This document shows positions 1-64,000 of a DNA stretch of 64,000 bases, piece after piece (positions within the stretch are counted from its first letter, which is position 1; each line of letters opens with the position of its first letter). The translations under genes were made by a program, and so were the position numbers. The stretch spans positions 1 to 64,000 of the forward strand of contig NZ_VWSJ01000002.1 of the NCBI RefSeq assembly GCF_009690845.1, read 5' to 3'. The DNA comes from Campylobacter portucalensis (GTDB taxonomy: Bacteria > Campylobacterota > Campylobacteria > Campylobacterales > Campylobacteraceae). Below the pieces are notes generated by a model. That model did no database searches and was not told the origin of the DNA. It saw nothing but the letters and a program-made list of their open reading frames with translations.

Positions 1-311
1 GGGTTGGATAAAGTGGATTTTTTGTAAATTTTAAATAAAGGTTTTAAATTTAAAAACCTCATCTGACAAGCATTTTAAGCTATAAATTAAATTTAATTTA
101 TAAAATTTTGAAAATAATTTTATTGGCTGGAGTTTGAATTAAATTAAAAGAAAAGTTGAAGATGTGATTTAGTATAAATTTATATTTAATTATATTAAAA
201 TTATTAATAAAATATGTTAAAAAAGTATTTTAGATTTTAACAACATTATCAAAAATTCAATAAAGTTTTATAAATCAACCAAAGAAAACTTATTTCTTTG
301 GTTTTTATAGA
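1..311. other. Gene-free AT-rich stretch before hemE
   Basis: No credible reading frame is visible on either strand. The stretch is strongly AT-rich and contains two hairpins, one near 44-64 (AGGTTTT pairing with AAAACCT across an AT spacer) and a stronger one at 277-303 listed separately. It is probably the 3' intergenic region of hemE. Confidence 0.6.
277..306. terminator. Rho-independent terminator-like hairpin
   Basis: AACCAAAGAAA (277-287) pairs perfectly with TTTCTTTGGTT (293-303) across a 5-nt loop, giving an 11-bp stem. On the + strand the stem runs into five T, the better terminator orientation. On the - strand it lies just beyond the hemE stop codon and is followed by a weaker T-rich stretch, so it may work in both directions. 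Confidence 0.6.
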
Positions 312-1334
312 TTATTTTACTGACAACTCATGGACTAAATTTATCAGATATTTTGCATTTTCTACAGGTATATCGGGTAAAATTCCATGCCCTAAATTAA
401 AAATATGAGATCTACCTTTCATAACTTCAAGGATGTTTAAAACACCCTCTTTAATGGCTGTTTTGCTATACAAACGACAAGGCTCCATATTTCCTTGAAG
501 TGTAAATTTATGAGATAATTTATTTGCGGCTAGCTCCATAGGCGTACTCCAATCAACCCCAAAAACATCAAAATTTCCATCTATTTTTTCTAAAAATCCA
601 CTAATGCCTTTTGGAAAAACTATAATAGGAATTTGTGGATATTTAGCCTTCAGATAATCGCAAATTTCTAAAATATATTTAAAACTAAACTCAAAAAATG
701 CACCCTCTTCTAAAGCTCCAGCCCAACTATCAAAAATTTGAACAGCATTTACTCCAGCTTTAATTTGATTTTCTAAATATATTTTTGTGGCTTGAGTCAC
801 TAAATTTAAAATTTGATGCAAAAATTCGGGGTTTTGGTAGAGCAATTTTTTACATTTTGCATAAGTTTTAGTTCCAGCTCCCTCAATCATATATGTCGCA
901 ACAGTCCAAGGTGCCCCACAAAATCCAATCAAAGCCTTCTCATAAGCTAAATTTTCCCTTACGCATTTAATGGTATCATAAACGTAGTCTAAATTTTTAA
1001 CCCCTTGTTCAATATCGAGTTTATTTAAATCATTAATTGTCTTTATGGGATTTTTAAAAACAGGCCCTTCACCCTTTACAAATTCTAAGTCCATTCCCAT
1101 TTCAAGAGGAACAACTAAAATATCACTAAATAAAATCGCAGCATCAACGCCCAAAATTTCTACAGGTTGCAAGGTAACAGTGGCTGCTTTTTTATAATCT
1201 TTGCAAAGATTTAAAAACCCACCAGCTTCATTTCTAACAACCATATATTCATTCAAATACCGTCCAGCTTGACGCATCATCCAAATAGGCGTATAAGCTA
1301 CATCTTTTTTAAAACACGCATCCACAAAAATCAT
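312..1334 (-). CDS. hemE: Uroporphyrinogen decarboxylase
   Basis: HemE decarboxylates the four acetate side chains of uroporphyrinogen III to give coproporphyrinogen III, a cytoplasmic step of haem synthesis. The 340-residue length is normal for the family. The N-terminal signature [12 protein letters not shown] with its substrate-binding arginines is intact, as are the [16 protein letters not shown] segment and the C-terminal [15 protein letters not shown] motif. The start at 1334 follows a purine-rich site. It is followed by a UPF0114 membrane protein gene upstream on the same strand, with only a short gap. Nothing looks degenerate. Confidence 0.97.
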
Positions 1335-1349
1335 ATCTATCCTTTAAAT

Positions 1350-1859
1350 TTAATGATTACTACCTTTATGTAAAAAATATAACCCAACACACAATCCAAG
1401 TATCGATAAAGCCAAATAGCACATTTCCAGAGGTGTTTCAAATTTTGTATGCAAAACTCTTTGGAAGAAATTTACTATTAATACCATTACTATAACTTTT
1501 CCTATCTTATCTTTTAACTGATCTAAACTTTTTACTTCTAAAACTTTTGAGTGTTTTGATAATTTCATTGGCTCTATTTCAGATATAAAAAGCTCATATA
1601 TACCAAAGCTAAATATAAATAAAACTAAAGCCATTAAATATAGATCAATAGCCCCTACTATCGCACCAACAGCATCTGAGTGAAGATCTAGCGCTTTATT
1701 TCCTATTGCAAAATATTGCCACGCTCCAACCAAAACTTTAACAATATCATAACTAGCTATCACAAAACAAATAATAGCACCAATTAGTCCAAATATAACA
1801 GGTAAAATTGTTATAATTCTTGAATTCCAAAGAATCTTTTCAAAAATTTTTTCTATCAT
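1350..1859 (-). CDS. UPF0114 (YqhA-like) membrane protein
   Basis: This is a small integral membrane protein of about 170 residues with three to four hydrophobic segments (residues about 12-35, 50-75, 118-135 and 145-160) and the family-typical N-terminus around EKILWNSRIITILPVIFGL. Its role is unknown across the UPF0114 family. I place the start at the ATG at 1859 rather than at an in-frame ATG further upstream, because GGAGAGG lies at a good distance before it. The gene then overlaps the 3' end of the racemase gene by 20 bp, suggesting translational coupling in one transcription unit with asd and gyrA. Confidence 0.85.
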   Translation of the reverse strand: MIEKIFEKILWNSRIITILPVIFGLIGAIICFVIASYDIVKVLVGAWQYFAIGNKALDLHSDAVGAIVGAIDLYLMALVLFIFSFGIYELFISEIEPMKLSKHSKVLEVKSLDQLKDKIGKVIVMVLIVNFFQRVLHTKFETPLEMCYLALSILGLCVGLYFLHKGSNH

Positions 1860-2586
1860 ATATTTTAACCTCTCCATATAATTTAAATTTATCAAAATTA
1901 TCATTTTGTTTAAAAATTTCTACAAAAATTGTTTTTTGACTTGGCTGTATAAGCTTACAATAATTAATGCCTTTAGTTAAATTTTTTGCAATACCAACAG
2001 CCAAACTACCGCTTCCGCAAGCACTTTCAAAAAATAAAGTATCAACATCTCTTACATAAACAGCAGGAAAAATTAAATCATCATCACAAATGATAAATCC
2101 GCAAGCTTTAAATTTAGTAAGACCGTGTTTTTGAAGCTCTAAAAAAGCAAATTTTTTAAATTCATCATCATCTTTAAAACTAAATTTTTCAAAACTCACA
2201 ATGTGAGAAATCTCTTTTAAATTTACAAGGATTTGATTATCTTTTAAAAATTTAAAATTAATAGAATTTAATTTATTACTAATATAAATTAAATTTTGAA
2301 ATTTGCCACACTGATAATCTTCACCACAACTATTAACTATGCAAGAATTTGTATTATCGCTCATTTCCAAAAAAGCAGCACTTCTAATGGCATTCAAACA
2401 CGTTTCTCCGCCAGCCATTTCAAGTTTAATGCCACCATCAATTTTATTTAAAAATCCTACTTGCTCTATGAAATTAAATTTATTCATTAAATTTTTATTA
2501 ATTTCATATTTGTCAGTTTTAGAGAAATTTTCATCCCAAACAAGGGCAGTTGGATTTCCGCAAGGGATGAGAATTTCAAATTTCAT
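1840..2586 (-). CDS. DapF-fold amino-acid racemase (diaminopimelate epimerase family, CntK-like)
   Basis: The 248-residue protein belongs to the cofactor-independent two-cysteine racemase fold of diaminopimelate epimerase. Both catalytic-type cysteines are present: C63 in GGETCLNA and C190 in ESACGSGS. It departs from ordinary DapF: the N-terminus reads PCGNPTALV rather than the GNDF motif of C. jejuni DapF, and the segment IEQVGF followed by the GGETC motif resembles CntK, the histidine racemase of staphylopine synthesis. No nicotianamine synthase-like or opine dehydrogenase gene is nearby. Its position next to asd (lysine/DAP pathway) still allows a role as DAP epimerase. The start abuts the asd stop. 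Family is secure, substrate is not. Confidence 0.75.
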   Translation of the reverse strand: MKFEILIPCGNPTALVWDENFSKTDKYEINKNLMNKFNFIEQVGFLNKIDGGIKLEMAGGETCLNAIRSAAFLEMSDNTNSCIVNSCGEDYQCGKFQNLIYISNKLNSINFKFLKDNQILVNLKEISHIVSFEKFSFKDDDEFKKFAFLELQKHGLTKFKACGFIICDDDLIFPAVYVRDVDTLFFESACGSGSLAVGIAKNLTKGINYCKLIQPSQKTIFVEIFKQNDNFDKFKLYGEVKIYDRKNF

Positions 2587-3608
2587 TAGTTATTTTCTAT
2601 CCATTTAAGTGCAATTTTAACTGCATTTGTTGCAGCACCAACTCTTATTTGATCGGCGCTACACCATAAATGAAGAATTTTATCATCAAAATTATCTTTT
2701 CTTATCCTACCCACAAAAGTCTCATTTGTATTAGAAGAGATAATCGGCATAGGATAGATATTGTTTTTTACGTCATCATATAATTTCACGCCTATAGCAT
2801 TTTTTAAAATTTCTTTCACTTTTTCTACGCTAAAATCATTTGCAAATTTAATAGTTATAGATTCGCTGTGACTTCTTAAAACTGGTACTCTAACACAAGT
2901 TGCTGAAACTTTAATATTTTTATGTAAAATTTTAGACGTTTCATTAACCATTTTCATCTCTTCTTTTGTATAGTCATTATCTAAAAAAACATCAATATGA
3001 GGAATCACATTTAGTGCTAATTGGTGCGGAAAAACCTTGTTTTCATACTCATCAAGTCTAAAAGCAAAAAATTCTTTTAGCTCATCTACTAGCTCATCCA
3101 TTCCTTTTTTGCCAGCTCCACTTGCTGCTTGATATGTGCTAACATCAACACGCTCTATATCAAAAGCATCATCAAGTGGCTTTAAAATTTGAACCATTTG
3201 GATGGTTGAACAGTTTGGATTAGCAATAATCCCTGTCTCTTGCCATGCATTTATATCATCTGGATTACATTCAGGAACCACAAGAGGAACATTTTCTTGC
3301 ATTCTAAAATGACTTGTATTGTCTATCACAACTGCTCCGCTTCTAGCAGCAAAAGGAGCAAAATGAGCCGATACAGATCCACCAGCACTAAAAAATACAA
3401 TATCAATCTCATTTTCTTCAAATACGGTTTCAGTAAGCTCTTTTACTTGATAATCTTTTCCTTGAAATTCAACTACTTGACCAGCACTTTTTGCACTAGC
3501 AAGAGGCAAAAGATTATTTACAGGAAAATCATATTCTTCTAAAAGCAACAAAATTTCCTCTCCAACAGCACCAGTAACACCCACAATAGCTACATTATAT
3601 CTCTTCAT
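2586..3608 (-). CDS. asd: Aspartate-semialdehyde dehydrogenase
   Basis: Asd reduces beta-aspartyl phosphate to aspartate semialdehyde with NADPH, feeding lysine/DAP, threonine and methionine synthesis. The N-terminal NADP-binding loop [10 protein letters not shown], the catalytic-cysteine motif NPNCSTIQM and the segment [12 protein letters not shown] are all present; length about 340 residues is normal. I favour the ATG at 3608, which has GGGAGA eight bases upstream, over in-frame ATGs at 3614 and 3629. The gene overlaps the 3' end of gyrA by 14 bp and is followed directly by the DapF-fold racemase. Confidence 0.96.
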
Positions 3609-6159
3609 TTTCATCTCCCATCTCTTCATCTTCTTCTATTTTTGGACAAATGGCTATATTAACGACCTCTTCTCCATCCACATTAACAACCTTAACTCCG
3701 CTTGTATTTCGCCCTGCTTTTCTAATGCTTTGCATATCGACTCTTATCATCTTACCGCTAGTTGTTAAAGCCATCAAATCCATTTCATCATCAACAATAA
3801 CAATACCTATTAAATCCCCTGTTTTATTTGTTAGCTTCATACAAATCACGCCCTTGCCTGCTCTTTTTTGAAGCCTATATTCATCAGCAGTTGTTCTTTT
3901 ACCAATGCCTTTTGATGAAACACTTAAAATTTCTTGATTATCATTTTGAATGACTGTTGCACCTATTACGCTATCTTCATCCTCTTTAAATTTAATAGCA
4001 GTAACACCGCGACTTACCCTACCTATCTCTCTAAGACTACTTACATTAAATTTAATACACATACCTTTTTTGGTAGCTACTAAAAGCATTTGTCCGCTAG
4101 GAATTTCATCTCCTTCTATTTGATTAACCTCTTCTGTTTCATCAATGTTTTCTTCTAAATTTTGATTAGTTAAATTTAACTCAAATTCATCTTTTTCTAT
4201 AATTAAAGCCGTTACAACTTCATCATTTTCATCTAAATTTATAGCTTTGATTCCAACGCTTCTGATATTTGAATACTCGCTTAATTTAGTTCGTTTTACT
4301 ATGCCATTTTTTGTGAAAAATGCTAAAGATTTATTCTCATCAAAATCATTTGTTGGGATAATAGCCATAATCTTTTCATCTGGTTGCAAATCTATTAAAT
4401 TTACAACTGCCTTACCTTTTGCAGTTCTGCTACCTTCTGGAATTTTATATACTTTTAACCAATATAATTGCCCTCTATCAGTTATAAACATAAGAGTGTC
4501 ATGAGTATCACAAATAAAGAAATTTTCTATAAAATCATCATCATAAGTTGTAAGTGCAACCTTTCCTTTGCCACCTCTTTTTTGTTTTTCATAGGTTTTA
4601 CTTGGAACTCTTTTTATATATCCGCGGTGAGTTATGGTTACAACCATATTTTCATTAGGAATTAAATCTTCAATATCAATTCCCTCATAATCATCAACTA
4701 TTTCAGTGATTCTAGGACATTTAAATTTACCTTTCATCTCTAAAAGCTCATTTTTAATAATCTCTTCAATCAATTTTTCACTTTTTAGGATGTTTTCTAA
4801 ATTTTGAATCGTTTCTAAAATTTCTTTTAATTCAGCCTCTATCTTATCTCTTTCAAGACCCGTTAAACGGCTAAGTCTCATATCTAAAATAGCATTTGCT
4901 TGAAGCTCACTTAAACCAAATTTTGCCACTAAAGAGTCTCTTGCACTTATGGTGTCAGGACTATTTTTAATAAGTTCTATAACATCATCAATATTATCAA
5001 GAGCTATTTTTAAACCTTCTAATATATGAGCTCTAGCACGAGCTTTTTGAAGTTCAAAAATAGTTCTTCGAATGATTACTGTTTTTCTATGATTTAAAAA
5101 TAACTCTAAAAGCTCTTTTAATGCAAAAATTTTAGGCTCTTTGTTATCAATGGCTAGCATAATAACGCCAAAAGTTGTCTCCATTATGGTGGATTTAAAA
5201 AGATGATTTAGCACAACATCACTCATCGCATCTCTTTTTAGTTCTATAACAACCCTAATGCCATCTCTATCACTCTCATCCCTTACTTCGCTAATGCCAT
5301 CAATTTGTTTATCTTTTACTAATTCTGAAATTTTTTTAATTAAATTTGCTTTATTGGCTTGATATGGAAGCTCATCTATAACTATTATATCTTTATTTGA
5401 TTTCTTTTCGATATGAGTTTTGGCTCTAATTTTTATAAGACCTCTGCCTGTTTTATATGCATCAATTATTCCTTTTTTGCCAAAAATAATACCACCTGTT
5501 GGAAAATCAGGACCCTTAATATGCTTCATAATCTCTTCAAGTGTTGCATTTTTGTTTTCAAGAAGAAGAAGTAAGCCATCAATGAGTTCATCAAGACTAT
5601 GTGGAGGTATATTTGTAGCCATACCAACAGCAATACCGCTACTTCCATTTAAAAGTAAATTTGGCACTCTTGATGGTAAAACATCTGGCTCATTCAAGCT
5701 CTCATCATAATTTGGAACAAAATCAACAGTATCTTTATCTAAATCTTTCAAAAGCTCTTCTGCTAAATTTGTCATTCTAGCCTCTGTATAACGCATAGCA
5801 GCAGCACCATCGCCATCAACAGAACCAAAGTTTCCCTGACCATCAACTATAGTAACTCTCATAGAAAATGGTTGTGCCATCCTTACTAATGCATCATAAA
5901 CAGCAGTATCACCGTGTGGATGGTATTTACCAATAACATCCCCAACTATACGAGCCGATTTTTTATATGGACTTCTACTTCCAACACCAAGATCATTCAT
6001 TGCATATAAAATTCTTCTATGAACAGGCTTTAAACCATCTCTAGCATCAGGAAGTGCCCTACCAATAATAACGCTCATAGAATAATCAAGATAGCTAGTT
6101 TTAATAGAATCTTCTACATCTATAATCTGAATATCTTCTTCAAAAAGTGTTTTTTCCAT
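3595..6159 (-). CDS. gyrA: DNA gyrase subunit A
   Basis: GyrA is the DNA-cleaving subunit of gyrase, acting as A2B2 with GyrB to introduce negative supercoils. The 854-residue protein has the breakage-reunion domain with catalytic Y124 in MRYTEARM, the helix-turn segment [12 protein letters not shown], and a C-terminal beta-pinwheel with the GyrA box (QKRGGKGK, about residue 530). The residues corresponding to C. jejuni T86 and D90 are threonine (T85) and aspartate (D89), the quinolone-susceptible state. A glutamate-rich tail ends the protein. It heads a co-directional group with asd, the racemase gene and the UPF0114 gene. Confidence 0.98.
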
Positions 6160-6239
6160 AATATTTCCTACTTTAAATTAACCTCTTATTATATCAAAGC
6201 TTATCTTTTAGTTTGGTTAAATTTGTATATTTTTTAAAT

Positions 6240-6809
6240 TTACTCCCTTGCATCTGCCAAAACCAATCCAAAAAGAACCCTTATGTCACTTTTATCTAAA
6301 ATTTCGTGAGCTTGTTTTAGTGTTTCGCCAGTCGTTATAATATCATCCACCAAAATTACTGGTCTATCTATTGCTTTTAAAATCTTAAATTCTCTTTTAT
6401 GTTTTTGCCTAAAATTTAGAGTTTTGCCACTGTATTTTATTTTGGAATTCATTTTTAATGAGTTAAATAGCGGATAAATTTCGCTAGTTTTTAGCGAATT
6501 TGCTAAAATGGCCGTATGAGAATACCCACTTGTTACATCGTTATCAACGCCAATTGCATATACTTTTTCATATAAATTTAGCGTTTTAGCGAAATTTTTA
6601 AAACTCAAATTTGCTAAAATTTTATAAACAAAAACTCCGCTAAGGCTATGTTTTGTGTGGATTAAGTGTTTGATTTCACTATACTTATAAAAAGAATACA
6701 CATTTAATTTTCCAGCCATTCTTTTATTTGGTGTAAATTCGCTTAAATTTCTAATACAATCTTTACAAATAAAACTAAAATTTAATTTACCACAATTTAA
6801 ACATCTCAA
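6240..6809 (-). CDS. comF: ComF family phosphoribosyltransferase-like protein
   Basis: The 189-residue protein has an N-terminal CxxC...CxxC zinc-ribbon pattern (MRCLNCG and ICKDC) and a C-terminal type I phosphoribosyltransferase PRPP loop, VILVDDIITTGETL. This is the layout of ComF/GntX proteins, which are linked to DNA uptake in competent bacteria. A gene of this type also neighbours gyrA in C. jejuni. It lies 80 bp downstream of the gyrA start region on the same strand, and 9 bp after the lipoprotein gene, so it may be co-transcribed with the latter. Confidence 0.88.
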   Translation of the reverse strand: MRCLNCGKLNFSFICKDCIRNLSEFTPNKRMAGKLNVYSFYKYSEIKHLIHTKHSLSGVFVYKILANLSFKNFAKTLNLYEKVYAIGVDNDVTSGYSHTAILANSLKTSEIYPLFNSLKMNSKIKYSGKTLNFRQKHKREFKILKAIDRPVILVDDIITTGETLKQAHEILDKSDIRVLFGLVLADARE

Positions 6810-6818
6810 ATCAAATAC

Positions 6819-7358
6819 TTATTTTATATTTTCTACCACTTGTTTAACCAAATTTTTAGCCAAATCTTCTAAAATTAACTTCAAATTCAAAACATCTTTT
6901 GCATCTGCTAACTCGATAATATTTTTCAAAATTCGCTTAGTCGTTGTAACAGAATTTTTCTTGATCTCTACAAAAATTTCACCAATTGCATTTAAATTTT
7001 TGTCCTCATCTGGAGTTATATTTATATGAAATTTATTAATAGTTAAACCTATACTTAATTTTTCTAAATTATAAATTATATCGTTTGATTTTAGCTCTTT
7101 AATCAATGCATCTTTAAACCAAATTTCTAAATCACTTTCCAAAAAAATATCTTTATTTAAATTATCGCCATTTAAAAATACAGCTTTTTTATCACGCCTA
7201 TTATCAACAACATATTTTATAAATGAAATCTCTTTGTAATTTTGATGAGAATTTAAATTTTTATTATTAATATAAGGATTTAAAACAATACCGCTTTTTT
7301 GGTAAAAACATCCACTAAATACAATCGCAAAAATAGCAATAAAAAATAAATTTTTCAT
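6819..7358 (-). CDS. Putative lipoprotein (YajG-like)
   Basis: A 179-residue protein with a lipoprotein signal peptide: KNLFFIAIFAIVFSGC, cleavage before the cysteine at about residue 17. The mature part contains a DxR-type stretch (VVDNRRDKK) and alternating strands and helices that resemble the YajG family of outer-membrane lipoproteins, but the match is weak. A strong site, AAAGGAGGG, precedes the ATG. Its function is unknown. It is followed by comF at 9 bp. Confidence 0.7.
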   Translation of the reverse strand: MKNLFFIAIFAIVFSGCFYQKSGIVLNPYINNKNLNSHQNYKEISFIKYVVDNRRDKKAVFLNGDNLNKDIFLESDLEIWFKDALIKELKSNDIIYNLEKLSIGLTINKFHINITPDEDKNLNAIGEIFVEIKKNSVTTTKRILKNIIELADAKDVLNLKLILEDLAKNLVKQVVENIK

Positions 7359-7423
7359 AACCCTCCTTTAAAAAATTTAATCAAATTTAAAACAAAAATT
7401 CGAGAGTTTTATATAAAATTTTA

Positions 7424-7828
7424 TCAATCTAAACTAAAAGCTCTCTTTGATCTCTCTTTGCTACTTTGATTATTTGTAGCAAGATTTAAAAAAATAGGAG
7501 TTTCATCTACTAAAATTTGCAAAACACAATAGTATGGAATACTTAAAAAACTCACAAAATCCTCCTCGCCAAAAGCAGCCTCGAAAGTAAGGCAATCGTC
7601 TTGAATTTTAGCAGTTTCAAGAGTGTATCCGCCAAGTTCAAAAACAATAATAGGCAAATTAAAATTTTTCATTATTTTTTCTGGAAGAATTGGATCAAAC
7701 TTTACTGATTTTAAATTTACAACAATTTTAAAATTTGAAATGTTATTTATTAAATATGCCAAACACTCTTTTGCGTGAGAACTCATAAGATTTCCAAATT
7801 TTATATCTTTTGATATCTGATTTATCAT
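7424..7828 (-). CDS. Small SspB-like protein
   Basis: This 134-residue soluble protein has no signal or membrane segment. The central part, with a strand-rich stretch around LTFEAAFGEEDFVSFLSI and a following YYCVLQILV strand, resembles the SspB fold (the ClpXP adaptor that delivers ssrA-tagged proteins), and it has a polar tail ending near SKERSKRAFSLD as SspB tails do. The resemblance is by eye only. Its ATG overlaps the pepF stop codon by four bases, implying translational coupling with the peptidase. Confidence 0.55.
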   Translation of the reverse strand: MINQISKDIKFGNLMSSHAKECLAYLINNISNFKIVVNLKSVKFDPILPEKIMKNFNLPIIVFELGGYTLETAKIQDDCLTFEAAFGEEDFVSFLSIPYYCVLQILVDETPIFLNLATNNQSSKERSKRAFSLD

Positions 7829-9537
7829 TTTAGTTCCTTAAATTCGCTTACTAGATTTCTAACCATTTTTATACCAATCTCCCAAAACTCCTTACTTTGT
7901 ATATCAAGACCAAACATAGCCAACATATCCCTAGGACTTTTACTTCCTCCAAGACTTAAAAATTTAGTATAAATTTCTACAAAATTTTCACATTTACCGC
8001 TTTTATAAAGTTCAAACAAAGCCAAAACTAAAAGTTGGGCATATGAATAACTATAACAATAAAATGGAGTGTGTATAAAATGAGGTATATAACTCCACCA
8101 AAATTTATAATAATCATTTAAAATAAGGCAATCTCCAAACATATCTTTAGAATGTTTATACCAAATTTCGCCTATCTCATCACTGCTTAATTCATTTTTA
8201 TAAGAGTGAATTTCACGCTCAAATGTAGTAAAATTTATCTGTCTATAAAGAGTAGCAAAAATATCTTCAAGCTTTGATGATAATAAATTCAATCTCTCTT
8301 TTTTATCGGATTTTTTATAAACATAATCAAATACCAGCATCTCACAAAAAACAGAAGCAGTCTCAGCCGTAGTAAGCGGAGTGTTAGAATTTAAAAAACC
8401 AACTTTATAAGCTAATTTTTGATGTATTGCATGTCCTAATTCATGAGCTAGCGTAAAAAGATCTCTTCTTTTTGATGTAAAATTCAACAATACAAAAGGA
8501 TGTATGCTACTTACTGCTGAGTGAGAAAATGCTCCACCAATTTTATTATCATCTGGATATACATCTATCCAATTTTCATCAAAAGCCGTTTTTGCAATAT
8601 CACCAAATTCTTTACTAAATCCATTGAAAGCTTCTAAAATTATCTCTTTACAATCTTCAAAACTATAATACTTATCATCTCCAAGTGGTGCATATCTATC
8701 ATAATCATAAAGTTCATCATAACCTAAAATTTCACGCTTTTTATTATAAAAGTCACTAACTAAATCAAAATTTTCTTGAGTAACTTTTATTAGACTATCA
8801 ACACTTTCTTTTTCTATTTGATTATTTTCATGCATAACATCTTCGCCAAATTTATAGTTTTTTAAGTCGCATGTAATTTTTAAATCTGTTTTTATCATAT
8901 TAAAAATATAGCTTAAAAGATGGCTGTTTTGTTTTAAAGTATTGCTTAAACTAAGAGCTGCTGTTTTTCTAACTTCTCTATCTTTGCTATGTAATAAGCT
9001 TAAAATTTCCTCTTCCTTTAAAAGCTTATCATCAAATTCAAATCTTAAATTACTCATCGTTTCATCAAATAATCTAGCAAACGCACTAGATCCAACCAAG
9101 CTAACTCTAAGTAAAATTCTCTCTTCTAAAAAAGTAAGCTCGTGAGATTTTTGCTTAACAATCAAATTTAAATAATATTTATAATTACTAGAATTTTCAA
9201 TGAAATTTTGTTTTAAATTTTCATCTAGTAGATTAAATTCTATACTAAAAAATAGTAAATTTTCTGAAATTTTATTATACAACTCTTCGATTTTTGCCAA
9301 TTTAGAACCACTTTTTGTATCAATAGCAAAATTAAGATAAGCATAAGTTGTGAATTTAGCTAAATTTTCATTAATTTTTTCATAAATTTTTAACGCCTCT
9401 AAAAACTCACTACTGGTTAGATTTTGAAGATTATTTTGGTATTTTTGATTAAATTCAATAGAATTTTTCTCTGTTGAATTTATAAATTCCATGCATTCAT
9501 TATCGTTTTTAAAAAACTCTTTTAGATTCCATTTCAT
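7825..9537 (-). CDS. pepF: M3 family oligoendopeptidase F
   Basis: A zinc metallopeptidase that degrades short peptides in the cytoplasm. The 570-residue protein carries the M3 signature LAHELGHAIHQ (HExxH, about residue 362) and, about 25 residues later, the third ligand in TAETASVFCE. The N-terminal helical domain begins NLKEFFKNDNECMEF. Length is normal. It is translationally coupled to the downstream SspB-like gene and follows recR at a 9-bp gap. Confidence 0.93.
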   Translation of the reverse strand: MKWNLKEFFKNDNECMEFINSTEKNSIEFNQKYQNNLQNLTSSEFLEALKIYEKINENLAKFTTYAYLNFAIDTKSGSKLAKIEELYNKISENLLFFSIEFNLLDENLKQNFIENSSNYKYYLNLIVKQKSHELTFLEERILLRVSLVGSSAFARLFDETMSNLRFEFDDKLLKEEEILSLLHSKDREVRKTAALSLSNTLKQNSHLLSYIFNMIKTDLKITCDLKNYKFGEDVMHENNQIEKESVDSLIKVTQENFDLVSDFYNKKREILGYDELYDYDRYAPLGDDKYYSFEDCKEIILEAFNGFSKEFGDIAKTAFDENWIDVYPDDNKIGGAFSHSAVSSIHPFVLLNFTSKRRDLFTLAHELGHAIHQKLAYKVGFLNSNTPLTTAETASVFCEMLVFDYVYKKSDKKERLNLLSSKLEDIFATLYRQINFTTFEREIHSYKNELSSDEIGEIWYKHSKDMFGDCLILNDYYKFWWSYIPHFIHTPFYCYSYSYAQLLVLALFELYKSGKCENFVEIYTKFLSLGGSKSPRDMLAMFGLDIQSKEFWEIGIKMVRNLVSEFKELK

Positions 9538-9546
9538 ATATTTCCT

Positions 9547-10116
9547 TTAAATATTCATTCTATCTTGCATCGCTTTTGTAAGCGAAATCATATCTATATT
9601 TTCAAGACTAACACCAGTTGGAATTCCTTGAGCAATTTTAGTAAAATGTATGTTAAATTGACTTAATTTATCCTCAACATAAAGCATAATGCCATCGCTA
9701 TTTATACCAGGAGTCAATGCAAAAACTATCTCTTTGATGGAATTTTGAGATACTAAATTTACTAGCTTTTGGATAATTTCATTATTAACATCATCTAAAA
9801 CAAAATAAAGCCCATTATAAATTCCGCTTTTTTCTAAAATTAACACATCTTTTGGATTTTCAACTATACATAATAAACTATTTTCTCTTGTTTCATCAAT
9901 ACAAATATCACAAATTTCATTCTCACTTAAAAAACCACATTTTTGACAACGTTTAAGCGACATAACTGCTGCTTCTATACTATGAGCTAAATTTAACCCT
10001 GAAAAAGAATCCACCAAACTAACATGATAGGCAAATCTAAGGGCTGATTTTTTGCCAACCCCAGGAAGTTTTTCAAAAGAGCTTACTAAATTTTCAAACT
10101 TTTCTAAATTCTTCAT
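9547..10116 (-). CDS. recR: Recombination mediator RecR
   Basis: RecR works with RecO in the RecFOR pathway, helping RecA load at gaps. The 189-residue protein has the helix-hairpin-helix (LPGVGKKSALRFAYH), a four-cysteine zinc finger (CQKCGFLSENEICDIC) and a Toprim domain beginning LLCIVENPKDVLILEKSG. It directly follows racS, the order also found in C. jejuni (racR-racS-recR). Confidence 0.96.
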   Translation of the reverse strand: MKNLEKFENLVSSFEKLPGVGKKSALRFAYHVSLVDSFSGLNLAHSIEAAVMSLKRCQKCGFLSENEICDICIDETRENSLLCIVENPKDVLILEKSGIYNGLYFVLDDVNNEIIQKLVNLVSQNSIKEIVFALTPGINSDGIMLYVEDKLSQFNIHFTKIAQGIPTGVSLENIDMISLTKAMQDRMNI

Positions 10117-11406
10117 CTATTTTTTCTTTGTTTTTAAAAAATTTCTTTTAAAAGGTATTTCACAAGCTTTTTCCATCAAATCATTAAAAACTACACAAAA
10201 ATGGTGTTTTCCATCATTATAAAAATAGTCTAATTTAAATCTATGCATAGCACAAATTTTATCTACAATATAAAGCCCAAGTCCCATTCCGGTGGCTTTT
10301 TCGTTTTTATCTCTAATAAATGCTTGCTTATAATGTTCAATCGACATTGTAAGAGGCTTTGCAACATTGCTAATACAAATTTCATTTTCTAAGCAATTTA
10401 TATAAACTTTTTTATCATCTGAATATTTTAAAGCATTATCTATTAAATTTTTAATTGCAAGGGTAAAAAGCTGAAAATCTACATTTAAAATCACATCTTT
10501 TTGATAATTTATCTCTATATGCTTAGATGGATCATCTAGCATCATCATATCTTTTGCTTGCTCAAAAATTAGACTAAAATGGTATTCTTGGTAATTTAAT
10601 GAGTATGATTTTGATAAAAGTTGCTCTATTTTTGCAAATTCATTTATTAAAATTTCCAGTCTTTCAAATATATCTACTAAACGCTTTTTTTGAGTTTCAT
10701 CATCTATCATCTCTGATACAATTCTACCTTTTCCAATAGGAGTTTTTAGCTCATGCATTATCGTTCTTAGAAAAAGTTGGCGAGATTTAACTAAATCTTT
10801 TATTTTTAAAACAGCTTTATCAAATTCTTGTGCTACCTGAGCTATTTCATCATCGCCTTTTTCATTTAAAGTTACACTTTCTAAATTACCTGTTGCAAAT
10901 TTTTTTATATTTTTATTTAGCTTTTTTAAAGGTGCTAAACTTTTCATCACAGAAAAATATAGAGAAAATAAAAGAGCTATAGTTAAAAAAAACCCAACCC
11001 AAAGCGGGTCGTTTAAATTATTGGCACCCATAGTCTCAAAAGCAATATCAAAAGCTTGATTTTCTATATACAAAAATAGAGAATTTTGATATTTAATTGA
11101 TCTAAATTCGCCTATTGGAGTTAAGTTTCTAAACATAATCTTGCCACTATTTAATGCATTTAAAATTAAATTTTTATCTTTTACTAATGTTAAATTAAAG
11201 TTGCCAAAATATTGCTCTAAATCCTGTGGCGGTGTGCCTCTTTCATAAAGGCTTAATAAATAATTAATAGAATTTAATTGTGCTATTCGCATTCTATCAA
11301 AAGCTTGATTATTTTGCATATTACCAAAAGTAATAAAAAGAATGCAAACTAGAGTAAATGCGATAGCAAATACAAAACTTATCTTAACGCTTAAAGAGTA
11401 TTTCAT
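10117..11406 (-). CDS. racS: RacS-type sensor histidine kinase
   Basis: A membrane sensor kinase of 429 residues. It has a first transmembrane helix (about 8-28), a short periplasmic loop of about 100 residues, a second helix (about 133-153), a HAMP linker, the HisKA box MHELKTPIGKGR with the phospho-accepting histidine, and an HATPase domain ending in GLGLYIVDKI. It overlaps the response regulator gene by 4 bp. Placement between racR and recR, with dnaJ divergent, matches the C. jejuni RacRS locus, a system tied to temperature and nitrate/fumarate respiration control there. Orthology is inferred from synteny and motifs. Confidence 0.87.
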   Translation of the reverse strand: MKYSLSVKISFVFAIAFTLVCILFITFGNMQNNQAFDRMRIAQLNSINYLLSLYERGTPPQDLEQYFGNFNLTLVKDKNLILNALNSGKIMFRNLTPIGEFRSIKYQNSLFLYIENQAFDIAFETMGANNLNDPLWVGFFLTIALLFSLYFSVMKSLAPLKKLNKNIKKFATGNLESVTLNEKGDDEIAQVAQEFDKAVLKIKDLVKSRQLFLRTIMHELKTPIGKGRIVSEMIDDETQKKRLVDIFERLEILINEFAKIEQLLSKSYSLNYQEYHFSLIFEQAKDMMMLDDPSKHIEINYQKDVILNVDFQLFTLAIKNLIDNALKYSDDKKVYINCLENEICISNVAKPLTMSIEHYKQAFIRDKNEKATGMGLGLYIVDKICAMHRFKLDYFYNDGKHHFCVVFNDLMEKACEIPFKRNFLKTKKK

Positions 11407-12074
11407 CCTAATAACTTATATCCTATTCCACGAACTGAAAAAATGTGTTTAGGGCTTTTTGAACTATCGCCTATTTTTGATCTAAGACGACCAATTATTA
11501 CATCTAAGCTTTTTGAGTCTTTATCTTTTAAGCTTTTGCAATGATATACAAGTTGCTCTCTTGAGACTGAAAAACTATGCTGTTTAATTAAATATTCTAA
11601 TATTTCATATTCAGCCGGAGTTAAGACTAAAGCCTCTTCATTAAAATAAATTTCATGCCTTTTTTCATCTATTCTAAATATACTGTCTACAACGTTTTCT
11701 TCAACTTTTGGAGTTTTATTATAACGTCTAATCAAACTCATAATTCTTGCATGCATCTCTTTTGGATCATAAGGTTTTGGCATATAATCATCAGCACCTA
11801 TTTGAAGTCCCACGATTCTATCACTTACATCGCTTCTAGCTGAACTAATGATAATAGGAATATCATACTTTTCTCTAATTTCTTTACATACTTCAAGACC
11901 ATCCATTCCAGGAAGAGTTAAATCTAAAATTAGCAAATCATAATTTTTTATACCAGCACTTATACCTAAATATGGATCTTCAAAGTTTGTAATTTTAATA
12001 TTAAATTTTAGTAAATATTCAGATAAAAATTGCGCGTATTCTGTATCATCTTCAATCATTAAAACATTTATCAT
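11403..12074 (-). CDS. racR: RacR-type OmpR-family response regulator
   Basis: 223 residues: an N-terminal receiver with the acidic pair EDD, phospho-acceptor in LILDLTLPGMDG, and lysine in MPKPYDP, followed by an OmpR/PhoB winged-helix DNA-binding domain (about 128-223, ending FSVRGIGYKLLG). It pairs with the adjacent RacS-type kinase. It is transcribed divergently from dnaJ, with a 114-bp shared AT-rich promoter region. Confidence 0.9.
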   Translation of the reverse strand: MINVLMIEDDTEYAQFLSEYLLKFNIKITNFEDPYLGISAGIKNYDLLILDLTLPGMDGLEVCKEIREKYDIPIIISSARSDVSDRIVGLQIGADDYMPKPYDPKEMHARIMSLIRRYNKTPKVEENVVDSIFRIDEKRHEIYFNEEALVLTPAEYEILEYLIKQHSFSVSREQLVYHCKSLKDKDSKSLDVIIGRLRSKIGDSSKSPKHIFSVRGIGYKLLG

Positions 12075-12188
12075 AATTAATCCTTTGGTTTAAAATTTGG
12101 CATATTATATCTTAAAATCGTAAAGATTTATAAATATTTTAGTATTTTTAGATAAAATTTGCGTTTTTAATATTATTAGGAGAGAAAA

Positions 12189-13271
12189 TTGAGTGAATTA
12201 GATTATTATGAAATTCTTGAAATTTCAAAAGATGCTGACAGTAATACAATTAAAAAAGCTTTTAGAAAACTTGCATTAAAATATCATCCAGATAGAAATC
12301 AAGGAAATTTAGAGGCAGAGAGAAAATTCAAAGAGATAAATGAAGCATATCAATGCTTAGGAGATGAAGAAAAAAGAAAAATTTATGACAGATACGGTAA
12401 AGCGGGACTTGGCTCGTCTAGTGGATTTAGGGGTTTTGAAGATTTTAGTGATATATTTGAATCATTTTTTGGAGACGGCTTTTCAAGAAGCACTAAAAAA
12501 AGGGTTGATAATTATGTGCTGGATGTAGAGATAAATTTAAGAGTTGATTTTAAAGATGCAGTTTTTGGAACTCAAAAAGAGCTGAAGTATAAAATAAAAA
12601 AACCTTGCAAAACTTGCGATGGAAATGGCGGTAAAAAAAATACTTGTAAAACTTGTGGAGGAAGTGGAAAATTTACTCAAACCCGTGGATTTATGAGCTT
12701 TGTTAGCACCTGTCCTCATTGTAACGGCATAGGTGAAATTATAGTTGAAAAATGCAAAAAATGTTCTGGTCTTGGATATGAAGAAGAAGAGATTTGTTTT
12801 AAATTTGATGTGCCAAAAGGTGTTGATAATGGAATGAAAATTCGCATATCTCAAAAAGGAAATTTATCTAAAAGCGGAGAATATGGTGATTTATATGTAA
12901 ATATAACCGTAAAAGAAGATGATAAATTTATAAGACATGGCGATGATGTTTATATAGAAATTCCTATTTTTGTTACTCAAGCTATGTTGGGTGAAAATAT
13001 TTTGATACCAACCCTGCGTGGCGAAAAAAACTTAAAGCTTCATATTGGAACAAAAGATAAAGAGCAGTTTATTTTAGAAAACGAAGGTATAGAAAACATT
13101 AGAACTAAAGAAATTGGTAAATTGATAGCACAAATTTCAATCAAAATGCCTACAAAACTAAATGATGAACAAATCAAAATGATACAAAATTTACAAGAAA
13201 GCTTCGGAGTAAAAACAAATGAAATAGCAGAGACCAGCCTTTTTGAAAAAATAAAAGGCTGGTTTAAGTAG
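12189..13271 (+). CDS. dnaJ: Chaperone protein DnaJ
   Basis: DnaJ is the J-domain co-chaperone of DnaK. The 360-residue protein has the J domain with HPD (YHPDRNQGN), a G/F-rich linker, a four-repeat CxxCxGxG zinc region (CKTCDGNG, CKTCGGSG, CPHCNGIG, CKKCSGLG) and the C-terminal substrate-binding region. The start is TTG at 12189, with AGGAGAG seven bases upstream; no better ATG exists. It is divergent from racR, as in C. jejuni. Confidence 0.97.
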   Translation: MSELDYYEILEISKDADSNTIKKAFRKLALKYHPDRNQGNLEAERKFKEINEAYQCLGDEEKRKIYDRYGKAGLGSSSGFRGFEDFSDIFESFFGDGFSRSTKKRVDNYVLDVEINLRVDFKDAVFGTQKELKYKIKKPCKTCDGNGGKKNTCKTCGGSGKFTQTRGFMSFVSTCPHCNGIGEIIVEKCKKCSGLGYEEEEICFKFDVPKGVDNGMKIRISQKGNLSKSGEYGDLYVNITVKEDDKFIRHGDDVYIEIPIFVTQAMLGENILIPTLRGEKNLKLHIGTKDKEQFILENEGIENIRTKEIGKLIAQISIKMPTKLNDEQIKMIQNLQESFGVKTNEIAETSLFEKIKGWFK

Positions 13272-13288
13272 CACTTTAATCAAGTGCT
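13270..13288. terminator. Small hairpin between convergent dnaJ and receiver gene
   Basis: AGCACTT (13270-13276) pairs with AAGTGCT (13282-13288) over a 5-nt loop, exactly where the convergent dnaJ and receiver genes end. AT-rich sequence follows on both sides. It could end both transcripts, though the stem is short. Confidence 0.35.
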
Positions 13289-13653
13289 GTAAATTTATTA
13301 ATTTTTTCTATTAACAATTTCTCAACAATAGGCTTGGTTAAAAAATCATTTGCGCCCTTATTAAAAGCTTCTCTTTTAACTGTTTCATCAGTCGTAAGAA
13401 CAATAACTGGAATTTTTGAAATTTTTTCCTTAACCTGGATATTATCTAAAAATTCAAGCCCGTTCATAACGGGCATCACAATATCTAAGAGAACGATATT
13501 TATATCATTTCTCTCAGTTAAAACATTCAAAGCCTCTAAACCATTATTTGCTTTAATTATCTCTCCAACATTGCTATGTTTTTTAAGCATAATCTCTGCT
13601 AATTTTAAATTTACTAAATCATCATCAACTACTAGTATATTTATATTATTCAT
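13276..13653 (-). CDS. Single-domain response regulator (CheY-like receiver)
   Basis: A 125-residue stand-alone receiver domain. It has the acidic pocket VDDD, the phospho-acceptor aspartate in [12 protein letters not shown], a conserved threonine (LTTDE) and lysine (LTKPI). There is no output domain, so it must act through protein contacts or as a relay intermediate. Its start overlaps the stop of the hybrid kinase by 8 bp, so the two are almost certainly co-translated and work together. Confidence 0.9.
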
Positions 13654-16600
13654 TATTTTGCTCCATATAAGTATTTGCTAAACTTTCAAGTTCTGATTTT
13701 TTAATATTGCTTCCAAGTACGAGTGAAAATTTATCAGCAAATAATGCCTCATCATCATTTTGAGAATTTATAAATACAATAGTTTTAGTTATTTTATTAT
13801 TTTGAGATTTTAAAATAAAATTAATCTTATCCTCATTTCCTTGAATATTTTTACTATCAATCATTATTAATTTATAGCAATTTTTATCCATAAATTTAAC
13901 AACTTCTTCCAAATTAGTAGCTAAATCAATATTAGTTGAAAATTGTTTTAAAATTCCCATAAAAATTTTATTTTCAATTGTACTTTTTTTACATATTAAA
14001 ATATCTCTATTAGCTAAATTTGGTAAGGCTGACACATTTTCATTTGTATTTAACTCAAATTCATCAACTAAAACTTCTTTTTTAATAGTAACTGGCACTT
14101 TTTTAACAACTTGTTTTATTACAGTTTGTGGTTTTGTTACTTTTTTTATTATAGTTTTTGGAACTTTTTTAACAACTTTTTGTTTAGTTATTTCAGTTTG
14201 AGCCCCTATTTTTCTACCCGGTATAAACATTTCTAGCTTTTCTGCTAATATATCTTTTTTAATAGGTTTTGTGCAATACTCATCAAGCCCTTCACTCATA
14301 AATCTCTCTCTATCACCCTTTAAAGCATTAGCAGTAACAGCTATAATAGGCACATGTTCTAAGCCATTTTCTCTCTCATACGCCTTTATTTGTTTCGTAG
14401 CTTCAACTCCATCCATAACAGGCATTGCTATATCCATAAATATAATATCAAAATCATCTCTAGATTTTCTTTGCTCAAGCGCTAATTGACCATTTTCAAC
14501 TATAGTTAAATTTAGTCCAAAACTACTAAGAGTGTGCTTGATAAGTTTTTGATTAATCTCATTATCTTCTGCTACCAAAGCATTTGCTTTATACATTGTT
14601 TGACCTGGAGTTGATTTAATGGTTGTAACAACAGGAACTTCAATTTCAACCTCTTCTTCAACATATATAGTAGTAGGCTCTTCAACTTCTATATACTCAG
14701 TTACTTCTTCATTAACTATCTCATCTTTCCAAATCGTTTCTTCAACTATTTTGGTTAGTGGTTTTGCAGGTGCTAATACCTCTTCTATTTCTTTTATTGG
14801 TTGTTGTGCAGGTTCTAAAATTTTCTTTACTTCTAAATTTTCTAATTCATCAAGAATTGTAGTTGCTTCATTTTCCAAGGTATCCTGAATTGCTAAATTT
14901 TTTTCTTTTTCTAAAACTACGGTATCATTAAATTTAGTATCTTTTTCGATTTCGAGTTCGTCTAAACTAATATCTAATTCAATACCTTTTTCTTCAGGAA
15001 TTGAAATTTGATCTAAGTTGTTGTCTTCAAATTTTACAACCAAATCTTCAGGAATATTTTCTACTTCAACATTATCACTAGTCTGCGATAAGTCACTTTG
15101 CGAAAAATCATCTTGAGTATCTTTAACTATAATCTCTTCATGCTGAGTTTTTGATTTCAAAATCTCTCTTATGCCCATTCTCTTTGCATTTTCTTCACTG
15201 TCTTCACTATTTACATTTTTTATTGAAGTTTGATCGAATTTTTTTGTTCCTAAAGATAGTTTTTCTACTGTTTTTAATAATTTAGATACATTGACAGGCT
15301 CTGATATCGTAGTTATGCCTATCTTATCGGTAAGATCAAGCATCTGAAGCTCTTTTAAATTAGCACTTAAGATAATTGGTAACTTCATACCATCGCTAAC
15401 CTTAGGATATGAGCTTAATCTAGTAAATAAAACATCATAACTATCAACATCTATACTCTCATCATCGTCATAAATTTTAATTTTACCACCCATGTATTGG
15501 ATATAATTTTTAAGTATATCGTTATAATTGCTGTTTATAGAATCAGTTATTAAAGCAAATCTTTTACCTTTTATAACGCTATATAAGTTGTGTGCGTTTG
15601 TTTTTTTAGTTTCTTTAAATGATAAAGTAAAGAAAAACTCAGATCCTTTTCCTTGCACTGATTCAACCTGTAAATTTCCGCCCATCATTGACGCATATTT
15701 AGAGCAAATTGTAAGCCCAAGTCCTGTACCGCCATACTGTCTAGTAACAGTTGAATCTGCTTGAGAAAACGCACTAAAAATTTTACTTATTTTATCTTTT
15801 GCTATACCAATACCACTATCTTTTACGCTAAATCTAACATTTGCTATACCTTCAATATCTGATTCTAGCCTTTTAACCTCAACCAAAATCGTTCCATTTT
15901 CAGGAGTAAATTTAACAGCATTGCTCATTAAATTAATTAAAATTTCTTTAATTTTTGTGATATCACCATATAGATGATTTACTAAACTTGGATCTATATA
16001 GGACATTAAATCTATATTTTTTTCTGTTGATTTAGCTGCATAAATTTCAATTGCACTTTCAATATCTGCAATAGGATCAAAAAGTATATCTTCAAGTTCA
16101 ACTTTATTACTTTCAATCTTAGAAACATCAAGAACGTTATTAATAATAGTAAGTAGATTTTCAGAGCTTTTTTCTATAATATCAACATAATCTCTTTTTT
16201 CTTCATCTAAGTCTGTATTTTTTAATAACTCCGTAAAACCAATAATACCATTTAAAGGAGTTCTAATTTCATGCGACATATTTGCAAGGAATATTGATTT
16301 TGCTTTATTTGCTTCTTCTGCTGAAGCTTTCTGTGCTGCTATAACATCAATTGCATCTTGTATTACCGAATAAGCTTTTGTAAGACCGTCTGAGGTTCTT
16401 AAATCTATCTCTATATCTTGATTTGAAATATGGCTTACATTATTTAATACTTTGCCTAATTCCGAAATATTTTTTTGGAAAGTAACAACAAATTTAGCAG
16501 CCACTAATAAGAAGATAATCGCCAATACAAATACAATAAATGCTATTATAAGTTGTTCTTGCAAATTTTGTTGGTAATTATCAACTTGACTATCAAGCTC

Positions 16601-17506
16601 TTGCCCTATTTGCGTAGCGATCTGCTTAATTAAATTCACTTTCTCACTTATAGCAGAGAACCATTCCATCGAGCCAACAGTAAAATCTCCGCTCAATGCT
16701 TCTTGTTGAAGTTTTGTATTGAGAGTATTTACGTTTGAAATTATACTTTGCGATTCTATAGATGCTAAAAGTTTTTTAATATCATCCTTGATTTTAGAAT
16801 CTGGTAAAGTCGTATAAGAAATCAAAGAGCTTTTGTTGCTGATTGCTTGCCAGTTGTTTATAGTCTCAAAGCTTGGTGTTTTACCGCTACCCAATAGAGT
16901 AACAACATAATCTCTTTGAAGACCAGAAGCATTCATAACTTCATATGTTAATACCAAGTTAGAAGAAATTGCCGATATTTCGGGCGTTGTCTTATAATTT
17001 TGTATAGTACTTAAATAGCTTATATACAAACTCTCTATCTCTTCAAAATACTTACCAAAAACTTCACTAAAATCAACATTTACATTATCAATACTTTGTC
17101 TAATCTTTCCTATTTGGCTAGTTAAATTTGCTATTTTAGATAATTCAATTGGAATTTCTTTATTAGAATTAAAATCTAAAATAGAGTGCTGTCTATTTTT
17201 ATAATTAACCAAATAATCATTAAATTTAGCAATAATCTTATCTGTGTTTGATCTTTGATTTGTTAAAATCTCTTTTACATTGAAACGACCTTGGCTAGCG
17301 ACATAAATAACACTCAGCCCTCTTTCATTTCTTATTTGCTCAACCAACTCTTTTGCATTATCAATATCTTCTATGGTTGCTGAAATGTATTTTGATGATT
17401 CGTAATTTTTATAAGAATCATAAACAAAAAAAGCAGCCACGAACAAAATAATAGCCGTTGGAACACCGGTGATAACCTTAATAATAGAAGTGGTACTTAG
17501 CTTCAT
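13646..17506 (-). CDS. Hybrid sensor histidine kinase with several receiver domains
   Basis: A 1286-residue membrane kinase. Order: transmembrane helix (about 12-28); periplasmic helical sensor with a NIT-like signature ([17 protein letters not shown], then QRSNTD), as in nitrate/nitrite- and stress-type sensors; second helix (about 316-338); HisKA with H412 ([11 protein letters not shown]); HATPase ([18 protein letters not shown]); a degenerate receiver-like segment (about 650-745); a long acidic linker; a complete receiver ([27 protein letters not shown]); a repeated lysine/valine-rich linker; and a last degenerate receiver ending the protein. AAGGAAAG precedes the ATG. It lies between the PAS/HPt-like gene (29-bp overlap) and the single receiver gene. 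Confidence 0.88.
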
Positions 17507-18290
17507 TATCTTTCCTTTTCATAATATTTTTTCTCATTTGTGTAATTATATAGTGATATTCTCTAAAAGTTGCTGAAATTTCATCTTTTTTTAAATTTTC
17601 TAACTTATGAAGTATTTTTACAATAGATTTTATGCCCAACGATTGTGCGGAATCTTTTAAATTTATTAGCAAATTTATATAATTTTCTTTTTCGCCAAGA
17701 AGTAACATTTCATGTAAAAACTCCTCAGTTTTTACTGTTTTGTTTATAAATTCCTCTAAAAGTAATATAAAATTACTTTCATCTAATTCTAATCTTTGCA
17801 AATTTATATCTAACCAGCTCTTTTTGAGATTAAGTTCATTTTCTTTTTCTCTCTCTTGATTCGCTAAAATCTCTCTTTCATACTCCTTAACAAAAATATT
17901 TAAATTGTTGGGTATGAATTTATTGTTATTTTTATAATTTTGATTTAATAAAAGTACATTTGATAAGATCTTTTCATTTTTAATATTCTGTGGCAAAAAA
18001 CAAACCATATAAAACTCGTCACAACTATCATTTTTATGCAAAATATCCACAAAAACAATGCATTTAACTATTGTGTTTTGAAAAGTTTTTATATTTATCA
18101 TTGTTGTTTTTTGAGATTGCAAAAGGTATTGAGTGTAGTGTTTGCAATCAGCAAAACATTGGTCATTTAAAAAAAGATCATAAATATCGTTATATTTAGA
18201 ACAAAAACTATCAAAACTAGGATATCCAATTAAATTCAAAATACTATTAGACATGCCTATGAGTTTAAAATTTGAATTATAAATTACCAT
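17478..18290 (-). CDS. PAS-like protein with a degenerate HPt-like C-terminus
   Basis: A 270-residue cytoplasmic protein. The N-terminal hundred or so residues ([19 protein letters not shown]) look like a PAS domain. A coiled segment follows (about 130-170), then a four-helix region that aligns by eye with histidine phosphotransfer domains around [11 protein letters not shown]. The canonical motif is AHxLKGSAxxLG; here the phospho-accepting histidine position is isoleucine and the glycine is aspartate, so phosphotransfer would be lost. It heads the operon with the hybrid kinase and receiver protein and probably modulates that system. Confidence 0.65.
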
Positions 18291-18340
18291 CCAAGCCTTT
18301 CTTAAAATATAAAATAGTTTTGTATTTTAGCATATATTTT

Positions 18341-20146
18341 TTATTTTTCATCATAAAATAGCTTTTTTGCACTATTTTTTCCAATTAAATTTGAAATTTC
18401 ATCAAAATTTGCTTTATAAATTTTATCAAAACTTCCATAATAATTAATAAGCTTTACAATTTTAGCTTCACTTAAGCCTAAATTTAGAAGCTTTGATTTT
18501 TCTAAATCGGATTTTGTTTTTGTTTTTCTATGAAATGAAATGGCAAATCTATGTGCTTCATCACGAAGTTTTTGAAAAAATTGAAGTTTTTTATCATCAG
18601 TTTGAAGATTAAAAACTCCTTGCTTTGTATAAATTTTATCTTTTGCTCCGCCTTTTGATCTATAAGCTTTACCATCAACTTTTTCTTTTGAAATGGCAAT
18701 TACATCTATATTTGCTCCACTGCTTTCAACCATTAAAATAGCTAAATCTAAAAGTGCCTTTCCCCCATCAATTACCCACAAATCAGGTGGGCTTAACTTA
18801 CCAAATCTATTTACTCTTAAATTTAAAAACTCACTCATTTGGTCGTAGTCGTTGTTTGCCTTTAGATGAGCATGGCGATAGTTTTGTTTTAAAAACCCAC
18901 TTTCGTTGTATGCTATCATTGCTCCAACTATAGCGTTTCCTTGGATGTGTGAGTTATCAAATGCCTCTATATTTATAGGTAAATTTGATAATTTAAAATA
19001 CTCTTTTATCTCTTTTAAAAACTCGTAATCGTGAGTTTTTAGATGTTTTTTGATATTTAATTTAGCATTTTCATAAGCAACTTGACAAATTTTTCTTTTT
19101 TGTCCTATTTTTGGATGAATGATTTGAAACTTTTTATCATGACGAGATGTTAGAATTTCACCAACTAATTCCCTATCTAAAAAGTCATCATTTACATAAA
19201 TTTTTGTAGTTGTGATTGGTGAATTTAAAGGGTATGAGTCAATTAAAACTTGTTTATAAATTTCGCCTAAATCATGCTGAGTAAAGTCTTTTAAATTTAC
19301 TACACTATATTTTGAATTTATTACTTTTCCTTCTCTGATGTTTAACATAACATAGCAAATAAAGCCTTTAAATTCAGCTACACTAATAACATCAAAATGT
19401 TCTAAACTTGCTAAATCAAGTTTTATTTTTGTATCAATGTTTTTTAAAAGTTCAATTTTATCTCTTAAATTTGCTGCTTGTTCGTAGTTTTCGTTTTTGG
19501 CATGATTTAGCATTTTGTCTGTTAAAGGTGGTATTAATGAAGTTGGGTTTTTTAAGGCATAAATGGCTTCATTTACTATTTTTTTATATTCTAACTTTGA
19601 AATATTTCCTTCACAAGGAGCATGGCAACGATCTATTTGATAAAAAAGGCAAGATTTTTTTCCTTTTATACAGGATTTTTTTTGAACTAATTTAAACTCG
19701 TTATATAAAATTTCTAAAATCTCTTTTGCACCTTTAAAATACGGTCCAAAATACTTTATATGAGAGCCTTTTATGACTTTTCTAGTTATGTCAAAGCGTG
19801 GAAATTCATCGTTTAAATCGATATAAATATATGGATATGTTTTATCATCACGAAGCAAGATATTATATTTTGGATTAAGTTGTTTGATAAATGAGTTTTC
19901 TAAGATTAATGCATCTGCTTCGCTTTTTGTAACTATATAGTCTAAGTGCTCAACCTGTAAAAGCATATTTTTAATTCTTAAGCTAACCCTTTTTGAAGGT
20001 TCTAAATTTGGAGTAAAGCTAAAATAGCTTCTTACTCTATTTTTTAAATTTTTAGCTTTTCCGACATATAAAAGTTTGCCATTTTTATCAAAATACTCAT
20101 AAACTCCAGGGCTGTTTGGAAGGGATTTTATCTCATTTAGAAGCAA
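18341..20146 (-). CDS. uvrC: UvrABC system protein C
   Basis: UvrC makes both incisions in nucleotide excision repair. The 601-residue protein has the N-terminal GIY-YIG nuclease (SPGVYEYFDKNGKLLYVGKAKN), the UvrB-interaction UVR segment (about 205-240), the RNase H-like C-terminal nuclease (EAFDNSHIQG and VIDGGKALL) and a helix-hairpin-helix tail (LLNLGLSEAKIVKLINYYG). The start overlaps the 3' end of the next gene by 14 bp. Confidence 0.97.
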   Translation of the reverse strand: MLLNEIKSLPNSPGVYEYFDKNGKLLYVGKAKNLKNRVRSYFSFTPNLEPSKRVSLRIKNMLLQVEHLDYIVTKSEADALILENSFIKQLNPKYNILLRDDKTYPYIYIDLNDEFPRFDITRKVIKGSHIKYFGPYFKGAKEILEILYNEFKLVQKKSCIKGKKSCLFYQIDRCHAPCEGNISKLEYKKIVNEAIYALKNPTSLIPPLTDKMLNHAKNENYEQAANLRDKIELLKNIDTKIKLDLASLEHFDVISVAEFKGFICYVMLNIREGKVINSKYSVVNLKDFTQHDLGEIYKQVLIDSYPLNSPITTTKIYVNDDFLDRELVGEILTSRHDKKFQIIHPKIGQKRKICQVAYENAKLNIKKHLKTHDYEFLKEIKEYFKLSNLPINIEAFDNSHIQGNAIVGAMIAYNESGFLKQNYRHAHLKANNDYDQMSEFLNLRVNRFGKLSPPDLWVIDGGKALLDLAILMVESSGANIDVIAISKEKVDGKAYRSKGGAKDKIYTKQGVFNLQTDDKKLQFFQKLRDEAHRFAISFHRKTKTKSDLEKSKLLNLGLSEAKIVKLINYYGSFDKIYKANFDEISNLIGKNSAKKLFYDEK

Positions 20147-20618
20147 GTATAATCTTCCTTATCTCTTCAAATTTATTATAAAGATTTTCATCTTTAAAGT
20201 TATTTTTAAATTTGCCATTGCTTTTTTCAAAATATGGCGGAATTTGTGAAATTGTATTTTGGATATTTTTTAACGCTTTTTGCTGTCTTTTCATATAATT
20301 TGTAGCAACAAAAAATTTTACATCTTTGATTTTGTTTAATTTTGAAACAGGTCGCACTTTTATAAATAAATTTAATAAATATTTTATGTTTTTTATACTA
20401 CTATCTCTTTTTAACTCTTGCAAACCTGCATTGTGTTTGCAAGCAAACATTAAAAGATTTGGAACTTCTTGATTTTTATCCTCTTTCTTAAGATAGATAA
20501 AAGCTGTAACCTCTTTATGGGTTGGGCTTAAGCAATTAAAGAAGTCTTGCAGATCTTTAATTTCATCATATAAAGGAGTTTTATGTATTTCTCTAACGAT
20601 ATCTTTAGTGTTTTTCAT
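20133..20618 (-). CDS. Conserved hypothetical protein between uvrC and guaA
   Basis: A 161-residue basic, helical, soluble protein without a recognised motif. It sits where C. jejuni has a small hypothetical gene between uvrC and guaA, so it is likely conserved in the genus. A faint resemblance to DciA/DUF721 proteins (short hydrophobic strand, then LKRDSSIKNIKYLLN) is not enough for a call. Its 5' end overlaps the divergent lipoprotein gene by 36 bp. Confidence 0.7.
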   Translation of the reverse strand: MKNTKDIVREIHKTPLYDEIKDLQDFFNCLSPTHKEVTAFIYLKKEDKNQEVPNLLMFACKHNAGLQELKRDSSIKNIKYLLNLFIKVRPVSKLNKIKDVKFFVATNYMKRQQKALKNIQNTISQIPPYFEKSNGKFKNNFKDENLYNKFEEIRKIILASK

Positions 20619-20732
20619 AAACGTATTTTAACATTTTTATTATTAATTTTAGTTGTAAGTTTATCAAGTGGTTGTGGATATAAAGCACCGCCTGTCTATT
20701 CAACAAATAAAGATATCAATATATCAAAGTAA
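20583..20732 (+). CDS. Small LptM/YifL-like lipoprotein
   Basis: A 49-codon gene with a clear ribosome site: AAAGGAG four bases before the ATG. The product has a hydrophobic signal (LTFLLLILVVSLSSGC) with a lipobox, lipidation at C31, and right after it GYKAPPVYS. A Gly-x-Lys-x-Pro motif just after the lipidated cysteine is the hallmark of LptM (YifL), a tiny lipoprotein that helps assemble the LptD lipopolysaccharide translocon in enterobacteria. It overlaps the divergent hypothetical gene by 36 bp and lies 53 bp before guaA. The family call is inference from the motif. Confidence 0.72.
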   Translation: MYFSNDIFSVFHKRILTFLLLILVVSLSSGCGYKAPPVYSTNKDINISK

Positions 20733-20746
20733 ATTTAGCTTACATT

Positions 20747-20755
20747 TGATATAAT
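20747..20755 (+). promoter_or_regulatory. Extended -10 promoter of guaA
   Basis: TGATATAAT fits the extended -10 element (TG, one base, TATAAT) about 30 bases before the guaA ATG. AAAGGA follows at a normal distance from the start codon. Confidence 0.6.
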
Positions 20756-20785
20756 TTTATTTATTTGAAGTTTTAAAGGATATTT

Positions 20786-22324
20786 ATGAACACAGCTGAT
20801 ATAGTAATTTTAGACTTTGGGTCGCAATACACTCAATTAATTGCAAGAAGATTAAGAGAACAAGGTGTTTATGCAGAGCTTTTACCATTTGATTCAAATT
20901 TAGAAATCATAAAAGAAAAAAATCCAAAAGGGGTTATTTTAAGTGGCGGACCTGCTAGTGTTTATGCAAAAGATGCGTATTTTTGTGATGATAAAATTTT
21001 TGATTTAAATTTACCGATTTTAGGAATTTGTTATGGTATGCAGCTAATTGCACATAAATTTGGTGCGGAAGTCGTTCCTGCAACTCAAAAAGAGTATGGA
21101 AAGGCTGATTTAAATTTAGTTAAAAAAAGCGATCTTTTTAAAGATATAGATAAAAATCAAATAGTTTGGATGAGTCATTCTGATAAAGTTATAAATTTAC
21201 CAAATGGCTTTACAAATTTAGCCACTTCGCAAAATAGTGAATTTTCAGCAATTTGTGATGAAAAAAGGCAAATTTATGCCCTGCAATTCCATCCTGAAGT
21301 TGCACACACTGAATTTGGAGATAAAATTTTAAAAAACTTTGCTAAACATATTTGTGGTTGCGAAAGCACTTGGAATATGGGGAGTTTTGCAAAAACTCAA
21401 ATTGAAAATTTAAAAACAAAAATTGGCAATGATAAAGTTTTATGTGCTGTAAGTGGTGGGGTTGATAGCTCTGTTGTGGCGGCTTTACTAGCTCATGCAG
21501 TACCTCAAAATTTAGTAGTTGTTTTTGTGGATAATGGGCTTTTGAGAATGGATGAAGCTAAAAATGTAGAAAATACATTTAAATCAAGACTTGGGATTGA
21601 TATCATAAAAATCGACGCTAGCGAAATTTTTCTTAAAAGGCTTAGCGGTATAATCGAGCCAGAACTTAAAAGAAAAATTATAGGAAATACCTTTATAGAA
21701 ATTTTTGAAGAAGAGGCAAAAAAACATAAAAATGTTAAATTTTTAGCACAAGGAACTCTTTATAGCGATGTTATAGAAAGCAGTAGCTTTGGTGGAGCTA
21801 GTAAAACCATAAAATCTCATCACAATGTCGGCGGACTTCCTGAAAATTTAAAATTTGAATTAATCGAACCATTAAGAGAAATTTTTAAAGATGAGGTTAG
21901 AGCTTTAGGGCTTGAGCTTGGACTTTCAAAAGATTTAGTTTTTCGCCATCCATTTCCTGGACCTGGACTTGCTATTAGGATAATGGGTGAGGTTACAAGT
22001 GAAAGGTTGGAGCTTCTAAGAAAAGCCGATGTGATTTTAAGGCAAGAGCTTAAATCAAGTGGGTGGTATGATAAGACTTGGCAGGCATTTTGTGTGCTTT
22101 TAAATGTAAATTCAGTCGGAGTTATGGGCGATAATAGAACGTATGAAAATGCAGTTTGTGTTAGAGTTGTAGATGCAAGCGATGGAATGACAGCAAGCTT
22201 TTCAAGGCTTCCATATGATTTATTAGAAAATGTAAGTCGTAGAATCATAAATGAAGTCCATGGAATCAATAGAGTTGTCTATGATATTTCAAGTAAGCCA
22301 CCAGCAACGATTGAATGGGAGTAG
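20786..22324 (+). CDS. guaA: GMP synthase (glutamine-hydrolysing)
   Basis: GuaA converts XMP to GMP. The 512-residue protein has the class I glutamine amidotransferase domain with nucleophile in GICYGMQ and catalytic His/Glu in FHPEVAHTE, the ATP pyrophosphatase P-loop [10 protein letters not shown], and the C-terminal dimerisation domain with the [12 protein letters not shown] signature, ending PPATIEWE. Position next to the uvrC-side hypothetical gene matches C. jejuni. After its stop the conserved backbone ends and the accessory region begins. Confidence 0.98.
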
Positions 22325-22679
22325 TTAAAAAACCTGGAAATGCTTTAAAATCAATGGTTTTTCACACAAAATGTATATAAATGGTACTAAAATATTGCTG
22401 TTTGTGCATTCTGGTTTAAAGAATGAAGAATACTAAGATTTTGGAAAGACTAAGGTTATAAGTAAAGTAATAAACAATATAACAAAAGATTTTCAAAAAG
22501 AATTGGGCGAATACGGAAATAAAACTGCTTTGGGCGAATTTAAGGATGCTCATACAAAAGCGTTTTGAGATGATAGGAATTTACCAGCATGCAAAAAACG
22601 TCAAAAACCGACGATGGAAGAGATAAGAAAATCTATTGAAAGTATAATAAGAAAAATTTTATTTAAGAGAGGTGGAGAT
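22325..22679 (+). pseudogene. Decayed reading frame upstream of the DUF262 gene
   Basis: A coding-like trace can be followed across this gap: PGNALKSMVFHTKC in one frame, then, after a shift, NGTKILLFVHSGLKNEEY, a stop, a 44-residue open stretch from DFGKTKVISK to DAHTKAF, and another stop. The later part is in frame with the DUF262 gene but separated by the stop at about 22567. I do not recognise the family. It looks like a broken accessory gene left by an insertion at the end of guaA. Confidence 0.45.
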
Positions 22680-24386
22680 ATGGCAACTACTATAGAGGTA
22701 AATAAAAGTAGTATTAAAGAGCTGTTAATGACAGGGGCAAAAGAAAAATTTTTGATCCCTGAATACCAAAGGCCTTATGCTTGGACTGATGATCAAGTTT
22801 TAACACTCTTTGAAGATTTAGTGGAATACACAAATAATCAAAATGAGTCATCATATTTTTTAGGCTGTATTGTTTCTTTTAGCAATAAAAACAAGGAGCA
22901 AGAAATAATAGATGGACAGCAACGAATAACTACTTTATTTTTGCTATTAAGAGCAATTCATAGAAAACTTCAAAAAATGAGTGATAGCAAGGAAAAGGAT
23001 AATTTTATTAGACAGATTGAGCTGGCAATCTGGAAAATAGATGAATTAACAAGCGTTGCTGACTATAGTTCAGTTCTTATTGAGTCAAAAGTATTAGAAG
23101 TAGAATATAATCAGATTCTAGAAAATATTTTAAAAACTGGAGAAGTTGAGGATAAAAGCAAGGATAGATATTCGCTAAATTACAAGTTACTAATAAAATT
23201 ATTAGATGAATATGCAAATAATGAGCCTTTAAATTTCTATAGATTTACAAATAATGCATTAAATAAGACAATTGTATTACCAATTAAAGCTGACACTCAA
23301 GAAACTGCATTAACAATATTCTCTACTTTAAATGATAGAGGCCTACCTTTATCAGATGCTGATATTTTTAAAGCCAAAATATATAATAAACTTAATGAAG
23401 AGAATAAAGCTAAATTTGTGGAAGAATGGAAAAACCTTACATTAAGATCAGAAACGGCAGCAGAAAGTATTCAAAAGTTGTTTTACTATTATATGTTTTA
23501 CTTGAGAGCTATGGACAAGGATAAAAAGACAACTACACCTGGACTTAGAAAATATTTTGCAGAAGATAGCTTTTCTAGACTTTTTAAGGACAATCTATTA
23601 CAAAACCTAAAAGATATTTTAGAATTTTGGGAGGTTGTTAATTGCAGAGAAGCAAAAGAATCAAAATGGACAACTAATTTTTCTATATTAAGTATTTTAG
23701 ACATTCTTAGCTCATACCCAAATGAATTCTGGAAATATCCAGTAATTATTTACTATTTAAAAAATAAGAATAGTGAAAATTTTGAAGAATTATTTTTGAC
23801 ATTTTTAAGAAAATTATTTGTAAATTTATTTAAAGTATATATAGTATCGCCAACAATAAACTCAGTTAAAACAAGCGTTTTGAATTTAAATTCGTCTATT
23901 TTACATGATAAAGTGTTAAAATTTGATTTTAAAAATGTAACAGAAGATGAGTTGAAAAATGGCATTAAACATTTGCATAAAAATGCTGTTAGAATGTTAT
24001 TAAAACTACTTGCTTACAATACAGAAGAACAAAATGAATTATTACCTTATAATTGGGAAATTGAACATATATTACCGCTGAAATGGCAGCCAAGCTATTT
24101 TAACACAAATAATGATGAAGTAAATGAATTAATAGAGACTATAGGTAATAAGATTCCTTTTGAGAAGAGATTAAACATTATTGCTAGCAATGGATACTTT
24201 TCAAAAAAACAAGAACAGTATGCAAAATCTAATATAGCGATTACAAAGGCAATGAGTAATAGTAATATTAAAGATTGGAAATTAGAAGAAATTAGGGAAC
24301 GCAACATAAGAATAATTGATGAAGTGATTGATACATTTAATTCATGGGATAGTAGTGTAAGCGATAATAATATATTATCAAAATGA
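22680..24386 (+). CDS. DUF262/DUF1524 protein (GmrSD-like restriction endonuclease)
   Basis: A single-chain protein of about 568 residues. The N-terminal DUF262 (ParB/sulfiredoxin-like) domain has IPEYQRPYAW and DGQQRITTLF, the nucleotide-hydrolysis motifs of the GmrS half. The C-terminal DUF1524 HNH nuclease has NWEIEHILPLKWQ, with the metal-binding histidine, as in GmrD. Proteins with this layout restrict phage DNA with modified bases. I start it at the ATG at 22680, which has GGTGGAG just upstream, rather than the in-frame ATG at 22614. It stands alone, close to the CRISPR-Cas locus and flanked by decayed sequence, which suggests horizontal acquisition. Confidence 0.85.
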   Translation: MATTIEVNKSSIKELLMTGAKEKFLIPEYQRPYAWTDDQVLTLFEDLVEYTNNQNESSYFLGCIVSFSNKNKEQEIIDGQQRITTLFLLLRAIHRKLQKMSDSKEKDNFIRQIELAIWKIDELTSVADYSSVLIESKVLEVEYNQILENILKTGEVEDKSKDRYSLNYKLLIKLLDEYANNEPLNFYRFTNNALNKTIVLPIKADTQETALTIFSTLNDRGLPLSDADIFKAKIYNKLNEENKAKFVEEWKNLTLRSETAAESIQKLFYYYMFYLRAMDKDKKTTTPGLRKYFAEDSFSRLFKDNLLQNLKDILEFWEVVNCREAKESKWTTNFSILSILDILSSYPNEFWKYPVIIYYLKNKNSENFEELFLTFLRKLFVNLFKVYIVSPTINSVKTSVLNLNSSILHDKVLKFDFKNVTEDELKNGIKHLHKNAVRMLLKLLAYNTEEQNELLPYNWEIEHILPLKWQPSYFNTNNDEVNELIETIGNKIPFEKRLNIIASNGYFSKKQEQYAKSNIAITKAMSNSNIKDWKLEEIRERNIRIIDEVIDTFNSWDSSVSDNNILSK

Positions 24387-24646
24387 GGAAATAGAGGCTA
24401 TTAGGTTAATTAAAAACAAAGGTTTGAAAAAATATCTATAGTTTAATTTAGTTGGTACTATAAATTTAGGAATAGAACTGGTAAAAATCTAAAAACGAGC
24501 TTAAATTAGAAGAAATTCCCAGTACACAACAAACAGCTTTTATTTTGAACGGTTTTGGATATAGAAGATTTAGGGTAGTTAAAACAAACACTAAAGCCTT
24601 ATAAATATCCATTTTATAGGATTTGTACTTGCAAATTTTAGAAACG

Positions 24647-24683
24647 AATCACCAAAAAAATAATTCTTTTGGATGATTTTTTA
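24647..24683 (+). terminator. Terminator-like hairpin after the DUF262 region
   Basis: AATCACCAAAA pairs with TTTTGGATGATT (one bulged base) and is followed directly by a run of T on the + strand, a good intrinsic-terminator shape. It would insulate the DUF262 region from the cas genes. Confidence 0.5.
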
Positions 24684-24997
24684 TATGTAAAAATGCTAAA
24701 ATAGATATTAGTTGCTAATAATCATAATTTAAATGATAAATTGTGATTGAATTTTTGGCATATAAAACGTTTTATTTGCCTTAAATTATAAATAAATTAT
24801 TTAGTTACGATAAAATAAATCTTTTATGATGGGTGTGAAATAAAAAAATAATAAACAAAATTAATCTTAATTTTATAAAAATATTAGACTTATTATTGTT
24901 TAAAGTATCATATTTATTAGAAAATTCTTAGCAAAATAATTTTTGATTGTGGATAAAATTTAGCTGCTAAACTGAGTTTTTTATTAATTTAATATTG

Positions 24998-25003
24998 TAT
25001 AAT
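24998..25003 (+). promoter_or_regulatory. -10 element before cas6
   Basis: TATAAT about 50 bases before the cas6 ATG; no clear -35 box. AAGGA lies nine bases before the start codon. Confidence 0.45.
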
Positions 25004-25052
25004 AAGCATCAATTGATTTAATAAAAAAATACTTTTACTCTAAGGATTAAAA

Positions 25053-25724
25053 ATGTTAGAAATTAAAAGCAAAATTCCATCAAAAAATTTAGAAATTTAT
25101 AAAGGTTTATCAAGGCTGATTCAAGGATATTTTTATTATATCTTACCACAAGAAGAGCATTTGGGCTACACTCATAACAGTGGCAAAATTTTTAAAAAAA
25201 CAAATTTTTGTTTCACTCTTAAAGATGGGCTTTTACACATCAAATTTAGTGCTTTGGAAAAAGAACTAGAAGAGATGGTTGCAGTTTATTTGTTAAAAAA
25301 TGGCTTAAAACTTGGGGAAATTCATATAATTGATACAATCATAAATTTAAGCGATCACTCTACAAATGAAACAAATATAAATGTAAAGGGATGCGTTGTT
25401 TGCAATATAAAAGGACTTTTGGATAAAAAAGTATATTTAGAGCCAAATGATTCAAGACATCTTGAAATGATGACAAAAAATTTAATTCAAAAATATGAAA
25501 CTTTTTACAATAAAGCCTACGATGATGAGGTTAAGATAGAGCTTTTATGGCAAGATTTTGATAAATTTCAAAAATTTTACTATGGAAACAATAAAAATTA
25601 TATGAAAGCTTGGCTTGGAGTTTGGAATATAAAAGCAGATAACAACTTAATAAATTTAGCCCTTTCTACTGGGCTTGGAAGTGGCGTGATGAGCTATGGA
25701 TGCGGGTTTGTAGAAAAAGTTTAG
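25053..25724 (+). CDS. cas6: CRISPR-associated endoribonuclease Cas6
   Basis: Cas6 cuts the precursor crRNA within each repeat. The 223-residue protein has the repeat-associated ferredoxin-like fold and ends in the glycine-rich RNA-binding loop LSTGLGSGVMSYGCGFVEKV, diagnostic of Cas6. A histidine near the N-terminus (EEHLGYTH) is a plausible catalytic residue. It lies 173 bp before cas8b, with its own -10 element and an inverted repeat after its stop, so it may form a separate transcript from the rest of the operon. Confidence 0.9.
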   Translation: MLEIKSKIPSKNLEIYKGLSRLIQGYFYYILPQEEHLGYTHNSGKIFKKTNFCFTLKDGLLHIKFSALEKELEEMVAVYLLKNGLKLGEIHIIDTIINLSDHSTNETNINVKGCVVCNIKGLLDKKVYLEPNDSRHLEMMTKNLIQKYETFYNKAYDDEVKIELLWQDFDKFQKFYYGNNKNYMKAWLGVWNIKADNNLINLALSTGLGSGVMSYGCGFVEKV

Positions 25725-25776
25725 CAAGGCTTTTCATAATATAATAATAATTTCAAAACCTAAAAGGTCGCCTTGC
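25724..25776. repeat. Inverted repeat between cas6 and cas8b
   Basis: GCAAGGC (25724-25730) and GCCTTGC (25770-25776) form a perfect 7-bp stem, extended by TTTT/AAAA pairing with a small bulge, around an AT-rich loop of about 40 bases. It starts at the cas6 stop codon. It may be a terminator-like or regulatory structure that separates cas6 from the effector operon. Confidence 0.45.
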
Positions 25777-25842
25777 AAAGTAAAATTATATCAAAAGATA
25801 TATTTTATGTCAAAATCATTTCATTATATATTAATATAAAAT

Positions 25843-25871
25843 TTGACAAAAAAATTATTTTTTACTATAAT
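25843..25871 (+). promoter_or_regulatory. Consensus sigma-70 promoter of cas8b operon
   Basis: TTGACA (25843-25848), a 17-base spacer and TATAAT (25866-25871) match the bacterial housekeeping consensus in all twelve positions. The cas8b ATG is 26 bases downstream, with AAAGGA at a normal distance. A perfect consensus is rare in this AT-rich genome type and predicts strong, constitutive transcription of the interference and adaptation genes. Confidence 0.75.
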
Positions 25872-25897
25872 TTGCAAAATAACAAAAGGAAGCAATA

Positions 25898-27664
25898 ATG
25901 AGCGATATTATAAAAACTTTTTACAATATAGGAAGTATCTATAAAAGCGACGAATTAGCTATAAAAAATGATGCTTACAAATATGATAATATCAAAACTT
26001 ATCTTTTTGACATAGAAACAAAAGAGATAACTCCAAGCTTTAATATCTTAAAAGATGACTTAATTATCACTCGCTTTGGTGTTGGCTCAAACTCAGGAAA
26101 TCTTTTTCCAAATCAATTTTTTGATAAAAAAACGCATTTAAATTTAGACAAATTTATAAAAGGTGTTTTAACTGCTTGCAAAAATTTATTATCAAAATTT
26201 AGCGATGATTTTAGTGATGCAAGTTGTGATCAATATGAAATTTTAACTACATTAAAAAATATAGACAAAGAATTTTTTAAAGATAAAAAAGATGAAATCT
26301 CAAAACTGCAAGAAGAAAAAGACACAAAAACAGCAACTTATTTAGCTTTATCTTATAAACAAAAACCAATTTCTGCATATTTTAAAGATATCTATTTAAG
26401 CCATATTTCTAAAATTGAAAATTTAAATATTTATGGTTATGATATGATATCAAACGATAAAGGAATTGGCGGAGATGCAAATTTGGCATTTTGTTCAGTA
26501 AATGAACTTCCAAAAAATTTACAATATGTAAAACCTAGACTTTTACCGCTTAATCCAAAAAATGCAAAAATCGTTAAAATCGGCTATGACGCTATGGATA
26601 AAAAACTATCTCATAATTTTTATGGTCTAAAAATGGCCATTTTACCAACATTTTTAACAAATGACAAAAATATCTCAAAAAAGATTTTAGAAATTTTAGA
26701 AAAAACTACAAATGGCGATATAAATAGCATTAAAGATGGCGAAGAGATGATTGATTTAACTCTAGAAAATAGCGGACTTTCTTTAAAAGATTATCCTGTT
26801 TTAGCAACTATCTTATTTTTTAATAAAAACAATGCTGCTGTAAATTTATATTTAACTATAGATGATGTTTTACCATCTTATATAACCTACATTGCAAAAA
26901 ATCTTGCTAAATATAAAATAAAAGCTTTTAATTCTAAAAGTGATCTCAAAGATATAATTTATTTGCAAAAGCTTTTTAATGATAACTTAGAAATTATGCA
27001 AATTTTACTTACCGATAAAAGAATAAAATTAGATATATTGCTTACCAAACTATCAAATTTGATAGTTTTTGGTAGTAATAATATAGCTTATTTTAACAAT
27101 GTTAAATGGGATAAATATTTTAATAACTTCTATAATAATAGAACTATAGAAAGCATAGAAAAGTATATAAATTTCTTTAATGATATAGGCAAAATAAAAT
27201 TTAATTTAAGAAAGGATATAGATGTGGAAAATTTATCACTAGATAAAAAACTAGATTCACTAATGGCAAATAGTAGCTTTTTGCAAAATCCGAATTTAAA
27301 AAGTGCATATCTTCTTGGTATGCTATCAGCAGCCACAATAAACTGGCAATTTGGAGTTTCTAAAAAAAGCTCATATGCTAATTGGCTAAATAATATAGGA
27401 GTTATAAACAGATCAAATCTTGAAAAAATTTATAAAAAATGCGATGAAACTATAAGAAAAATTTGTGCTACTTCTGGTGCTTTGAATAAAACTATCAATA
27501 CCATAAAAGAAAAGCTTTTAAAAACACTACCAGAAACCGTAACAAGCAGTGAAATAGTAAAAAGCTCACACATTACGATAGCTTTTGCGATGGGTGGAAG
27601 TGATTTTAATAAATATATAAAAGATATAAATAAAAATGAAAAAACAGGAGAAGAAGATGCTTAA
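25898..27664 (+). CDS. cas8b: Type I-B Cascade large subunit Cas8b (Csh1 family)
   Basis: The 588-residue protein lies in the slot and has the size of the large Cascade subunit that recognises the PAM in type I-B systems. Csh1-like features include the N-terminal segment starting with a YNIGSIY motif, an asparagine/lysine-rich middle and a helical C-terminus ending FAMGGSDFNKYI. Large subunits diverge fast, so family placement also rests on its position before cas7-cas5-cas3. Its stop overlaps the cas7 ATG by 8 bp. Confidence 0.85.
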   Translation: MSDIIKTFYNIGSIYKSDELAIKNDAYKYDNIKTYLFDIETKEITPSFNILKDDLIITRFGVGSNSGNLFPNQFFDKKTHLNLDKFIKGVLTACKNLLSKFSDDFSDASCDQYEILTTLKNIDKEFFKDKKDEISKLQEEKDTKTATYLALSYKQKPISAYFKDIYLSHISKIENLNIYGYDMISNDKGIGGDANLAFCSVNELPKNLQYVKPRLLPLNPKNAKIVKIGYDAMDKKLSHNFYGLKMAILPTFLTNDKNISKKILEILEKTTNGDINSIKDGEEMIDLTLENSGLSLKDYPVLATILFFNKNNAAVNLYLTIDDVLPSYITYIAKNLAKYKIKAFNSKSDLKDIIYLQKLFNDNLEIMQILLTDKRIKLDILLTKLSNLIVFGSNNIAYFNNVKWDKYFNNFYNNRTIESIEKYINFFNDIGKIKFNLRKDIDVENLSLDKKLDSLMANSSFLQNPNLKSAYLLGMLSAATINWQFGVSKKSSYANWLNNIGVINRSNLEKIYKKCDETIRKICATSGALNKTINTIKEKLLKTLPETVTSSEIVKSSHITIAFAMGGSDFNKYIKDINKNEKTGEEDA

Positions 27665-28592
27665 AAAAGAGATTTTATTTCTTTGGGATGGTGAAAATTT
27701 TAATCCAAACGGAGATATGCTAAATGATAATGCTCCTAGAATGGATGAAGAAACAGGTTTAGCAGAAGCTACTGATGTTAGAATCAAAAGGACTATAAGA
27801 GATGAGTTGATTAAAGATGATCCAAATCAGATTTTTATAAAAATATACGAAGATAACAATGGAAAAATATTAGATGCAAAAACAGCAATGATAGAAGAAA
27901 CTAAACTAAATATAGATATAAAAAAAGCAAATAAAGATGAAATTATGAAAGCAATTTTATCAAATTTCATTGATATTCGTGCTTTTGGCGGGGTATTGCC
28001 AATTTCTGATAAAAAAGAGAAAGAGATTAAAACAAAAAGTGTAAGTTTTACAGGTCCAGTTCAGTTTAGGATCTCAAAATCTCTACATAAAGTTTCGCTT
28101 AAACATATAAAAGGAAGCGGAGCTTTTGCAAGCGGAAACGATAAAGATGCAAAAACACTTAGAGAAGAGTCTTTTTTGGACTACGCATTTTTTGCAACTT
28201 ATGGAATTTTTGATAACAATAATGCCAAAAATACAAACTTTAGCGAAGATGATGCTAAAAAAATTCTAAAAGCTCTTTGGAATGGAACTAAAAATTTAAC
28301 AACTCGTACAAAAATAGGTCAAATACCTAGATTTTTGCTAATCATATCTTATAAAAACAATGCTTTTACAGGAGATTTAAACAATCTAGTTTCAATAAAT
28401 TCACAAAAAGAAGATGAAGCAATCAGAAGTATAAAAGATTTTAAAATCGATTTTTTAAATTTAAAAGAAAAACTTAAACTATACAAAAATGATATAGAAA
28501 AAATTGAATTCATTAGCGATTTTAACTTTAAAAATTTAAACGAAGATGAATTTGATAAAAGTTGGGTAGAAATAGATGTTAATAGCCTTTGA
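27657..28592 (+). CDS. cas7: Type I-B Cascade backbone subunit Cas7 (Csh2 family)
   Basis: Cas7 coats the crRNA as the repeated backbone of Cascade. The product of about 311 residues shows Csh2 family traits: the N-terminal FLWDGENFNPNGDML, RIKRTIRD, the IDIRAFGGVLPI strand and the FTGPVQFRISKSLHKV loop. I choose the ATG at 27657 because AGGAG precedes it; an upstream in-frame ATG lacks a site. It overlaps cas8b and cas5, indicating one polycistronic message. Confidence 0.92.
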   Translation: MLKKEILFLWDGENFNPNGDMLNDNAPRMDEETGLAEATDVRIKRTIRDELIKDDPNQIFIKIYEDNNGKILDAKTAMIEETKLNIDIKKANKDEIMKAILSNFIDIRAFGGVLPISDKKEKEIKTKSVSFTGPVQFRISKSLHKVSLKHIKGSGAFASGNDKDAKTLREESFLDYAFFATYGIFDNNNAKNTNFSEDDAKKILKALWNGTKNLTTRTKIGQIPRFLLIISYKNNAFTGDLNNLVSINSQKEDEAIRSIKDFKIDFLNLKEKLKLYKNDIEKIEFISDFNFKNLNEDEFDKSWVEIDVNSL

Positions 28593-29280
28593 TTTATGGG
28601 GAGATTATGCACATTTTAGCCATCCTGCGACGATTTACTCATCTTTAACCTACCCAGTGCCACCAAAAACGACCATAATGGGGCTTTTGGGGGCTGTAAT
28701 AGGATTAAAAGAGTATGGAGAGCTTGCAAATTTAAAATATAGTGTTAAGTTAAACTCGCCCCTAAAAAAGAAAACTATGATTTTTAATGGCATAAAAGAG
28801 GCTCTTAACTCAAGCATGAAATTAGCTGATGGATACCAAGATGCTAGCGAAAAAAAGCAGTTTTATAAAGAACTAATTTGCCAACCAAACTACAGTATTT
28901 ATCTAAATTTAGAAAATTTAGATAAATGTTTTCAAGATAAAATTTATAAAAATTTAAAAGAACATAAAAGCATCTATACGCCTTATCTTGGTATAAATTT
29001 TTGCATAGCTGACTTTAAATTTAAAGAAATAAAAAGCTTTAATAAAATAGAAGATAAAGAAATTTATGTTTCTAGCTTTGTTTTAGAAAAAGATTTTATT
29101 TTTCAAAAGGATAATTTTAACGCTAAACTTACATCCTATACGATGCCTTGCGATGTAGAAAATGGTAGAATCTTTAAAAAGTTTAAAAACTTCATCATAG
29201 AAATAAACTTAGGCAAACTTCTTACTAAAAATAGTGGCGAAATTTATGAAATCAATGGTGAAAGACTCTATTTTGTTTGA
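28576..29280 (+). CDS. cas5: Type I-B Cascade subunit Cas5
   Basis: Cas5 caps the 5' handle of the crRNA. The 234-residue protein starts with the family pattern AFDLWGDYAHFSHPAT and has the conserved YPVPPKTTIMGLLGAVIG segment that forms the first ferredoxin-like helix and loop. It overlaps cas7 by 17 bp and cas3 by a few tens of bases. Confidence 0.92.
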   Translation: MLIAFDLWGDYAHFSHPATIYSSLTYPVPPKTTIMGLLGAVIGLKEYGELANLKYSVKLNSPLKKKTMIFNGIKEALNSSMKLADGYQDASEKKQFYKELICQPNYSIYLNLENLDKCFQDKIYKNLKEHKSIYTPYLGINFCIADFKFKEIKSFNKIEDKEIYVSSFVLEKDFIFQKDNFNAKLTSYTMPCDVENGRIFKKFKNFIIEINLGKLLTKNSGEIYEINGERLYFV

Positions 29281-31429
29281 TAAATTTCTATCTCATCCAA
29301 ATAAAATATTCATAAATCACATTCTAGGAATGATTTATGAAAATGATACTAAACTAGAAAAACAGGTTAAAATTTATCACGATATTGCAAAACTTAAAAA
29401 TAATTTTCAAATTTATATAAGAGATAAATCAAAAGCAAAAAATAAAGATCACTCTTTGCTAAGCGGATACTTTTTTGTTTCAAATAGCGACTTTGATGAC
29501 AAAGATACTCTTTTTGGATTTTTAGCAATAATTTCTCATCACGCATATATAAAAGATTTTTATTCTTTAAAAGATCCAAACAAAAACTTTGGTGAATGCT
29601 ACCAAAATGGCATTGAGTTTAGCTTTGCAAATGAAGTTATAAAAAATGCAAAAAATTTTAATGAATTTAAAGATATAAAATTTGATAATATACACGAAAA
29701 AGCTAAAAAATTATCAAGATATTTATTATTATCCGAATTTAAGCATAAATTTAGTTATGATGATTTTATAGATTTTAAATCTCTTTACTCAAATTTAATC
29801 TTTAATGATAAATTTGAAGCTATTTTTAGCTCTAAATTTACTCCATCAAAGCCCATTCAACTAAAACCACTTGAAGAATATATAAAAAACCTACCAAAAA
29901 ACAAAAAAAGAGAAGATTTTAGACAATTTGTTTTATCAAATTTTGATAAAAATCACTCTTTATATATCCTGACTGCCCCAACAGGTTATGGCAAAACATT
30001 AACTGCTCTAAATTTCGCTCTTAAATTTAAAAAAGAAAGAGTTATTTTTTCTCTTCCTTTCACATCTATAATCGACCAAACTTATGATATCATCTCAAAA
30101 ATTTATCCTCATTTAGAAGTGCAAAAAATCCACCATAAAACCACAATTCAAGATGATAAAAACGAAGGTATAGATTTAGATAGCGATAGATATTCAAAAG
30201 TTAAATTTATGTTAAACTCATTTAGTGCCGATATAAATATCACAACAATGTATCAGCTAATTTACGCTATATTTGGTAATTCAAACAAAGATAATGTCAA
30301 ATTTCATAGCCTTAAAAATAGCGTCATCATAGTTGATGAAGCTCAGGCTTTACCGTATAAATTTAGACAAGATTTTATCAAGCTTTGTGAAATCATCTCA
30401 GAGAAATTAAACTCTGTTTTTATATTTATGTCAGCAACAATGCCAGTTATCAATAGTCCTAAATTTAAAGAAATCTCAAACCTAAGCTATTTCAAAGATC
30501 AAAATAGATATAAAATAAAATATTTAGATAAAAATGAAGATGAAATCATAGAAAAAATAAAACTAACCGCCAAAGATAAACATACTCTTGTTGTTGTAAA
30601 TACTATCAAAAAAGCTCAAGAACTTTACTTTAAATTTAAAGATGAGTTTAAAACATACTCCATAAATGGATATATGACTGATGAGCATAAATTACAAATC
30701 ATAGATGATATTAAAAAGCATCTTAAAAATAAAAATGAAAAAATACTTCTAATTTCTACACAATCCATTGAGGCTGGAGTTGATCTTAGTTTTGAAGTTG
30801 GTTTTAGAGAAACAAGCCCGATAAGTTCTATCATACAAACAGCAGGCAGGATAAATAGGAGCGGGGAATTTGAAAATGGCATTTTATATGTCTTTAATAG
30901 TATTAGTAAATTTGAATCTTTGATATATGGAGATTTACAAAAGATAAGCGATAATATCTTTAAAATTTTAAAGCAAAAAGAAGAGATAAAAGAGAGTGAA
31001 ATTTTAGAATTTTCTAATTTATACTTTAAAAAAATCCATATAAATTTAGAAAAATTACGCCTTAATGACAATATGGCAAAACTTGAATTTGAAACTATAA
31101 ATAATGAAATTGATAAAATTATAAAAGAAAGTAACTATAAAAAACTTATTATCATAGAGCCAGAGTCTAATTTTATTTCGAATTTAGAGAAAGATTTTTT
31201 TAGCTACAAAAACAACGATGAGTTTAAAATCAAAGATTTTAGAAATAATATCATTAAAAAAATTATAAAATATGGTGTAAACATAAGCCAAAATGATATT
31301 AAAAATTTTGGCACTTGTCTAGAAAAAGTAAAATTTTGCGATATTTATTATTTACCATATAGTTCGCCAGAATATGATAAAAATGTAGGAATTTTAAAAT
31401 TCAACTTCAAAGAAGAGGCGTTTTCATGA
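29246..31429 (+). CDS. cas3: CRISPR-associated nuclease-helicase Cas3
   Basis: Cas3 is recruited to target-bound Cascade and shreds the DNA. The roughly 727-residue protein has an N-terminal HD nuclease (H45-D46 in YHDIAKLKNNF, then DHSLLSGY, ISHHAY) and an SF2 helicase: Walker A TAPTGYGKT, DEAQ box (VDEAQALP), SATMP, STQSIEAGVDLSF and QTAGRINRSG. All motifs are intact, so interference should work. The exact start is unsure (GTG 29234, ATG 29246 or ATG 29255 lie within the cas5 3' end); none has a strong ribosome site, consistent with coupling. It overlaps cas4 by 4 bp. Confidence 0.93.
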   Translation: MKSMVKDSILFDKFLSHPNKIFINHILGMIYENDTKLEKQVKIYHDIAKLKNNFQIYIRDKSKAKNKDHSLLSGYFFVSNSDFDDKDTLFGFLAIISHHAYIKDFYSLKDPNKNFGECYQNGIEFSFANEVIKNAKNFNEFKDIKFDNIHEKAKKLSRYLLLSEFKHKFSYDDFIDFKSLYSNLIFNDKFEAIFSSKFTPSKPIQLKPLEEYIKNLPKNKKREDFRQFVLSNFDKNHSLYILTAPTGYGKTLTALNFALKFKKERVIFSLPFTSIIDQTYDIISKIYPHLEVQKIHHKTTIQDDKNEGIDLDSDRYSKVKFMLNSFSADINITTMYQLIYAIFGNSNKDNVKFHSLKNSVIIVDEAQALPYKFRQDFIKLCEIISEKLNSVFIFMSATMPVINSPKFKEISNLSYFKDQNRYKIKYLDKNEDEIIEKIKLTAKDKHTLVVVNTIKKAQELYFKFKDEFKTYSINGYMTDEHKLQIIDDIKKHLKNKNEKILLISTQSIEAGVDLSFEVGFRETSPISSIIQTAGRINRSGEFENGILYVFNSISKFESLIYGDLQKISDNIFKILKQKEEIKESEILEFSNLYFKKIHINLEKLRLNDNMAKLEFETINNEIDKIIKESNYKKLIIIEPESNFISNLEKDFFSYKNNDEFKIKDFRNNIIKKIIKYGVNISQNDIKNFGTCLEKVKFCDIYYLPYSSPEYDKNVGILKFNFKEEAFS

Positions 31430-31923
31430 CTTTTTCACAAGAAAATATAACAGGAACTTTGGTAAATTATTATGCAACCTGCAAAAGAGAGGCTTGGCTG
31501 TATTCTAGAAAAATTCACGCACGCCAAGATGATGAAAATATTTTAATGGGCAAAGTTTTAGCTGATTTAAAGGAAAATTTGCACGATTTTCCATATTCAA
31601 ATCTTAAATTTGATAAAATTGCAAAACAAAAAGGGCATTACATAATCACTGAGTATAAAAAAACTTTAAAAAATGAAAATGCTGCTAAAATGCAACTTCT
31701 TTTTTATATTTACACCCTTAAAAATTCTCTAAATTTAAAGAAAATTTATGGAAAAATAATAAGCGGTAAAAAAGTCATAAAGGTAGATGATGATAGTGAA
31801 AATTTTAAACTTATGGGCGAACTTTTAAATGAGATGAGTAAATTTTTAAGCACCAAAATCCCACCAAAAGTGATTAAGAGCAAATTTTGTAAAAGCTGTG
31901 CTTATAATGACTATTGTTTTTAG
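31426..31923 (+). CDS. cas4: CRISPR-associated exonuclease Cas4
   Basis: Cas4 trims prespacers and helps select those next to a correct PAM. The 165-residue protein has the four Fe-S cysteines: C19 (ATCKREAWL) and C155, C158, C164 (FCKSCAYNDYC). The RecB-type nuclease core is present: KFDKIA, then TEYKKT, then the MQLLFYIYTL helix. It is translationally coupled to cas3 (ATGA) and 8 bp before cas2. Confidence 0.92.
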   Translation: MTFSQENITGTLVNYYATCKREAWLYSRKIHARQDDENILMGKVLADLKENLHDFPYSNLKFDKIAKQKGHYIITEYKKTLKNENAAKMQLLFYIYTLKNSLNLKKIYGKIISGKKVIKVDDDSENFKLMGELLNEMSKFLSTKIPPKVIKSKFCKSCAYNDYCF

Positions 31924-31931
31924 AGAATTTA

Positions 31932-32210
31932 ATGTATATAATTTTATTTTACGATATTTCAAACAGCGAAGAAAAAGAAAAAAATAATGCAAATAAAGTA
32001 AGAAAACTTGTAGAAAAATATATCTCAAGAGTTCAATTTAGCGTATATGAAGGCGAGATCAGAGAGAGTGATTATAAAAAACTAACCTCTCAACTCAAAA
32101 AACTCATCCACATTAAATTTGACTCAATTGTCATATATAAATTTGCTAAACAAAGCTACACAAAAAGAGAAGTTATAGGAATAGATAAAAATGAACCACT
32201 TTTTAGTTGA
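31932..32210 (+). CDS. cas2: CRISPR-associated protein Cas2
   Basis: Cas2 dimers bridge Cas1 dimers in the spacer-integration complex. The 92-residue protein starts MYIILFYDIS with the conserved D8, has the RVQFSVYEGEI strand-turn-strand and the second ferredoxin-like half ending FSVLS-like EPLFS. The ATG at 31932 gives the family's normal N-terminus. It precedes cas1 here, the reverse of the usual cas1-cas2 order. Confidence 0.94.
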   Translation: MYIILFYDISNSEEKEKNNANKVRKLVEKYISRVQFSVYEGEIRESDYKKLTSQLKKLIHIKFDSIVIYKFAKQSYTKREVIGIDKNEPLFS

Positions 32211-32219
32211 AAGAGATTT

Positions 32220-33212
32220 ATGAAGACAGACAGAACACATTTTTTATTAAACAGCGGTAAACTTTATAGAAAAGATAATAATATATATTTTGACAAATAC
32301 GCCGAAGATGGCACTGTTTTAAATACAAAAATCATACCAATAAATTCTATAAATGAAATCTACATCCTTGGGAAAGTTGAGCTTGATACTTACACTATGG
32401 CATTTTTAAGCACAAATAATATCTTGATTCATATATTTAGTCACTATGGAAGTTTTCGCGGAAATTTCTATCCAAACTCACCAAATTCGGTTAATAAAAG
32501 TGGATTTGTACTTTTAAATCAAGTAAGAACTTTTGACGATGAGATAAAAAGAGTTGCAATTGCAAAGGAGATAACAAAAGCCAGGATGATAAATTCTATA
32601 AATAATTGCACAAAAAGGGGTGTTAAATTTCAAAGCAATACACACCTCGAGGCTTTAAGAAATGCCAAAAATATAGCACAAATTATGGCTTGTGAAGGAG
32701 CTTTTGCAAAAGAATACTTTACAAAATGGAACGAAATCATAAAAAATCAAAAAAGCTTTAAATTTACAACTCGTTCAAAACGCCCACCAATAGATAAAAT
32801 AAACGCTTTTATAAGCTACATCAATACCAGAATTTATAATGTTTGTTTAAGTGAAATTTATAAAACTGAGCTTGACCCAAGGATATCATTTTTGCACGAG
32901 CCAAACTATAGATCCCTTAGCTTACATCTTGATTTGGCTGAAATTTTTAAGCCCATTTTAGGAGATAATTTGATTTTTAATATGCTAAATACTGGCGAAA
33001 TAACTCCAAAAGATTTTCAAATAGATGCTGGCAGGATAAAATTTACAAACGAAGCGGTTCAAAAAATAGAGATAAAAATGATAAAATCTCTTACTACGCA
33101 AGTAAAATTTGAAAATAATTTTTTGACTTATAGACAAATAATTAGACGAGAAGCAAATCAAATAAAGAAATTTATTTGTGAAAACTATCCTTATGAAGGA
33201 TATGTTAATTAA
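32220..33212 (+). CDS. cas1: CRISPR-associated integrase Cas1 (type I-B)
   Basis: Cas1 integrates spacers at the leader end of the array. The 330-residue protein has an N-terminal beta domain and a helical catalytic domain with the metal-binding residues: Glu in MACEGAFAKEYF, His in FLHEPNYRS and Asp in LHLDLAEIFKP. All are intact. It is the last gene of the operon; the leader and the short array follow within 165 bp. Confidence 0.95.
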   Translation: MKTDRTHFLLNSGKLYRKDNNIYFDKYAEDGTVLNTKIIPINSINEIYILGKVELDTYTMAFLSTNNILIHIFSHYGSFRGNFYPNSPNSVNKSGFVLLNQVRTFDDEIKRVAIAKEITKARMINSINNCTKRGVKFQSNTHLEALRNAKNIAQIMACEGAFAKEYFTKWNEIIKNQKSFKFTTRSKRPPIDKINAFISYINTRIYNVCLSEIYKTELDPRISFLHEPNYRSLSLHLDLAEIFKPILGDNLIFNMLNTGEITPKDFQIDAGRIKFTNEAVQKIEIKMIKSLTTQVKFENNFLTYRQIIRREANQIKKFICENYPYEGYVN

Positions 33213-33374
33213 CTAAATATTTATTTACAAAATCTCTTTAAAGCTAAACTTAATAATATAAAATTCCCTAATTTTCAGGTTTTTGAATCTGCAAATAGTT
33301 TTTTTAAGCAATTATTAAGATATTTATTTTATAATACATCGTAGCAATTTCAAATATATAGATGTTTGGTTGCT
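33213..33374 (+). promoter_or_regulatory. Probable CRISPR leader
   Basis: An AT-rich, gene-free stretch between the cas1 stop and the first intact repeat. The leader is placed here because the intact repeat is on this side and the degenerate repeat on the other. No repeat-like sequence is visible inside it. Confidence 0.6.
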
Positions 33375-33469
33375 GTTTAAATTTAATCCTATGGATTTTG
33401 AAACGAATATAGTTTGGTTGATGAAATAATAGAAAATACGTTTAAATTTAATCCTATAAATTTTAAAAT
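33375..33469 (+). CRISPR. Minimal CRISPR array: two 30-nt repeats, one 35-nt spacer
   Basis: Repeat 1 (33375-33404) starts GTTTAAATTTAATCCTAT and ends GGATTTTGAAAC, the GAAAC end typical of type I-B repeats. The spacer is 33405-33439. Repeat 2 (33440-33469) is identical over its first 18 bases and differs at four positions in its 3' part (its end reads AAATTTTAAAAT), as is usual for the leader-distal terminal repeat. No other copy of the repeat is visible in the window. The array directly follows an intact set of cas genes. Confidence 0.85.
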
Positions 33470-34287
33470 TCTACTAATTAAAAATTTAATCTCTTTTTGA
33501 ATGTTATTTTTTATCCTTAGATACCTTTTGTCTTTTTATTTTAAAGGCTTTATTGATTTAGTTGTCTTATAAATTATGGAATTTAGGTTATATTGAAATA
33601 TGATTGACTGAAAAATATTAAATACATAAAGTCTTTTTTTGCAATTAAAAAATTTGATAGTAAATGAATAGAGCTTATCTTATGCATCAAAAAAATATAT
33701 AAATTTGAGTAGATAAAATGAAAAACATATAGGAGCTTCGTAGCAGATTATACAGAAGTATAAATTTAGCTAAATATTGTTTTAAAATTACAGAAAATGA
33801 AACATGATATTTAAAAAAAAATATTTAAAATAAGAATTTTTATTGAAAATAAATGAGATTTTACTAAATGCAAAACTATTTTAAAGGATAATATAGTAAA
33901 TAAAAATAAAGCTACTTGTTTTTTCTATAAAATAGTAATAGGCAGATGAAAAATTAATATACAAAGATTAAATATTTTGATTTTATCAAATACAAATAAA
34001 AAAATATTGATTTAAATATAATTAAAAAGCGATTAAGTATAAACTCTTTGCAAAAAAATATTAAAAGAAAAAGATATTTATTAGATAGATCTATAGATAA
34101 GCAAAATATATGAAGTGTAGAATTTATTTAAAATCTATTTTCAAATATCCAATTGTATGATCGCCAAAGATAATAAAATATAATTTATATCCATTTTGTA
34201 TTTAATCAATTATTCTATGAATTTAATTAGTTTTTAATATATTTATAATATAATTACTGAAAATCATTACCATAATTAAGGATTATT
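33470..34287. other. Gene-free AT-rich stretch after the CRISPR array
   Basis: No intact reading frame on either strand. A short coding-like trace on the + strand near 33733-33805 (ELRSRLYRSINLAKYCFKIT) is interrupted by stops and not recognised. The last 40 bases hold the Fur-like box and ribosome site of the receptor gene that follows. Confidence 0.5.
34258..34271 (+). promoter_or_regulatory. Fur-like box before the TonB receptor gene
   Basis: TGAAAATCATTACC matches 12 of 14 positions of the right part of the classical Fur box (TGATAATCATTATC) and ends 16 bases before the ATG. The 12-mer TGAAAATCATTA also occurs before the ferrosome-like operon (48831-48842). Confidence 0.5.
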
Positions 34288-37266
34288 ATGAAAAAATCTA
34301 TTTTTTATCTATGTATTTTAAGTTTTGATATCTTAAGTGCTAAACCTCATCATGAACTCGATCGAGTTGAAATTTTTGGAAATCAAGAAGAAATCAAGGA
34401 TAAAAAAATAGGAAAAATATTAAAATCAGATAAAATATTAGCAAAACAACAAGTTAGCGATATTAAAGATTTAGTTAAGTATGAAACAGGAATTAGCGTA
34501 GTTGAAAGTGGTAGATTTGGAACTAGTGGCTATACAATTAGAGGAGTTGATGAAAATAGAGTAGCCATTTTAGTGGATGGAGTTTCTCAGGCTGAAACTA
34601 TCTCATCTCAAGGGTTTAATGAAATATTTTTAGGTTATGGAAATTTCAATAACACTAGAAATAGCGTTGAAATTGAAACATTAAAGCAAGCTACTATTCA
34701 AAAAGGAGCAAATTCAGTAAAATCAGGAAGCGGAGGGCTAGGAGGATCAGTTATTTTTGAGACAAAAGATGCAAGGGATTATCTAATAGATAAAGATTGG
34801 CATTTTGGTATAAAAGCTGGATATATGGATAAAAATAATGAAATTTTCACATCGACATCTTTTGCATTTAAGCTTAAGTGGATTGATTTTTTAGCCGTTA
34901 AAACAAAAAGATTTTCAAAAAATATTAAAAATTATGGATATAAAAGCTATCCAGAAATTGCAGGTAAAAGAAGAAAAAAAGCAGATCCTTACGATATATC
35001 AAAAGATAGCACTTTGGTTAAATTTGCTATAAATCCAAATGGAAACAATAGAATTGTCTTTTTGGCTGACATATATGATGTAAATTCAAAAGGACATGAC
35101 TACTCTTACTCTTTTACTCCATCAAATCACAATACGGGAATTGTCAAATCGCAAGATGGTCTTAGACATACAGATGATAAATCAAAAAGAAAAAACTACT
35201 CAATTACTTTTGAAAACTATGATGAAAACTTTTTTTATGACTCTATGAAATTTACATTTTCTAATCAAAAAATCAAAGCTAAAGCCTATACCGAAGAAAA
35301 ATGTCAAGATGGGGAAAACTGCTCAAATATAAAAAATCCTGCAAATATTCAAGTAAAAAATGGACAAATAAAAGATCAATATGGGGGAGGGTTTACGGTT
35401 GAAGGCTCTGGCATAAATAAAAAACTAATTAATAGCAAAGGAGAAGAACAAGATAAAAATTATTGGAGTTACAAACAACTTATAGGAGAAAAGTTGTGGT
35501 TTGATTGCAGTCTATTTAACTGCGATGCTTTAGAAGTTGATGTAATAGACTCTTATGGTAATTATAAAGACAAAAAAATAATAAAATTAAATTTAAGACA
35601 GACTGATGAAAATAGTAAAAAAATTTATGGTGCTTATGATTGGGATAGCTTAGATGTAAAGTCTAGACCTGATTACTGGGATGTTAAAAATTATGCAGTT
35701 ATTATGCCTACAAATTCAGGGTATTTAGATAGGCAGTGGAAAGATAGAGATTTAAACACTGATACAAAACAATTTAATTTAGATTTTGAAAAATATTTTG
35801 AGGTGTTAAACACTGAGCACGATTTATCATATGGTGGACTAATTTCAAAAGAAGATAAATCTATGGTAAATAAAAGTGGATATGATGGAAGTGATGCTAA
35901 GTGGTGGGCTCAACCTTTTCAACAAATTCAAAATGGAAAGGGAATTAAATGTGATGTTGGCTTCAATGGCTATGCATGCCCTGTTCAAGAGACAAGTTCG
36001 TTTTTAATACCTGTTGAAACTACTACAAGTGCCTTTTATATAGGTGACTATGTTAGAGTAAATGACTGGCTTGCATTTGATCTATCATATAGATACGACA
36101 AATCAAAACATAAACCAAAATATGATCCAAAATCATCTCCAAAAATTCCTGATGATATGGTTAAAGGGCTCTTTATCCAACCAAATTTAAAGCCAATAGA
36201 AAGAAAGCATTTTACAGGCGGAGCTAATTATTGGGATTTGCCTTGGCAAAAAAGATCTGAGATAGATGAAAAAATAAAAGAGAACAAAAAACACAATGAA
36301 AAAGAACTACAAGAAAACGCACAAAAAAATATAGAGTATTTTTCACGCCCTAAAAATTATAGCAACGGCTCTTATCTTTTAGGAGTTGATTTAGATCCAC
36401 TTGATTTTCTTAGAATTTCAGCCAAATACTCAAAAGGATTTCGTAATCCAACTAGCGATGAACTATATTTCACATATAAACATCCTGATTTTACAATTTC
36501 GCCAAATTGGAATTTAGAAACAGAAATTGCTAAAACAAAAGAGATGGCCGTTATTTTTCATAATGATTTAGGGTATTTATCTTTTAGTGCTTTTAAGCAA
36601 AATTATACGAATTTTATAGATTTAAAGTATATGGGTGCTCAAAATTTCCAAATAGTAGGAGGTGTTCAAAGACTTGACTTTTATAGATATCAAAATGTGA
36701 ATAGAAAAAAAGCTAAAGTTGATGGATACGAGATAGATGCAAGACTAAATTTAGGTCAAATAACTAATGTGCTAGCAGGTTTTTCTCTAAATTTTAAACA
36801 TACTCATCAAAAGGGTAGATTTGAAAACGAAAATGGCGAAAAACTTCCTATAAATGCAATAGATCCAAAGAAATTTGTCTATGGAATAGGTTATGTTAGC
36901 CCTAACAAAAGATATGGCTTTGATGTTTTTCTAACTAGCGTTAGTCAAAAAAAGGCCAAAGATACTTATGATATGTACTGGGAGCATGGAGGAAGTGCTG
37001 GAATTAATCACACTAAACAGTTAAGGCATAGAAGTGGTAGTTATAATGTTGTAGATTTGTTAGCTTTTGCAAAACCACTTGAAAATTTAACTTTGACTTT
37101 TGGAGCTTATAATATAACTGATAAAAAATATTTAACTTGGAGTTCGGCTAGGTCAATTAGGCAGTTTGGAACAAGCAACTTAATAGATCAAAGAACGGGT
37201 GAGGGCATTGAGAGATTTTATGAGCCAGGAAGAAATTTCAAATTTACTTTTGAATATGCATTTTAA
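34288..37266 (+). CDS. TonB-dependent receptor, haemoglobin/transferrin/lactoferrin type
   Basis: A 992-residue outer-membrane receptor with signal peptide (cleavage after about LSAKP). The plug domain has QVSDIKDLVKYETGISVVESGR, YTIRGVDENRVAILVDGVSQ and GGLGGSVIFETKDA, the pattern of TbpA/LbpA/HmbR-type receptors that strip iron or haem from host proteins. A long insertion-rich 22-strand barrel follows, and the protein ends with a terminal aromatic strand (FKFTFEYAF). Two CxxxxC pairs in extracellular loops (near 348-356 and 412-419) may form disulphides. It is a single gene with a Fur-like box before it and a terminator after it. Confidence 0.88.
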   Translation: MKKSIFYLCILSFDILSAKPHHELDRVEIFGNQEEIKDKKIGKILKSDKILAKQQVSDIKDLVKYETGISVVESGRFGTSGYTIRGVDENRVAILVDGVSQAETISSQGFNEIFLGYGNFNNTRNSVEIETLKQATIQKGANSVKSGSGGLGGSVIFETKDARDYLIDKDWHFGIKAGYMDKNNEIFTSTSFAFKLKWIDFLAVKTKRFSKNIKNYGYKSYPEIAGKRRKKADPYDISKDSTLVKFAINPNGNNRIVFLADIYDVNSKGHDYSYSFTPSNHNTGIVKSQDGLRHTDDKSKRKNYSITFENYDENFFYDSMKFTFSNQKIKAKAYTEEKCQDGENCSNIKNPANIQVKNGQIKDQYGGGFTVEGSGINKKLINSKGEEQDKNYWSYKQLIGEKLWFDCSLFNCDALEVDVIDSYGNYKDKKIIKLNLRQTDENSKKIYGAYDWDSLDVKSRPDYWDVKNYAVIMPTNSGYLDRQWKDRDLNTDTKQFNLDFEKYFEVLNTEHDLSYGGLISKEDKSMVNKSGYDGSDAKWWAQPFQQIQNGKGIKCDVGFNGYACPVQETSSFLIPVETTTSAFYIGDYVRVNDWLAFDLSYRYDKSKHKPKYDPKSSPKIPDDMVKGLFIQPNLKPIERKHFTGGANYWDLPWQKRSEIDEKIKENKKHNEKELQENAQKNIEYFSRPKNYSNGSYLLGVDLDPLDFLRISAKYSKGFRNPTSDELYFTYKHPDFTISPNWNLETEIAKTKEMAVIFHNDLGYLSFSAFKQNYTNFIDLKYMGAQNFQIVGGVQRLDFYRYQNVNRKKAKVDGYEIDARLNLGQITNVLAGFSLNFKHTHQKGRFENENGEKLPINAIDPKKFVYGIGYVSPNKRYGFDVFLTSVSQKKAKDTYDMYWEHGGSAGINHTKQLRHRSGSYNVVDLLAFAKPLENLTLTFGAYNITDKKYLTWSSARSIRQFGTSNLIDQRTGEGIERFYEPGRNFKFTFEYAF

Positions 37267-37272
37267 AGCAAA

Positions 37273-37318
37273 ATGGTATTTAAATTTACAGTTTAAATAC
37301 CATATCTTTAAATTTTTG
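37273..37318 (+). terminator. Terminator of the TonB receptor gene
   Basis: ATGGTATTTAAA (37273-37284) pairs perfectly with TTTAAATACCAT (37292-37303), a 12-bp stem with 7-nt loop, followed by an A/T stretch and TTTTT at about 37312. It sits six bases after the stop codon. Confidence 0.75.
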
Positions 37319-37378
37319 TGTAATTTTAAATAAATTTTAAATATTTAGCAATAAAATCAAAGCCATAAATTCCAAAAC

Positions 37379-38512
37379 TCAGCTTTTAAATTTAATATTT
37401 TTATCTTTCAAAAAATAAAACATAACCCCAAAAAGTATGATATTTAAAATAAAACCAAAGAGGCTAAAATTTGCAAATTTAAATTTATAAGCATAAGAGC
37501 TATCTAAAATTAACTCAAAAGGTAAAAATAAATCTTTTATAAATTTAGCTTTTTTGTTTTGATTTATCTCATAAACAAAGCTTTTTATAGGCTTAAACTC
37601 ATCATCAAGATGATATGAATAGATTTTATCTTCACTACTTATAGAGATGCTTTTGCTTAGTGGAGTGATGGATAGTTTAAAGCTATCTTTTTTAGGATTA
37701 TAAGAAGCAAAAGGCAAATTTATAAGCTTATAATCATCATAGCTAATTAAGTTTATTTTATTATCTTTAGTTATAGCTAGCCCGTAAAACTCACGCTGGA
37801 TTTTTTCATCAACTAAGATAAAATCTATATCTTTTAATCTAGTTTTTCTAACAAAAGGATGTGAGTTTATCATTTTTAGATGATAAATTTCATCTTTAGA
37901 GTCTTTTAGAAAAACTCCCTCATCAAAAGGTTTTTTGGTTATAGGATTTGAATAGTGATTTTTTATAGGAAAAATAAAGTCTTTTTCTTTTAAGGCTTTT
38001 GTGAAAATAGTTGAGAGATTTTCATCAATTTTTAATGTGGTTAAATCTGTAAAAATTAATTTATCTCCATCGCCACTTAAAGCAAATTTATTATAACCTA
38101 GTTTTAGATATTTAGGATTTGATTCAAATATTGTAAAAACGGGCAATTTTTTTTGATTATAAATTTCTGGTTTTAAACTAAATCTTTGAGAGTGCTTTTT
38201 GATTTTGTCGCTATTTGCCCACTCTAAAAATGGAAATTTGTTTTTTGAGATTAGATAATTATAGTGATTAAATGGAAGTGCTTCTAAATACTCATCAAGA
38301 GTTAAATTTTCATCACCATTTTTAAGATAAAAAGATTTTTTTAAATTTGGATTATGAGTTTGAACTATAAATTCATCATAAATTTCAGAGTAATAGACAT
38401 TTGCTTTATGGCTTTTTTGAGCAAAAATTGTATCAATAATTCTAGGTAAAAAAATAGCTAAAATTAGGGCTATTATAATGGCTTTAATAAATTTAATATA
38501 ACTAATTTTCAT
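37379..38512 (-). CDS. DUF4857 membrane-anchored protein
   Basis: A 377-residue protein with one transmembrane helix at each end (about 10-24 and 350-370) and a large middle domain of beta strands, probably outside the cytoplasm. The layout and sequence fit DUF4857 proteins, which occur next to ABC exporter genes; their job is unknown. It overlaps the permease gene by 4 bp and is the last gene of the TonB/ABC operon. Confidence 0.75.
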   Translation of the reverse strand: MKISYIKFIKAIIIALILAIFLPRIIDTIFAQKSHKANVYYSEIYDEFIVQTHNPNLKKSFYLKNGDENLTLDEYLEALPFNHYNYLISKNKFPFLEWANSDKIKKHSQRFSLKPEIYNQKKLPVFTIFESNPKYLKLGYNKFALSGDGDKLIFTDLTTLKIDENLSTIFTKALKEKDFIFPIKNHYSNPITKKPFDEGVFLKDSKDEIYHLKMINSHPFVRKTRLKDIDFILVDEKIQREFYGLAITKDNKINLISYDDYKLINLPFASYNPKKDSFKLSITPLSKSISISSEDKIYSYHLDDEFKPIKSFVYEINQNKKAKFIKDLFLPFELILDSSYAYKFKFANFSLFGFILNIILFGVMFYFLKDKNIKFKS

Positions 38513-39183
38513 TTTATATATCCTTTTTTATAGTTATAAAACGCTTCTACTAACGAACAAATCGCATAAATCAAAGCTATACTCATATAAAAAAATCCAA
38601 ACTCATTGTGATAAAAGCTTTTATAAATATCAGGTAAAATTTCAAAATATAAATATAAAAATGCTAAGCTAATTACTAAATTTAAAATAACTTGCTTTTT
38701 TATAGGATTTATTATAATTCCTCCTGCTAAAATATATAAAATAGTTCCAAAATAAAAGTTTTGTAAAAGTGATAAATTTATAATGCTTATAAACTCTTTA
38801 TGATAAAAATTTGACAGTATTAAATTTAAAAAAACAAACTCTAAAAAATATGCAAAACAAACAAAAAGAAGTCCGATAAATACTATATAAGAGATATTTT
38901 TAAAAGTAGAATTTGGAAAATGTAGGCTTAATCTTAAGCGTCCGTTTATCCTTTCTTTTGAAAAAACCAAAATGCCTATAACTAAAGCAAAGATGAGATT
39001 AAAATCATCAAGCCTATTAAAGCTAAAGCCTTTTTCATACAAAAAGCTTAAATTTAGCATAACTGCATCATTTTGTTTAACAAAGCTATCAAGCCCAAAA
39101 GCTATGTAGAGTAAAAAACAAGCTATTATCCCTATAAATACAAAATAAATCTCTTTAAATTTATAAAACTCTTTTTTTATCAT
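38509..39183 (-). CDS. ABC transporter permease (ABC-2 type)
   Basis: A 224-residue hydrophobic protein with about six membrane segments and no signal peptide. It lies between the ATPase and DUF4857 genes, with one-base and four-base overlaps, so it is the membrane subunit of that exporter. The substrate cannot be told from sequence; the neighbourhood suggests iron or siderophore-related traffic or outer-membrane biogenesis. Confidence 0.8.
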   Translation of the reverse strand: MIKKEFYKFKEIYFVFIGIIACFLLYIAFGLDSFVKQNDAVMLNLSFLYEKGFSFNRLDDFNLIFALVIGILVFSKERINGRLRLSLHFPNSTFKNISYIVFIGLLFVCFAYFLEFVFLNLILSNFYHKEFISIINLSLLQNFYFGTILYILAGGIIINPIKKQVILNLVISLAFLYLYFEILPDIYKSFYHNEFGFFYMSIALIYAICSLVEAFYNYKKGYIK

Positions 39184-40024
39184 TAATACCGTCCTGTATA
39201 TCCTAAAAATGCATCTTCAAAACTTAAATTTAACTCTTTTGAATTTGATGGAGGGCTGTCTATAAAACCATAAATTTCAAGTCTATTATCAAATTCAAGG
39301 CTACTTGTTATGCCTTTTATGCTGGTTAAATTTGTACTTTTTTCTAAAGCATAGCCTTTAAATTTATCTCTAAATTCTTTATAATCCATACTTAAAGGGG
39401 GCTTATTTTTTTGCATTATAATTATCTCATCAAGAAGCGTGTCAAGGTCATTTACGATATGAGTTGTCATTAAGACGCTTTTTTCTCCACTTTTTAAATA
39501 CTCTTTTAAATAGTCAATAAAAAGCCTTCTATATCCAGTATCAAGCCCAAGCGAATAATCATCTAAAATCAAAAGTTCAGGGCTACTTGCAAAAATTAGC
39601 CCTAAAACGACTTGAGATCTTTGCCCACAAGATAGACTAGAAATTTTTTGACTCATATCAACACCAAGTTTTGAAAAAAGCTCAAAAAATCTCTCTTTTT
39701 TAAAGGTTTTTTTATACTGCTTAGCATAAATTTGATATAAATCTTTGATTTTTAAATAATCATATGTGATATGTCCTTCATATAAAAGCCCGATTTTTGC
39801 TTTAGTTTTAGCACTTAAATTTGAACTATCTTCGCCATAAATTAAGCATTTTCCACTAGTTGGGGCTAAATTTCCCATCAAGATATTTATCGTTGTGCTT
39901 TTTCCTACTCCGTTTTTGCCTAAAAGCCCTACAACTTTTCCCTTTTTTAAAGTGAAATTTAGGTTTTCATAGATTTTTTTTTTCCAAAATAGTGAGTTAA
40001 ATTTATACACTCTACTGCGTTCAT
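39183..40024 (-). CDS. ABC transporter ATP-binding protein, out of frame at a poly(A) tract
   Basis: An ABC ATPase with Walker A LLGKNGVGKSTTIN, signature LSCGQRSQV and Walker B LLILDDYSLGLD (Asp where the catalytic Glu usually sits). The natural start is ATG at 40024, with AAGGAG overlapping the end of tonB; it reads MNAVECINLTHYFGKKK, a normal ABC N-terminus. A run of ten A (T10 at 39974-39983 on +) then puts it out of frame with the rest; eleven A would restore a 280-residue protein. In the given sequence the body can only be read from a GTG at 40010 that has no ribosome site. Either a phase-variable OFF state, decay or a sequencing error. Confidence 0.85.
39974..39983 (-). repeat. Homopolymeric A10 tract in the ABC ATPase 5' end
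   Basis: Ten consecutive A on the coding strand after codon 14 of the gene that starts at 40024. One more A joins the well-formed N-terminus to the rest of the protein. Tracts of this length slip readily in Campylobacterota. Confidence 0.8.
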
Positions 40025-40025
40025 T

Positions 40026-40880
40026 TTACTCCTTTAAGTTAAAATTTATAGGCACAGTTATACTTTTTCCAATTGCTTCAGATGGAAAATCAATTTTTGC
40101 TTTATCTATGATTTTTAAGGCGTGCTCATCAAGTATTTTTATCCCTGAACTTTGCTTTATTTTTAAAATTTCAAAGCTATTTTTATTTCTTAATTGAAAA
40201 GTAATTATTACTCTACCTTCTGCTCTCATTTTCTTTGCTCTATCTGGGTATGTTTTGTGCTTTAAAATAGCTTGATAGATAAGTCCGTTTAAATTTAATC
40301 CACCGCTAGAGCCACTTATTCCACTTGCTAAATTTCCACCTGCTATATTTGCATCGTTTAAGCCAACTACGGTTGAGGCTTTAGTTGAGGCACTACTTTT
40401 TACGCTTGCTACGTTGCAATCCTTACAGGGCTTTTTGATAGGTTTTTTCTCAACTTTTTTCTTTTTAGGTTGTTTTTTAACCTCTTTTATGGGCTCTTTT
40501 AGGGGAGTTTTTTTCTCTACTATACTCTCATCTATTTCAGGAATAGGCTCGATCAGCTCTACAACCTCATCTATAATATTTTCTTCTACTGCTTCAACAT
40601 CTTCTACTATTTTAGGCATATCATCATTTGATTCTATACTATCTATATCTGAAATTTGTTTATCTATTAAATCTTGTCTAGCACTTAATTCGGTATTTGT
40701 CTGAGTGGAGGCTATTTGAACAAAAACTAAGCTAAAAGCCCCACCCATCATCGCTTCATCTCCAAAATTTATCTCATCATCTTTGCTATTAGTTATGGCA
40801 TAGTATATCCCTAGTGCAAAAGTGTGAAGCGATATAGAGATAGCTAAAGAGATTAAAAGCCTTTTTGTATCTTTATTCAT
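40026..40880 (-). CDS. tonB: Energy transducer TonB
   Basis: A 284-residue inner-membrane protein: N-terminal helix (about 8-27), a long acidic then lysine/proline-rich periplasmic stretch (PLKEPIKEVKKQPKKKK), a serine/glycine linker, and the C-terminal TonB domain (KHKTYPDRAKKMRAEGRVIITF, then SITVPINFNL). It transmits proton-motive energy from ExbB-ExbD to outer-membrane receptors. It overlaps exbD by 8 bp, and its last codons contain the ribosome site of the ABC ATPase gene. Confidence 0.93.
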   Translation of the reverse strand: MNKDTKRLLISLAISISLHTFALGIYYAITNSKDDEINFGDEAMMGGAFSLVFVQIASTQTNTELSARQDLIDKQISDIDSIESNDDMPKIVEDVEAVEENIIDEVVELIEPIPEIDESIVEKKTPLKEPIKEVKKQPKKKKVEKKPIKKPCKDCNVASVKSSASTKASTVVGLNDANIAGGNLASGISGSSGGLNLNGLIYQAILKHKTYPDRAKKMRAEGRVIITFQLRNKNSFEILKIKQSSGIKILDEHALKIIDKAKIDFPSEAIGKSITVPINFNLKE

Positions 40881-41259
40881 TCTTTATCTCAGTCATAATG
40901 AGAAAATTTGATAGATTATGTTTTTTTAGAAGCTGAACGATCTCAACAAAACTTTTAAAATGAGCCTTTTCATCTCCTTTAAAAATAAGTGGAGTTTCTT
41001 TATTTAAGTCTTGTAAATTTAGCTTTAAAGTTTCTAAATCAACCACCATATCATCAAATTTAATACTTCCATCATCATAAAGTGAAATTTCAACTCTTTG
41101 CTTAGGAAAGTCATCGCTACTTTCGCCACTTTTAGGTAGAGTCATATCGATTTTGCCATACTCTATAAAGCTTGCCGCACATAAAACTATAGCAAGCAAA
41201 ACAAGCATAACATCTATCAAAGGAACGACATTGAGCTTAAAATCATTTTCTATTTTCAT
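40873..41259 (-). CDS. exbD: Biopolymer transport protein ExbD
   Basis: A 128-residue protein with an N-terminal transmembrane helix carrying the proton-path aspartate (PLIDVMLVLLAIVL) and a periplasmic domain. It forms the TonB motor with ExbB. Its ATG overlaps the TGA of the reconstructed exbB frame (ATGA), which supports that frame as the real exbB end. Confidence 0.93.
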   Translation of the reverse strand: MKIENDFKLNVVPLIDVMLVLLAIVLCAASFIEYGKIDMTLPKSGESSDDFPKQRVEISLYDDGSIKFDDMVVDLETLKLNLQDLNKETPLIFKGDEKAHFKSFVEIVQLLKKHNLSNFLIMTEIKNE

Positions 41260-41676
41260 AACTCATTATCTCTTTCATATATAGTTACGTTTTTTTGAGC
41301 CAATCTTATAAAAAAACTATAAAGCGTAGGTATAGCCACTAAAAGCCCAAATGCTGTTACATAAAGTGCAGTTGAAAGACCTGCCATATATAGTTGCTGT
41401 ATTAAAATCCCCACTCAAACCCATATCATAAAAAACTATAATTATGCCTATAACAGTTCCTAGTAATCCAACATAAGGGGTATTTGCTCCAATTGCCCCA
41501 ATACCTGTTAAATTTCTAGTTAGATCTATTTCTAAATCTTGCAAAGTCTTATATCTATTCATATCAAAAGTCATAAAAAATATAATTCTTTCTATGCTTA
41601 AAGTAATAATTATAAACCCCATAAATCCAAGCGTTCCAAAAATCATTAAATCAATATATTTGCTTAAAAACTCCAT
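41256..41676 (-). pseudogene. exbB: ExbB motor protein with a one-base frameshift
   Basis: The first 90 residues (EFLSKYIDLMIFGTLGFMG ... GANTPYVGLLGTVIGIIIVFYDMGLSG) are normal ExbB/MotA-type sequence. At a run of four G (C4 at 41409-41412 on +) the frame shifts and the read product ends in a short nonsense tail at 41317. Removing one G continues as ILIQQLYMAGLSTALYVTA and FGLLVAIPTLYSFFIRLAQK, normal third-helix ExbB sequence, and stops at 41256 overlapping the exbD ATG. The repaired protein would have about 139 residues. A sequencing error, real decay or slippage are all possible. Confidence 0.85.
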
Positions 41677-41688
41677 TTTATCTCCAAG

Positions 41689-44235
41689 TTACCATTTATA
41701 TCCAAATTCTAACCAAAACTGACGCCCATTGTCATATTTTTCATAGCCTTTATCAAGCATTACTACATTTTTTTCATTTAAAACATTATTTATATCAAGC
41801 GAAACGTAAGCTTTTTGATTTTTAGCAGTTGGTATATCTAAAACAACTCTTGAGTCCCAAACAAATGTTTCATCAAAATCTTTATCTATATAATTTATAT
41901 ATCTTCTTCCCCCAATATCAACTCTGCCATCAGCTACAGTTGCTTTAAAACCACCTTGAAGAGTAAAGAAATTTGACCAAGTTAAATTTATAAGAGGAAT
42001 TTGAGTTATGGTTGATAAAGTTACAGTCCAAGGAGTATCGTTATCGTTATCAGGAAGTTCGCTTTTGTGGATTATATTTCCTTTATATGCAACTCTACTT
42101 GCTCTTTCATACCCTAAATCATAGATATCATCATAGGTATTAAAATTTCTATTTGTATCTATATAGTTATAAGATATCTCAAAGCTATTTTTTATGCTAG
42201 CTATCTCAAATGGGCTTAAAGTTTTTAAACTTATAGTATAGATATTTGAATTACTTCTTCCATTGTTTGTATAGATATTATAATTCCTTGCTAAATTTAC
42301 ACCATCGCCAGCAGGAAGTCCGGCTGCTTGATTAGTCATTTGTCTAATTAAATCTCTTCCTTTTCTTCTTAAATATTTTGCATTTAATTGGAAATTCCTA
42401 AATTTTTGAGATAGTCCTAATGCAAACTCATCATCATAAGGAACATCTAGATCTGTAAATTTATAGTTATTAGCCCTAGTGCTATCATATATCCACGGTG
42501 AGTTTGGATTTGCTCTTTTATACGTGCTTCTTAGGGATTGTCTATTTTCTTTTAATTTATATGCAAAAATGCTTCTTCCATAGTATCTATTATATCCACC
42601 AAAAATATTTGTTTTATCATCATTAAAAAGATCTAAATTTGCATTTATTCTAGGAGCAATATTTAAATCTCCCATATAGTCATTTTTATCTATCCTAACT
42701 CCAGGTCTAAAAGTAAATCTTTCAATCTCAATACTATCTTCTAAATAAAAGCTAAAATATTTTAAATCAGCCTTAGTTTTACCTGAGTAATAATTATATT
42801 CATCAAAATACTGACCATTCCAACCTTTGATTTTTTTAGTGGGTATGACAGGCTCGTTTAAGCAAAATATATCATTTTTATTGCAAGTAAAACTACCTAA
42901 ATTTTTAGCAACAACTGCGTGATAATAAGGCTTTGTTATGTCATACTTAGCATCTGTTTTTTCAAAACTAAATCCGGTAATAAATTTATGAGTTGTAAAT
43001 CCTAAATCAAACTCATTAAACTCCATATCAAGACTGTAGTTAAATTTATCTTGCTTTTGTTCTACATCTCCACCCACTCCTTCTATAACAGTTGTAGTTC
43101 TACTGGGTGTAAATCCGAGACGATTTTGTGTCTTATACCAAACAAGCATTTTATTTGTATTAGTGTTTCTTGACATCTCAGATTTTGTATAGCTTAGGTT
43201 TTGAGTTAATTTTCCTAGATTAAATTTATATTCTATATTTAGTGCAGTTGTTAGTCCTCCGCCTTGAATTTCGGCTTTTGCATTTTCACCACCTATACTA
43301 TAATAAGTTGCTTCATAAGGTGCATACATTATACTTGGTCTAATGATTAAATTATCATTTGCAAAGTAAATTCCTTTTAAAAAGAAATTTTCATTTTCTC
43401 TTTTTAGCTCTCTTTTTTCATTTAGTTTTGATTTATCATCGTAATCTTTACTATACATTCTTTGCAAAATTTCAGATTTTGTTCTATTATAGTTCATAAG
43501 AAGTCCAAAATTTTCAATTACATATCCATCAAGTATAATGCTTGTTTTAAATTTCTTAAAATCAGGCTGAAAATTTGAATTTGTAGCGTAGTCAAAATCA
43601 TCTTGTCTATTTTTGTTGATATGAAATTTTTGCAAACTATCAGAAGTATGCCTAAAGCTTACTTTTCCATTAAATCTATATCTTGGATCTCTTGTTTTAG
43701 CCCTTACAACTCCGCCTTGGAAATTTCCATATTTAGCTGAAACTGAGCTATCCATAACCTCAATGCTTTCAAGTAGATTGGTATCAACGCCTATGCCTTG
43801 GGATGGATTTGTTAAAAATGGTGTTATATTTGCCACACTTCCAGTTGATAAAACACCACCTTTTGGATTAATATCGTTGTTTATATTTACTCCATCAAGC
43901 AAGAAGTTGTTTTGATAAACTTCAGCACCGTTTATTGAGATATTTTGTTGGATTATCTCGCCTGAGTTTTGAGAAGTTCTCTCACCTCTACTAACCCTAG
44001 CATTTGGGTTTCTTTTTATGATATCTGAAATTGTGCCATCGCCAGCATTTGTATTGTCTAAATACTCTCTTGTGTAAGTTAAAGAGCTATTAAAAGCACT
44101 GCTTTTTATAATGCCATTTTTAAAATTTATATCGTTTAAATTTGCATTAACATTTACATCTTCTAAGATTACGTCGCTCCCCGCATAACTTAAACTATAT
44201 ATTGTTATTAAAAATAATAATGATATTTTATTCAT
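41689..44235 (-). CDS. TonB-dependent outer-membrane receptor
   Basis: An 848-residue receptor with signal peptide (cleavage near SLSYAGS), a plug domain (TISDIIKRNPNARVSRG, then QNISINGAEVYQNNFLLDG and a KYGNFQGGVVRAKTRDP end) and a barrel with terminal strand ending WLEFGYKW. The plug differs from the haemoglobin/transferrin type seen at 34288, so the ligand is likely a small chelate or siderophore; it cannot be named. It heads the exbB-exbD-tonB-ABC operon, an order like the C. jejuni Cj0178-exbB1-exbD1-tonB1 group. GGAGGG precedes the ATG. Confidence 0.87.
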   Translation of the reverse strand: MNKISLLFLITIYSLSYAGSDVILEDVNVNANLNDINFKNGIIKSSAFNSSLTYTREYLDNTNAGDGTISDIIKRNPNARVSRGERTSQNSGEIIQQNISINGAEVYQNNFLLDGVNINNDINPKGGVLSTGSVANITPFLTNPSQGIGVDTNLLESIEVMDSSVSAKYGNFQGGVVRAKTRDPRYRFNGKVSFRHTSDSLQKFHINKNRQDDFDYATNSNFQPDFKKFKTSIILDGYVIENFGLLMNYNRTKSEILQRMYSKDYDDKSKLNEKRELKRENENFFLKGIYFANDNLIIRPSIMYAPYEATYYSIGGENAKAEIQGGGLTTALNIEYKFNLGKLTQNLSYTKSEMSRNTNTNKMLVWYKTQNRLGFTPSRTTTVIEGVGGDVEQKQDKFNYSLDMEFNEFDLGFTTHKFITGFSFEKTDAKYDITKPYYHAVVAKNLGSFTCNKNDIFCLNEPVIPTKKIKGWNGQYFDEYNYYSGKTKADLKYFSFYLEDSIEIERFTFRPGVRIDKNDYMGDLNIAPRINANLDLFNDDKTNIFGGYNRYYGRSIFAYKLKENRQSLRSTYKRANPNSPWIYDSTRANNYKFTDLDVPYDDEFALGLSQKFRNFQLNAKYLRRKGRDLIRQMTNQAAGLPAGDGVNLARNYNIYTNNGRSNSNIYTISLKTLSPFEIASIKNSFEISYNYIDTNRNFNTYDDIYDLGYERASRVAYKGNIIHKSELPDNDNDTPWTVTLSTITQIPLINLTWSNFFTLQGGFKATVADGRVDIGGRRYINYIDKDFDETFVWDSRVVLDIPTAKNQKAYVSLDINNVLNEKNVVMLDKGYEKYDNGRQFWLEFGYKW

Positions 44236-44400
44236 AATTTTCCCTCCGTTAAATTTGTAATTTTATTAGAAAATAGACTATAAATTTAAGATAATAAAGT
44301 TTAGCTACAAATATATAAACTTCCAATCATAAAACAAACTCTATTTTTCTGCAAGCTTTTTAAAAATTTATAAAATATCTTAAATATACTTTCAATTTTT

Positions 44401-44413
44401 AAAATTATTATCA
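44401..44413 (-). promoter_or_regulatory. Possible Fur-like box before the receptor/TonB operon
   Basis: On the - strand TGATAATAATTTT matches 11 of 13 positions of the Fur box half TGATAATCATTAT. It lies about 165 bases before the receptor start, so its role depends on where the promoter is. Confidence 0.3.
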
Positions 44414-44506
44414 GTAATTTTAATGAAATTAACTTAAAATTTAACTTAATTTTATACTAATGTTGAGAATTTAAAAAATAATAAATTTATATAAAAAAGT
44501 CTTAAA

Positions 44507-44582
44507 TGGCGACCCTTGGAGGATTTGAACCGCCGTTTTTGCACTGAGAATGCAATGTCCTGAGCCACTAGACGAAAGGGTC
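44507..44582 (-). tRNA. tRNA-Glu (anticodon CUC), unusual
   Basis: A 76-nt cloverleaf with encoded CCA. Acceptor GACCCTT/AAGGGTC pairs fully; D arm GTC..GAC; anticodon stem TTGCA/TGCAA with loop TTCTCAG, which reads CTC, a glutamate (GAG) anticodon; T loop TTCAAAT. The usual tRNA-Glu has loop CTTTCAC (UUC). The T stem GGCGG/CCTCC has a C-U mismatch in its middle. It may be a second, specialised or decaying tRNA-Glu. Confidence 0.85.
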
Positions 44583-44638
44583 TTGAAAGTTCAATTTTAG
44601 AATTAGATTATTAAAATAAATTTAAAATTTTATCAAAT

Positions 44639-44887
44639 TTACTCCTTATTTGTGTTATTTTTTGTGTAAAGTTTAGTGTGATAGTAAGAAAATCCTACCA
44701 ACGCAGCACCTGAGATTATGTGTAAATTTTTACCAAATTTACTTTTTGTGTTAAAAGCACTCAAAACAACAAGCCCCATAGAGATAGTCATTCCAAGCTT
44801 TGCTATCTCTTTTTGAGTTGTTATATCAAGAAATTTCGTCTTTTTTTCTTTTGCTAAATTTTCTTTTTGCATTTGAACTAGCTTCAT
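44639..44887 (-). CDS. Small two-helix membrane protein of the ferrosome-like operon
   Basis: An 82-residue protein with a charged N-terminus and two hydrophobic helices (about 29-45 GMTISMGLVVLSA and 53-68 IISGAALVGFSYY). AGGAG lies nine bases before its ATG. It is the last gene of the operon and overlaps the preceding 38-codon gene by 62 bp in another frame. No family recognised. Confidence 0.7.
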   Translation of the reverse strand: MKLVQMQKENLAKEKKTKFLDITTQKEIAKLGMTISMGLVVLSAFNTKSKFGKNLHIISGAALVGFSYYHTKLYTKNNTNKE

Positions 44888-44942
44888 AAATCATCACTCC
44901 TGTAATCACTAATAAAACAGAATTTATTAAAACAAATGGCAT
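44826..44942 (-). CDS. 38-residue single-helix membrane peptide
   Basis: A short gene with GAGGA placed well before its ATG (on the - strand TTGAGGATTTTATATG). The product starts MPFVLINSVLLVITGVMIYEAS, one membrane helix, and ends in a strongly basic tail (AKRKFSKRKKDEIS). It lies between the P-type ATPase gene and the 82-residue gene, and contains the ribosome site of the latter. Small single-helix proteins accompany many transport ATPases. Confidence 0.6.
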   Translation of the reverse strand: MPFVLINSVLLVITGVMIYEASSNAKRKFSKRKKDEIS

Positions 44943-44981
44943 ATAAAATCCTCAATTATGATAGATGCTATTGTATTAAAT

Positions 44982-47039
44982 TTACTCTGATTTCTTGCTT
45001 AAATTTATACCTTTTATTGAATTTAGTAAAAGCCCAATTGTAGTTCCATTGTGTAAAACTGCAGTAATTGCAGGGCTTAGACGACCGATAGTTGCACCAA
45101 ATAAAATTAATGAGTTAATTAAAACCGTGATTTTAAAATTTTTATTTATTAAATTCATGGTTTTGTTTGCTAGCTCTTTTGTCGTTGCAACTGCATAAAA
45201 ATCATCTTTCAACAAGCTAATATCAGCCGTAACTTTTGCTATATCAGCACCTCTTTGCATACTTATACCTACATTTGCTTTAACTAAAGATGGTGCATCA
45301 TTTATTCCATCGCCACAAAAAGTAATATTTTTGCCGCTATTTATTAAATTTTCTATAATCTTTGCTTTATCAGTTGGTAAAAGCTCAGCATAAAAATTAT
45401 CTATACCCAAATCTTTTGCTACTTTTGCAGCCTTATCCTTAATATCTCCTGTAAGCATCACAATCTCTTTTACGCCAAGATTTTTTAGTTTTTTAATGGT
45501 AGCTTTTGCATTTGATCTTATCTCGTCTTTTAACGTGATAATGCCAAGTAATTTTTTATCATAAGCTATATAAAGCACAGCACACCCCGTATTTAAAGCA
45601 CTTTGAATTTCTTGAGTATTTTCCTGAAATGAAACTTTTTCATCATCTTCTAAAAAGTGCCTACTGCCAATTAATACCTCTTTTTTATTATAGTGTGTTT
45701 TTATGCCATGAGCTACTATAAATTCAACCTCATCGTGGTGCATATGTTCAAAACCTAGCTTCTTTGCAGCATCCACAACAGCTTCTGCTATTGGATGGAA
45801 ATAATGTTCTTCAACGCTAGCGGCTAAATTTAAAAGACTCTCTTTATCCCAAAATTCATCAAAGCTAATAACATCTTGAACCCTTAAAACCCCATTTGTT
45901 AAAGTGCCAGTTTTATCAAAAACAAAAACATCGCTTTTTGCTAAAGCTTCAATAGATTTAGCACCTTTTATTAAAATTCCTGCTTTTCCTGCTTTTGAAA
46001 TGCTACTTTTAAAAGCAACTGGTGTTGGAAGTTTTAAAGCACAAGAATAATCAGCTTGCAAAACCGATGCTACACTTGTTGTGTTTTTGTTTATAAGATA
46101 TGAAATGCCTGCTAAACTTAGAGTTAAAGGAACTAATTTATCAGCAAGTTTTGTGGCTTTTAATCCTATTTGAGACTTTTCATTAAGAGAATTTTGGATA
46201 TATTTTTTTATACGTTGCGTGCTTGTATTTTCTCCTGAAAATTCTGTCCAAATTTTAATCTTTCCTTCTTCAACAACAGTTCCACTCATTACGTGTTGCC
46301 CGCGTTCTTTTATAATAGAGCCTGCCTCTCCTGTCATAGATACTTGATTTATACTAGCACTACCTTCAACTATATATCCATCAATAGCAATACTCTCTCC
46401 AGCCCCAACTACTACAATATCACCTTTTTTAATATCATTAGCACTTATTTTTTTAAGAACTTTTTTTTCGTTTTCTATTATTTCGACCCAAGCTTCTTTG
46501 ATATTAGGCTTAGCTAATTCCTTGATTAAATCATCGCTTTTATGGATAGTGCTTTCTTCCATATATTCGCCTATACTTAGCATTAAATTTGTACTATTGG
46601 CTGCTAAATAATCTTTTCTAAAAAGAGATATTGTAATTGCAAGAGCTTCTAAGACTTTTGATGTAAGACCTTGTTTTAAAAGCTCATAAAATCCCTCTCT
46701 TAGGACAGGAAATGATGAAGATATACTAACCAAAGCTTTTGATTTTGTTAAAAATGGAGTTATCAAGCAAGAAATACCAGCAATGGCTATATTTTTCTTG
46801 CTGATAGAATTTTGTTGTTTTGTAGTTAGTGAAATTTTAGAAATTTTTTCCAAAATTTCATCTAAATTTCCATTGAATTTCAAAACAATGCATTGAGAAA
46901 TTTTATTAACCCTAACTCCAAAAACTCCATCTAAATTTGAGATTTCATTTTCTAAATTTCTTTCATCAGTATTGCGTTTTAATCCATTATGCAAAAATCT
47001 AACGCGATTTTTAGTTTGATGAACTATTTTAAAACTCAT
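44982..47039 (-). CDS. P1B-type metal-transporting ATPase (FezB-like)
   Basis: A P-type ATPase of 685 residues. The N-terminus has an HMA2-like domain with RVRF (KIVHQTKNRVRFLHNG). Catalytic motifs are complete: DKTGTLTNG (about residue 375), TGEAGS actuator loop, HP motif (YFHPIAEAV), GDGINDAPSL. In the membrane helix where copper and zinc pumps have CPC it reads DYSCALKLPTP, so only one cysteine remains. That, plus its company of HMA2, ferritin-like and tiny membrane proteins, points to the P1B-6-type pumps of ferrosome (fez) clusters, which load iron into organelles. Start at 47039 has GAAGAAA before it and overlaps the YtxH-like gene by 11 bp. Confidence 0.85.
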   Translation of the reverse strand: MSFKIVHQTKNRVRFLHNGLKRNTDERNLENEISNLDGVFGVRVNKISQCIVLKFNGNLDEILEKISKISLTTKQQNSISKKNIAIAGISCLITPFLTKSKALVSISSSFPVLREGFYELLKQGLTSKVLEALAITISLFRKDYLAANSTNLMLSIGEYMEESTIHKSDDLIKELAKPNIKEAWVEIIENEKKVLKKISANDIKKGDIVVVGAGESIAIDGYIVEGSASINQVSMTGEAGSIIKERGQHVMSGTVVEEGKIKIWTEFSGENTSTQRIKKYIQNSLNEKSQIGLKATKLADKLVPLTLSLAGISYLINKNTTSVASVLQADYSCALKLPTPVAFKSSISKAGKAGILIKGAKSIEALAKSDVFVFDKTGTLTNGVLRVQDVISFDEFWDKESLLNLAASVEEHYFHPIAEAVVDAAKKLGFEHMHHDEVEFIVAHGIKTHYNKKEVLIGSRHFLEDDEKVSFQENTQEIQSALNTGCAVLYIAYDKKLLGIITLKDEIRSNAKATIKKLKNLGVKEIVMLTGDIKDKAAKVAKDLGIDNFYAELLPTDKAKIIENLINSGKNITFCGDGINDAPSLVKANVGISMQRGADIAKVTADISLLKDDFYAVATTKELANKTMNLINKNFKITVLINSLILFGATIGRLSPAITAVLHNGTTIGLLLNSIKGINLSKKSE

Positions 47040-47319
47040 TTTCTTCAAGCTCTGCTTTTGCATCTTCAAATCTCTCTTTTATCTCTTCACTTCCAGCTTG
47101 AATTAATTGATTGATTTTAAGGATTGATTTAAATAGTGTTTGTTGAGCTTTTTCGTTTGTTAAAAGATATGCACCAACTGCTCCAATAACTGCACCTTGA
47201 AAAAAACTAGCAGAGTTAAAGCTATTAGGCAATAAAGATCCTAAAATTCCGCTATTTTGAGAATTTGATAAATTATGTTGTATTTTTTCTTGATTTTGTT
47301 GAATGTATGGATTTTTCAT
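47029..47319 (-). CDS. YtxH-like small membrane protein
   Basis: A 96-residue protein: polar glutamine-rich N-terminus, a glycine-spaced hydrophobic helix (GAVIGAVGAYLLTNEKAQQ, about 43-61), and a charged amphipathic helix ending AKAELEENEF. The hydrophobic glycine segment followed by a NEK-type turn resembles YtxH proteins. AAGGAG lies before its ATG, which overlaps the stop of the previous gene. Confidence 0.75.
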   Translation of the reverse strand: MKNPYIQQNQEKIQHNLSNSQNSGILGSLLPNSFNSASFFQGAVIGAVGAYLLTNEKAQQTLFKSILKINQLIQAGSEEIKERFEDAKAELEENEF

Positions 47320-47615
47320 TTTATCTCCTTTTGTTTAAAAATATTTTCTAAAGCAATTATAAAACCAATTCCAAGAGCTATGTCAAAACTAGCTTTGAGA
47401 TAGTTTTTTTGCACGATTTTATTTGATGCACTAATTGCAAGCGAGGTTGCGATTGCACTCTTTAATGAATATTTTGCAATATTTTTTGCAATTTGTGTTT
47501 TTGTGGTGTTTTTGTTTTGAATTTCAATAGCACCAGCTGTAATACCGCCAATCAAAGCACCACTAATAAAATGATCAGCAGGAAGCCTTGTATTTGATAT
47601 TTGTAAATTTAACAT
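47316..47615 (-). CDS. Small membrane protein of the ferrosome-like operon
   Basis: A protein of about 99 residues with glycine/alanine-rich hydrophobic stretches (FISGALIGGITAGAIE, SAIATSLAISA and a last helix IALGIGFIIALENIF). The start is placed at 47615, which has AAGGA before it; the longer in-frame start at 47666 would overlap the previous gene. Glycine-zipper-like hydrophobic segments are a repeated theme in this operon. Function unknown. Confidence 0.7.
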   Translation of the reverse strand: MLNLQISNTRLPADHFISGALIGGITAGAIEIQNKNTTKTQIAKNIAKYSLKSAIATSLAISASNKIVQKNYLKASFDIALGIGFIIALENIFKQKEIK

Positions 47616-47619
47616 ATTA

Positions 47620-47820
47620 TTATCCTTTATCGATATTTTTTGTTGATGAATTGATATTTTCATCACATGTATTTGTGCAACAATTATCTTTTAAATTTTG
47701 TGCTATATCTTTACCTTTTTCAATGCTTTGATAAAAAAAATCTTCGATTTTGTCTCTATTTTTAAAAGCAACTACTGCCAATGAACCAACAGCCAAACCA
47801 GCTATAAATGGAAGTGCCAT
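47620..47820 (-). CDS. Small cysteine-containing membrane protein
   Basis: 66 residues: an N-terminal hydrophobic helix (PFIAGLAVGSLAVVAF), an amphipathic stretch (KIEDFFYQSIEKGKD) and a cysteine cluster (NCCTNTCDEN) that could bind a metal ion. Preceded by GGAG. It lies between the ferritin-like gene and the 99-residue gene, with small gaps. Confidence 0.7.
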   Translation of the reverse strand: MALPFIAGLAVGSLAVVAFKNRDKIEDFFYQSIEKGKDIAQNLKDNCCTNTCDENINSSTKNIDKG

Positions 47821-47841
47821 AATATCTCCTTTAATCTAAAT

Positions 47842-48441
47842 TTATATTTTTTCTTTGAGAATTTCATTTATAAAAATTCCGCCCAACGCTCCAACTCCAG
47901 CACCCAACAAAAAAGAAAAATATGGATGATTTAGAAATGATTGAATTTCATTTTGAGATGCTTTACCATTTTTAAGTTTTTTTAAAATTTTACTCAATTC
48001 TTTGATAGAATTTACATCTAAATTTAAACCAAATTGTTTTAAATTTTCAATACCAAAAAAATCTTGTTTTAAGACATCTTCGCATTTTGAAAGCTCTAAA
48101 TTTAACGCTTTTTTATACTCATTTTCAGATGTTGCCCAAAGTCTGAAAAATATATCTCTTAAAGCATTGTCTGTTACGGAATTTGTAATATCATCGTAAA
48201 TAAATGATGCTTTATTTTCATAAGTTAAAGCAAGTATAATTCCATCTTTTAAGGATATTAAATTTTGTGGTGCAATTTCATCTAAACTTTCATCTGTTTT
48301 GAAATTTTGTAATAAATTTAAACCAGACTTTTTGATTTCTAAAATTTGATTAAAAATTTCACAACCAAATTTATTAAAAAGCTCACTGTAAAGCAAAATC
48401 CCTTCATTTTCATAGTTTAATGCTATTTGTAACTCTTTCAT
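47842..48441 (-). CDS. Ferritin-like protein with a C-terminal membrane anchor
   Basis: A 199-residue protein. The first 130 residues form a helical bundle with ferritin-like Glu-rich motifs: NYENEGILLYSELF, TYENKASFIYDDI and TSENEYKKALNLE, in the spacing of rubrerythrin/ferritin-like diiron domains. The C-terminus carries a glycine-rich membrane helix (FLLGAGVGALGGIFINEIL). This suggests an iron-binding or oxidising protein tethered to a membrane. Its ATG overlaps the stop of the HMA2-like gene (ATGA). Confidence 0.7.
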   Translation of the reverse strand: MKELQIALNYENEGILLYSELFNKFGCEIFNQILEIKKSGLNLLQNFKTDESLDEIAPQNLISLKDGIILALTYENKASFIYDDITNSVTDNALRDIFFRLWATSENEYKKALNLELSKCEDVLKQDFFGIENLKQFGLNLDVNSIKELSKILKKLKNGKASQNEIQSFLNHPYFSFLLGAGVGALGGIFINEILKEKI

Positions 48442-48770
48442 AAAACCTCTTTCATTTTTTCATCTATTTTAGATATGAAATTTTCGACTTTTTTATTTTC
48501 AATTATATCGATCCAAAATTCCTTACTATATTCATTTTTATCATATTCTATAGTAATAAAGCCAAGTAGTGAGTTAAATTTAAAATTTTTAATGCCTTTT
48601 ATCTCTTGAAGCATTTGATTTAGTTTGTTTAAATCAACTTTTTCTACATTATTAATCTTTTTTAACTCATCTTTTATTTTACTAGAAACCCTAACTCTTA
48701 AACGCCCATGAGTATGGTGAATTATCGAACAATGTGATAAAATACTAATTAAAAAATCTTTTGTTACCAT
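48438..48770 (-). CDS. HMA2-like domain protein, first gene of the ferrosome-like operon
   Basis: A protein of 110 residues with the pattern IIHHTHGRLRVRVSS, the start of an HMA2 (heavy-metal-associated, non-cysteine) domain, and a second strand GIKNFKFNSLLGFITIEYD. A related motif begins the ATPase of the same operon (HQTKNRVRF). The start is the ATG at 48770, with AAGGA before it. A Fur-like box lies 60 bases upstream. Confidence 0.7.
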   Translation of the reverse strand: MVTKDFLISILSHCSIIHHTHGRLRVRVSSKIKDELKKINNVEKVDLNKLNQMLQEIKGIKNFKFNSLLGFITIEYDKNEYSKEFWIDIIENKKVENFISKIDEKMKEVL

Positions 48771-48830
48771 TTTTTTTCCTTTTGCGATGTAATTATGCAA
48801 AAATAACCTAAATTTAAACTTAATATCATT

Positions 48831-48844
48831 TGAAAATCATTATT
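48831..48844 (-). promoter_or_regulatory. Fur-like box before the ferrosome-like operon
   Basis: On the + strand TGAAAATCATTATT, 12 to 13 of 14 positions like the Fur box half TGATAATCATTATC, 61 bases before the first gene of the operon. The same 12-mer TGAAAATCATTA precedes the TonB receptor gene at 34288. Confidence 0.45.
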
Positions 48845-48930
48845 ATTTAAATATGGATAAAATTTTATACAAATTTGCTAATATTAAAATTTTATAAACT
48901 TTTTTAAAATTGCTAAGATTTAAATAAAAA

Positions 48931-48939
48931 TGATATAAT
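48931..48939 (+). promoter_or_regulatory. Extended -10 promoter of the potassium uptake genes
   Basis: TGATATAAT, an extended -10 element, 24 bases before the ATG at 48963; TGGAGAAA provides the ribosome site. The spacing predicts a very short leader. Confidence 0.55.
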
Positions 48940-48962
48940 TCTACACTGATTTTGGAGAAAAG

Positions 48963-50282
48963 ATGAATAAAGCTTTTAAGATAATATTATTGTCTTATGT
49001 GTGTATGGCTTTGATTGGAGCTTTTATACTTAATATGGACATTATGAGAACTAAACAATTAAGCTTTTTGGAGTTATTTTTTGTAACGTCTTCTGCTATT
49101 TGTGTAACTGGACTTAGCACTTTTAATATCTCTACAGATCTTAGCATTTATGGTCAAAGCGTGATTTTAGCTCTCATACAAATTGGTGGATTTGGTTTTA
49201 TTCTTATGGCTGCTTTAATTTTTATTTTGTTTAGGCAAAAAATAGGCTATTTTGGCAGAAATTTACTAATACAACAAACAAGCTATCCAAATTTTAAAGG
49301 AATTATAAAATTTAGTATAAAAATTTTTATTTTTGTTTTTACGATAGAGTGCATTGGTGCTTTTTTGATATTTTTAGATTTATCTTTTAATATGAGTATA
49401 AAACAAAGTATTTTTCATGCTGTTTTTCACTCTATTTCTGCTTTTAATAATGCAGGTTTTTCTACATTTTCAAATAACTTAGTCAATCAAAGCTTCATAT
49501 TAAATTTTATAATTAGCATTTTAATAATTTTAGGCGGTCTTGGATTTTTGGTAATAGATGAGTGTATTTTGTATTATAAAAAGCAAATTTATAGATTAAG
49601 TGTGCATTCAAAAATCGTCCTAATATCTACTATCGTATTTTTATTTATTGGTTTTGCTCTTATATTTTTGTTTGAATACAATAATACTCTAAGCCATTTT
49701 GATATATTTAATAAAATTTCAAATGCTTTTTTTTATTCTGTAAATTTAAGAACTTCTGGATTTAATACATTTGATATATCAAATTTAAACGATCAAAGCA
49801 TATTTTTTTCGTCTATTTTAATGGTTATAGGTGCTAGTCCTGGCGGAACAGCTGGAGGTATAAAAACAGTAACAGTTGCAATTTTTCTTATATACACATT
49901 TAAATCTTTTAGAAATGAGGATTGCGTTGTATTTAAAAGAGAAATTCCAAAACAAACAGTAAACAAAGCTTTTTTGATTTTAGTAAGTGCTTTATTTTAT
50001 ATAATGATATCTACTTTAATCTTAAGTGCTACTCAAGATAGAGAAAATAAACAGTTTTTAGATATATTTTATGAAATTTGCTCTGCTTTTGGAACAGTAG
50101 GATTAAGCATAGGAGATGGAGGGTCGGCATCTTTAACATCTAAATTTAACGACTTTGGTAAAATTTATATAATTATTTTGATGTATCTTGGCAGGGTTGG
50201 GGTGTTTGCTTTTAGTGTAGTGATAATAACAAAAAAGAATAAAGAAAAAATTTCATATTTAGAAGAGGATGTTATATTATGA
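48963..50282 (+). CDS. TrkH/KtrB-type potassium channel subunit
   Basis: A 439-residue membrane protein with the four pore loops of the superfamily of K+ transporters: FVTSSAICVTGLST, AFNNAGFSTF, LRTSGFNTFD and GTVGLSIGDG, plus the ASPGGTAGGIKT gate motif. It takes up potassium together with the RCK-domain protein encoded next. The short N-terminus (first helix starts near residue 5) fits KtrB. It overlaps ktrA by 4 bp. Confidence 0.93.
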   Translation: MNKAFKIILLSYVCMALIGAFILNMDIMRTKQLSFLELFFVTSSAICVTGLSTFNISTDLSIYGQSVILALIQIGGFGFILMAALIFILFRQKIGYFGRNLLIQQTSYPNFKGIIKFSIKIFIFVFTIECIGAFLIFLDLSFNMSIKQSIFHAVFHSISAFNNAGFSTFSNNLVNQSFILNFIISILIILGGLGFLVIDECILYYKKQIYRLSVHSKIVLISTIVFLFIGFALIFLFEYNNTLSHFDIFNKISNAFFYSVNLRTSGFNTFDISNLNDQSIFFSSILMVIGASPGGTAGGIKTVTVAIFLIYTFKSFRNEDCVVFKREIPKQTVNKAFLILVSALFYIMISTLILSATQDRENKQFLDIFYEICSAFGTVGLSIGDGGSASLTSKFNDFGKIYIIILMYLGRVGVFAFSVVIITKKNKEKISYLEEDVIL

Positions 50283-50923
50283 AAACATATGTGGTAATAG
50301 GCGTTGGAAAATTTGGCTCTGTACTGGTCAATGAGCTTATTAAGAGTAATTCGAATTTAATATGTATAGATAAAAATAAAAATAGCTTTAAAAATTTAAC
50401 ACACATACCAGAAAATTGCGTAATAGCAGATGCAAGCAATATAGAAATTCTCAAGCAAAGTGGCGTCACTCAAGCCGATACTGCAATCATAAGTCTTGGA
50501 GATAATAATCAAAGTGCTATTTTAAGCCTTATGGCATTAAAAGAACTTGGTGTAAAAGAGATTATAGTTAAAGCCGAAGATACAACATATGGTCAAATTT
50601 ACTCAAAACTTGGAGCAAATAAAGTAATATATCCAAACAGAGATATTGCATTAAATTTAGCAAATGATTTATTGGCTCATCCTAATTATACTATTTTTAA
50701 TATAACTACATCAATGAAAATTTTAAAACTTCATATTGACTCGAAATTGGCTGAAAAAAAGATTTCTGATTTTAATCAAAATGTAAGCGTGATTGCTCAT
50801 AAAAATGAAAATAAGTGGACGCAACATCCAAATGAACTTAATACTCTAAAAATTAGAGATACTTTAATAATAATTGGCACAAAAGAAGAGATTGATAAAT
50901 TTATAAAAAAATATGAAATTTAA
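50279..50923 (+). CDS. KtrA/TrkA-type potassium uptake regulatory subunit
   Basis: A 214-residue cytoplasmic protein with an N-terminal Rossmann RCK_N domain (VVIGVGKFGSVLVNEL, nucleotide-binding glycines) and a C-terminal RCK_C domain (about 140-214). It gates the adjacent channel subunit with ATP/ADP or NAD. Its ATG overlaps the channel gene's stop. Confidence 0.93.
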   Translation: MKTYVVIGVGKFGSVLVNELIKSNSNLICIDKNKNSFKNLTHIPENCVIADASNIEILKQSGVTQADTAIISLGDNNQSAILSLMALKELGVKEIIVKAEDTTYGQIYSKLGANKVIYPNRDIALNLANDLLAHPNYTIFNITTSMKILKLHIDSKLAEKKISDFNQNVSVIAHKNENKWTQHPNELNTLKIRDTLIIIGTKEEIDKFIKKYEI

Positions 50924-51026
50924 TTAAATTTAGCTAAATAAAGAAAACTTTATAATTGAGATTAAATTTATGATTATAAAATTTTCCTATCTTTGTAAAA
51001 TTTAAATTATCTATTTCAATAAAAAG

Positions 51027-51605
51027 CTAAATTTTACTTACAACTTTACCTTTTTTAGTTGCTTTTTTAAAATAAAAAACAATAACTCCTAAAATAAACA
51101 ATAAAATAAGAGGTGTTATCCAAGGTTTTTTTTCCATAAATTTAAAAAAATCAATCAATAAATCGGCCATATAATAACTCAAAAATCCTAAGCTAATAGC
51201 CCAAATTATAGAGCTTATTAAATTTATAATGCTAAATTTACCAAAAGAGTATTTGGTAAGACCAATAGCAATAGGAACTAAAGTTTTAAGTCCATAAATG
51301 TATTTTTTAAAAAATATAATTTTACCGCCATGTTTTTTAAATAGAATTTGTGCTAAAGCTAAATTTCTAGTCTGTTTTTTAAAATATGGCATAATGGCTT
51401 GCTTATTATACCGTCCCAAATAAAAAAGCAAAGTATCGCCTAAGAAATTTGAAATAGAGGCTACGATTATAATTAAAGTTAAATCCATTTTACCAGCATA
51501 ACTAAGAACTCCAGCTGCTATGATAGCCACCATACCTCCACCAAGAGTGTAGGCAAATAATATAATATAACCATAAGTTGATAAATAAGTTAGCATATCT
51601 TCCAT
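51027..51605 (-). CDS. DedA family membrane protein
   Basis: A 192-residue inner-membrane protein with the DedA/VTT pattern SNFLGDTLLFYLGRY and the reentrant-loop segment KYIYGLKTLVPIAIGL, and about five hydrophobic segments. DedA proteins flip phospholipids or undecaprenyl phosphate across the membrane. A basic tail (KKATKKGKVVSKI) follows the last helix. One base separates it from the SYLF gene. Confidence 0.85.
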   Translation of the reverse strand: MEDMLTYLSTYGYIILFAYTLGGGMVAIIAAGVLSYAGKMDLTLIIIVASISNFLGDTLLFYLGRYNKQAIMPYFKKQTRNLALAQILFKKHGGKIIFFKKYIYGLKTLVPIAIGLTKYSFGKFSIINLISSIIWAISLGFLSYYMADLLIDFFKFMEKKPWITPLILLFILGVIVFYFKKATKKGKVVSKI

Positions 51606-51606
51606 G

Positions 51607-52188
51607 CTAATCCTTATTTATAACCGATATTAAATTTTTAAAACCATAACTTTGTGTTTTATAGATAGATTTTGTATCAACACTTATTTTAAATCCACCC
51701 AAACTAGCACCAGCAAAAATTCCAGATTTATTAGTGTAAGCATAAATATTTTTATTAAAAGCATTTATAGCACCAACGTTTGCACTAAGCTTATAAATAG
51801 AAGCTGTTGCATCTAGGCTTAAACTTGCTTTTGAGTTGAGTATATTGTTTAAAGTCTCATCATCCATAATAAAAATTACCATATAATTATCCTCATATCC
51901 TACTTGAAAACCTATACTAGCATTTGATATTTTGGCTTTCATTGGTATAAAACTATCTGAGTTTTTCATCAAACAAACGCCATCTCCCAAAAGACCGCCA
52001 ACTATAAAACCCACCTTTTTTACGCTTGGAAAAATTAAAATTGCTTTTGATTTTTCGACTAACTTATTTTTAATATCCACATCTTCCATTGTTATAGCAT
52101 AAGCATTTGCTGAGCTTATTAAAATTTCCTCATTTAAGGCCCATAAATTTCCAAACATCACTAAAAAACAAATTAAAATTTTCTTCAT
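51607..52188 (-). CDS. SYLF (YSC84-like) domain exported protein
   Basis: 193 residues with a signal peptide (ILICFLVMFGNLWA) and a SYLF lipid-binding domain: KAILIFPSVKKVGFIVGG, then ASIGFQVGYEDNYMVIFIMDD and ASLSLDATAS. The family binds membrane lipids; it is probably periplasmic here. GAGGAAAAT precedes the ATG. It lies 9 bp after rny, possibly co-transcribed. Confidence 0.87.
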   Translation of the reverse strand: MKKILICFLVMFGNLWALNEEILISSANAYAITMEDVDIKNKLVEKSKAILIFPSVKKVGFIVGGLLGDGVCLMKNSDSFIPMKAKISNASIGFQVGYEDNYMVIFIMDDETLNNILNSKASLSLDATASIYKLSANVGAINAFNKNIYAYTNKSGIFAGASLGGFKISVDTKSIYKTQSYGFKNLISVINKD

Positions 52189-52196
52189 ATTTTCCT

Positions 52197-53750
52197 CTAT
52201 TTAGCGTAATTAACCGCTCTTGTTTCCCTAATAACACTTACTTTTATTTCGCCTGGATATTGTACATTTGCTTTAATATCTTCTGCAATCTCTTTAGCCA
52301 CCAAAACCGCCTCATCGTCGTTAATTAAATTTGCATTTACCATAACGCGAATTTCACGACCAGCATTTATAGCATAAGCTTGCTTAACGCCATTTTTATT
52401 TAAAGCTATCTCTTCAATATCACTTACTCTTTTTAAAAAACTCTCTAAAACCTCTCTTCTAGCCCCCGGTCTTGCAGCACTTAAAGCATCAGCTGTACAA
52501 ACTGCTGCACACTCTACACTTAAGGCTTCTTCATGTCCATGATGAGCATATATTGCATTAATTACAACTGGATGCTCTTTGTATCTTTTGCAAACTTCAG
52601 CCCCTAAATCAACATGGCTTCCTTCAAATTCATGAGTTAAAGCTTTACCAATATCATGCAAAAGCCCTGCTCTTTTTGCTAATTTTTCATTGCCACCCGT
52701 TTCAGCAGCTATAATTCCTGCTAAATGAGCTACTTCTAAACTATGTGCTAAAGCATTTTGTCCATAACTAGCCCTAAATTTAAGCTTTCCAATAAGCTTT
52801 ATTAATTCTGGATGAATTCCATTTAATCCTAAATCCATCACTATATTTTCGCCTTCTTCTAATATACTTGATTCAAATTCATCACTTACTTTTTTATGAA
52901 TTTCTTCAATTCTTGCTGGCTGAATTCTACCATCTTCTACTAAAATCTCAATCACTCTTGTAGCAATAGCTCTCCTATAAAGATTAAAACTACTTAAAAC
53001 TATGGCGTGCGGGGTATCATCAATTATAATATCAACACCCAAAACCATCTCTAAAGTCTTGATATTACGCCCTTCTTTTCCGATAATTCTGCCTTTTAAA
53101 TCATCATTTTTAATATCTACAACATTTATAAGTCTTTCAGCAGCATACTCTCCAGCAAAACGAGTCGTAGCTTGTGCTAATATATAATTTGCCCTTTTTT
53201 TGGCCTCTTTTTTAGCTTCTTCTTCATATTTTCTGACTATATGAGCTATATCGCCTCTACTTTTTTCCTCAACCCGCCTTAAAATCTCCTCTCTTGCCTC
53301 ATCTTGAGTAAGTCCAGCAGAATGCTCTAAAACTCTTAAAGCTTCGTTAATTTTATCTTCGTAATCTTTTTTTAAATTTAGACCCTCATCATATATTTTT
53401 TTAGCATCTATTTTAAAATTTTCAATCTCTTTTGATTTTTTTTCTAAATTTTCTTTTTCAGTAATTAAATTTTTTCCCTCTTTTTCAAGTTCATCTACTT
53501 TTAAATCAAATTCCTTTTGAAGTTTGATTTCTTTATCTTCATACTTTTTTTTGGCTGAAAATTCCGCCTCTTGCACACTAAGTTTAGCATCTTTTAAGAT
53601 ACTTTCTGCTTCAAATTCAATAGCTTTTGCTTTTGCTTTTGCTTGTTCTACAAATACTGAGTAGTTTGCATCGTTAATTTTTTTAGTTACACCGTATCCT
53701 ATGCCAACTCCCACTGCACCGGCTCCTAAGCCTATTAAAATTTCTATCAT
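52197..53750 (-). CDS. rny: Ribonuclease Y
   Basis: A membrane-anchored endoribonuclease that starts mRNA decay. The 517-residue protein has an N-terminal helix (IEILIGLGAGAVGVGIGYGV), a long coiled coil (about 30-180), a KH domain (LKGRIIGKEGRNIKTLE) and an HD domain with GLLHDIGKAL. The order rny, 5-FCL, thioredoxin lipoprotein, ftsY, radA matches C. jejuni. Its start lies 67 bp inside the end of the 5-FCL gene. Confidence 0.96.
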   Translation of the reverse strand: MIEILIGLGAGAVGVGIGYGVTKKINDANYSVFVEQAKAKAKAIEFEAESILKDAKLSVQEAEFSAKKKYEDKEIKLQKEFDLKVDELEKEGKNLITEKENLEKKSKEIENFKIDAKKIYDEGLNLKKDYEDKINEALRVLEHSAGLTQDEAREEILRRVEEKSRGDIAHIVRKYEEEAKKEAKKRANYILAQATTRFAGEYAAERLINVVDIKNDDLKGRIIGKEGRNIKTLEMVLGVDIIIDDTPHAIVLSSFNLYRRAIATRVIEILVEDGRIQPARIEEIHKKVSDEFESSILEEGENIVMDLGLNGIHPELIKLIGKLKFRASYGQNALAHSLEVAHLAGIIAAETGGNEKLAKRAGLLHDIGKALTHEFEGSHVDLGAEVCKRYKEHPVVINAIYAHHGHEEALSVECAAVCTADALSAARPGARREVLESFLKRVSDIEEIALNKNGVKQAYAINAGREIRVMVNANLINDDEAVLVAKEIAEDIKANVQYPGEIKVSVIRETRAVNYAK

Positions 53751-54309
53751 ATTTTCCTCTTATTAAATAATTTTTACTTGGAGTTAGATAAAAATCACAT
53801 CTAACATCGTGATTTTCTGAAATAATATCTTTTATAAACATATCTTTTATCTCCACAAATACCACAATAGGTTTATATTTTAAGCCTGAAAAAAATCTAT
53901 CATAAAATCCTTTTCCATGCCCAATTCTAGCCATTTTTCCATCAACTCCAATAACTGGAACAACGGCTAAATCTAATCTTTTTTTAAATTCGTTTTTAAA
54001 TTTATTTTGTCTTATGCCAAAACGAAATTTATAAAAAGGTAGTTTCAATTTTACCATTTTAAAGCTAAGATTTTGCATAAACGGAATAAAAATGTGATGT
54101 TTCTTTGATAAATTTCTTCTTAAAAGTAACAAATCTGGTTCATATTTTGTCGGAACAAAAAATAAAATATCTTTTGAATTTGTAATTTTAATAATTTCTT
54201 TTAAATTCAACAAAATAGCGTAATGCCTGCATTTAGCAGAAATTTTTACCTCTTTTTTTAAACTTATTTTGGCAATTTTTCTAAATTTTTCTTTTGTTAT
54301 ACTATCCAT
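53683..54309 (-). CDS. 5-formyltetrahydrofolate cyclo-ligase
   Basis: The enzyme turns 5-formyl-THF into 5,10-methenyl-THF with ATP. The 208-residue protein has RRNLSKKHHIFIPFM, DLAVVPVIGVDG and the phosphate-binding GHGKGFYDRFF. The C-terminal 20 or so residues, past DFYLTP, form an arginine-rich extension read through the first codons of rny; this overlap is longer than usual. Confidence 0.9.
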   Translation of the reverse strand: MDSITKEKFRKIAKISLKKEVKISAKCRHYAILLNLKEIIKITNSKDILFFVPTKYEPDLLLLRRNLSKKHHIFIPFMQNLSFKMVKLKLPFYKFRFGIRQNKFKNEFKKRLDLAVVPVIGVDGKMARIGHGKGFYDRFFSGLKYKPIVVFVEIKDMFIKDIISENHDVRCDFYLTPSKNYLIRGKYDRNFNRLRSRCSGSWHRIRCN

Positions 54310-54325
54310 TTAACGCTTATTTTAG

Positions 54326-54341
54326 TATAATTTTGTATAAT
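54326..54341 (+). promoter_or_regulatory. Tandem -10 elements before the thioredoxin/ftsY/radA operon
   Basis: Two TATAAT boxes, 54326-54331 and 54336-54341, lie 34-49 bases before the ATG at 54375 in the gap between the divergent 5-FCL and thioredoxin lipoprotein genes. TTAGGAATTT gives a modest ribosome site. Confidence 0.5.
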
Positions 54342-54374
54342 TTTAGCTTTAATTATAAATTTTTAGGAATTTAA

Positions 54375-54923
54375 ATGATAATTCGTTTTATATTTTTTAT
54401 ATTTTTAATGTTTTTTTTAAATGCTTGTGATGATAAAAAAGCAGTTGATGATATTAGCGATGATTTAAATGATACAAAAAATCAAGAATCTTATCTTAGT
54501 GAGAATTTATTTGCACCTTTTAATTTAAATTTAAATAATGGAAAAATTTTAACACTCAAAAAAACAAAAACTGGGTTTGAATTTATAAACAACAATAAAA
54601 ATATTATGTTTTTTTTCTTAACAGAAAATTGCACACCTTGTAACGCCCAAATATCCTTACTCAATAATTTGCAAGAAAGATATAAAGATGATTTGGATAT
54701 AATAGGTATTGTTTTAAAGGCTCAAAATTTAGATGAGTTTTTAAAAGAAATGGATATAAAATTTAGCATAAGCTTAAATAATGAATCTCTTTTAAAACAT
54801 TTTGATGATATAACACAAATTCCATTTATGATTTTATATCATAAAAATGGGGATTATTTTAGGCATTATAGAGGAATTATTGCTGAAGAGATGTTAGATA
54901 AAGAGATATTGAGGATGGAATGA
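54375..54923 (+). CDS. Thioredoxin-fold (TlpA-like) lipoprotein
   Basis: A 182-residue lipoprotein, signal FIFFIFLMFFLNAC with lipidation at about C18, followed by a thioredoxin-like domain with the redox pair ENCTPCNAQ and the cis-proline in QIPFMILY. It probably works in the periplasm on disulphides or cytochrome c maturation. C. jejuni has a similar gene beside ftsY. The stop overlaps the ftsY ATG (ATGA). Confidence 0.87.
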   Translation: MIIRFIFFIFLMFFLNACDDKKAVDDISDDLNDTKNQESYLSENLFAPFNLNLNNGKILTLKKTKTGFEFINNNKNIMFFFLTENCTPCNAQISLLNNLQERYKDDLDIIGIVLKAQNLDEFLKEMDIKFSISLNNESLLKHFDDITQIPFMILYHKNGDYFRHYRGIIAEEMLDKEILRME

Positions 54924-55801
54924 TGTTTAATTTTTTTAAAAAAGGGCTTGAAAAAACTGCAAATGCAATCAAATCTGTCAAAAAACAAAATCAAAAAATT
55001 TCAAAAGAAATTTTAGAAGAGATGCTTTTAGAAGCTGATGTCGATTATGAAATAGTAGAGGAGATAATCTACTATCTTCCGCCAAATGATGAAATTCAAA
55101 GAAGTGATTTAAAGCGAGTTATGAGTACGTATTTTATGTATGAAAACAAGAATTTAGATAAAAAAAAGCCATTTGTTGAGTTAATTTTAGGCGTAAATGG
55201 TGCAGGTAAAACAACAACCATAGCAAAACTTGCAAATTTATATAAAAATAGTGGTAAAAAAGTAATGCTTGGTGCTTGCGATACTTTTAGGGCTGGAGCG
55301 ATTGAACAACTTAGACAATGGTCTAATATCCTAAATATACCAATTGTCGCATCAAATCAAGGTCACGATCCAGCAGCTGTTGCATTCGATACGATAAGTT
55401 CTGCTGTTGCAAAGGAATTTGATAATGTCATCATCGATACGGCAGGTAGGCTTCAAAATCAAAAAAATTTAGCAAAAGAGTTAGAAAAGATAGTTAGAAT
55501 TTCAAGTAAAGCTCTAGAAAATGCACCTCATAGAAAAATTTTAGTTCTTGATGGCACACAAGGAAACAATAGCGTAAATCAAGCTTATGCGTTTAATGAT
55601 ATTGTAAAAATAGATGGGGTTATTATAACTAAATTAGACGGGACACCAAAAGGAGGAGCTTTATTTGGGATAGCAAGAGAGTTGGAGTTGCCGATTTTAT
55701 ATATAGGTGTCGGTGAAAAAATGCAAGATTTAATTAAATTTGATGCAGATCAATTTATAGAAACTATATTAGAAGCGATTTTTGATAATGGCGAAAAATA
55801 A
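54920..55801 (+). CDS. ftsY: Signal recognition particle receptor FtsY
   Basis: The SRP receptor GTPase that docks ribosome-nascent chains at the membrane. The 293-residue protein is essentially the NG core without a long acidic A domain: N helices, GVNGAGKTTTIAKLA, DTFRAGAIEQL, DTAGRLQNQ and TKLDGTPKGG. Length is typical of Campylobacter. It overlaps the radA start. Confidence 0.97.
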   Translation: MMFNFFKKGLEKTANAIKSVKKQNQKISKEILEEMLLEADVDYEIVEEIIYYLPPNDEIQRSDLKRVMSTYFMYENKNLDKKKPFVELILGVNGAGKTTTIAKLANLYKNSGKKVMLGACDTFRAGAIEQLRQWSNILNIPIVASNQGHDPAAVAFDTISSAVAKEFDNVIIDTAGRLQNQKNLAKELEKIVRISSKALENAPHRKILVLDGTQGNNSVNQAYAFNDIVKIDGVIITKLDGTPKGGALFGIARELELPILYIGVGEKMQDLIKFDADQFIETILEAIFDNGEK

Positions 55802-57128
55802 AGTAATTTTTGAGTGTGAAGCGTGTGGCAATAAACAATCAAAATGGATGGGGAAATGTCCAGAATGCGGATCTTGGGATAGCTTTATAGAACTAAATAA
55901 AGAGCAAATTAAATTTATAGAAAGTCAAAATAAATTTAACAAAAAGCCCTCTCTAGCACAAGAAATCTGCGATATAGAGGTAGAAAATATAAGCAGAATT
56001 TCAACAGATGATAAAGAGCTTGATTTGGTATTGGGTGGCGGTGTGGTAAAAGGAAGTTTGATTTTAATAGGCGGAAGTCCTGGGATTGGCAAATCAACCC
56101 TGCTTTTAAAAATAGCATCAAATTTAGCCAAAAAAAGGCTAAATGTACTATATGTAAGTGGCGAAGAGAGTTTGAGTCAGATAAAAATAAGAGCCAACAG
56201 ACTTGATAGTGTAACTCAAAATTTATATCTTTTAGCTGAAATTTCACTAGAAAATATAAAATCGGAACTATTAAAAAAAGATTATCAAATTTTAATAATC
56301 GATAGCATTCAAACTTTATTTAGTGATAAAATTTCATCAGCACCTGGTTCTATTTCACAAGTAAGAGAGATTACTTTTGAGTTGATGAGAATTGCAAAAG
56401 AACGCGATATTTGCGTATTTATCATAGGTCATATTACAAAAGAAGGATCAATTGCTGGTCCTAGAATTTTGGAACATATGGTTGATGTGGTGCTTTATTT
56501 TGAGGGCGATGCAAGCAAAGAGCTTAGAATTTTAAGAGGATTTAAAAATCGCTTTGGATCAACAAGTGAGGTTGGAATTTTTGAGATGAGTGCTAAAGGC
56601 TTAATAAGCACAAAAGATATAGCTAGTAAATTTTTCACAAGAGGAAAAGCAATTAGTGGAAGTGCAATCACGGTTGTGATGGAAGGCACTCGCCCTTTAA
56701 TTGTGGAAATTCAGGCTTTAGTTTGTGAGAGCTCTTATCCTAAAAGAAGCTCAACTGGATACGATAAAAATCGCTTAGATATGATAATTGCTCTTCTTGA
56801 TAGAAAAATGGAAATTTTGCTTGGGCATTATGATGTTTTTGTGAATGTAACTGGAGGGGTTAAGATTAGCGAAACAGCGGCTGATTTAGCAGTGGTGGCG
56901 GCAATTGTTAGTAGTTTTAGAAACAGACCGCTTAGCAAGGAGAGTATTTTTTTGGGTGAGGTTAGTTTAAATGGCGAGATACGAGAGATTTCAAATTTGG
57001 ACTTACGAGCAAAAGAGGCTTTAATGCAAAATTTTCAAACTATAATCGCCCCCTCAAAACCTCTTGAAACAAAAGGAATAAAAACATTTGTAGCCAAAGA
57101 GATTAAACAAATTTTAGAATGGATGTAA
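55788..57128 (+). CDS. radA: DNA repair protein RadA
   Basis: A RecA-like helicase that extends recombination branches. The 446-residue protein has the four-cysteine zinc finger (CEACGNKQSKWMGKCPECG), Walker A GGSPGIGKST, the KNRFG motif (KNRFGSTSEVGIF) and a C-terminal Lon-like domain. I use the ATG at 55788, which starts the family's MAKNK-type N-terminus inside the ftsY 3' end. Confidence 0.96.
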   Translation: MAKNKVIFECEACGNKQSKWMGKCPECGSWDSFIELNKEQIKFIESQNKFNKKPSLAQEICDIEVENISRISTDDKELDLVLGGGVVKGSLILIGGSPGIGKSTLLLKIASNLAKKRLNVLYVSGEESLSQIKIRANRLDSVTQNLYLLAEISLENIKSELLKKDYQILIIDSIQTLFSDKISSAPGSISQVREITFELMRIAKERDICVFIIGHITKEGSIAGPRILEHMVDVVLYFEGDASKELRILRGFKNRFGSTSEVGIFEMSAKGLISTKDIASKFFTRGKAISGSAITVVMEGTRPLIVEIQALVCESSYPKRSSTGYDKNRLDMIIALLDRKMEILLGHYDVFVNVTGGVKISETAADLAVVAAIVSSFRNRPLSKESIFLGEVSLNGEIREISNLDLRAKEALMQNFQTIIAPSKPLETKGIKTFVAKEIKQILEWM

Positions 57129-57152
57129 AATAAAAATTTATAGGAGCAATAG

Positions 57153-58247
57153 ATGAAAAATTGTGTTGAACAAATAAATCATATAAAAAATAGAAACTCT
57201 AATTATATGAAATTAGTAAGCGATTTAGGTAAAAATTTAGTAAATAACTCTTTAGCTTATTTTGAAATTCAGATATTTTTCAAAAAGATGGCACACTATA
57301 GTGCAAATCAATTTGAAGATATATTAAATTTAATGCATAATTACCAAATAGACGAAAGACAAGTGCAAATCCATAAAACAAGTCAAGATAAATTTATAAA
57401 AGAGCTTAGTGTTTTATGCTCCAAAATAGAAGAAGATACAAATAATGTCAGAATTTTACTAAATTTTTTAATATATTTTGCTGATTTTAAAATTTTAAAA
57501 CAAGATGAAATTTTGTTGCAACAAATACTTTTGATAAATAGCGGAAAATCTCCAAAAGAGGCATTTGAAATGACAAATTTGATAAATTTTCAAACAGATA
57601 CTGTTAAAATTTTTAATGAAATTTTAGATTCTGCACTATTAATAAACCAAAAATTTAAAGAAGAAAATTCAAATTTACTAAATGAAATTAAAATTATCAA
57701 GACTAAATCTTTAGAACTAAGTAAAAAATATGCCACAATACCAACTTTTGACCCATTAACAAATTTACCAAATCAAATACAAGCTACAAAAGGATTAGAA
57801 ATTTCTATAAAAAATAGCGAACAATTTAATCAAAAATTAGCAACAATACTAATCAATATAAATGAATACTCTTATATTTTAAATAATTTTGGCACAGACA
57901 AGGCTTTAGATGTTGTTTTAATAGTGGTTGATTTATTAAAAGCTTCCATAAGAAGTGGCGATATACTTTATTCTATAAGGCAAGATGAATTTTTAATCAT
58001 ATGTCAAAATACAAATGAAACTGGTGCAATAAATATAGCAAATAATATATTTAAAAATATAAAAAATAACAACCAACTAAAAAATATATCAAAAAAATTT
58101 AAAAGCGAATTTCAAGATTTTGAAATAACTCTAAATATTGGCATAGTCGTTTCAAAAAACAGTATGTCAGTCGATGAGATAAATCATAAATTATCTAAAA
58201 ATCTTGAAATTTCAAAAGCAAATGGAGTCAATACTTTTCAAATTTAG
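57153..58247 (+). CDS. Degenerate GGDEF-domain protein
   Basis: 364 residues: an N-terminal helical region of about 200 residues without a recognised motif, a short coiled coil, then a GGDEF-type domain (DPLTNLPNQ, LATILININEYSYI, YSIRQDEFLIICQN). The signature reads RQDEF: both glycines needed for c-di-GMP synthesis are gone, so it is probably a sensor or binding protein. No EAL domain. It is the last gene before a decayed region. Confidence 0.82.
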   Translation: MKNCVEQINHIKNRNSNYMKLVSDLGKNLVNNSLAYFEIQIFFKKMAHYSANQFEDILNLMHNYQIDERQVQIHKTSQDKFIKELSVLCSKIEEDTNNVRILLNFLIYFADFKILKQDEILLQQILLINSGKSPKEAFEMTNLINFQTDTVKIFNEILDSALLINQKFKEENSNLLNEIKIIKTKSLELSKKYATIPTFDPLTNLPNQIQATKGLEISIKNSEQFNQKLATILININEYSYILNNFGTDKALDVVLIVVDLLKASIRSGDILYSIRQDEFLIICQNTNETGAINIANNIFKNIKNNNQLKNISKKFKSEFQDFEITLNIGIVVSKNSMSVDEINHKLSKNLEISKANGVNTFQI

Positions 58248-58572
58248 CTGTATTATGCGTTTTCTAATATATTTAAATTTTAATAATTTTGATTTTTTGT
58301 GCTAGATTGAGGAAAGATTATTTTTCTTTAATATTTTGCATATAAATCATCAACTATTTTTTTAATATTATTTTCCATCTCTTAAATTCACACTCTTTAA
58401 ATGTAATTTAAAATTTACTCCAATACTATTAAATTTTTTAGTTTAGCAAAGCCTCTTTAGTTTTTAATTTTGTTCTAGCAATTATAAAATAACTAAAAAT
58501 TGTTTGTGATGCTATGATTGATTTACTTATAGCGTTGATATCTAAAATAAATATTATTTTATTATAATATTA

Positions 58573-59031
58573 ATTAGGTATTTTAATTTTATTACCATCA
58601 AAATTCTTTATAATAACAATGGCTCAGCAAAACCCACACTTCAATAAATTATGATTTAAACTATGAAAATAAATATATTATCACTCTCAAATTTATAAGA
58701 AAATTCTGTTTTGCTTTAGAAGCTATAACCTTTAAATAAATTCAAAGTCTTGGCAAATTTTGAGCTTAATTGTTAAATTCAGTCAAATACTCTGAAATTA
58801 TAGGGTAAAACATAAAATATCTTTCTTTTTATAGGCAGCACTTAAAAGTAAAAATGAGTTTGCAAATGATATCAATGGAATTGAAATTTGGTAATTGTAA
58901 GACCAAAGTGACTAAAATTTAGAAGAATAAAGAAAAATTTATTTTGCATTTACAAGTATTAGTTTTTGGCATTATAATAAATAAAAATAAAAATAATTTT
59001 GTTTTATTGAATCTAAATAAAAATACCTAAT
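58573..59031 (+). mobile_element. Remnant of an IS1595-family insertion sequence
   Basis: Near-identical inverted ends flank it: ATTAGGTATTTTAATTT at 58573-58589 and, on the other strand at 59015-59031, ATTAGGTATTTTTATTT (16 of 17). Inside are traces of the transposase in shifting frames: an early IRKFCFALEAITFK and a late SKNEFANDINGIE, then CKTKVTKI and KNKEKFILHLQ, matching the INGIExFWxxxKxRLxKFxG region of ISXO2-like DDE enzymes. Stops and shifts make it non-functional. Confidence 0.6.
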
Positions 59032-59242
59032 ACCCTAAATTAAAGCTTATTTTCTATTGCCAGTTTGATATAATTAATAATATTTATTAATATTAGATTT
59101 AAATTTACTACCCTATATAAAATGCAAGATAAAATCATATCTTTTTATACTTTTAAATTTATTTAACCTAATTTTCAATACTTTCACTTCAACAAAAGCC
59201 TTATGCTATTATATGATTTTAAATTCTTACGATGTTTTGCTA

Positions 59243-59301
59243 ATTTATCAAAATATCAAATTTTGATAAATGGCTAAGTTTAGCTTATGTGGCTAAACTT
59301 A
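59243..59301. repeat. Two adjacent perfect inverted repeats
   Basis: ATTTATCAAAAT (59243-59254) pairs with ATTTTGATAAAT (59260-59271) across five bases, and TAAGTTTAGC (59275-59284) pairs with GCTAAACTTA (59292-59301) across seven. Neither is followed by a T run. They could be remnants of element ends or a former terminator. Confidence 0.5.
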
Positions 59302-59999
59302 ACAAAATCTCATTTCTCTTATTAGTTTTAATAAATTTGCTATCTAAATCACTATCTAAACTAGCACTTTTTTATACAAGAAAATTTACCATTCTTATAT
59401 TTTTAAATTTAAGTTTGATTTATGATATTCTAAAATATTTTTTAATGCCTTACTCTAAAATATCATATTATAATTTATCAAATTTTATATTCATATCTTT
59501 TGTTTAGGTTTGATTTAATAAATTTAGTTAAATAAGTAGCCCATCTTTTAAATATTTACACGCTCTACTTCCTTTATATGTGGTATTTTAGATAAAAACT
59601 CTTTAAAATTTTGCAATAACATTTTGAGTTTATCAGATCTTGAGTTGGGTTTGGTTTAAATTATTATATAAATTTATATTCTTATGATATTTGAACTTTT
59701 TTGTTATTGCTAAAATAGCTAATTCTGAGCTTGCATTAAATTTTATTGAAGTCATAAATATAAATTTTTAAACTTTTTTGCACTTCCTCTATCAATTAGT
59801 TTAATCTCAAAAAGCTATTATTTATTTACTCAAATTCTTTTAGTTTTTATATTTTAATCAATACCCAATAATAAAAAAAGCTTATCTGATTATATTATTA
59901 TTAATGCAAATTATTTACCTGTTTTAAAACCTTAATTTATATGATTTACACAATTAATTTAAAAAACAAGCTACAATCTAAACAAAATTAAATTTAATC

Positions 60000-60419
60000 C
60001 TACCACTTTATGTAAGTTTTGGCTTTTTTAATCTCATTAAAATTTATTTGAAGTGTTTGATTTTGGTTTTTAATGGTTAAAATTTCATCAATGAAACTTA
60101 AAATTTTACCTTCAAAATTCTCCTTATTTATGGTTTTTACTTTTAAATTTTCCCCAATGCTTTTTAAAAAATGCTCTTTTTTTGATAACACTCTCTCTAG
60201 TCCTGGACTACTAACTTCAAGATTATAATCTCCGTTTAAAGGTGGCTCAACATCAAAAATAGGAGATAAAATTCTGCTAACTTTTTCACAATCATCTAAA
60301 TTTACACCACCATCTTTTGTTATATATACTCTAAAAATAGCCCTGCCATTTTCATTTACTACTTCTGTATCGTATAAATTTAACCCACACTCTTTTACTA
60401 AAGCTTCCAAATCAACCAT
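60000..60419 (-). CDS. rimP: Ribosome maturation factor RimP
   Basis: RimP helps assemble the 30S subunit. The 139-residue protein has the two-domain layout: an N-terminal alpha-beta domain (LVKECGLNLYDTEVV, SPGLERVL) and a small SH3-like C-terminal domain (ENLKVKTI, LSFIDEIL). It overlaps rbfA by 8 bp, the order infB-rbfA-rimP known from C. jejuni. Confidence 0.93.
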   Translation of the reverse strand: MVDLEALVKECGLNLYDTEVVNENGRAIFRVYITKDGGVNLDDCEKVSRILSPIFDVEPPLNGDYNLEVSSPGLERVLSKKEHFLKSIGENLKVKTINKENFEGKILSFIDEILTIKNQNQTLQINFNEIKKAKTYIKW

Positions 60420-60774
60420 TTTTTTCTAAATCCTTATTTATCTTTTCAAATAAACTATCCATATGATTTTGATACTCCAATCTATCATCAAATTTAAAAT
60501 GAAACCTTGGACATCTAAACCATCCCTCAGCTTCTTTGCAATAATTTTGCAAATACCTCTCAACCTTACTAAGTTTTTTTAAAATTTCTTTTTGTTCACT
60601 TTCGCTTAAAAGCATTTTATCAATATAAACAAAAGCATCATATCTTCCATTCTTACACTCCACATCAGTAACGCAAAGCCCTCTAAGTTCACAATCTCCT
60701 AAAGTAGCAAATGCCTCTGGAATAAGCTCTTTTAAAACACTTTGTGTTCTAAGACGTCTAATCTCGCCCATCAT
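60412..60774 (-). CDS. rbfA: Ribosome-binding factor A
   Basis: RbfA binds the 30S subunit during late maturation. The 120-residue protein begins [18 protein letters not shown], typical of RbfA, and has the KH-type fold with [17 protein letters not shown]. It is short and fits between infB and rimP with 4- and 8-bp overlaps. Confidence 0.9.
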
Positions 60775-63449
60775 AAACTCGCTTGCTCTTTTTTTTGTTC
60801 AAAACTTTCTATGAAATCGCCTTCTTTCATATCATTAAATCCTTCAATACCAACTCCGCACTCAAAGCCTTTTGCAACTTCTCTTGCATCATCTTTAAAG
60901 CGTTTTAAAGAGCTAATATTTCCTTCAAAAATCACAACCCCATCTCTAATAACACGAATTTTTGCACCTCTTGTAATCTTACCATCAGTTACCATACAAC
61001 CAGCTATTTGACCAACTTTTGGAACATTAATTACTTGTCTAATTTCGGCTTGTCCAAGCTCTTCTTCGCTTATTATAGGACTCATCATTCCGCTTAAAAC
61101 ACTTTTTACATCATCTAATAAATTATAAATTACATTATATGTTTTTATCTCGACTCCACGTTCTTTTGCTCTTTCTTTTATATCTCCTGTTGGGCGTACA
61201 TTAAATCCTAAAATTATACAATTATCACTAGCACTTGCAAGACCTATATCATTTTGTGTTATGCCACCAATACCACTATGGATGATATTTACTTTAATCT
61301 CATCATTCCTTAATTTATCCAAACTAGCCTTAATCGCTTCTAAACTTCCACCAACATCAGCCTTTACTATAACTGGTAAGGTTTTAATCTCGCCCTCTGC
61401 TATCTTAGCACTAAGTTCATCTATAGTAACTTTTGTGGATTTCGAAAGCTCTTTTTGTCTTAGATATTCATGCTTTTTATTTGCATACTCTCTAGCCTCT
61501 TTTTCACTATCAACACTTATTAAAGTCTCTCCTGATTCAGGAACCTCGCTAAGACCTACTATAACACCACATTCTCCCGGTTTTAACTCTTTTAAGGCCT
61601 TGCCATTATCATCAGTTATTGCTTTTATTCTGCCATAAGCCACACCTGCTACAACAGTATCTCCAACCCTTAAAGTGCCATTTTGAACTATAATTGTCGC
61701 AACAGTTCCTCTGCCTTTTTGAAGAGAGCTTTCAACTACCGTTGCTTTGGCTTTATTGTTAGGATTAGCTTTTAATTCCAATAAGTCAGCTTGTAAAAGA
61801 ACAATTTCAAGCAAATCATCAATTCCCATCCCTGTTTTAGCAGAAATCGGCACAAATTCATAACTGCCACCCCACTCAATAGGCATAATATCAAGTTCAG
61901 AAAGTCCAGTTTTTACTAAATCTGGATTTGCACTATCTTTATCCATTTTATTTATTGCTATTATGATTGGAACTCCAGCTGCTTTTGCGTGAGATATAGC
62001 CTCTTTTGTTTGAGGTTTTACTCCATCATCAGCTGCAACTACAATAATAACAATATCAGTAACTTTTGCTCCTCTTTGCCTCATAGAAGTAAATGCTTCA
62101 TGCCCTGGTGTGTCTATAAAAGTGATTGTCTTACCATTTTTATTTACCATATAAGCACCTACGTGTTGAGTTATACCACCTGCTTCACCTGTTGCAACTC
62201 TTGTTTTTCTAATGTAATCTAAAAGGCTAGTTTTTCCGTGATCAACATGTCCCATAATTGTTATAACAGGAGCTCTCAAAACTAAATCGCTTTGAGAATT
62301 TTCATCTTCTTCATAAGCTTTTACATAATCAAAATCTAAAGCCTCATCTATAATATTAACCTCTACATTAAACTCATCTGCTAAAATTTCAATAGCATCC
62401 TCATCTAAAAAGTCATTTTTAGTAGTCATCATTCCTAGCATAAACAATTTAGAGATAATTTCACTTGGCTGTTTGCCTAGCTTTTCAGCAAATTCATACA
62501 CCCTAATTTCTTTTGAAATATTTACAGAAGTAATGTTTTCTTTAGTTTCATTTTTTGGTTGTTTTTTATGTTTTTTTCTGGAGCCTCGACTTATATTTAT
62601 CTCTTGATTTGTGTATTTGTTTTGAGATGTTTTGAAAACTTGCTGTTTTTTTGTTTGTGTTTTTTCTTCTACTTTTATTGAACTTACAGTTAAATCTGGC
62701 AAGATAAATTCATCATCGTCATCTATACTAATATCAGCCATTTGACGATTATCTAAAAATTCCATTTTTTGGATATCATCTTTTTTGCTAATAACAACTG
62801 ATTTTTTATCTTTTTTCTTCTTTTTTAAAGTGCTTTGAGTGTTTGAAAAAATAGCATCTAAGCCTTCATTTAACTTTTTAGTAGGTTCTTTTTTAGGAAA
62901 CTCACTAACTGATTGTTTTTTCTTTACTATAACAATTCCACGCCTTTTATTTAGAGTAGTTGCAGCTAGTGTTTCTAGTTTTTTAGGTCCTTTCTCGCTT
63001 TTTAAATTTAATCCTACATCTTCTACGATATCTTTTTTATCTTCAATCTTTTTTTCTTCTAAAGATTTTGTATTTGTAGCTAAATTTATATCTTTATTTG
63101 TGGTATCGATGCTAGGTTTATTTTTAGACTTAATTTTTTGTGAAGTTTCTGCGACCTCTTCTGATTTTTGTTTTAATGTTTTAGATGTTAGTTTTTTTGA
63201 TTTTTTTTCAAGTTTATCTTCTAAATTTATATCTTTTTGCGTGGATTTTTTTACATTTTTTGGTTTGATTTTTTTTACGATTTGACCACCATTTTTAACA
63301 TAATTATATATCGCTTCAGCATCTTCTACACTAACTACACTATTTGCACCTTTTATCTGCCTAAGACCCATCTCATGTGCTTTTTCTATAATTTCTTTAC
63401 TGCTATAACCAAGTTCAGCAGCTATATCACTTATGCGAACATCCGCCAT
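60771..63449 (-). CDS. infB: Translation initiation factor IF-2
   Basis: IF-2 brings initiator tRNA to the 30S subunit and hydrolyses GTP on subunit joining. The 892-residue protein has an IF2_N domain ([17 protein letters not shown]), a long lysine/glutamate-rich linker (about 65-320), a second IF2_N ([19 protein letters not shown]) and the G domain with [23 protein letters not shown] and NKMD, then domains II to IV. I start at the ATG at 63449 (MADVRIS), with GGAGAG upstream. It overlaps the ylxR gene by 23 bp. Confidence 0.96.
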
Positions 63450-63684
63450 ATAAAACACTCTCCTTTATCTTTTCTAAATTTATATTATCTATTTTTGTTA
63501 TTTTAGATATATATTTTTTTAAAATTTTATCATCTTTGCAAATACAATCCCTGCAAATATAAAAACTTCTACCAACGCTATCAAAATTTAGTATGTTTTT
63601 TTGATTAAATTTAAGCAACTCATCTTTATAATATCTTGTCCTACAAACAACACACATTCTGACTGGTTTAAATTTTTTTCGCAT
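63427..63684 (-). CDS. YlxR/RnpM-like RNA-binding protein
   Basis: An 85-residue DUF448 protein. It has [18 protein letters not shown], a [10 protein letters not shown] segment and a lysine-rich tail. YlxR proteins bind RNA, in Firmicutes modulating RNase P. It precedes infB as in many bacteria and in C. jejuni. Confidence 0.85.
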
Positions 63685-63708
63685 ATTATATCTTTATTTT
63701 TCTTTTTT

Positions 63709-64000
63709 TTAGCTTTTTGATGTAATTTTAAAGCCCTCATTATCAAATTCTAACAACAAAACTCTAAATTTTGGAAAGTTATCTTGCAATTTTTTTTGTA
63801 ATCTCAAAGCATCATCTCTAAAAACTATATTTAAAAAACTAGAACCACTCCCTGATAAAGTACTCATTAAAGCACCATTTTCATAAGCAACTTGCCTGAT
63901 TTTAAAAAGAATTGGATATGAACTCATCCTTATATCTTCATGAATTTTATCAATAGCAGCCAATCTTAAAGATTGATAATCTTTTTCAAAAAAACAAACG
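63709..64000 (-). CDS. thrB: Homoserine kinase, C-terminal part (cut by window end)
   Basis: The open frame runs off the end of the window. The visible part has KIHEDIRMSSYPILF and the glycine/serine-rich TLSGSGSSFLNIV motif of the GHMP kinase family, ending GFKITSKS. Homoserine kinase phosphorylates homoserine in threonine synthesis. Its place next to ylxR and infB agrees with C. jejuni, where thrB precedes them. The N-terminal part is outside the window. Confidence 0.8.
   Translation of the reverse strand, partial: VCFFEKDYQSLRLAAIDKIHEDIRMSSYPILFKIRQVAYENGALMSTLSGSGSSFLNIVFRDDALRLQKKLQDNFPKFRVLLLEFDNEGFKITSKS

What the first reader, a model, noticed from the sequence alone, without database searches (positions are those of the whole stretch)
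33375..33469. Single-spacer CRISPR array behind a full type I-B cas set
The repeat (starting GTTTAAATTTAATCCTAT, ending GAAAC) occurs only twice, the second copy degenerate at its 3' end. All eight cas genes look intact. Such a minimal array suggests deletion of older spacers, a very recently reset locus, or adaptation that is rarely used. Alternatively, other arrays lie elsewhere in the genome.
Basis: seen in the sequence. Interest (0 to 1): 0.72.

Follow-up and report, generated by a model that had tools for sequence, protein, structure and literature searches.

The report
One-spacer type I-B CRISPR array remnant
A Campylobacter-like bacterium carries a complete set of type I-B CRISPR genes with only one stored memory next to them, most likely what is left after the rest of a longer array was deleted; this is an ordinary, if extreme, state of a known immune system.

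Summary
Two copies of a 30-nt repeat lie at 33375-33404 and 33440-33469, around one 35-nt spacer, behind cas6-8b-7-5-3-4-2-1, all full length. The repeat occurs nowhere else in the 1.77 Mb, 99.97% complete genome. The genome does have a second, unrelated system: a type III locus with an RT-Cas1 fusion and its own array of 14 repeats. Close relatives of this I-B locus use nearly the same repeat and leader with 10, 20 or more, 41 and 68 copies. Terminal repeats with altered 3' ends are normal in those arrays, so the degenerate second copy is the usual trailer-end repeat. Repeat 1 is intact and lacks the terminal repeat's four substitutions. That argues against a freshly reset, single-repeat locus. 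It fits contraction by recombination among internal repeats, which leaves the last spacer and terminal repeat behind. The leader is conserved and dN/dS of the cas genes is 0.06-0.20, so the machinery looks maintained. Two related genomes carry cas8b-cas1 with no array nearby, so array erosion recurs in this family. The spacer target is unknown. Low interest: a known kind of locus in a minimal state.

The parts
25053..25724 (+). cas6
   Evidence: TIGR01877, PF01881; glycine-rich loop at the C terminus; 82% identical to G026
25898..27664 (+). cas8b (TM1802-type large subunit)
   Evidence: PF09484; 84% identical to G026
27636..28592 (+). cas7 (Csh2)
   Evidence: TIGR02590, E 3.5e-75; 92% identical to G026
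28576..29280 (+). cas5 (Cas5b/h)
   Evidence: TIGR02592; 87% identical to G026
29234..31429 (+). cas3 (HD + helicase)
   Evidence: TIGR01587, TIGR01596; HD, Walker A and DEAQ motifs visible in the translation
31426..31923 (+). cas4
   Evidence: TIGR00372, PF01930
31914..32210 (+). cas2
   Evidence: TIGR01573, PF09827
32220..33212 (+). cas1
   Evidence: TIGR03641/TIGR00287, PF01867; 89% identical to G026/G015
33243..33374 (+). leader, with the conserved junction TTTGGTTGCTG before repeat 1
   Evidence: aligns to G026 and G015 leaders with scores 44 and 45 against shuffled maxima of 25 and 26
33375..33404 (+). repeat 1, intact; ATCC-TAT-GGAT hairpin and 3' TTTGAAAC (inferred 8-nt crRNA 5' handle)
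33405..33439 (+). spacer, 35 nt; no protospacer found
33440..33469 (+). repeat 2, terminal, 4 substitutions (GG to AA, G to A, C to T); internal hairpin lost

Best explanation
This is an ordinary cas-adjacent type I-B array in a contracted state. A longer array lost its internal spacers, most likely by recombination or replication slippage between identical repeats. What remains is the leader, one intact repeat, the oldest (trailer-end) spacer and the polymorphic terminal repeat, which resists recombination because it differs from the rest. Shown: the anatomy, the intact cas genes, the conserved leader, the absence of further copies, and long arrays with the same repeat and leader in relatives. 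Inferred: that the array was once longer in this lineage; that transcription from the leader and Cas6 cleavage 3' of the ATCC/GGAT stem yields one crRNA with a TTTGAAAC handle; and that the locus can still acquire spacers at repeat 1.
For: Relatives with the same cas genes carry 10 (G026), 41 (G015), 20 or more (G011), 10 (G001) and 68 (G033) repeats behind cas1. Their terminal repeats are altered at the 3' end in the same manner (G015 ...TTTTTAAAT, G033 ...TTTGAAT, G001 ...GAAAT, G111 ...GAAAT). R1 has no R2 substitution and matches the G026/G015/G001 consensus in its 3' half, so it was copied from an intact repeat. The leader is conserved to the repeat junction. dN/dS is 0.06-0.20 in all eight cas genes with no internal stops. 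Array size forms a continuum in the family down to 3 repeats (G111, G027; G007 similar) and to cas8b-cas1 sets without a nearby array (G062, G063). The review PMC8047081 describes repeat-mediated deletion, stability of the last spacer-repeat unit and 3' terminal-repeat polymorphism.
Against: No other strain of this species was available, so no longer ancestral array was seen directly. Trailer flanks do not align with those of relatives, so R2 cannot be shown to be the same ancestral terminal repeat. An old one-spacer array whose R2 decayed after a single acquisition would look the same.
Confidence: 0.68

Rival explanations
1. An old, static single-spacer array: one spacer was acquired long ago, the terminal repeat decayed afterwards, and adaptation has hardly operated since, perhaps because the type III RT-Cas1 system or GmrSD restriction carries the defence load.
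For: Only one spacer; R2 differs from R1 at 4 of 30 positions, so it is not young; a second, better stocked system exists.
Against: Cas1, Cas2 and Cas4 show dN/dS 0.06-0.12 with no sign of relaxation (a pairwise test over long divergence cannot see a recent change). Altered terminal repeats are normal in long arrays of relatives.
Confidence: 0.17
2. Recent collapse to a single terminal repeat followed by one new acquisition (a freshly reset locus).
For: One spacer next to an intact leader; collapse and repopulation is known in Legionella (Deecker and Ensminger 2020, as described in PMC8047081).
Against: Acquisition duplicates the leader-adjacent repeat, so R1 and R2 would be identical after a reset onto the terminal repeat. 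They differ at 4 positions, and R1 has the intact consensus 3' half.
Confidence: 0.08
3. A regulatory mini-CRISPR (CreA- or CreR-like) that guides Cascade to repress a toxin or the cas operon instead of invaders.
For: Type I-B; two repeats, one of them degenerate, around one spacer, as in two-repeat creA genes (PMC8501985).
Against: R1 is a perfect repeat behind a canonical leader at the normal array position. No seed match of 10 nt or more to the spacer occurs elsewhere in the window, including the cas promoter region. No partial match to its first 24 nt within 3 mismatches occurs elsewhere in the genome. No ectopic repeat lies near cas6 or cas8b.
Confidence: 0.03
4. Assembly artefact: a longer array collapsed in a fragmented short-read assembly.
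For: 98 contigs; read type not known.
Against: The array lies inside contig C12 (74.6 kb) with continuous flanks. No other contig holds any further copy of the repeat within 3 mismatches, so the missing spacers would have to be absent altogether.
Confidence: 0.04

Closest known systems
Type I-B CRISPR-Cas loci of related Campylobacter-family genomes (G026, G015)
   Same: Same gene order, 82-93% identical proteins, repeat differing by 1-2 nt, alignable leader, array directly behind cas1
   Different: Those arrays have 10 and 41 repeats; here there are two, with one spacer
Polymorphic terminal repeat and array contraction as reviewed in PMC8047081
   Same: Intact leader-adjacent repeat, 3'-altered terminal repeat, retained last spacer
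   Different: Deletion inferred here from anatomy only; no strain series
creA mini-CRISPR of CreTA modules (PMC8501985)
   Same: Two repeats around one spacer near type I-B cas genes; the second repeat is degenerate
   Different: Canonical leader and perfect first repeat here; no partially matching promoter target found

Membership tests
Type I-B CRISPR-Cas | Signature cas3 plus cas8b with cas7 and cas5 of the Csh/TM1802 kind, and cas6 | tested here: met
Type I-B CRISPR-Cas | Adaptation genes cas1, cas2, cas4 | tested here: met
Type I-B CRISPR-Cas | Leader and repeat array adjacent to the cas genes | tested here: met
   minimal: 2 repeats
Type I-B CRISPR-Cas | crRNA production and interference activity | not testable with these tools
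   needs RNA sequencing and a plasmid or phage assay
CreA/CreR regulatory mini-CRISPR | Spacer-like sequence whose seed matches a promoter of a toxin or cas gene | tested here: not met
   no seed of 10 nt or more elsewhere in the window; none in the genome within 3 mismatches of the first 24 nt; seeds of 9-10 nt outside the window not tested
CreA/CreR regulatory mini-CRISPR | Both repeats diverged from the cognate repeat | tested here: not met
   R1 is intact in its 3' half and matches relatives there

The most novel reading that the evidence does not exclude
The single retained spacer is kept on purpose: one guide is under selection as a fixed immune or regulatory RNA, protected from loss by the terminal-repeat mutations that also remove its hairpin, while the RT-Cas1 type III system does the learning.
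Probability: 0.04. Interest if true: 0.55.

Novelty: new member of a known kind. Interest (0 to 1): 0.2.

Why it matters
It is a clean natural example of the lower limit of a cas-adjacent array, with relatives that span 68 repeats to no array. That makes this family useful for studying how arrays shrink and whether terminal-repeat changes stop complete collapse. Taken alone it changes no current view.

Tried and rejected
Spacer against phages and plasmids: only weak partial matches, E 0.1 or more. A Marinitoga virus terminase hit (27/33) is in the same reading frame as the spacer's open frame EYSLVDEIIENT. The same peptide motif then turned up in a phage ClpP-like protease, so the motif does not discriminate; no protospacer is claimed. 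A second terminase hit (Fusobacterium phage phiBB) lay in a different frame and was dropped. Degenerate and exact spacer patterns in viral contigs gave nothing that matches the spacer itself (only gave the motif hits). No spacer match in 153 family genomes; no match to its degenerate reading-frame pattern in 398 genomes of the order or 153 of the family. A 36-nt match at G000:C20:43567 (E 2e-4) lies in decayed AT-rich sequence and runs across the spacer-repeat border; taken as chance. Promoter scan of the leader no better than shuffles. RNA folding of the repeats alone not significant.

Full report
Observation. The window holds two direct repeats, 33375-33404 and 33440-33469, with a 35-nt spacer between them. 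R1 is GTTTAAATTTAATCCTATGGATTTTGAAAC. R2 shares its first 18 nt and differs at four positions after that. The 26/30 match at 65-nt spacing exceeds 300 Markov resamples of the intergenic region. The stronger proof is comparative: relatives with the same cas genes have near-identical repeats in long arrays at the same place.

Surroundings. Upstream on the same strand lie cas6, cas8b (TM1802 family), cas7 (Csh2), cas5, cas3, cas4, cas2 and cas1, in type I-B order. Each aligns over nearly its whole length with G026 and G015, genomes of another genus in the same family, at 82-93% identity, without internal stops. Pairwise dN/dS is 0.06-0.20 for all eight genes. This shows purifying selection since the split; it cannot exclude a recent loss of use. 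The 132 nt before R1 align with the leaders of G026 and G015 far above shuffled controls and share the junction TTTGGTTGCTG. Repeat 1 can form an ATCC-TAT-GGAT hairpin directly before an 8-nt TTTGAAAC tail, the usual Cas6 layout, although the fold of the repeat alone is not better than shuffles. R2 has lost that hairpin.

Genome context. The genome has 1.77 Mb in 98 contigs and is 99.97% complete. The full repeat matches once within 3 mismatches, at R1, and the only exact copies of its first 18 nt are R1 and R2. A second CRISPR system lies on contig C20: an RT-Cas1 fusion, Cas2, Cas6, a Cas10-like protein and several RAMP proteins, with 14 copies of a different repeat. The window array is thus the only stored I-B memory found, though not the only CRISPR memory of the cell.

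How the array got this small. Relatives carry 10, 41, 20 or more, 10 and 68 repeats behind cas1. A survey of 24 family genomes with a close Cas1 (the window's own included), plus one from another family (G058), found arrays down to three repeats (repeats re-counted); in three of them the contig ended too soon to tell. In two (G062, G063) cas8b to cas1 are present with no array nearby; G063 keeps a leader-end motif followed by a repeat-like stub (TTTGATTGCTG-TGCAAATTTATTC). In several long arrays the last repeat is altered at its 3' end, a pattern that PMC8047081 describes as common and possibly protective against collapse. The window's R2 is such a terminal repeat. New spacers are added by copying the leader-adjacent repeat. 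If the array had been reset to R2 alone and then gained one spacer, R1 would carry R2's substitutions. It carries none, so R1 descends from an intact repeat that stood beside the leader. The simplest history is loss of the internal units, leaving the leader-adjacent repeat, the last spacer and the terminal repeat. An old one-spacer array whose R2 decayed later is the main alternative and cannot be told apart without other strains.

Function. The mechanism offered is standard type I-B immunity with one guide: transcription from the leader, Cas6 cleavage in R1, Cascade loading, Cas3 degradation of a matching target. Every step after the anatomy is inferred. No protospacer was found in phages, plasmids, viral contigs or 153 family genomes. 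The spacer's open frame EYSLVDEIIENT resembles the C-terminal end of a phage terminase and part of a phage ClpP-like protease, but two unrelated proteins share the motif, so this is only a lead. A regulatory role like CreA or CreR is unlikely: there is no seed match of 10 nt or more elsewhere in the window, no close match in the genome, no ectopic repeat at the cas promoters, and a perfect first repeat behind a canonical leader (PMC8501985).

Verdict. It is a known kind of locus at the small end of its size range.

Noticed in passing
G000:C20 about 46.8-64 kb (L041): Second CRISPR-Cas system in the same genome: type III with an RT-Cas1 fusion (750 aa), Cas2, Cas6, Cas10-like and RAMP proteins, and a 14-repeat array of a different repeat (TTTAAAAGCAAAGCCCCGAGTTAAGGGGATTGAAAC). 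Subtype not assigned.
   Followed up: partly
window 25053-33212 against L042/L043: dS to G026/G015 is lower in the effector genes cas8b, cas7, cas5, cas3 (0.35-0.53) than in cas6, cas4, cas2, cas1 (0.6-1.1), suggesting that effector and adaptation parts have different histories.
   Followed up: partly
L045 (G001) and L052 (G011): These congeners share the adaptation genes, a similar repeat and array position (Cas1 80%), but their effector genes are only 30-40% identical and no cas8b match was found (in G011 the contig starts within cas3): apparent module exchange behind one kind of array.
   Followed up: partly
L086 (G063) and L087 (G062): I-B sets, cas8b to cas1, without any array within the 19 kb read; G063 keeps a leader end plus a repeat stub. 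Whether arrays lie elsewhere in these genomes was not checked.
   Followed up: partly
window 22614-24386: GmrSD-type (type IV) restriction gene directly upstream of the cas operon, so the region is a small defence cluster.
   Followed up: no
window 33405-33439: Spacer frame +1 reads EYSLVDEIIENT, similar to part of a phage ClpP-like protease (L057) and to the C-terminal end of a phage terminase (L054, L058).
   Followed up: partly
window 33470-34287: About 800 bp of AT-rich DNA between the array and a TonB-dependent receptor gene with no evident feature; not studied beyond repeat and promoter scans.
   Followed up: no

Follow-up and report, generated by a model that had tools for sequence, protein, structure and literature searches.

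Does the operon of eight closely packed genes at positions 44639–48770, minus strand, of the 64,000-nucleotide stretch of Campylobacter portucalensis DNA analysed here (the window) encode a ferrosome? Ferrosomes, iron stores surrounded by a membrane, have been demonstrated in very few bacteria. A 2025 review (PMC12574912) raises the question of their occurrence in further pathogens or commensals, and our literature search for ferrosomes in Campylobacter found no description. The evidence set out below makes it very probable that this is a fez operon whose products would most likely build a ferrosome. We find strong support for reading it as a ferrosome gene set to which a ferritin-like protein and a tiny membrane protein have been added, and in which the putative haem protein is reduced to a stand-alone two-helix version.

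An open reading frame check recovered all eight genes intact on one strand, tightly spaced or overlapping as the preliminary description had it, with intergenic distances, in gene order, of −4, 21, 4, −4, −11, 39 and −62 bases. The features are:

48831–48845, no strand assigned: Fur-box-like 7-1-7 palindrome between the operon and trkH, 12 of 14 positions matching (sequence only)
48438–48770, minus strand: o1, first operon gene, HMA2-domain protein of 110 aa (PF19991 just below cut-off)
47842–48441, minus strand: o2, ferritin-like four-helix protein of 199 aa with a C-terminal membrane anchor (AF2 model, Foldseek)
47620–47820, minus strand: o3, 66 aa, N-terminal glycine-rich membrane helix (hydrophobic residues 1–19) and Cys-containing tail (NCCTNTC)
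47316–47615, minus strand: o4, small Gly/Ala-rich hydrophobic protein of 99 aa (profile matches)
47029–47319, minus strand: o5, YtxH-like, 96 aa, glycine-rich membrane helix followed by a Glu/Ala/Lys helix (profile matches)
44982–47039, minus strand: o6, predicted P1B-6-type ATPase (FezB) of 685 aa (TIGR01525, tree, motifs)
44826–44942, minus strand: o7, single-helix membrane peptide of 38 aa (conservation in Campylobacterota)
44639–44887, minus strand: o8, two-helix FezC-like module of 82 aa without HMA2 domain (profile-profile match)

The arrangement is not a chance one, since the gene order is kept in relatives and the 38-aa o7 gene shows codon-position bias: conserved o7 genes are present in 13 of 35 loci as well as in an Arcobacter plasmid, so far within Campylobacterota only, and the differences among its relatives fall mainly at codon position 3.

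The most informative gene is that of the ATPase. In profile searches o6 exceeded the cut-offs of two generic families, TIGR01525 (455.7 bits) and TIGR01512 (the cadmium family), and its N-terminus was HMA2-like (E = 2.6e-5). TM4 (QADYSCALKLPTP) carries DYSCALKL in place of CPC, and TM6, near the C-terminus, reads LHNGTTIG and thereby contains an HN motif; a P1B ATPase with an HMA2-like N-terminus and no CPC, as first described, is what we recovered. The HN in TM6, given as a P1B6 feature (PMC9374683), was present in 33 of 34 Campylobacterota ATPases and in 83 of 83 other clade members and absent from the reference P1B-1, P1B-2, P1B-4 and P1B-5 pumps. This motif and the missing TM4 CPC are common to o6 and the P1B-6 subfamily, from which we found no feature distinguishing it, and the substrate listed for that subgroup is Fe(II) (PMC7558416). 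In the tree, o6 and the proteobacterial operon pumps formed one clade (support 100/100) separate from CopA, FixI, ZntA, PbrA, CzcP and Nia, the Cu, Zn/Pb, Co/Zn and Ni/Fe references, and the clustering with zinc, copper or cobalt pumps that the preliminary description had set against its own reading was not seen. By HN motif, lack of CPC and separate clade, o6 is assigned to the P1B-6-type ATPases (FezB), with Fe(II) transport as the predicted activity. It is highly unlikely that the operon instead combines accessory proteins with a pump that detoxifies some other metal (Zn, Cd, Ni, Co or Cu): the above-cut-off matches to TIGR01525 and the cadmium family would fit such a pump, but the tree excludes the P1B-1, -2, -4 and -5 references, o6 has none of CPC, SPC, CPH or TPC, the genome encodes three separate P1B pumps (CopA-like, Zn/Cd-like and CcoI-like), and a Fur-like box and TonB neighbours accompany the operon instead of a metal-resistance regulator. 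A search of the window genome did not turn up the second pump known from relatives, and a scan of viral contigs for ATPase relatives returned none.

Rhodopseudomonas palustris CGA009 is reported to form ferrosomes from six fez genes (PMC12016538). The locus compared with the window is that of a congener, BR0M22, rather than of CGA009 itself; this Rhodopseudomonas genome holds six genes of the kind and a single ATPase of the type, whose nearest paralogue is 36% identical. Each of the six core genes has a window counterpart, and the small genes match in sequence as well as order: o1, the o3-like gene, o4, o5 and FezB lie in the same order and on the same strand, and FezC, with its His-pair module, is represented by its C-terminal module (o8) in a different place. 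The window operon differs in that its FezC counterpart lacks the HMA2 half and is encoded last, not first, and in the addition of the ferritin-like o2 and the 38-aa o7. The order of o1 and o3–o6 is also that of other alpha-, beta- and gammaproteobacterial operons, with a core synteny o1-(o2)-o3-o4-o5-o6. The nearest substitute for the C. difficile type, a Priestia plasmid cluster, is distant (about 32% identity), with three HMA2 genes and a pump that has DFICGIKL where o6 has DYSC. The fez-type reading first proposed, a P1B-6 ATPase beside small membrane and HMA2-like proteins, is supported by the Rhodopseudomonas-like order and the fully supported clade.

Because the profiles used to trace the small genes were built from Campylobacterota loci, matches count as independent only when they come from other phyla. 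Among 66 named alpha-, beta- and gammaproteobacterial operons, the o4 and o5 profiles each matched in all 66 and that of o3 weakly in 37; an o1 equivalent was present in 63. The HMA2-like character claimed for o1 found a match to PF19991 (E = 2.8e-6) that falls 2 bits short of the cut-off, and the cysteine cluster ascribed to one small membrane protein is the NCCTNTC of o3. Fusions of o4 and o5 occur in relatives' loci L053, L059, L062 and L066, and an Aeromonas o5 relative matched YtxH below cut-off (E = 1e-4). The magnetosome protein MamC was considered for o4 and rejected (NF038051, 15.2 bits against a cut-off of 100; E = 0.02).

Small helical proteins beside a P1B6-like pump in one operon are likewise a property of the PacL1–CtpC zinc efflux platform of M. 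tuberculosis, and the window operon could by analogy encode a plasma-membrane P1B-6 pump with scaffold or chaperone helices that exports iron or another divalent metal, with no compartment. The Glu/Ala/Lys helix that follows the TM helix of o5 and the Cys tail of o3 would suit such a platform. Nonetheless, we regard it as improbable: PacL1–CtpC has a DUF1490 scaffold and zinc induction and lacks genes for an HMA2 satellite, FezC and a ferritin-like protein; neither o1–o8 nor the tested relatives matched DUF1490 or DUF6110; TM4 of CtpC has CPC where o6 has YSC; and the operon fits the six-gene ferrosome layout including a FezC module, which a pump platform would not need.

That module, the sixth operon part, is the last gene, o8, whose FezC-type nature had been overlooked in the preliminary description. 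FezC is a haem-b cytochrome (PMC10979944). In profile-profile comparison o8 matched the tail of the proteobacterial FezC-like protein (probability 94.6, E = 7e-8), and the FezC-like tail profile, run against all open reading frames of 35 loci, matched o8 genes only. A histidine pair, H-x13-H, is present in 26 of 26 o8 sequences, and the identical spacing is invariant in 19 FezC-like proteins; matches to DUF4405 were subthreshold (E = 0.008 in an Arcobacter relative). With FezC/DUF4405 cytochromes o8 shares the two histidines, their spacing and the membrane helix pair, differing from them as the two-helix half alone: a check of its 82 residues for the N-terminal HMA2 domain of the proteobacterial protein found none. 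By these sequence features o8 is a FezC-type two-helix His-pair module without the HMA2 half and with a putative haem b site, and so minimal a form hints at which FezC half is indispensable. It is not universal, as o8 could not be recognised in eight relatives whose flanks are intact.

The ferritin-like o2 has a C-terminal hydrophobic anchor (residues 177–195), as first described, and its ferritin likeness held in the structural model, not at family level: searches against Pfam ferritin families including PF00210 gave none over threshold, with subthreshold rubrerythrin/DUF2202 matches in Arcobacter and Thauera relatives. Foldseek aligned the AF2 model (pLDDT 79.6) to MJ0754, the Dps-like PA4880, FtnA, Bfr and rubrerythrin (probability 1.00, E about 1e-2), which points, with moderate confidence, to a four-helix ferritin-like fold, a likeness at fold level only. 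The diiron ligand set is incomplete, with E, K, G, E, E, Y at positions where Arcobacter and Thauera have E, E, H, E, -, H; because both ligand histidines are gone, along with the helix-2 Glu, o2 probably does not work as a normal ferroxidase. The Thauera, Aromatoleum and Azotobacter operons (L111, L115, L148, L149 and others) share the core genes and a ferritin-like gene between o1 and o3, but in most of their ferritin-like proteins the ligands E, ExxH, E, H are retained, and the operons have no o7 or o8. o2 is a recurrent optional part, which Betaproteobacteria and some Gammaproteobacteria carry in that slot too and which has a counterpart in 23 of 66 named operons, so that the suggestion that it may be a variant part proved apt. 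Its graded ligand loss makes its role testable. A canonical ferritin is also encoded in the window genome.

A ferritin fold with an anchor, placed inside the operon in several bacterial classes, could mean that the main product is a proteinaceous ferritin-type store, with a ferritin tethered to the membrane that the ATPase fills or empties. We give this very little credence, for o2 is optional and ligand-poor in the window, whereas the ATPase, o4 and o5 are never missing. A hybrid store is rather doubtful but less remote; in it the ferritin-fold o2 would have exchanged catalysis for docking or nucleation while the two-helix haem dimer carried out iron redox, the redox task having passed in Campylobacteraceae from the ferritin-like protein to a FezC-type module.

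The neighbours of the operon include TonB receptors and ExbD/TonB-like genes, in agreement with the adjacent uptake genes first reported. The Fur-like box reported upstream is present, but such 12-of-14 sites number four in the 64 kb against 2.3 expected, and the operon box alone is not significant; the operon and two TonB receptors have three of the four in their immediate upstream regions. A 12-of-14 match stood upstream of 9 of 33 relatives' operons compared with 23 of 700 control stretches, an over-representation. Fur repression of the ferrosome operon is reported for C. difficile (PMC12574912).

In the ferrosome that we consider the likely product, o6 would sit in a membrane vesicle or domain and pump cytoplasmic Fe(II) inward for storage with phosphate, with o1 and the HMA2 domain of the ATPase perhaps handling or sensing metal on the cytoplasmic face. 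The glycine-rich helices and charged tails of o3, o4 and o5 may be packed into the membrane, giving it its shape and keeping the pump in place, and o2, anchored on the same membrane, could serve in docking or nucleation as a ferritin-fold subunit, rather than as an ordinary ferroxidase in this clade. A dimer of o8, binding haem b as reported for FezC, might set the iron oxidation state by transmembrane electron transfer. Repression by Fur at iron plenty would let cells leaving starvation store iron fast. Against the ferrosome reading count the missing HMA2 half of the window's o8, the incomplete occurrence of o8 among relatives, and the canonical ferritin, beside which the need for a second iron store is not obvious.

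Across the phylum, the pump gene was found in 135 of 397 sampled genomes, about a third. One large Campylobacter-like genus (g4) often carries it and another (g2) is nearly devoid of it, a distribution that offers a natural comparison for iron starvation.

ORF analysis of the window revealed eight head-to-tail ORFs on the minus strand, from 48770 to 44639, bearing out the eight-gene cluster of the preliminary description. Successive ORFs overlap or are separated by at most 39 bases, with a 62-base overlap as the sole exception:

o1, minus strand, first gene in transcription order: HMA2 protein
o2, minus strand, second gene: ferritin-like protein, anchored
o3, o4 and o5, minus strand, genes three to five: small glycine-rich membrane proteins
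o6, minus strand, sixth gene: P1B ATPase (the pump)
o7, minus strand, seventh gene: 38 aa
o8, minus strand, eighth gene: 82 aa

The exceptional overlap lies between o7 and o8 (44826-44887, different frames), and similarly long ones occur in relatives (e.g. loci L035, L036 and L037). A divergent trkH lies upstream, and a tRNA-Glu gene and a TonB-dependent receptor downstream (trkH and the receptor named by reading the sequence). We are highly confident that this is a fez operon, a gene set building ferrosomes, and ferrosome formation in this organism is likely on sequence grounds. It is a variant of an already known fez type, the variant form being what is new.

In a maximum-likelihood tree, o6 and the pumps of the alpha-, beta- and gammaproteobacterial operons (the named loci) formed their own 100/100 clade, so that a clustering with zinc, copper or cobalt pumps was not observed. 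Outside it fell E. coli CopA and ZntA, S. meliloti FixI, C. metallidurans PbrA, an S. meliloti TPC pump taken as Nia and a C. metallidurans SPC pump taken as CzcP, the names FixI, Nia, PbrA and CzcP having been assigned by motif, plasmid and neighbourhood. o6 carries QADYSCALKL in TM4 and LHNGTT in TM6; a conserved HN in TM6 is a P1B6 feature (PMC9374683), and the reference pumps outside P1B6 do not have it. The strongest alternative, an efflux platform resembling PacL-CtpC and seated in the plasma membrane (PMC9374683), would account for the small helices of the operon but fits neither the YSC motif of o6, nor the absence of DUF1490/DUF6110, nor the FezC module described next.

In proteobacterial operons, the product of the first gene has a C-terminal tail of two paired helices that carry two invariant histidines. 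Judged by the resemblance of this tail to DUF4405 and by what has been published on FezC, the protein is probably FezC, a demonstrated haem-b cytochrome that is DUF4405-related and modelled as a homodimer (PMC10979944). Against all ORFs of 35 Campylobacterota loci, the tail profile gave 18 matches, all o8 (best E=4e-5; window o8, E=0.002), and profile-profile comparison of o8 with the proteobacterial tail gave a probability of 94.6% (E=7e-8). Because the tail profile finds o8 alone, FezC is haem-b/DUF4405-related, and o8 and relatives show subthreshold DUF4405 matches, o8 is best read as a putative haem-binding FezC cut down to its haem half and placed at the operon end, a sixth part that the preliminary description overlooked.

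The o2 model (pLDDT 79.6, pTM 0.60) has four long helices, then a C-terminal anchor, and matched ferritin-fold structures with probability 1.00, yet E only about 0.01. Diiron ligands in Arcobacter and Thauera-type operons are E, ExxH, E, H; window o2 has lost both histidines and the helix-2 glutamate, and some Aromatoleum-type members have lost the ligands too. The helix-3 glutamate is retained in 27/27 Campylobacterota sequences. Betaproteobacteria and Azotobacter/Pseudomonas carry the gene in the same slot, so o2 counts as an accessory that recurs across lineages rather than a novelty of this genome.

The reported Fur-like box and TonB neighbours are indeed present: a 12/14 Fur-type palindrome lies upstream of the operon and a TonB-dependent receptor downstream. 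The 64-kb window holds four 12/14 sites (2.3 expected), three of them, all predicted, just upstream of the fez operon and of two TonB receptors:

34258-34272: Fur-box-like site, 12/14, just upstream of TonB-dependent receptor gene 34288-37266
44399-44413: Fur-box-like site, 12/14, just upstream of TonB-dependent receptor gene 41689-44235

Matches of at least 12/14 occurred in 9/33 relatives' operon upstream regions versus 23/700 control stretches, an excess due partly to base composition because the controls were mostly coding; in a composition-matched test at 0.05, 9/33 passed (expected <2). The genome also codes for one canonical ferritin, FeoB and four Fur-family regulators. Most likely, Fe(II) would enter via FeoB, or via TonB systems after reduction; o6 would move it into a membrane compartment that o3, o4 and o5 would shape, with o8 and o2 helping to set redox state and deposition. 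Established here are the homology, order and motif steps of this scheme.

The ATPase was present in 69/150 relatives (identity 45-79%). Within the phylum, 135/397 near-complete genomes carry the pump, which is common in one genus (g4) and almost entirely missing from another (g2) among the genomes listed. The order of o1, o3, o4, o5 and o6 is kept across 34 flanked relative loci and the window; o2 occurs in 27/35 of these loci, o8 in 26/35 and o7 in 13/35, counts that are approximate because at least two loci end at contig edges and the tiny o3-o5 proteins cross-match in two. Outside the o8 overlap, o7 differs mainly at codon position 3. Fusion of o4 and o5 into a single protein in some relatives (L053, L059, L062, L066) suggests that the two act together. 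In one family of the order (f14; L054, L057, L058), a fez-like operon encodes an ATPase with DYSCALRLTVP and no N-terminal HMA2 domain, and o2, o7 and o8 were not recognisable in these three loci.

A second P1B ATPase, with an HMA2-like N-terminal sequence, TM4 MSCPC and TM6 H(I/L)xHT, is the first operon gene in 9/34 relatives. It has a 100/100 clade to itself, separate from the reference classes that were tested, and none of this MSCPC type was found in the window genome:

L036:1910-4006 and L037:1606-3762, operon orientation: second P1B ATPase
L035, L038, L039, L040, L045, L060 and L068: second P1B ATPase, further loci

Scanning named genomes with a 73-aa segment that includes TM4 yielded 429 relatives. 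The top 80 were retained and are mostly alpha- and betaproteobacterial, a bias reflecting the Azospirillum first row of the query. Among the 66 named loci with sufficient flank, profiles for o1, o3, o4 and o5 built from Campylobacterota sequences matched o1 in 63, o4 in 66 and o5 in 66; the gene order there is o1, (o3), o4, o5, pump. The six-gene locus of Rhodopseudomonas sp. BR0M22 is alike: an HMA2 protein that ends in two helices, o1, an o3-like gene (assigned from position and appearance; unmatched by the o3 profile), o4, o5 and the pump. A member of the same genus, R. palustris CGA009, reportedly forms ferrosomes with six fez genes (PMC12016538). This genome has one o6-type pump, as have 5/16 genomes of the genus, four at ≥92% identity. 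Plasmids also carry such clusters: the 133-kb Arcobacter plasmid p133_DSM_115972 (L070) has the Campylobacterota operon with all eight genes, o7 and o8 among them, and the conjugative Cereibacter azotoformans plasmid pORIO2 (L071) has a fez-like cluster (TM4 DYACPVKL) beside TonB receptors, FeoA and a sigma factor/FecR pair.
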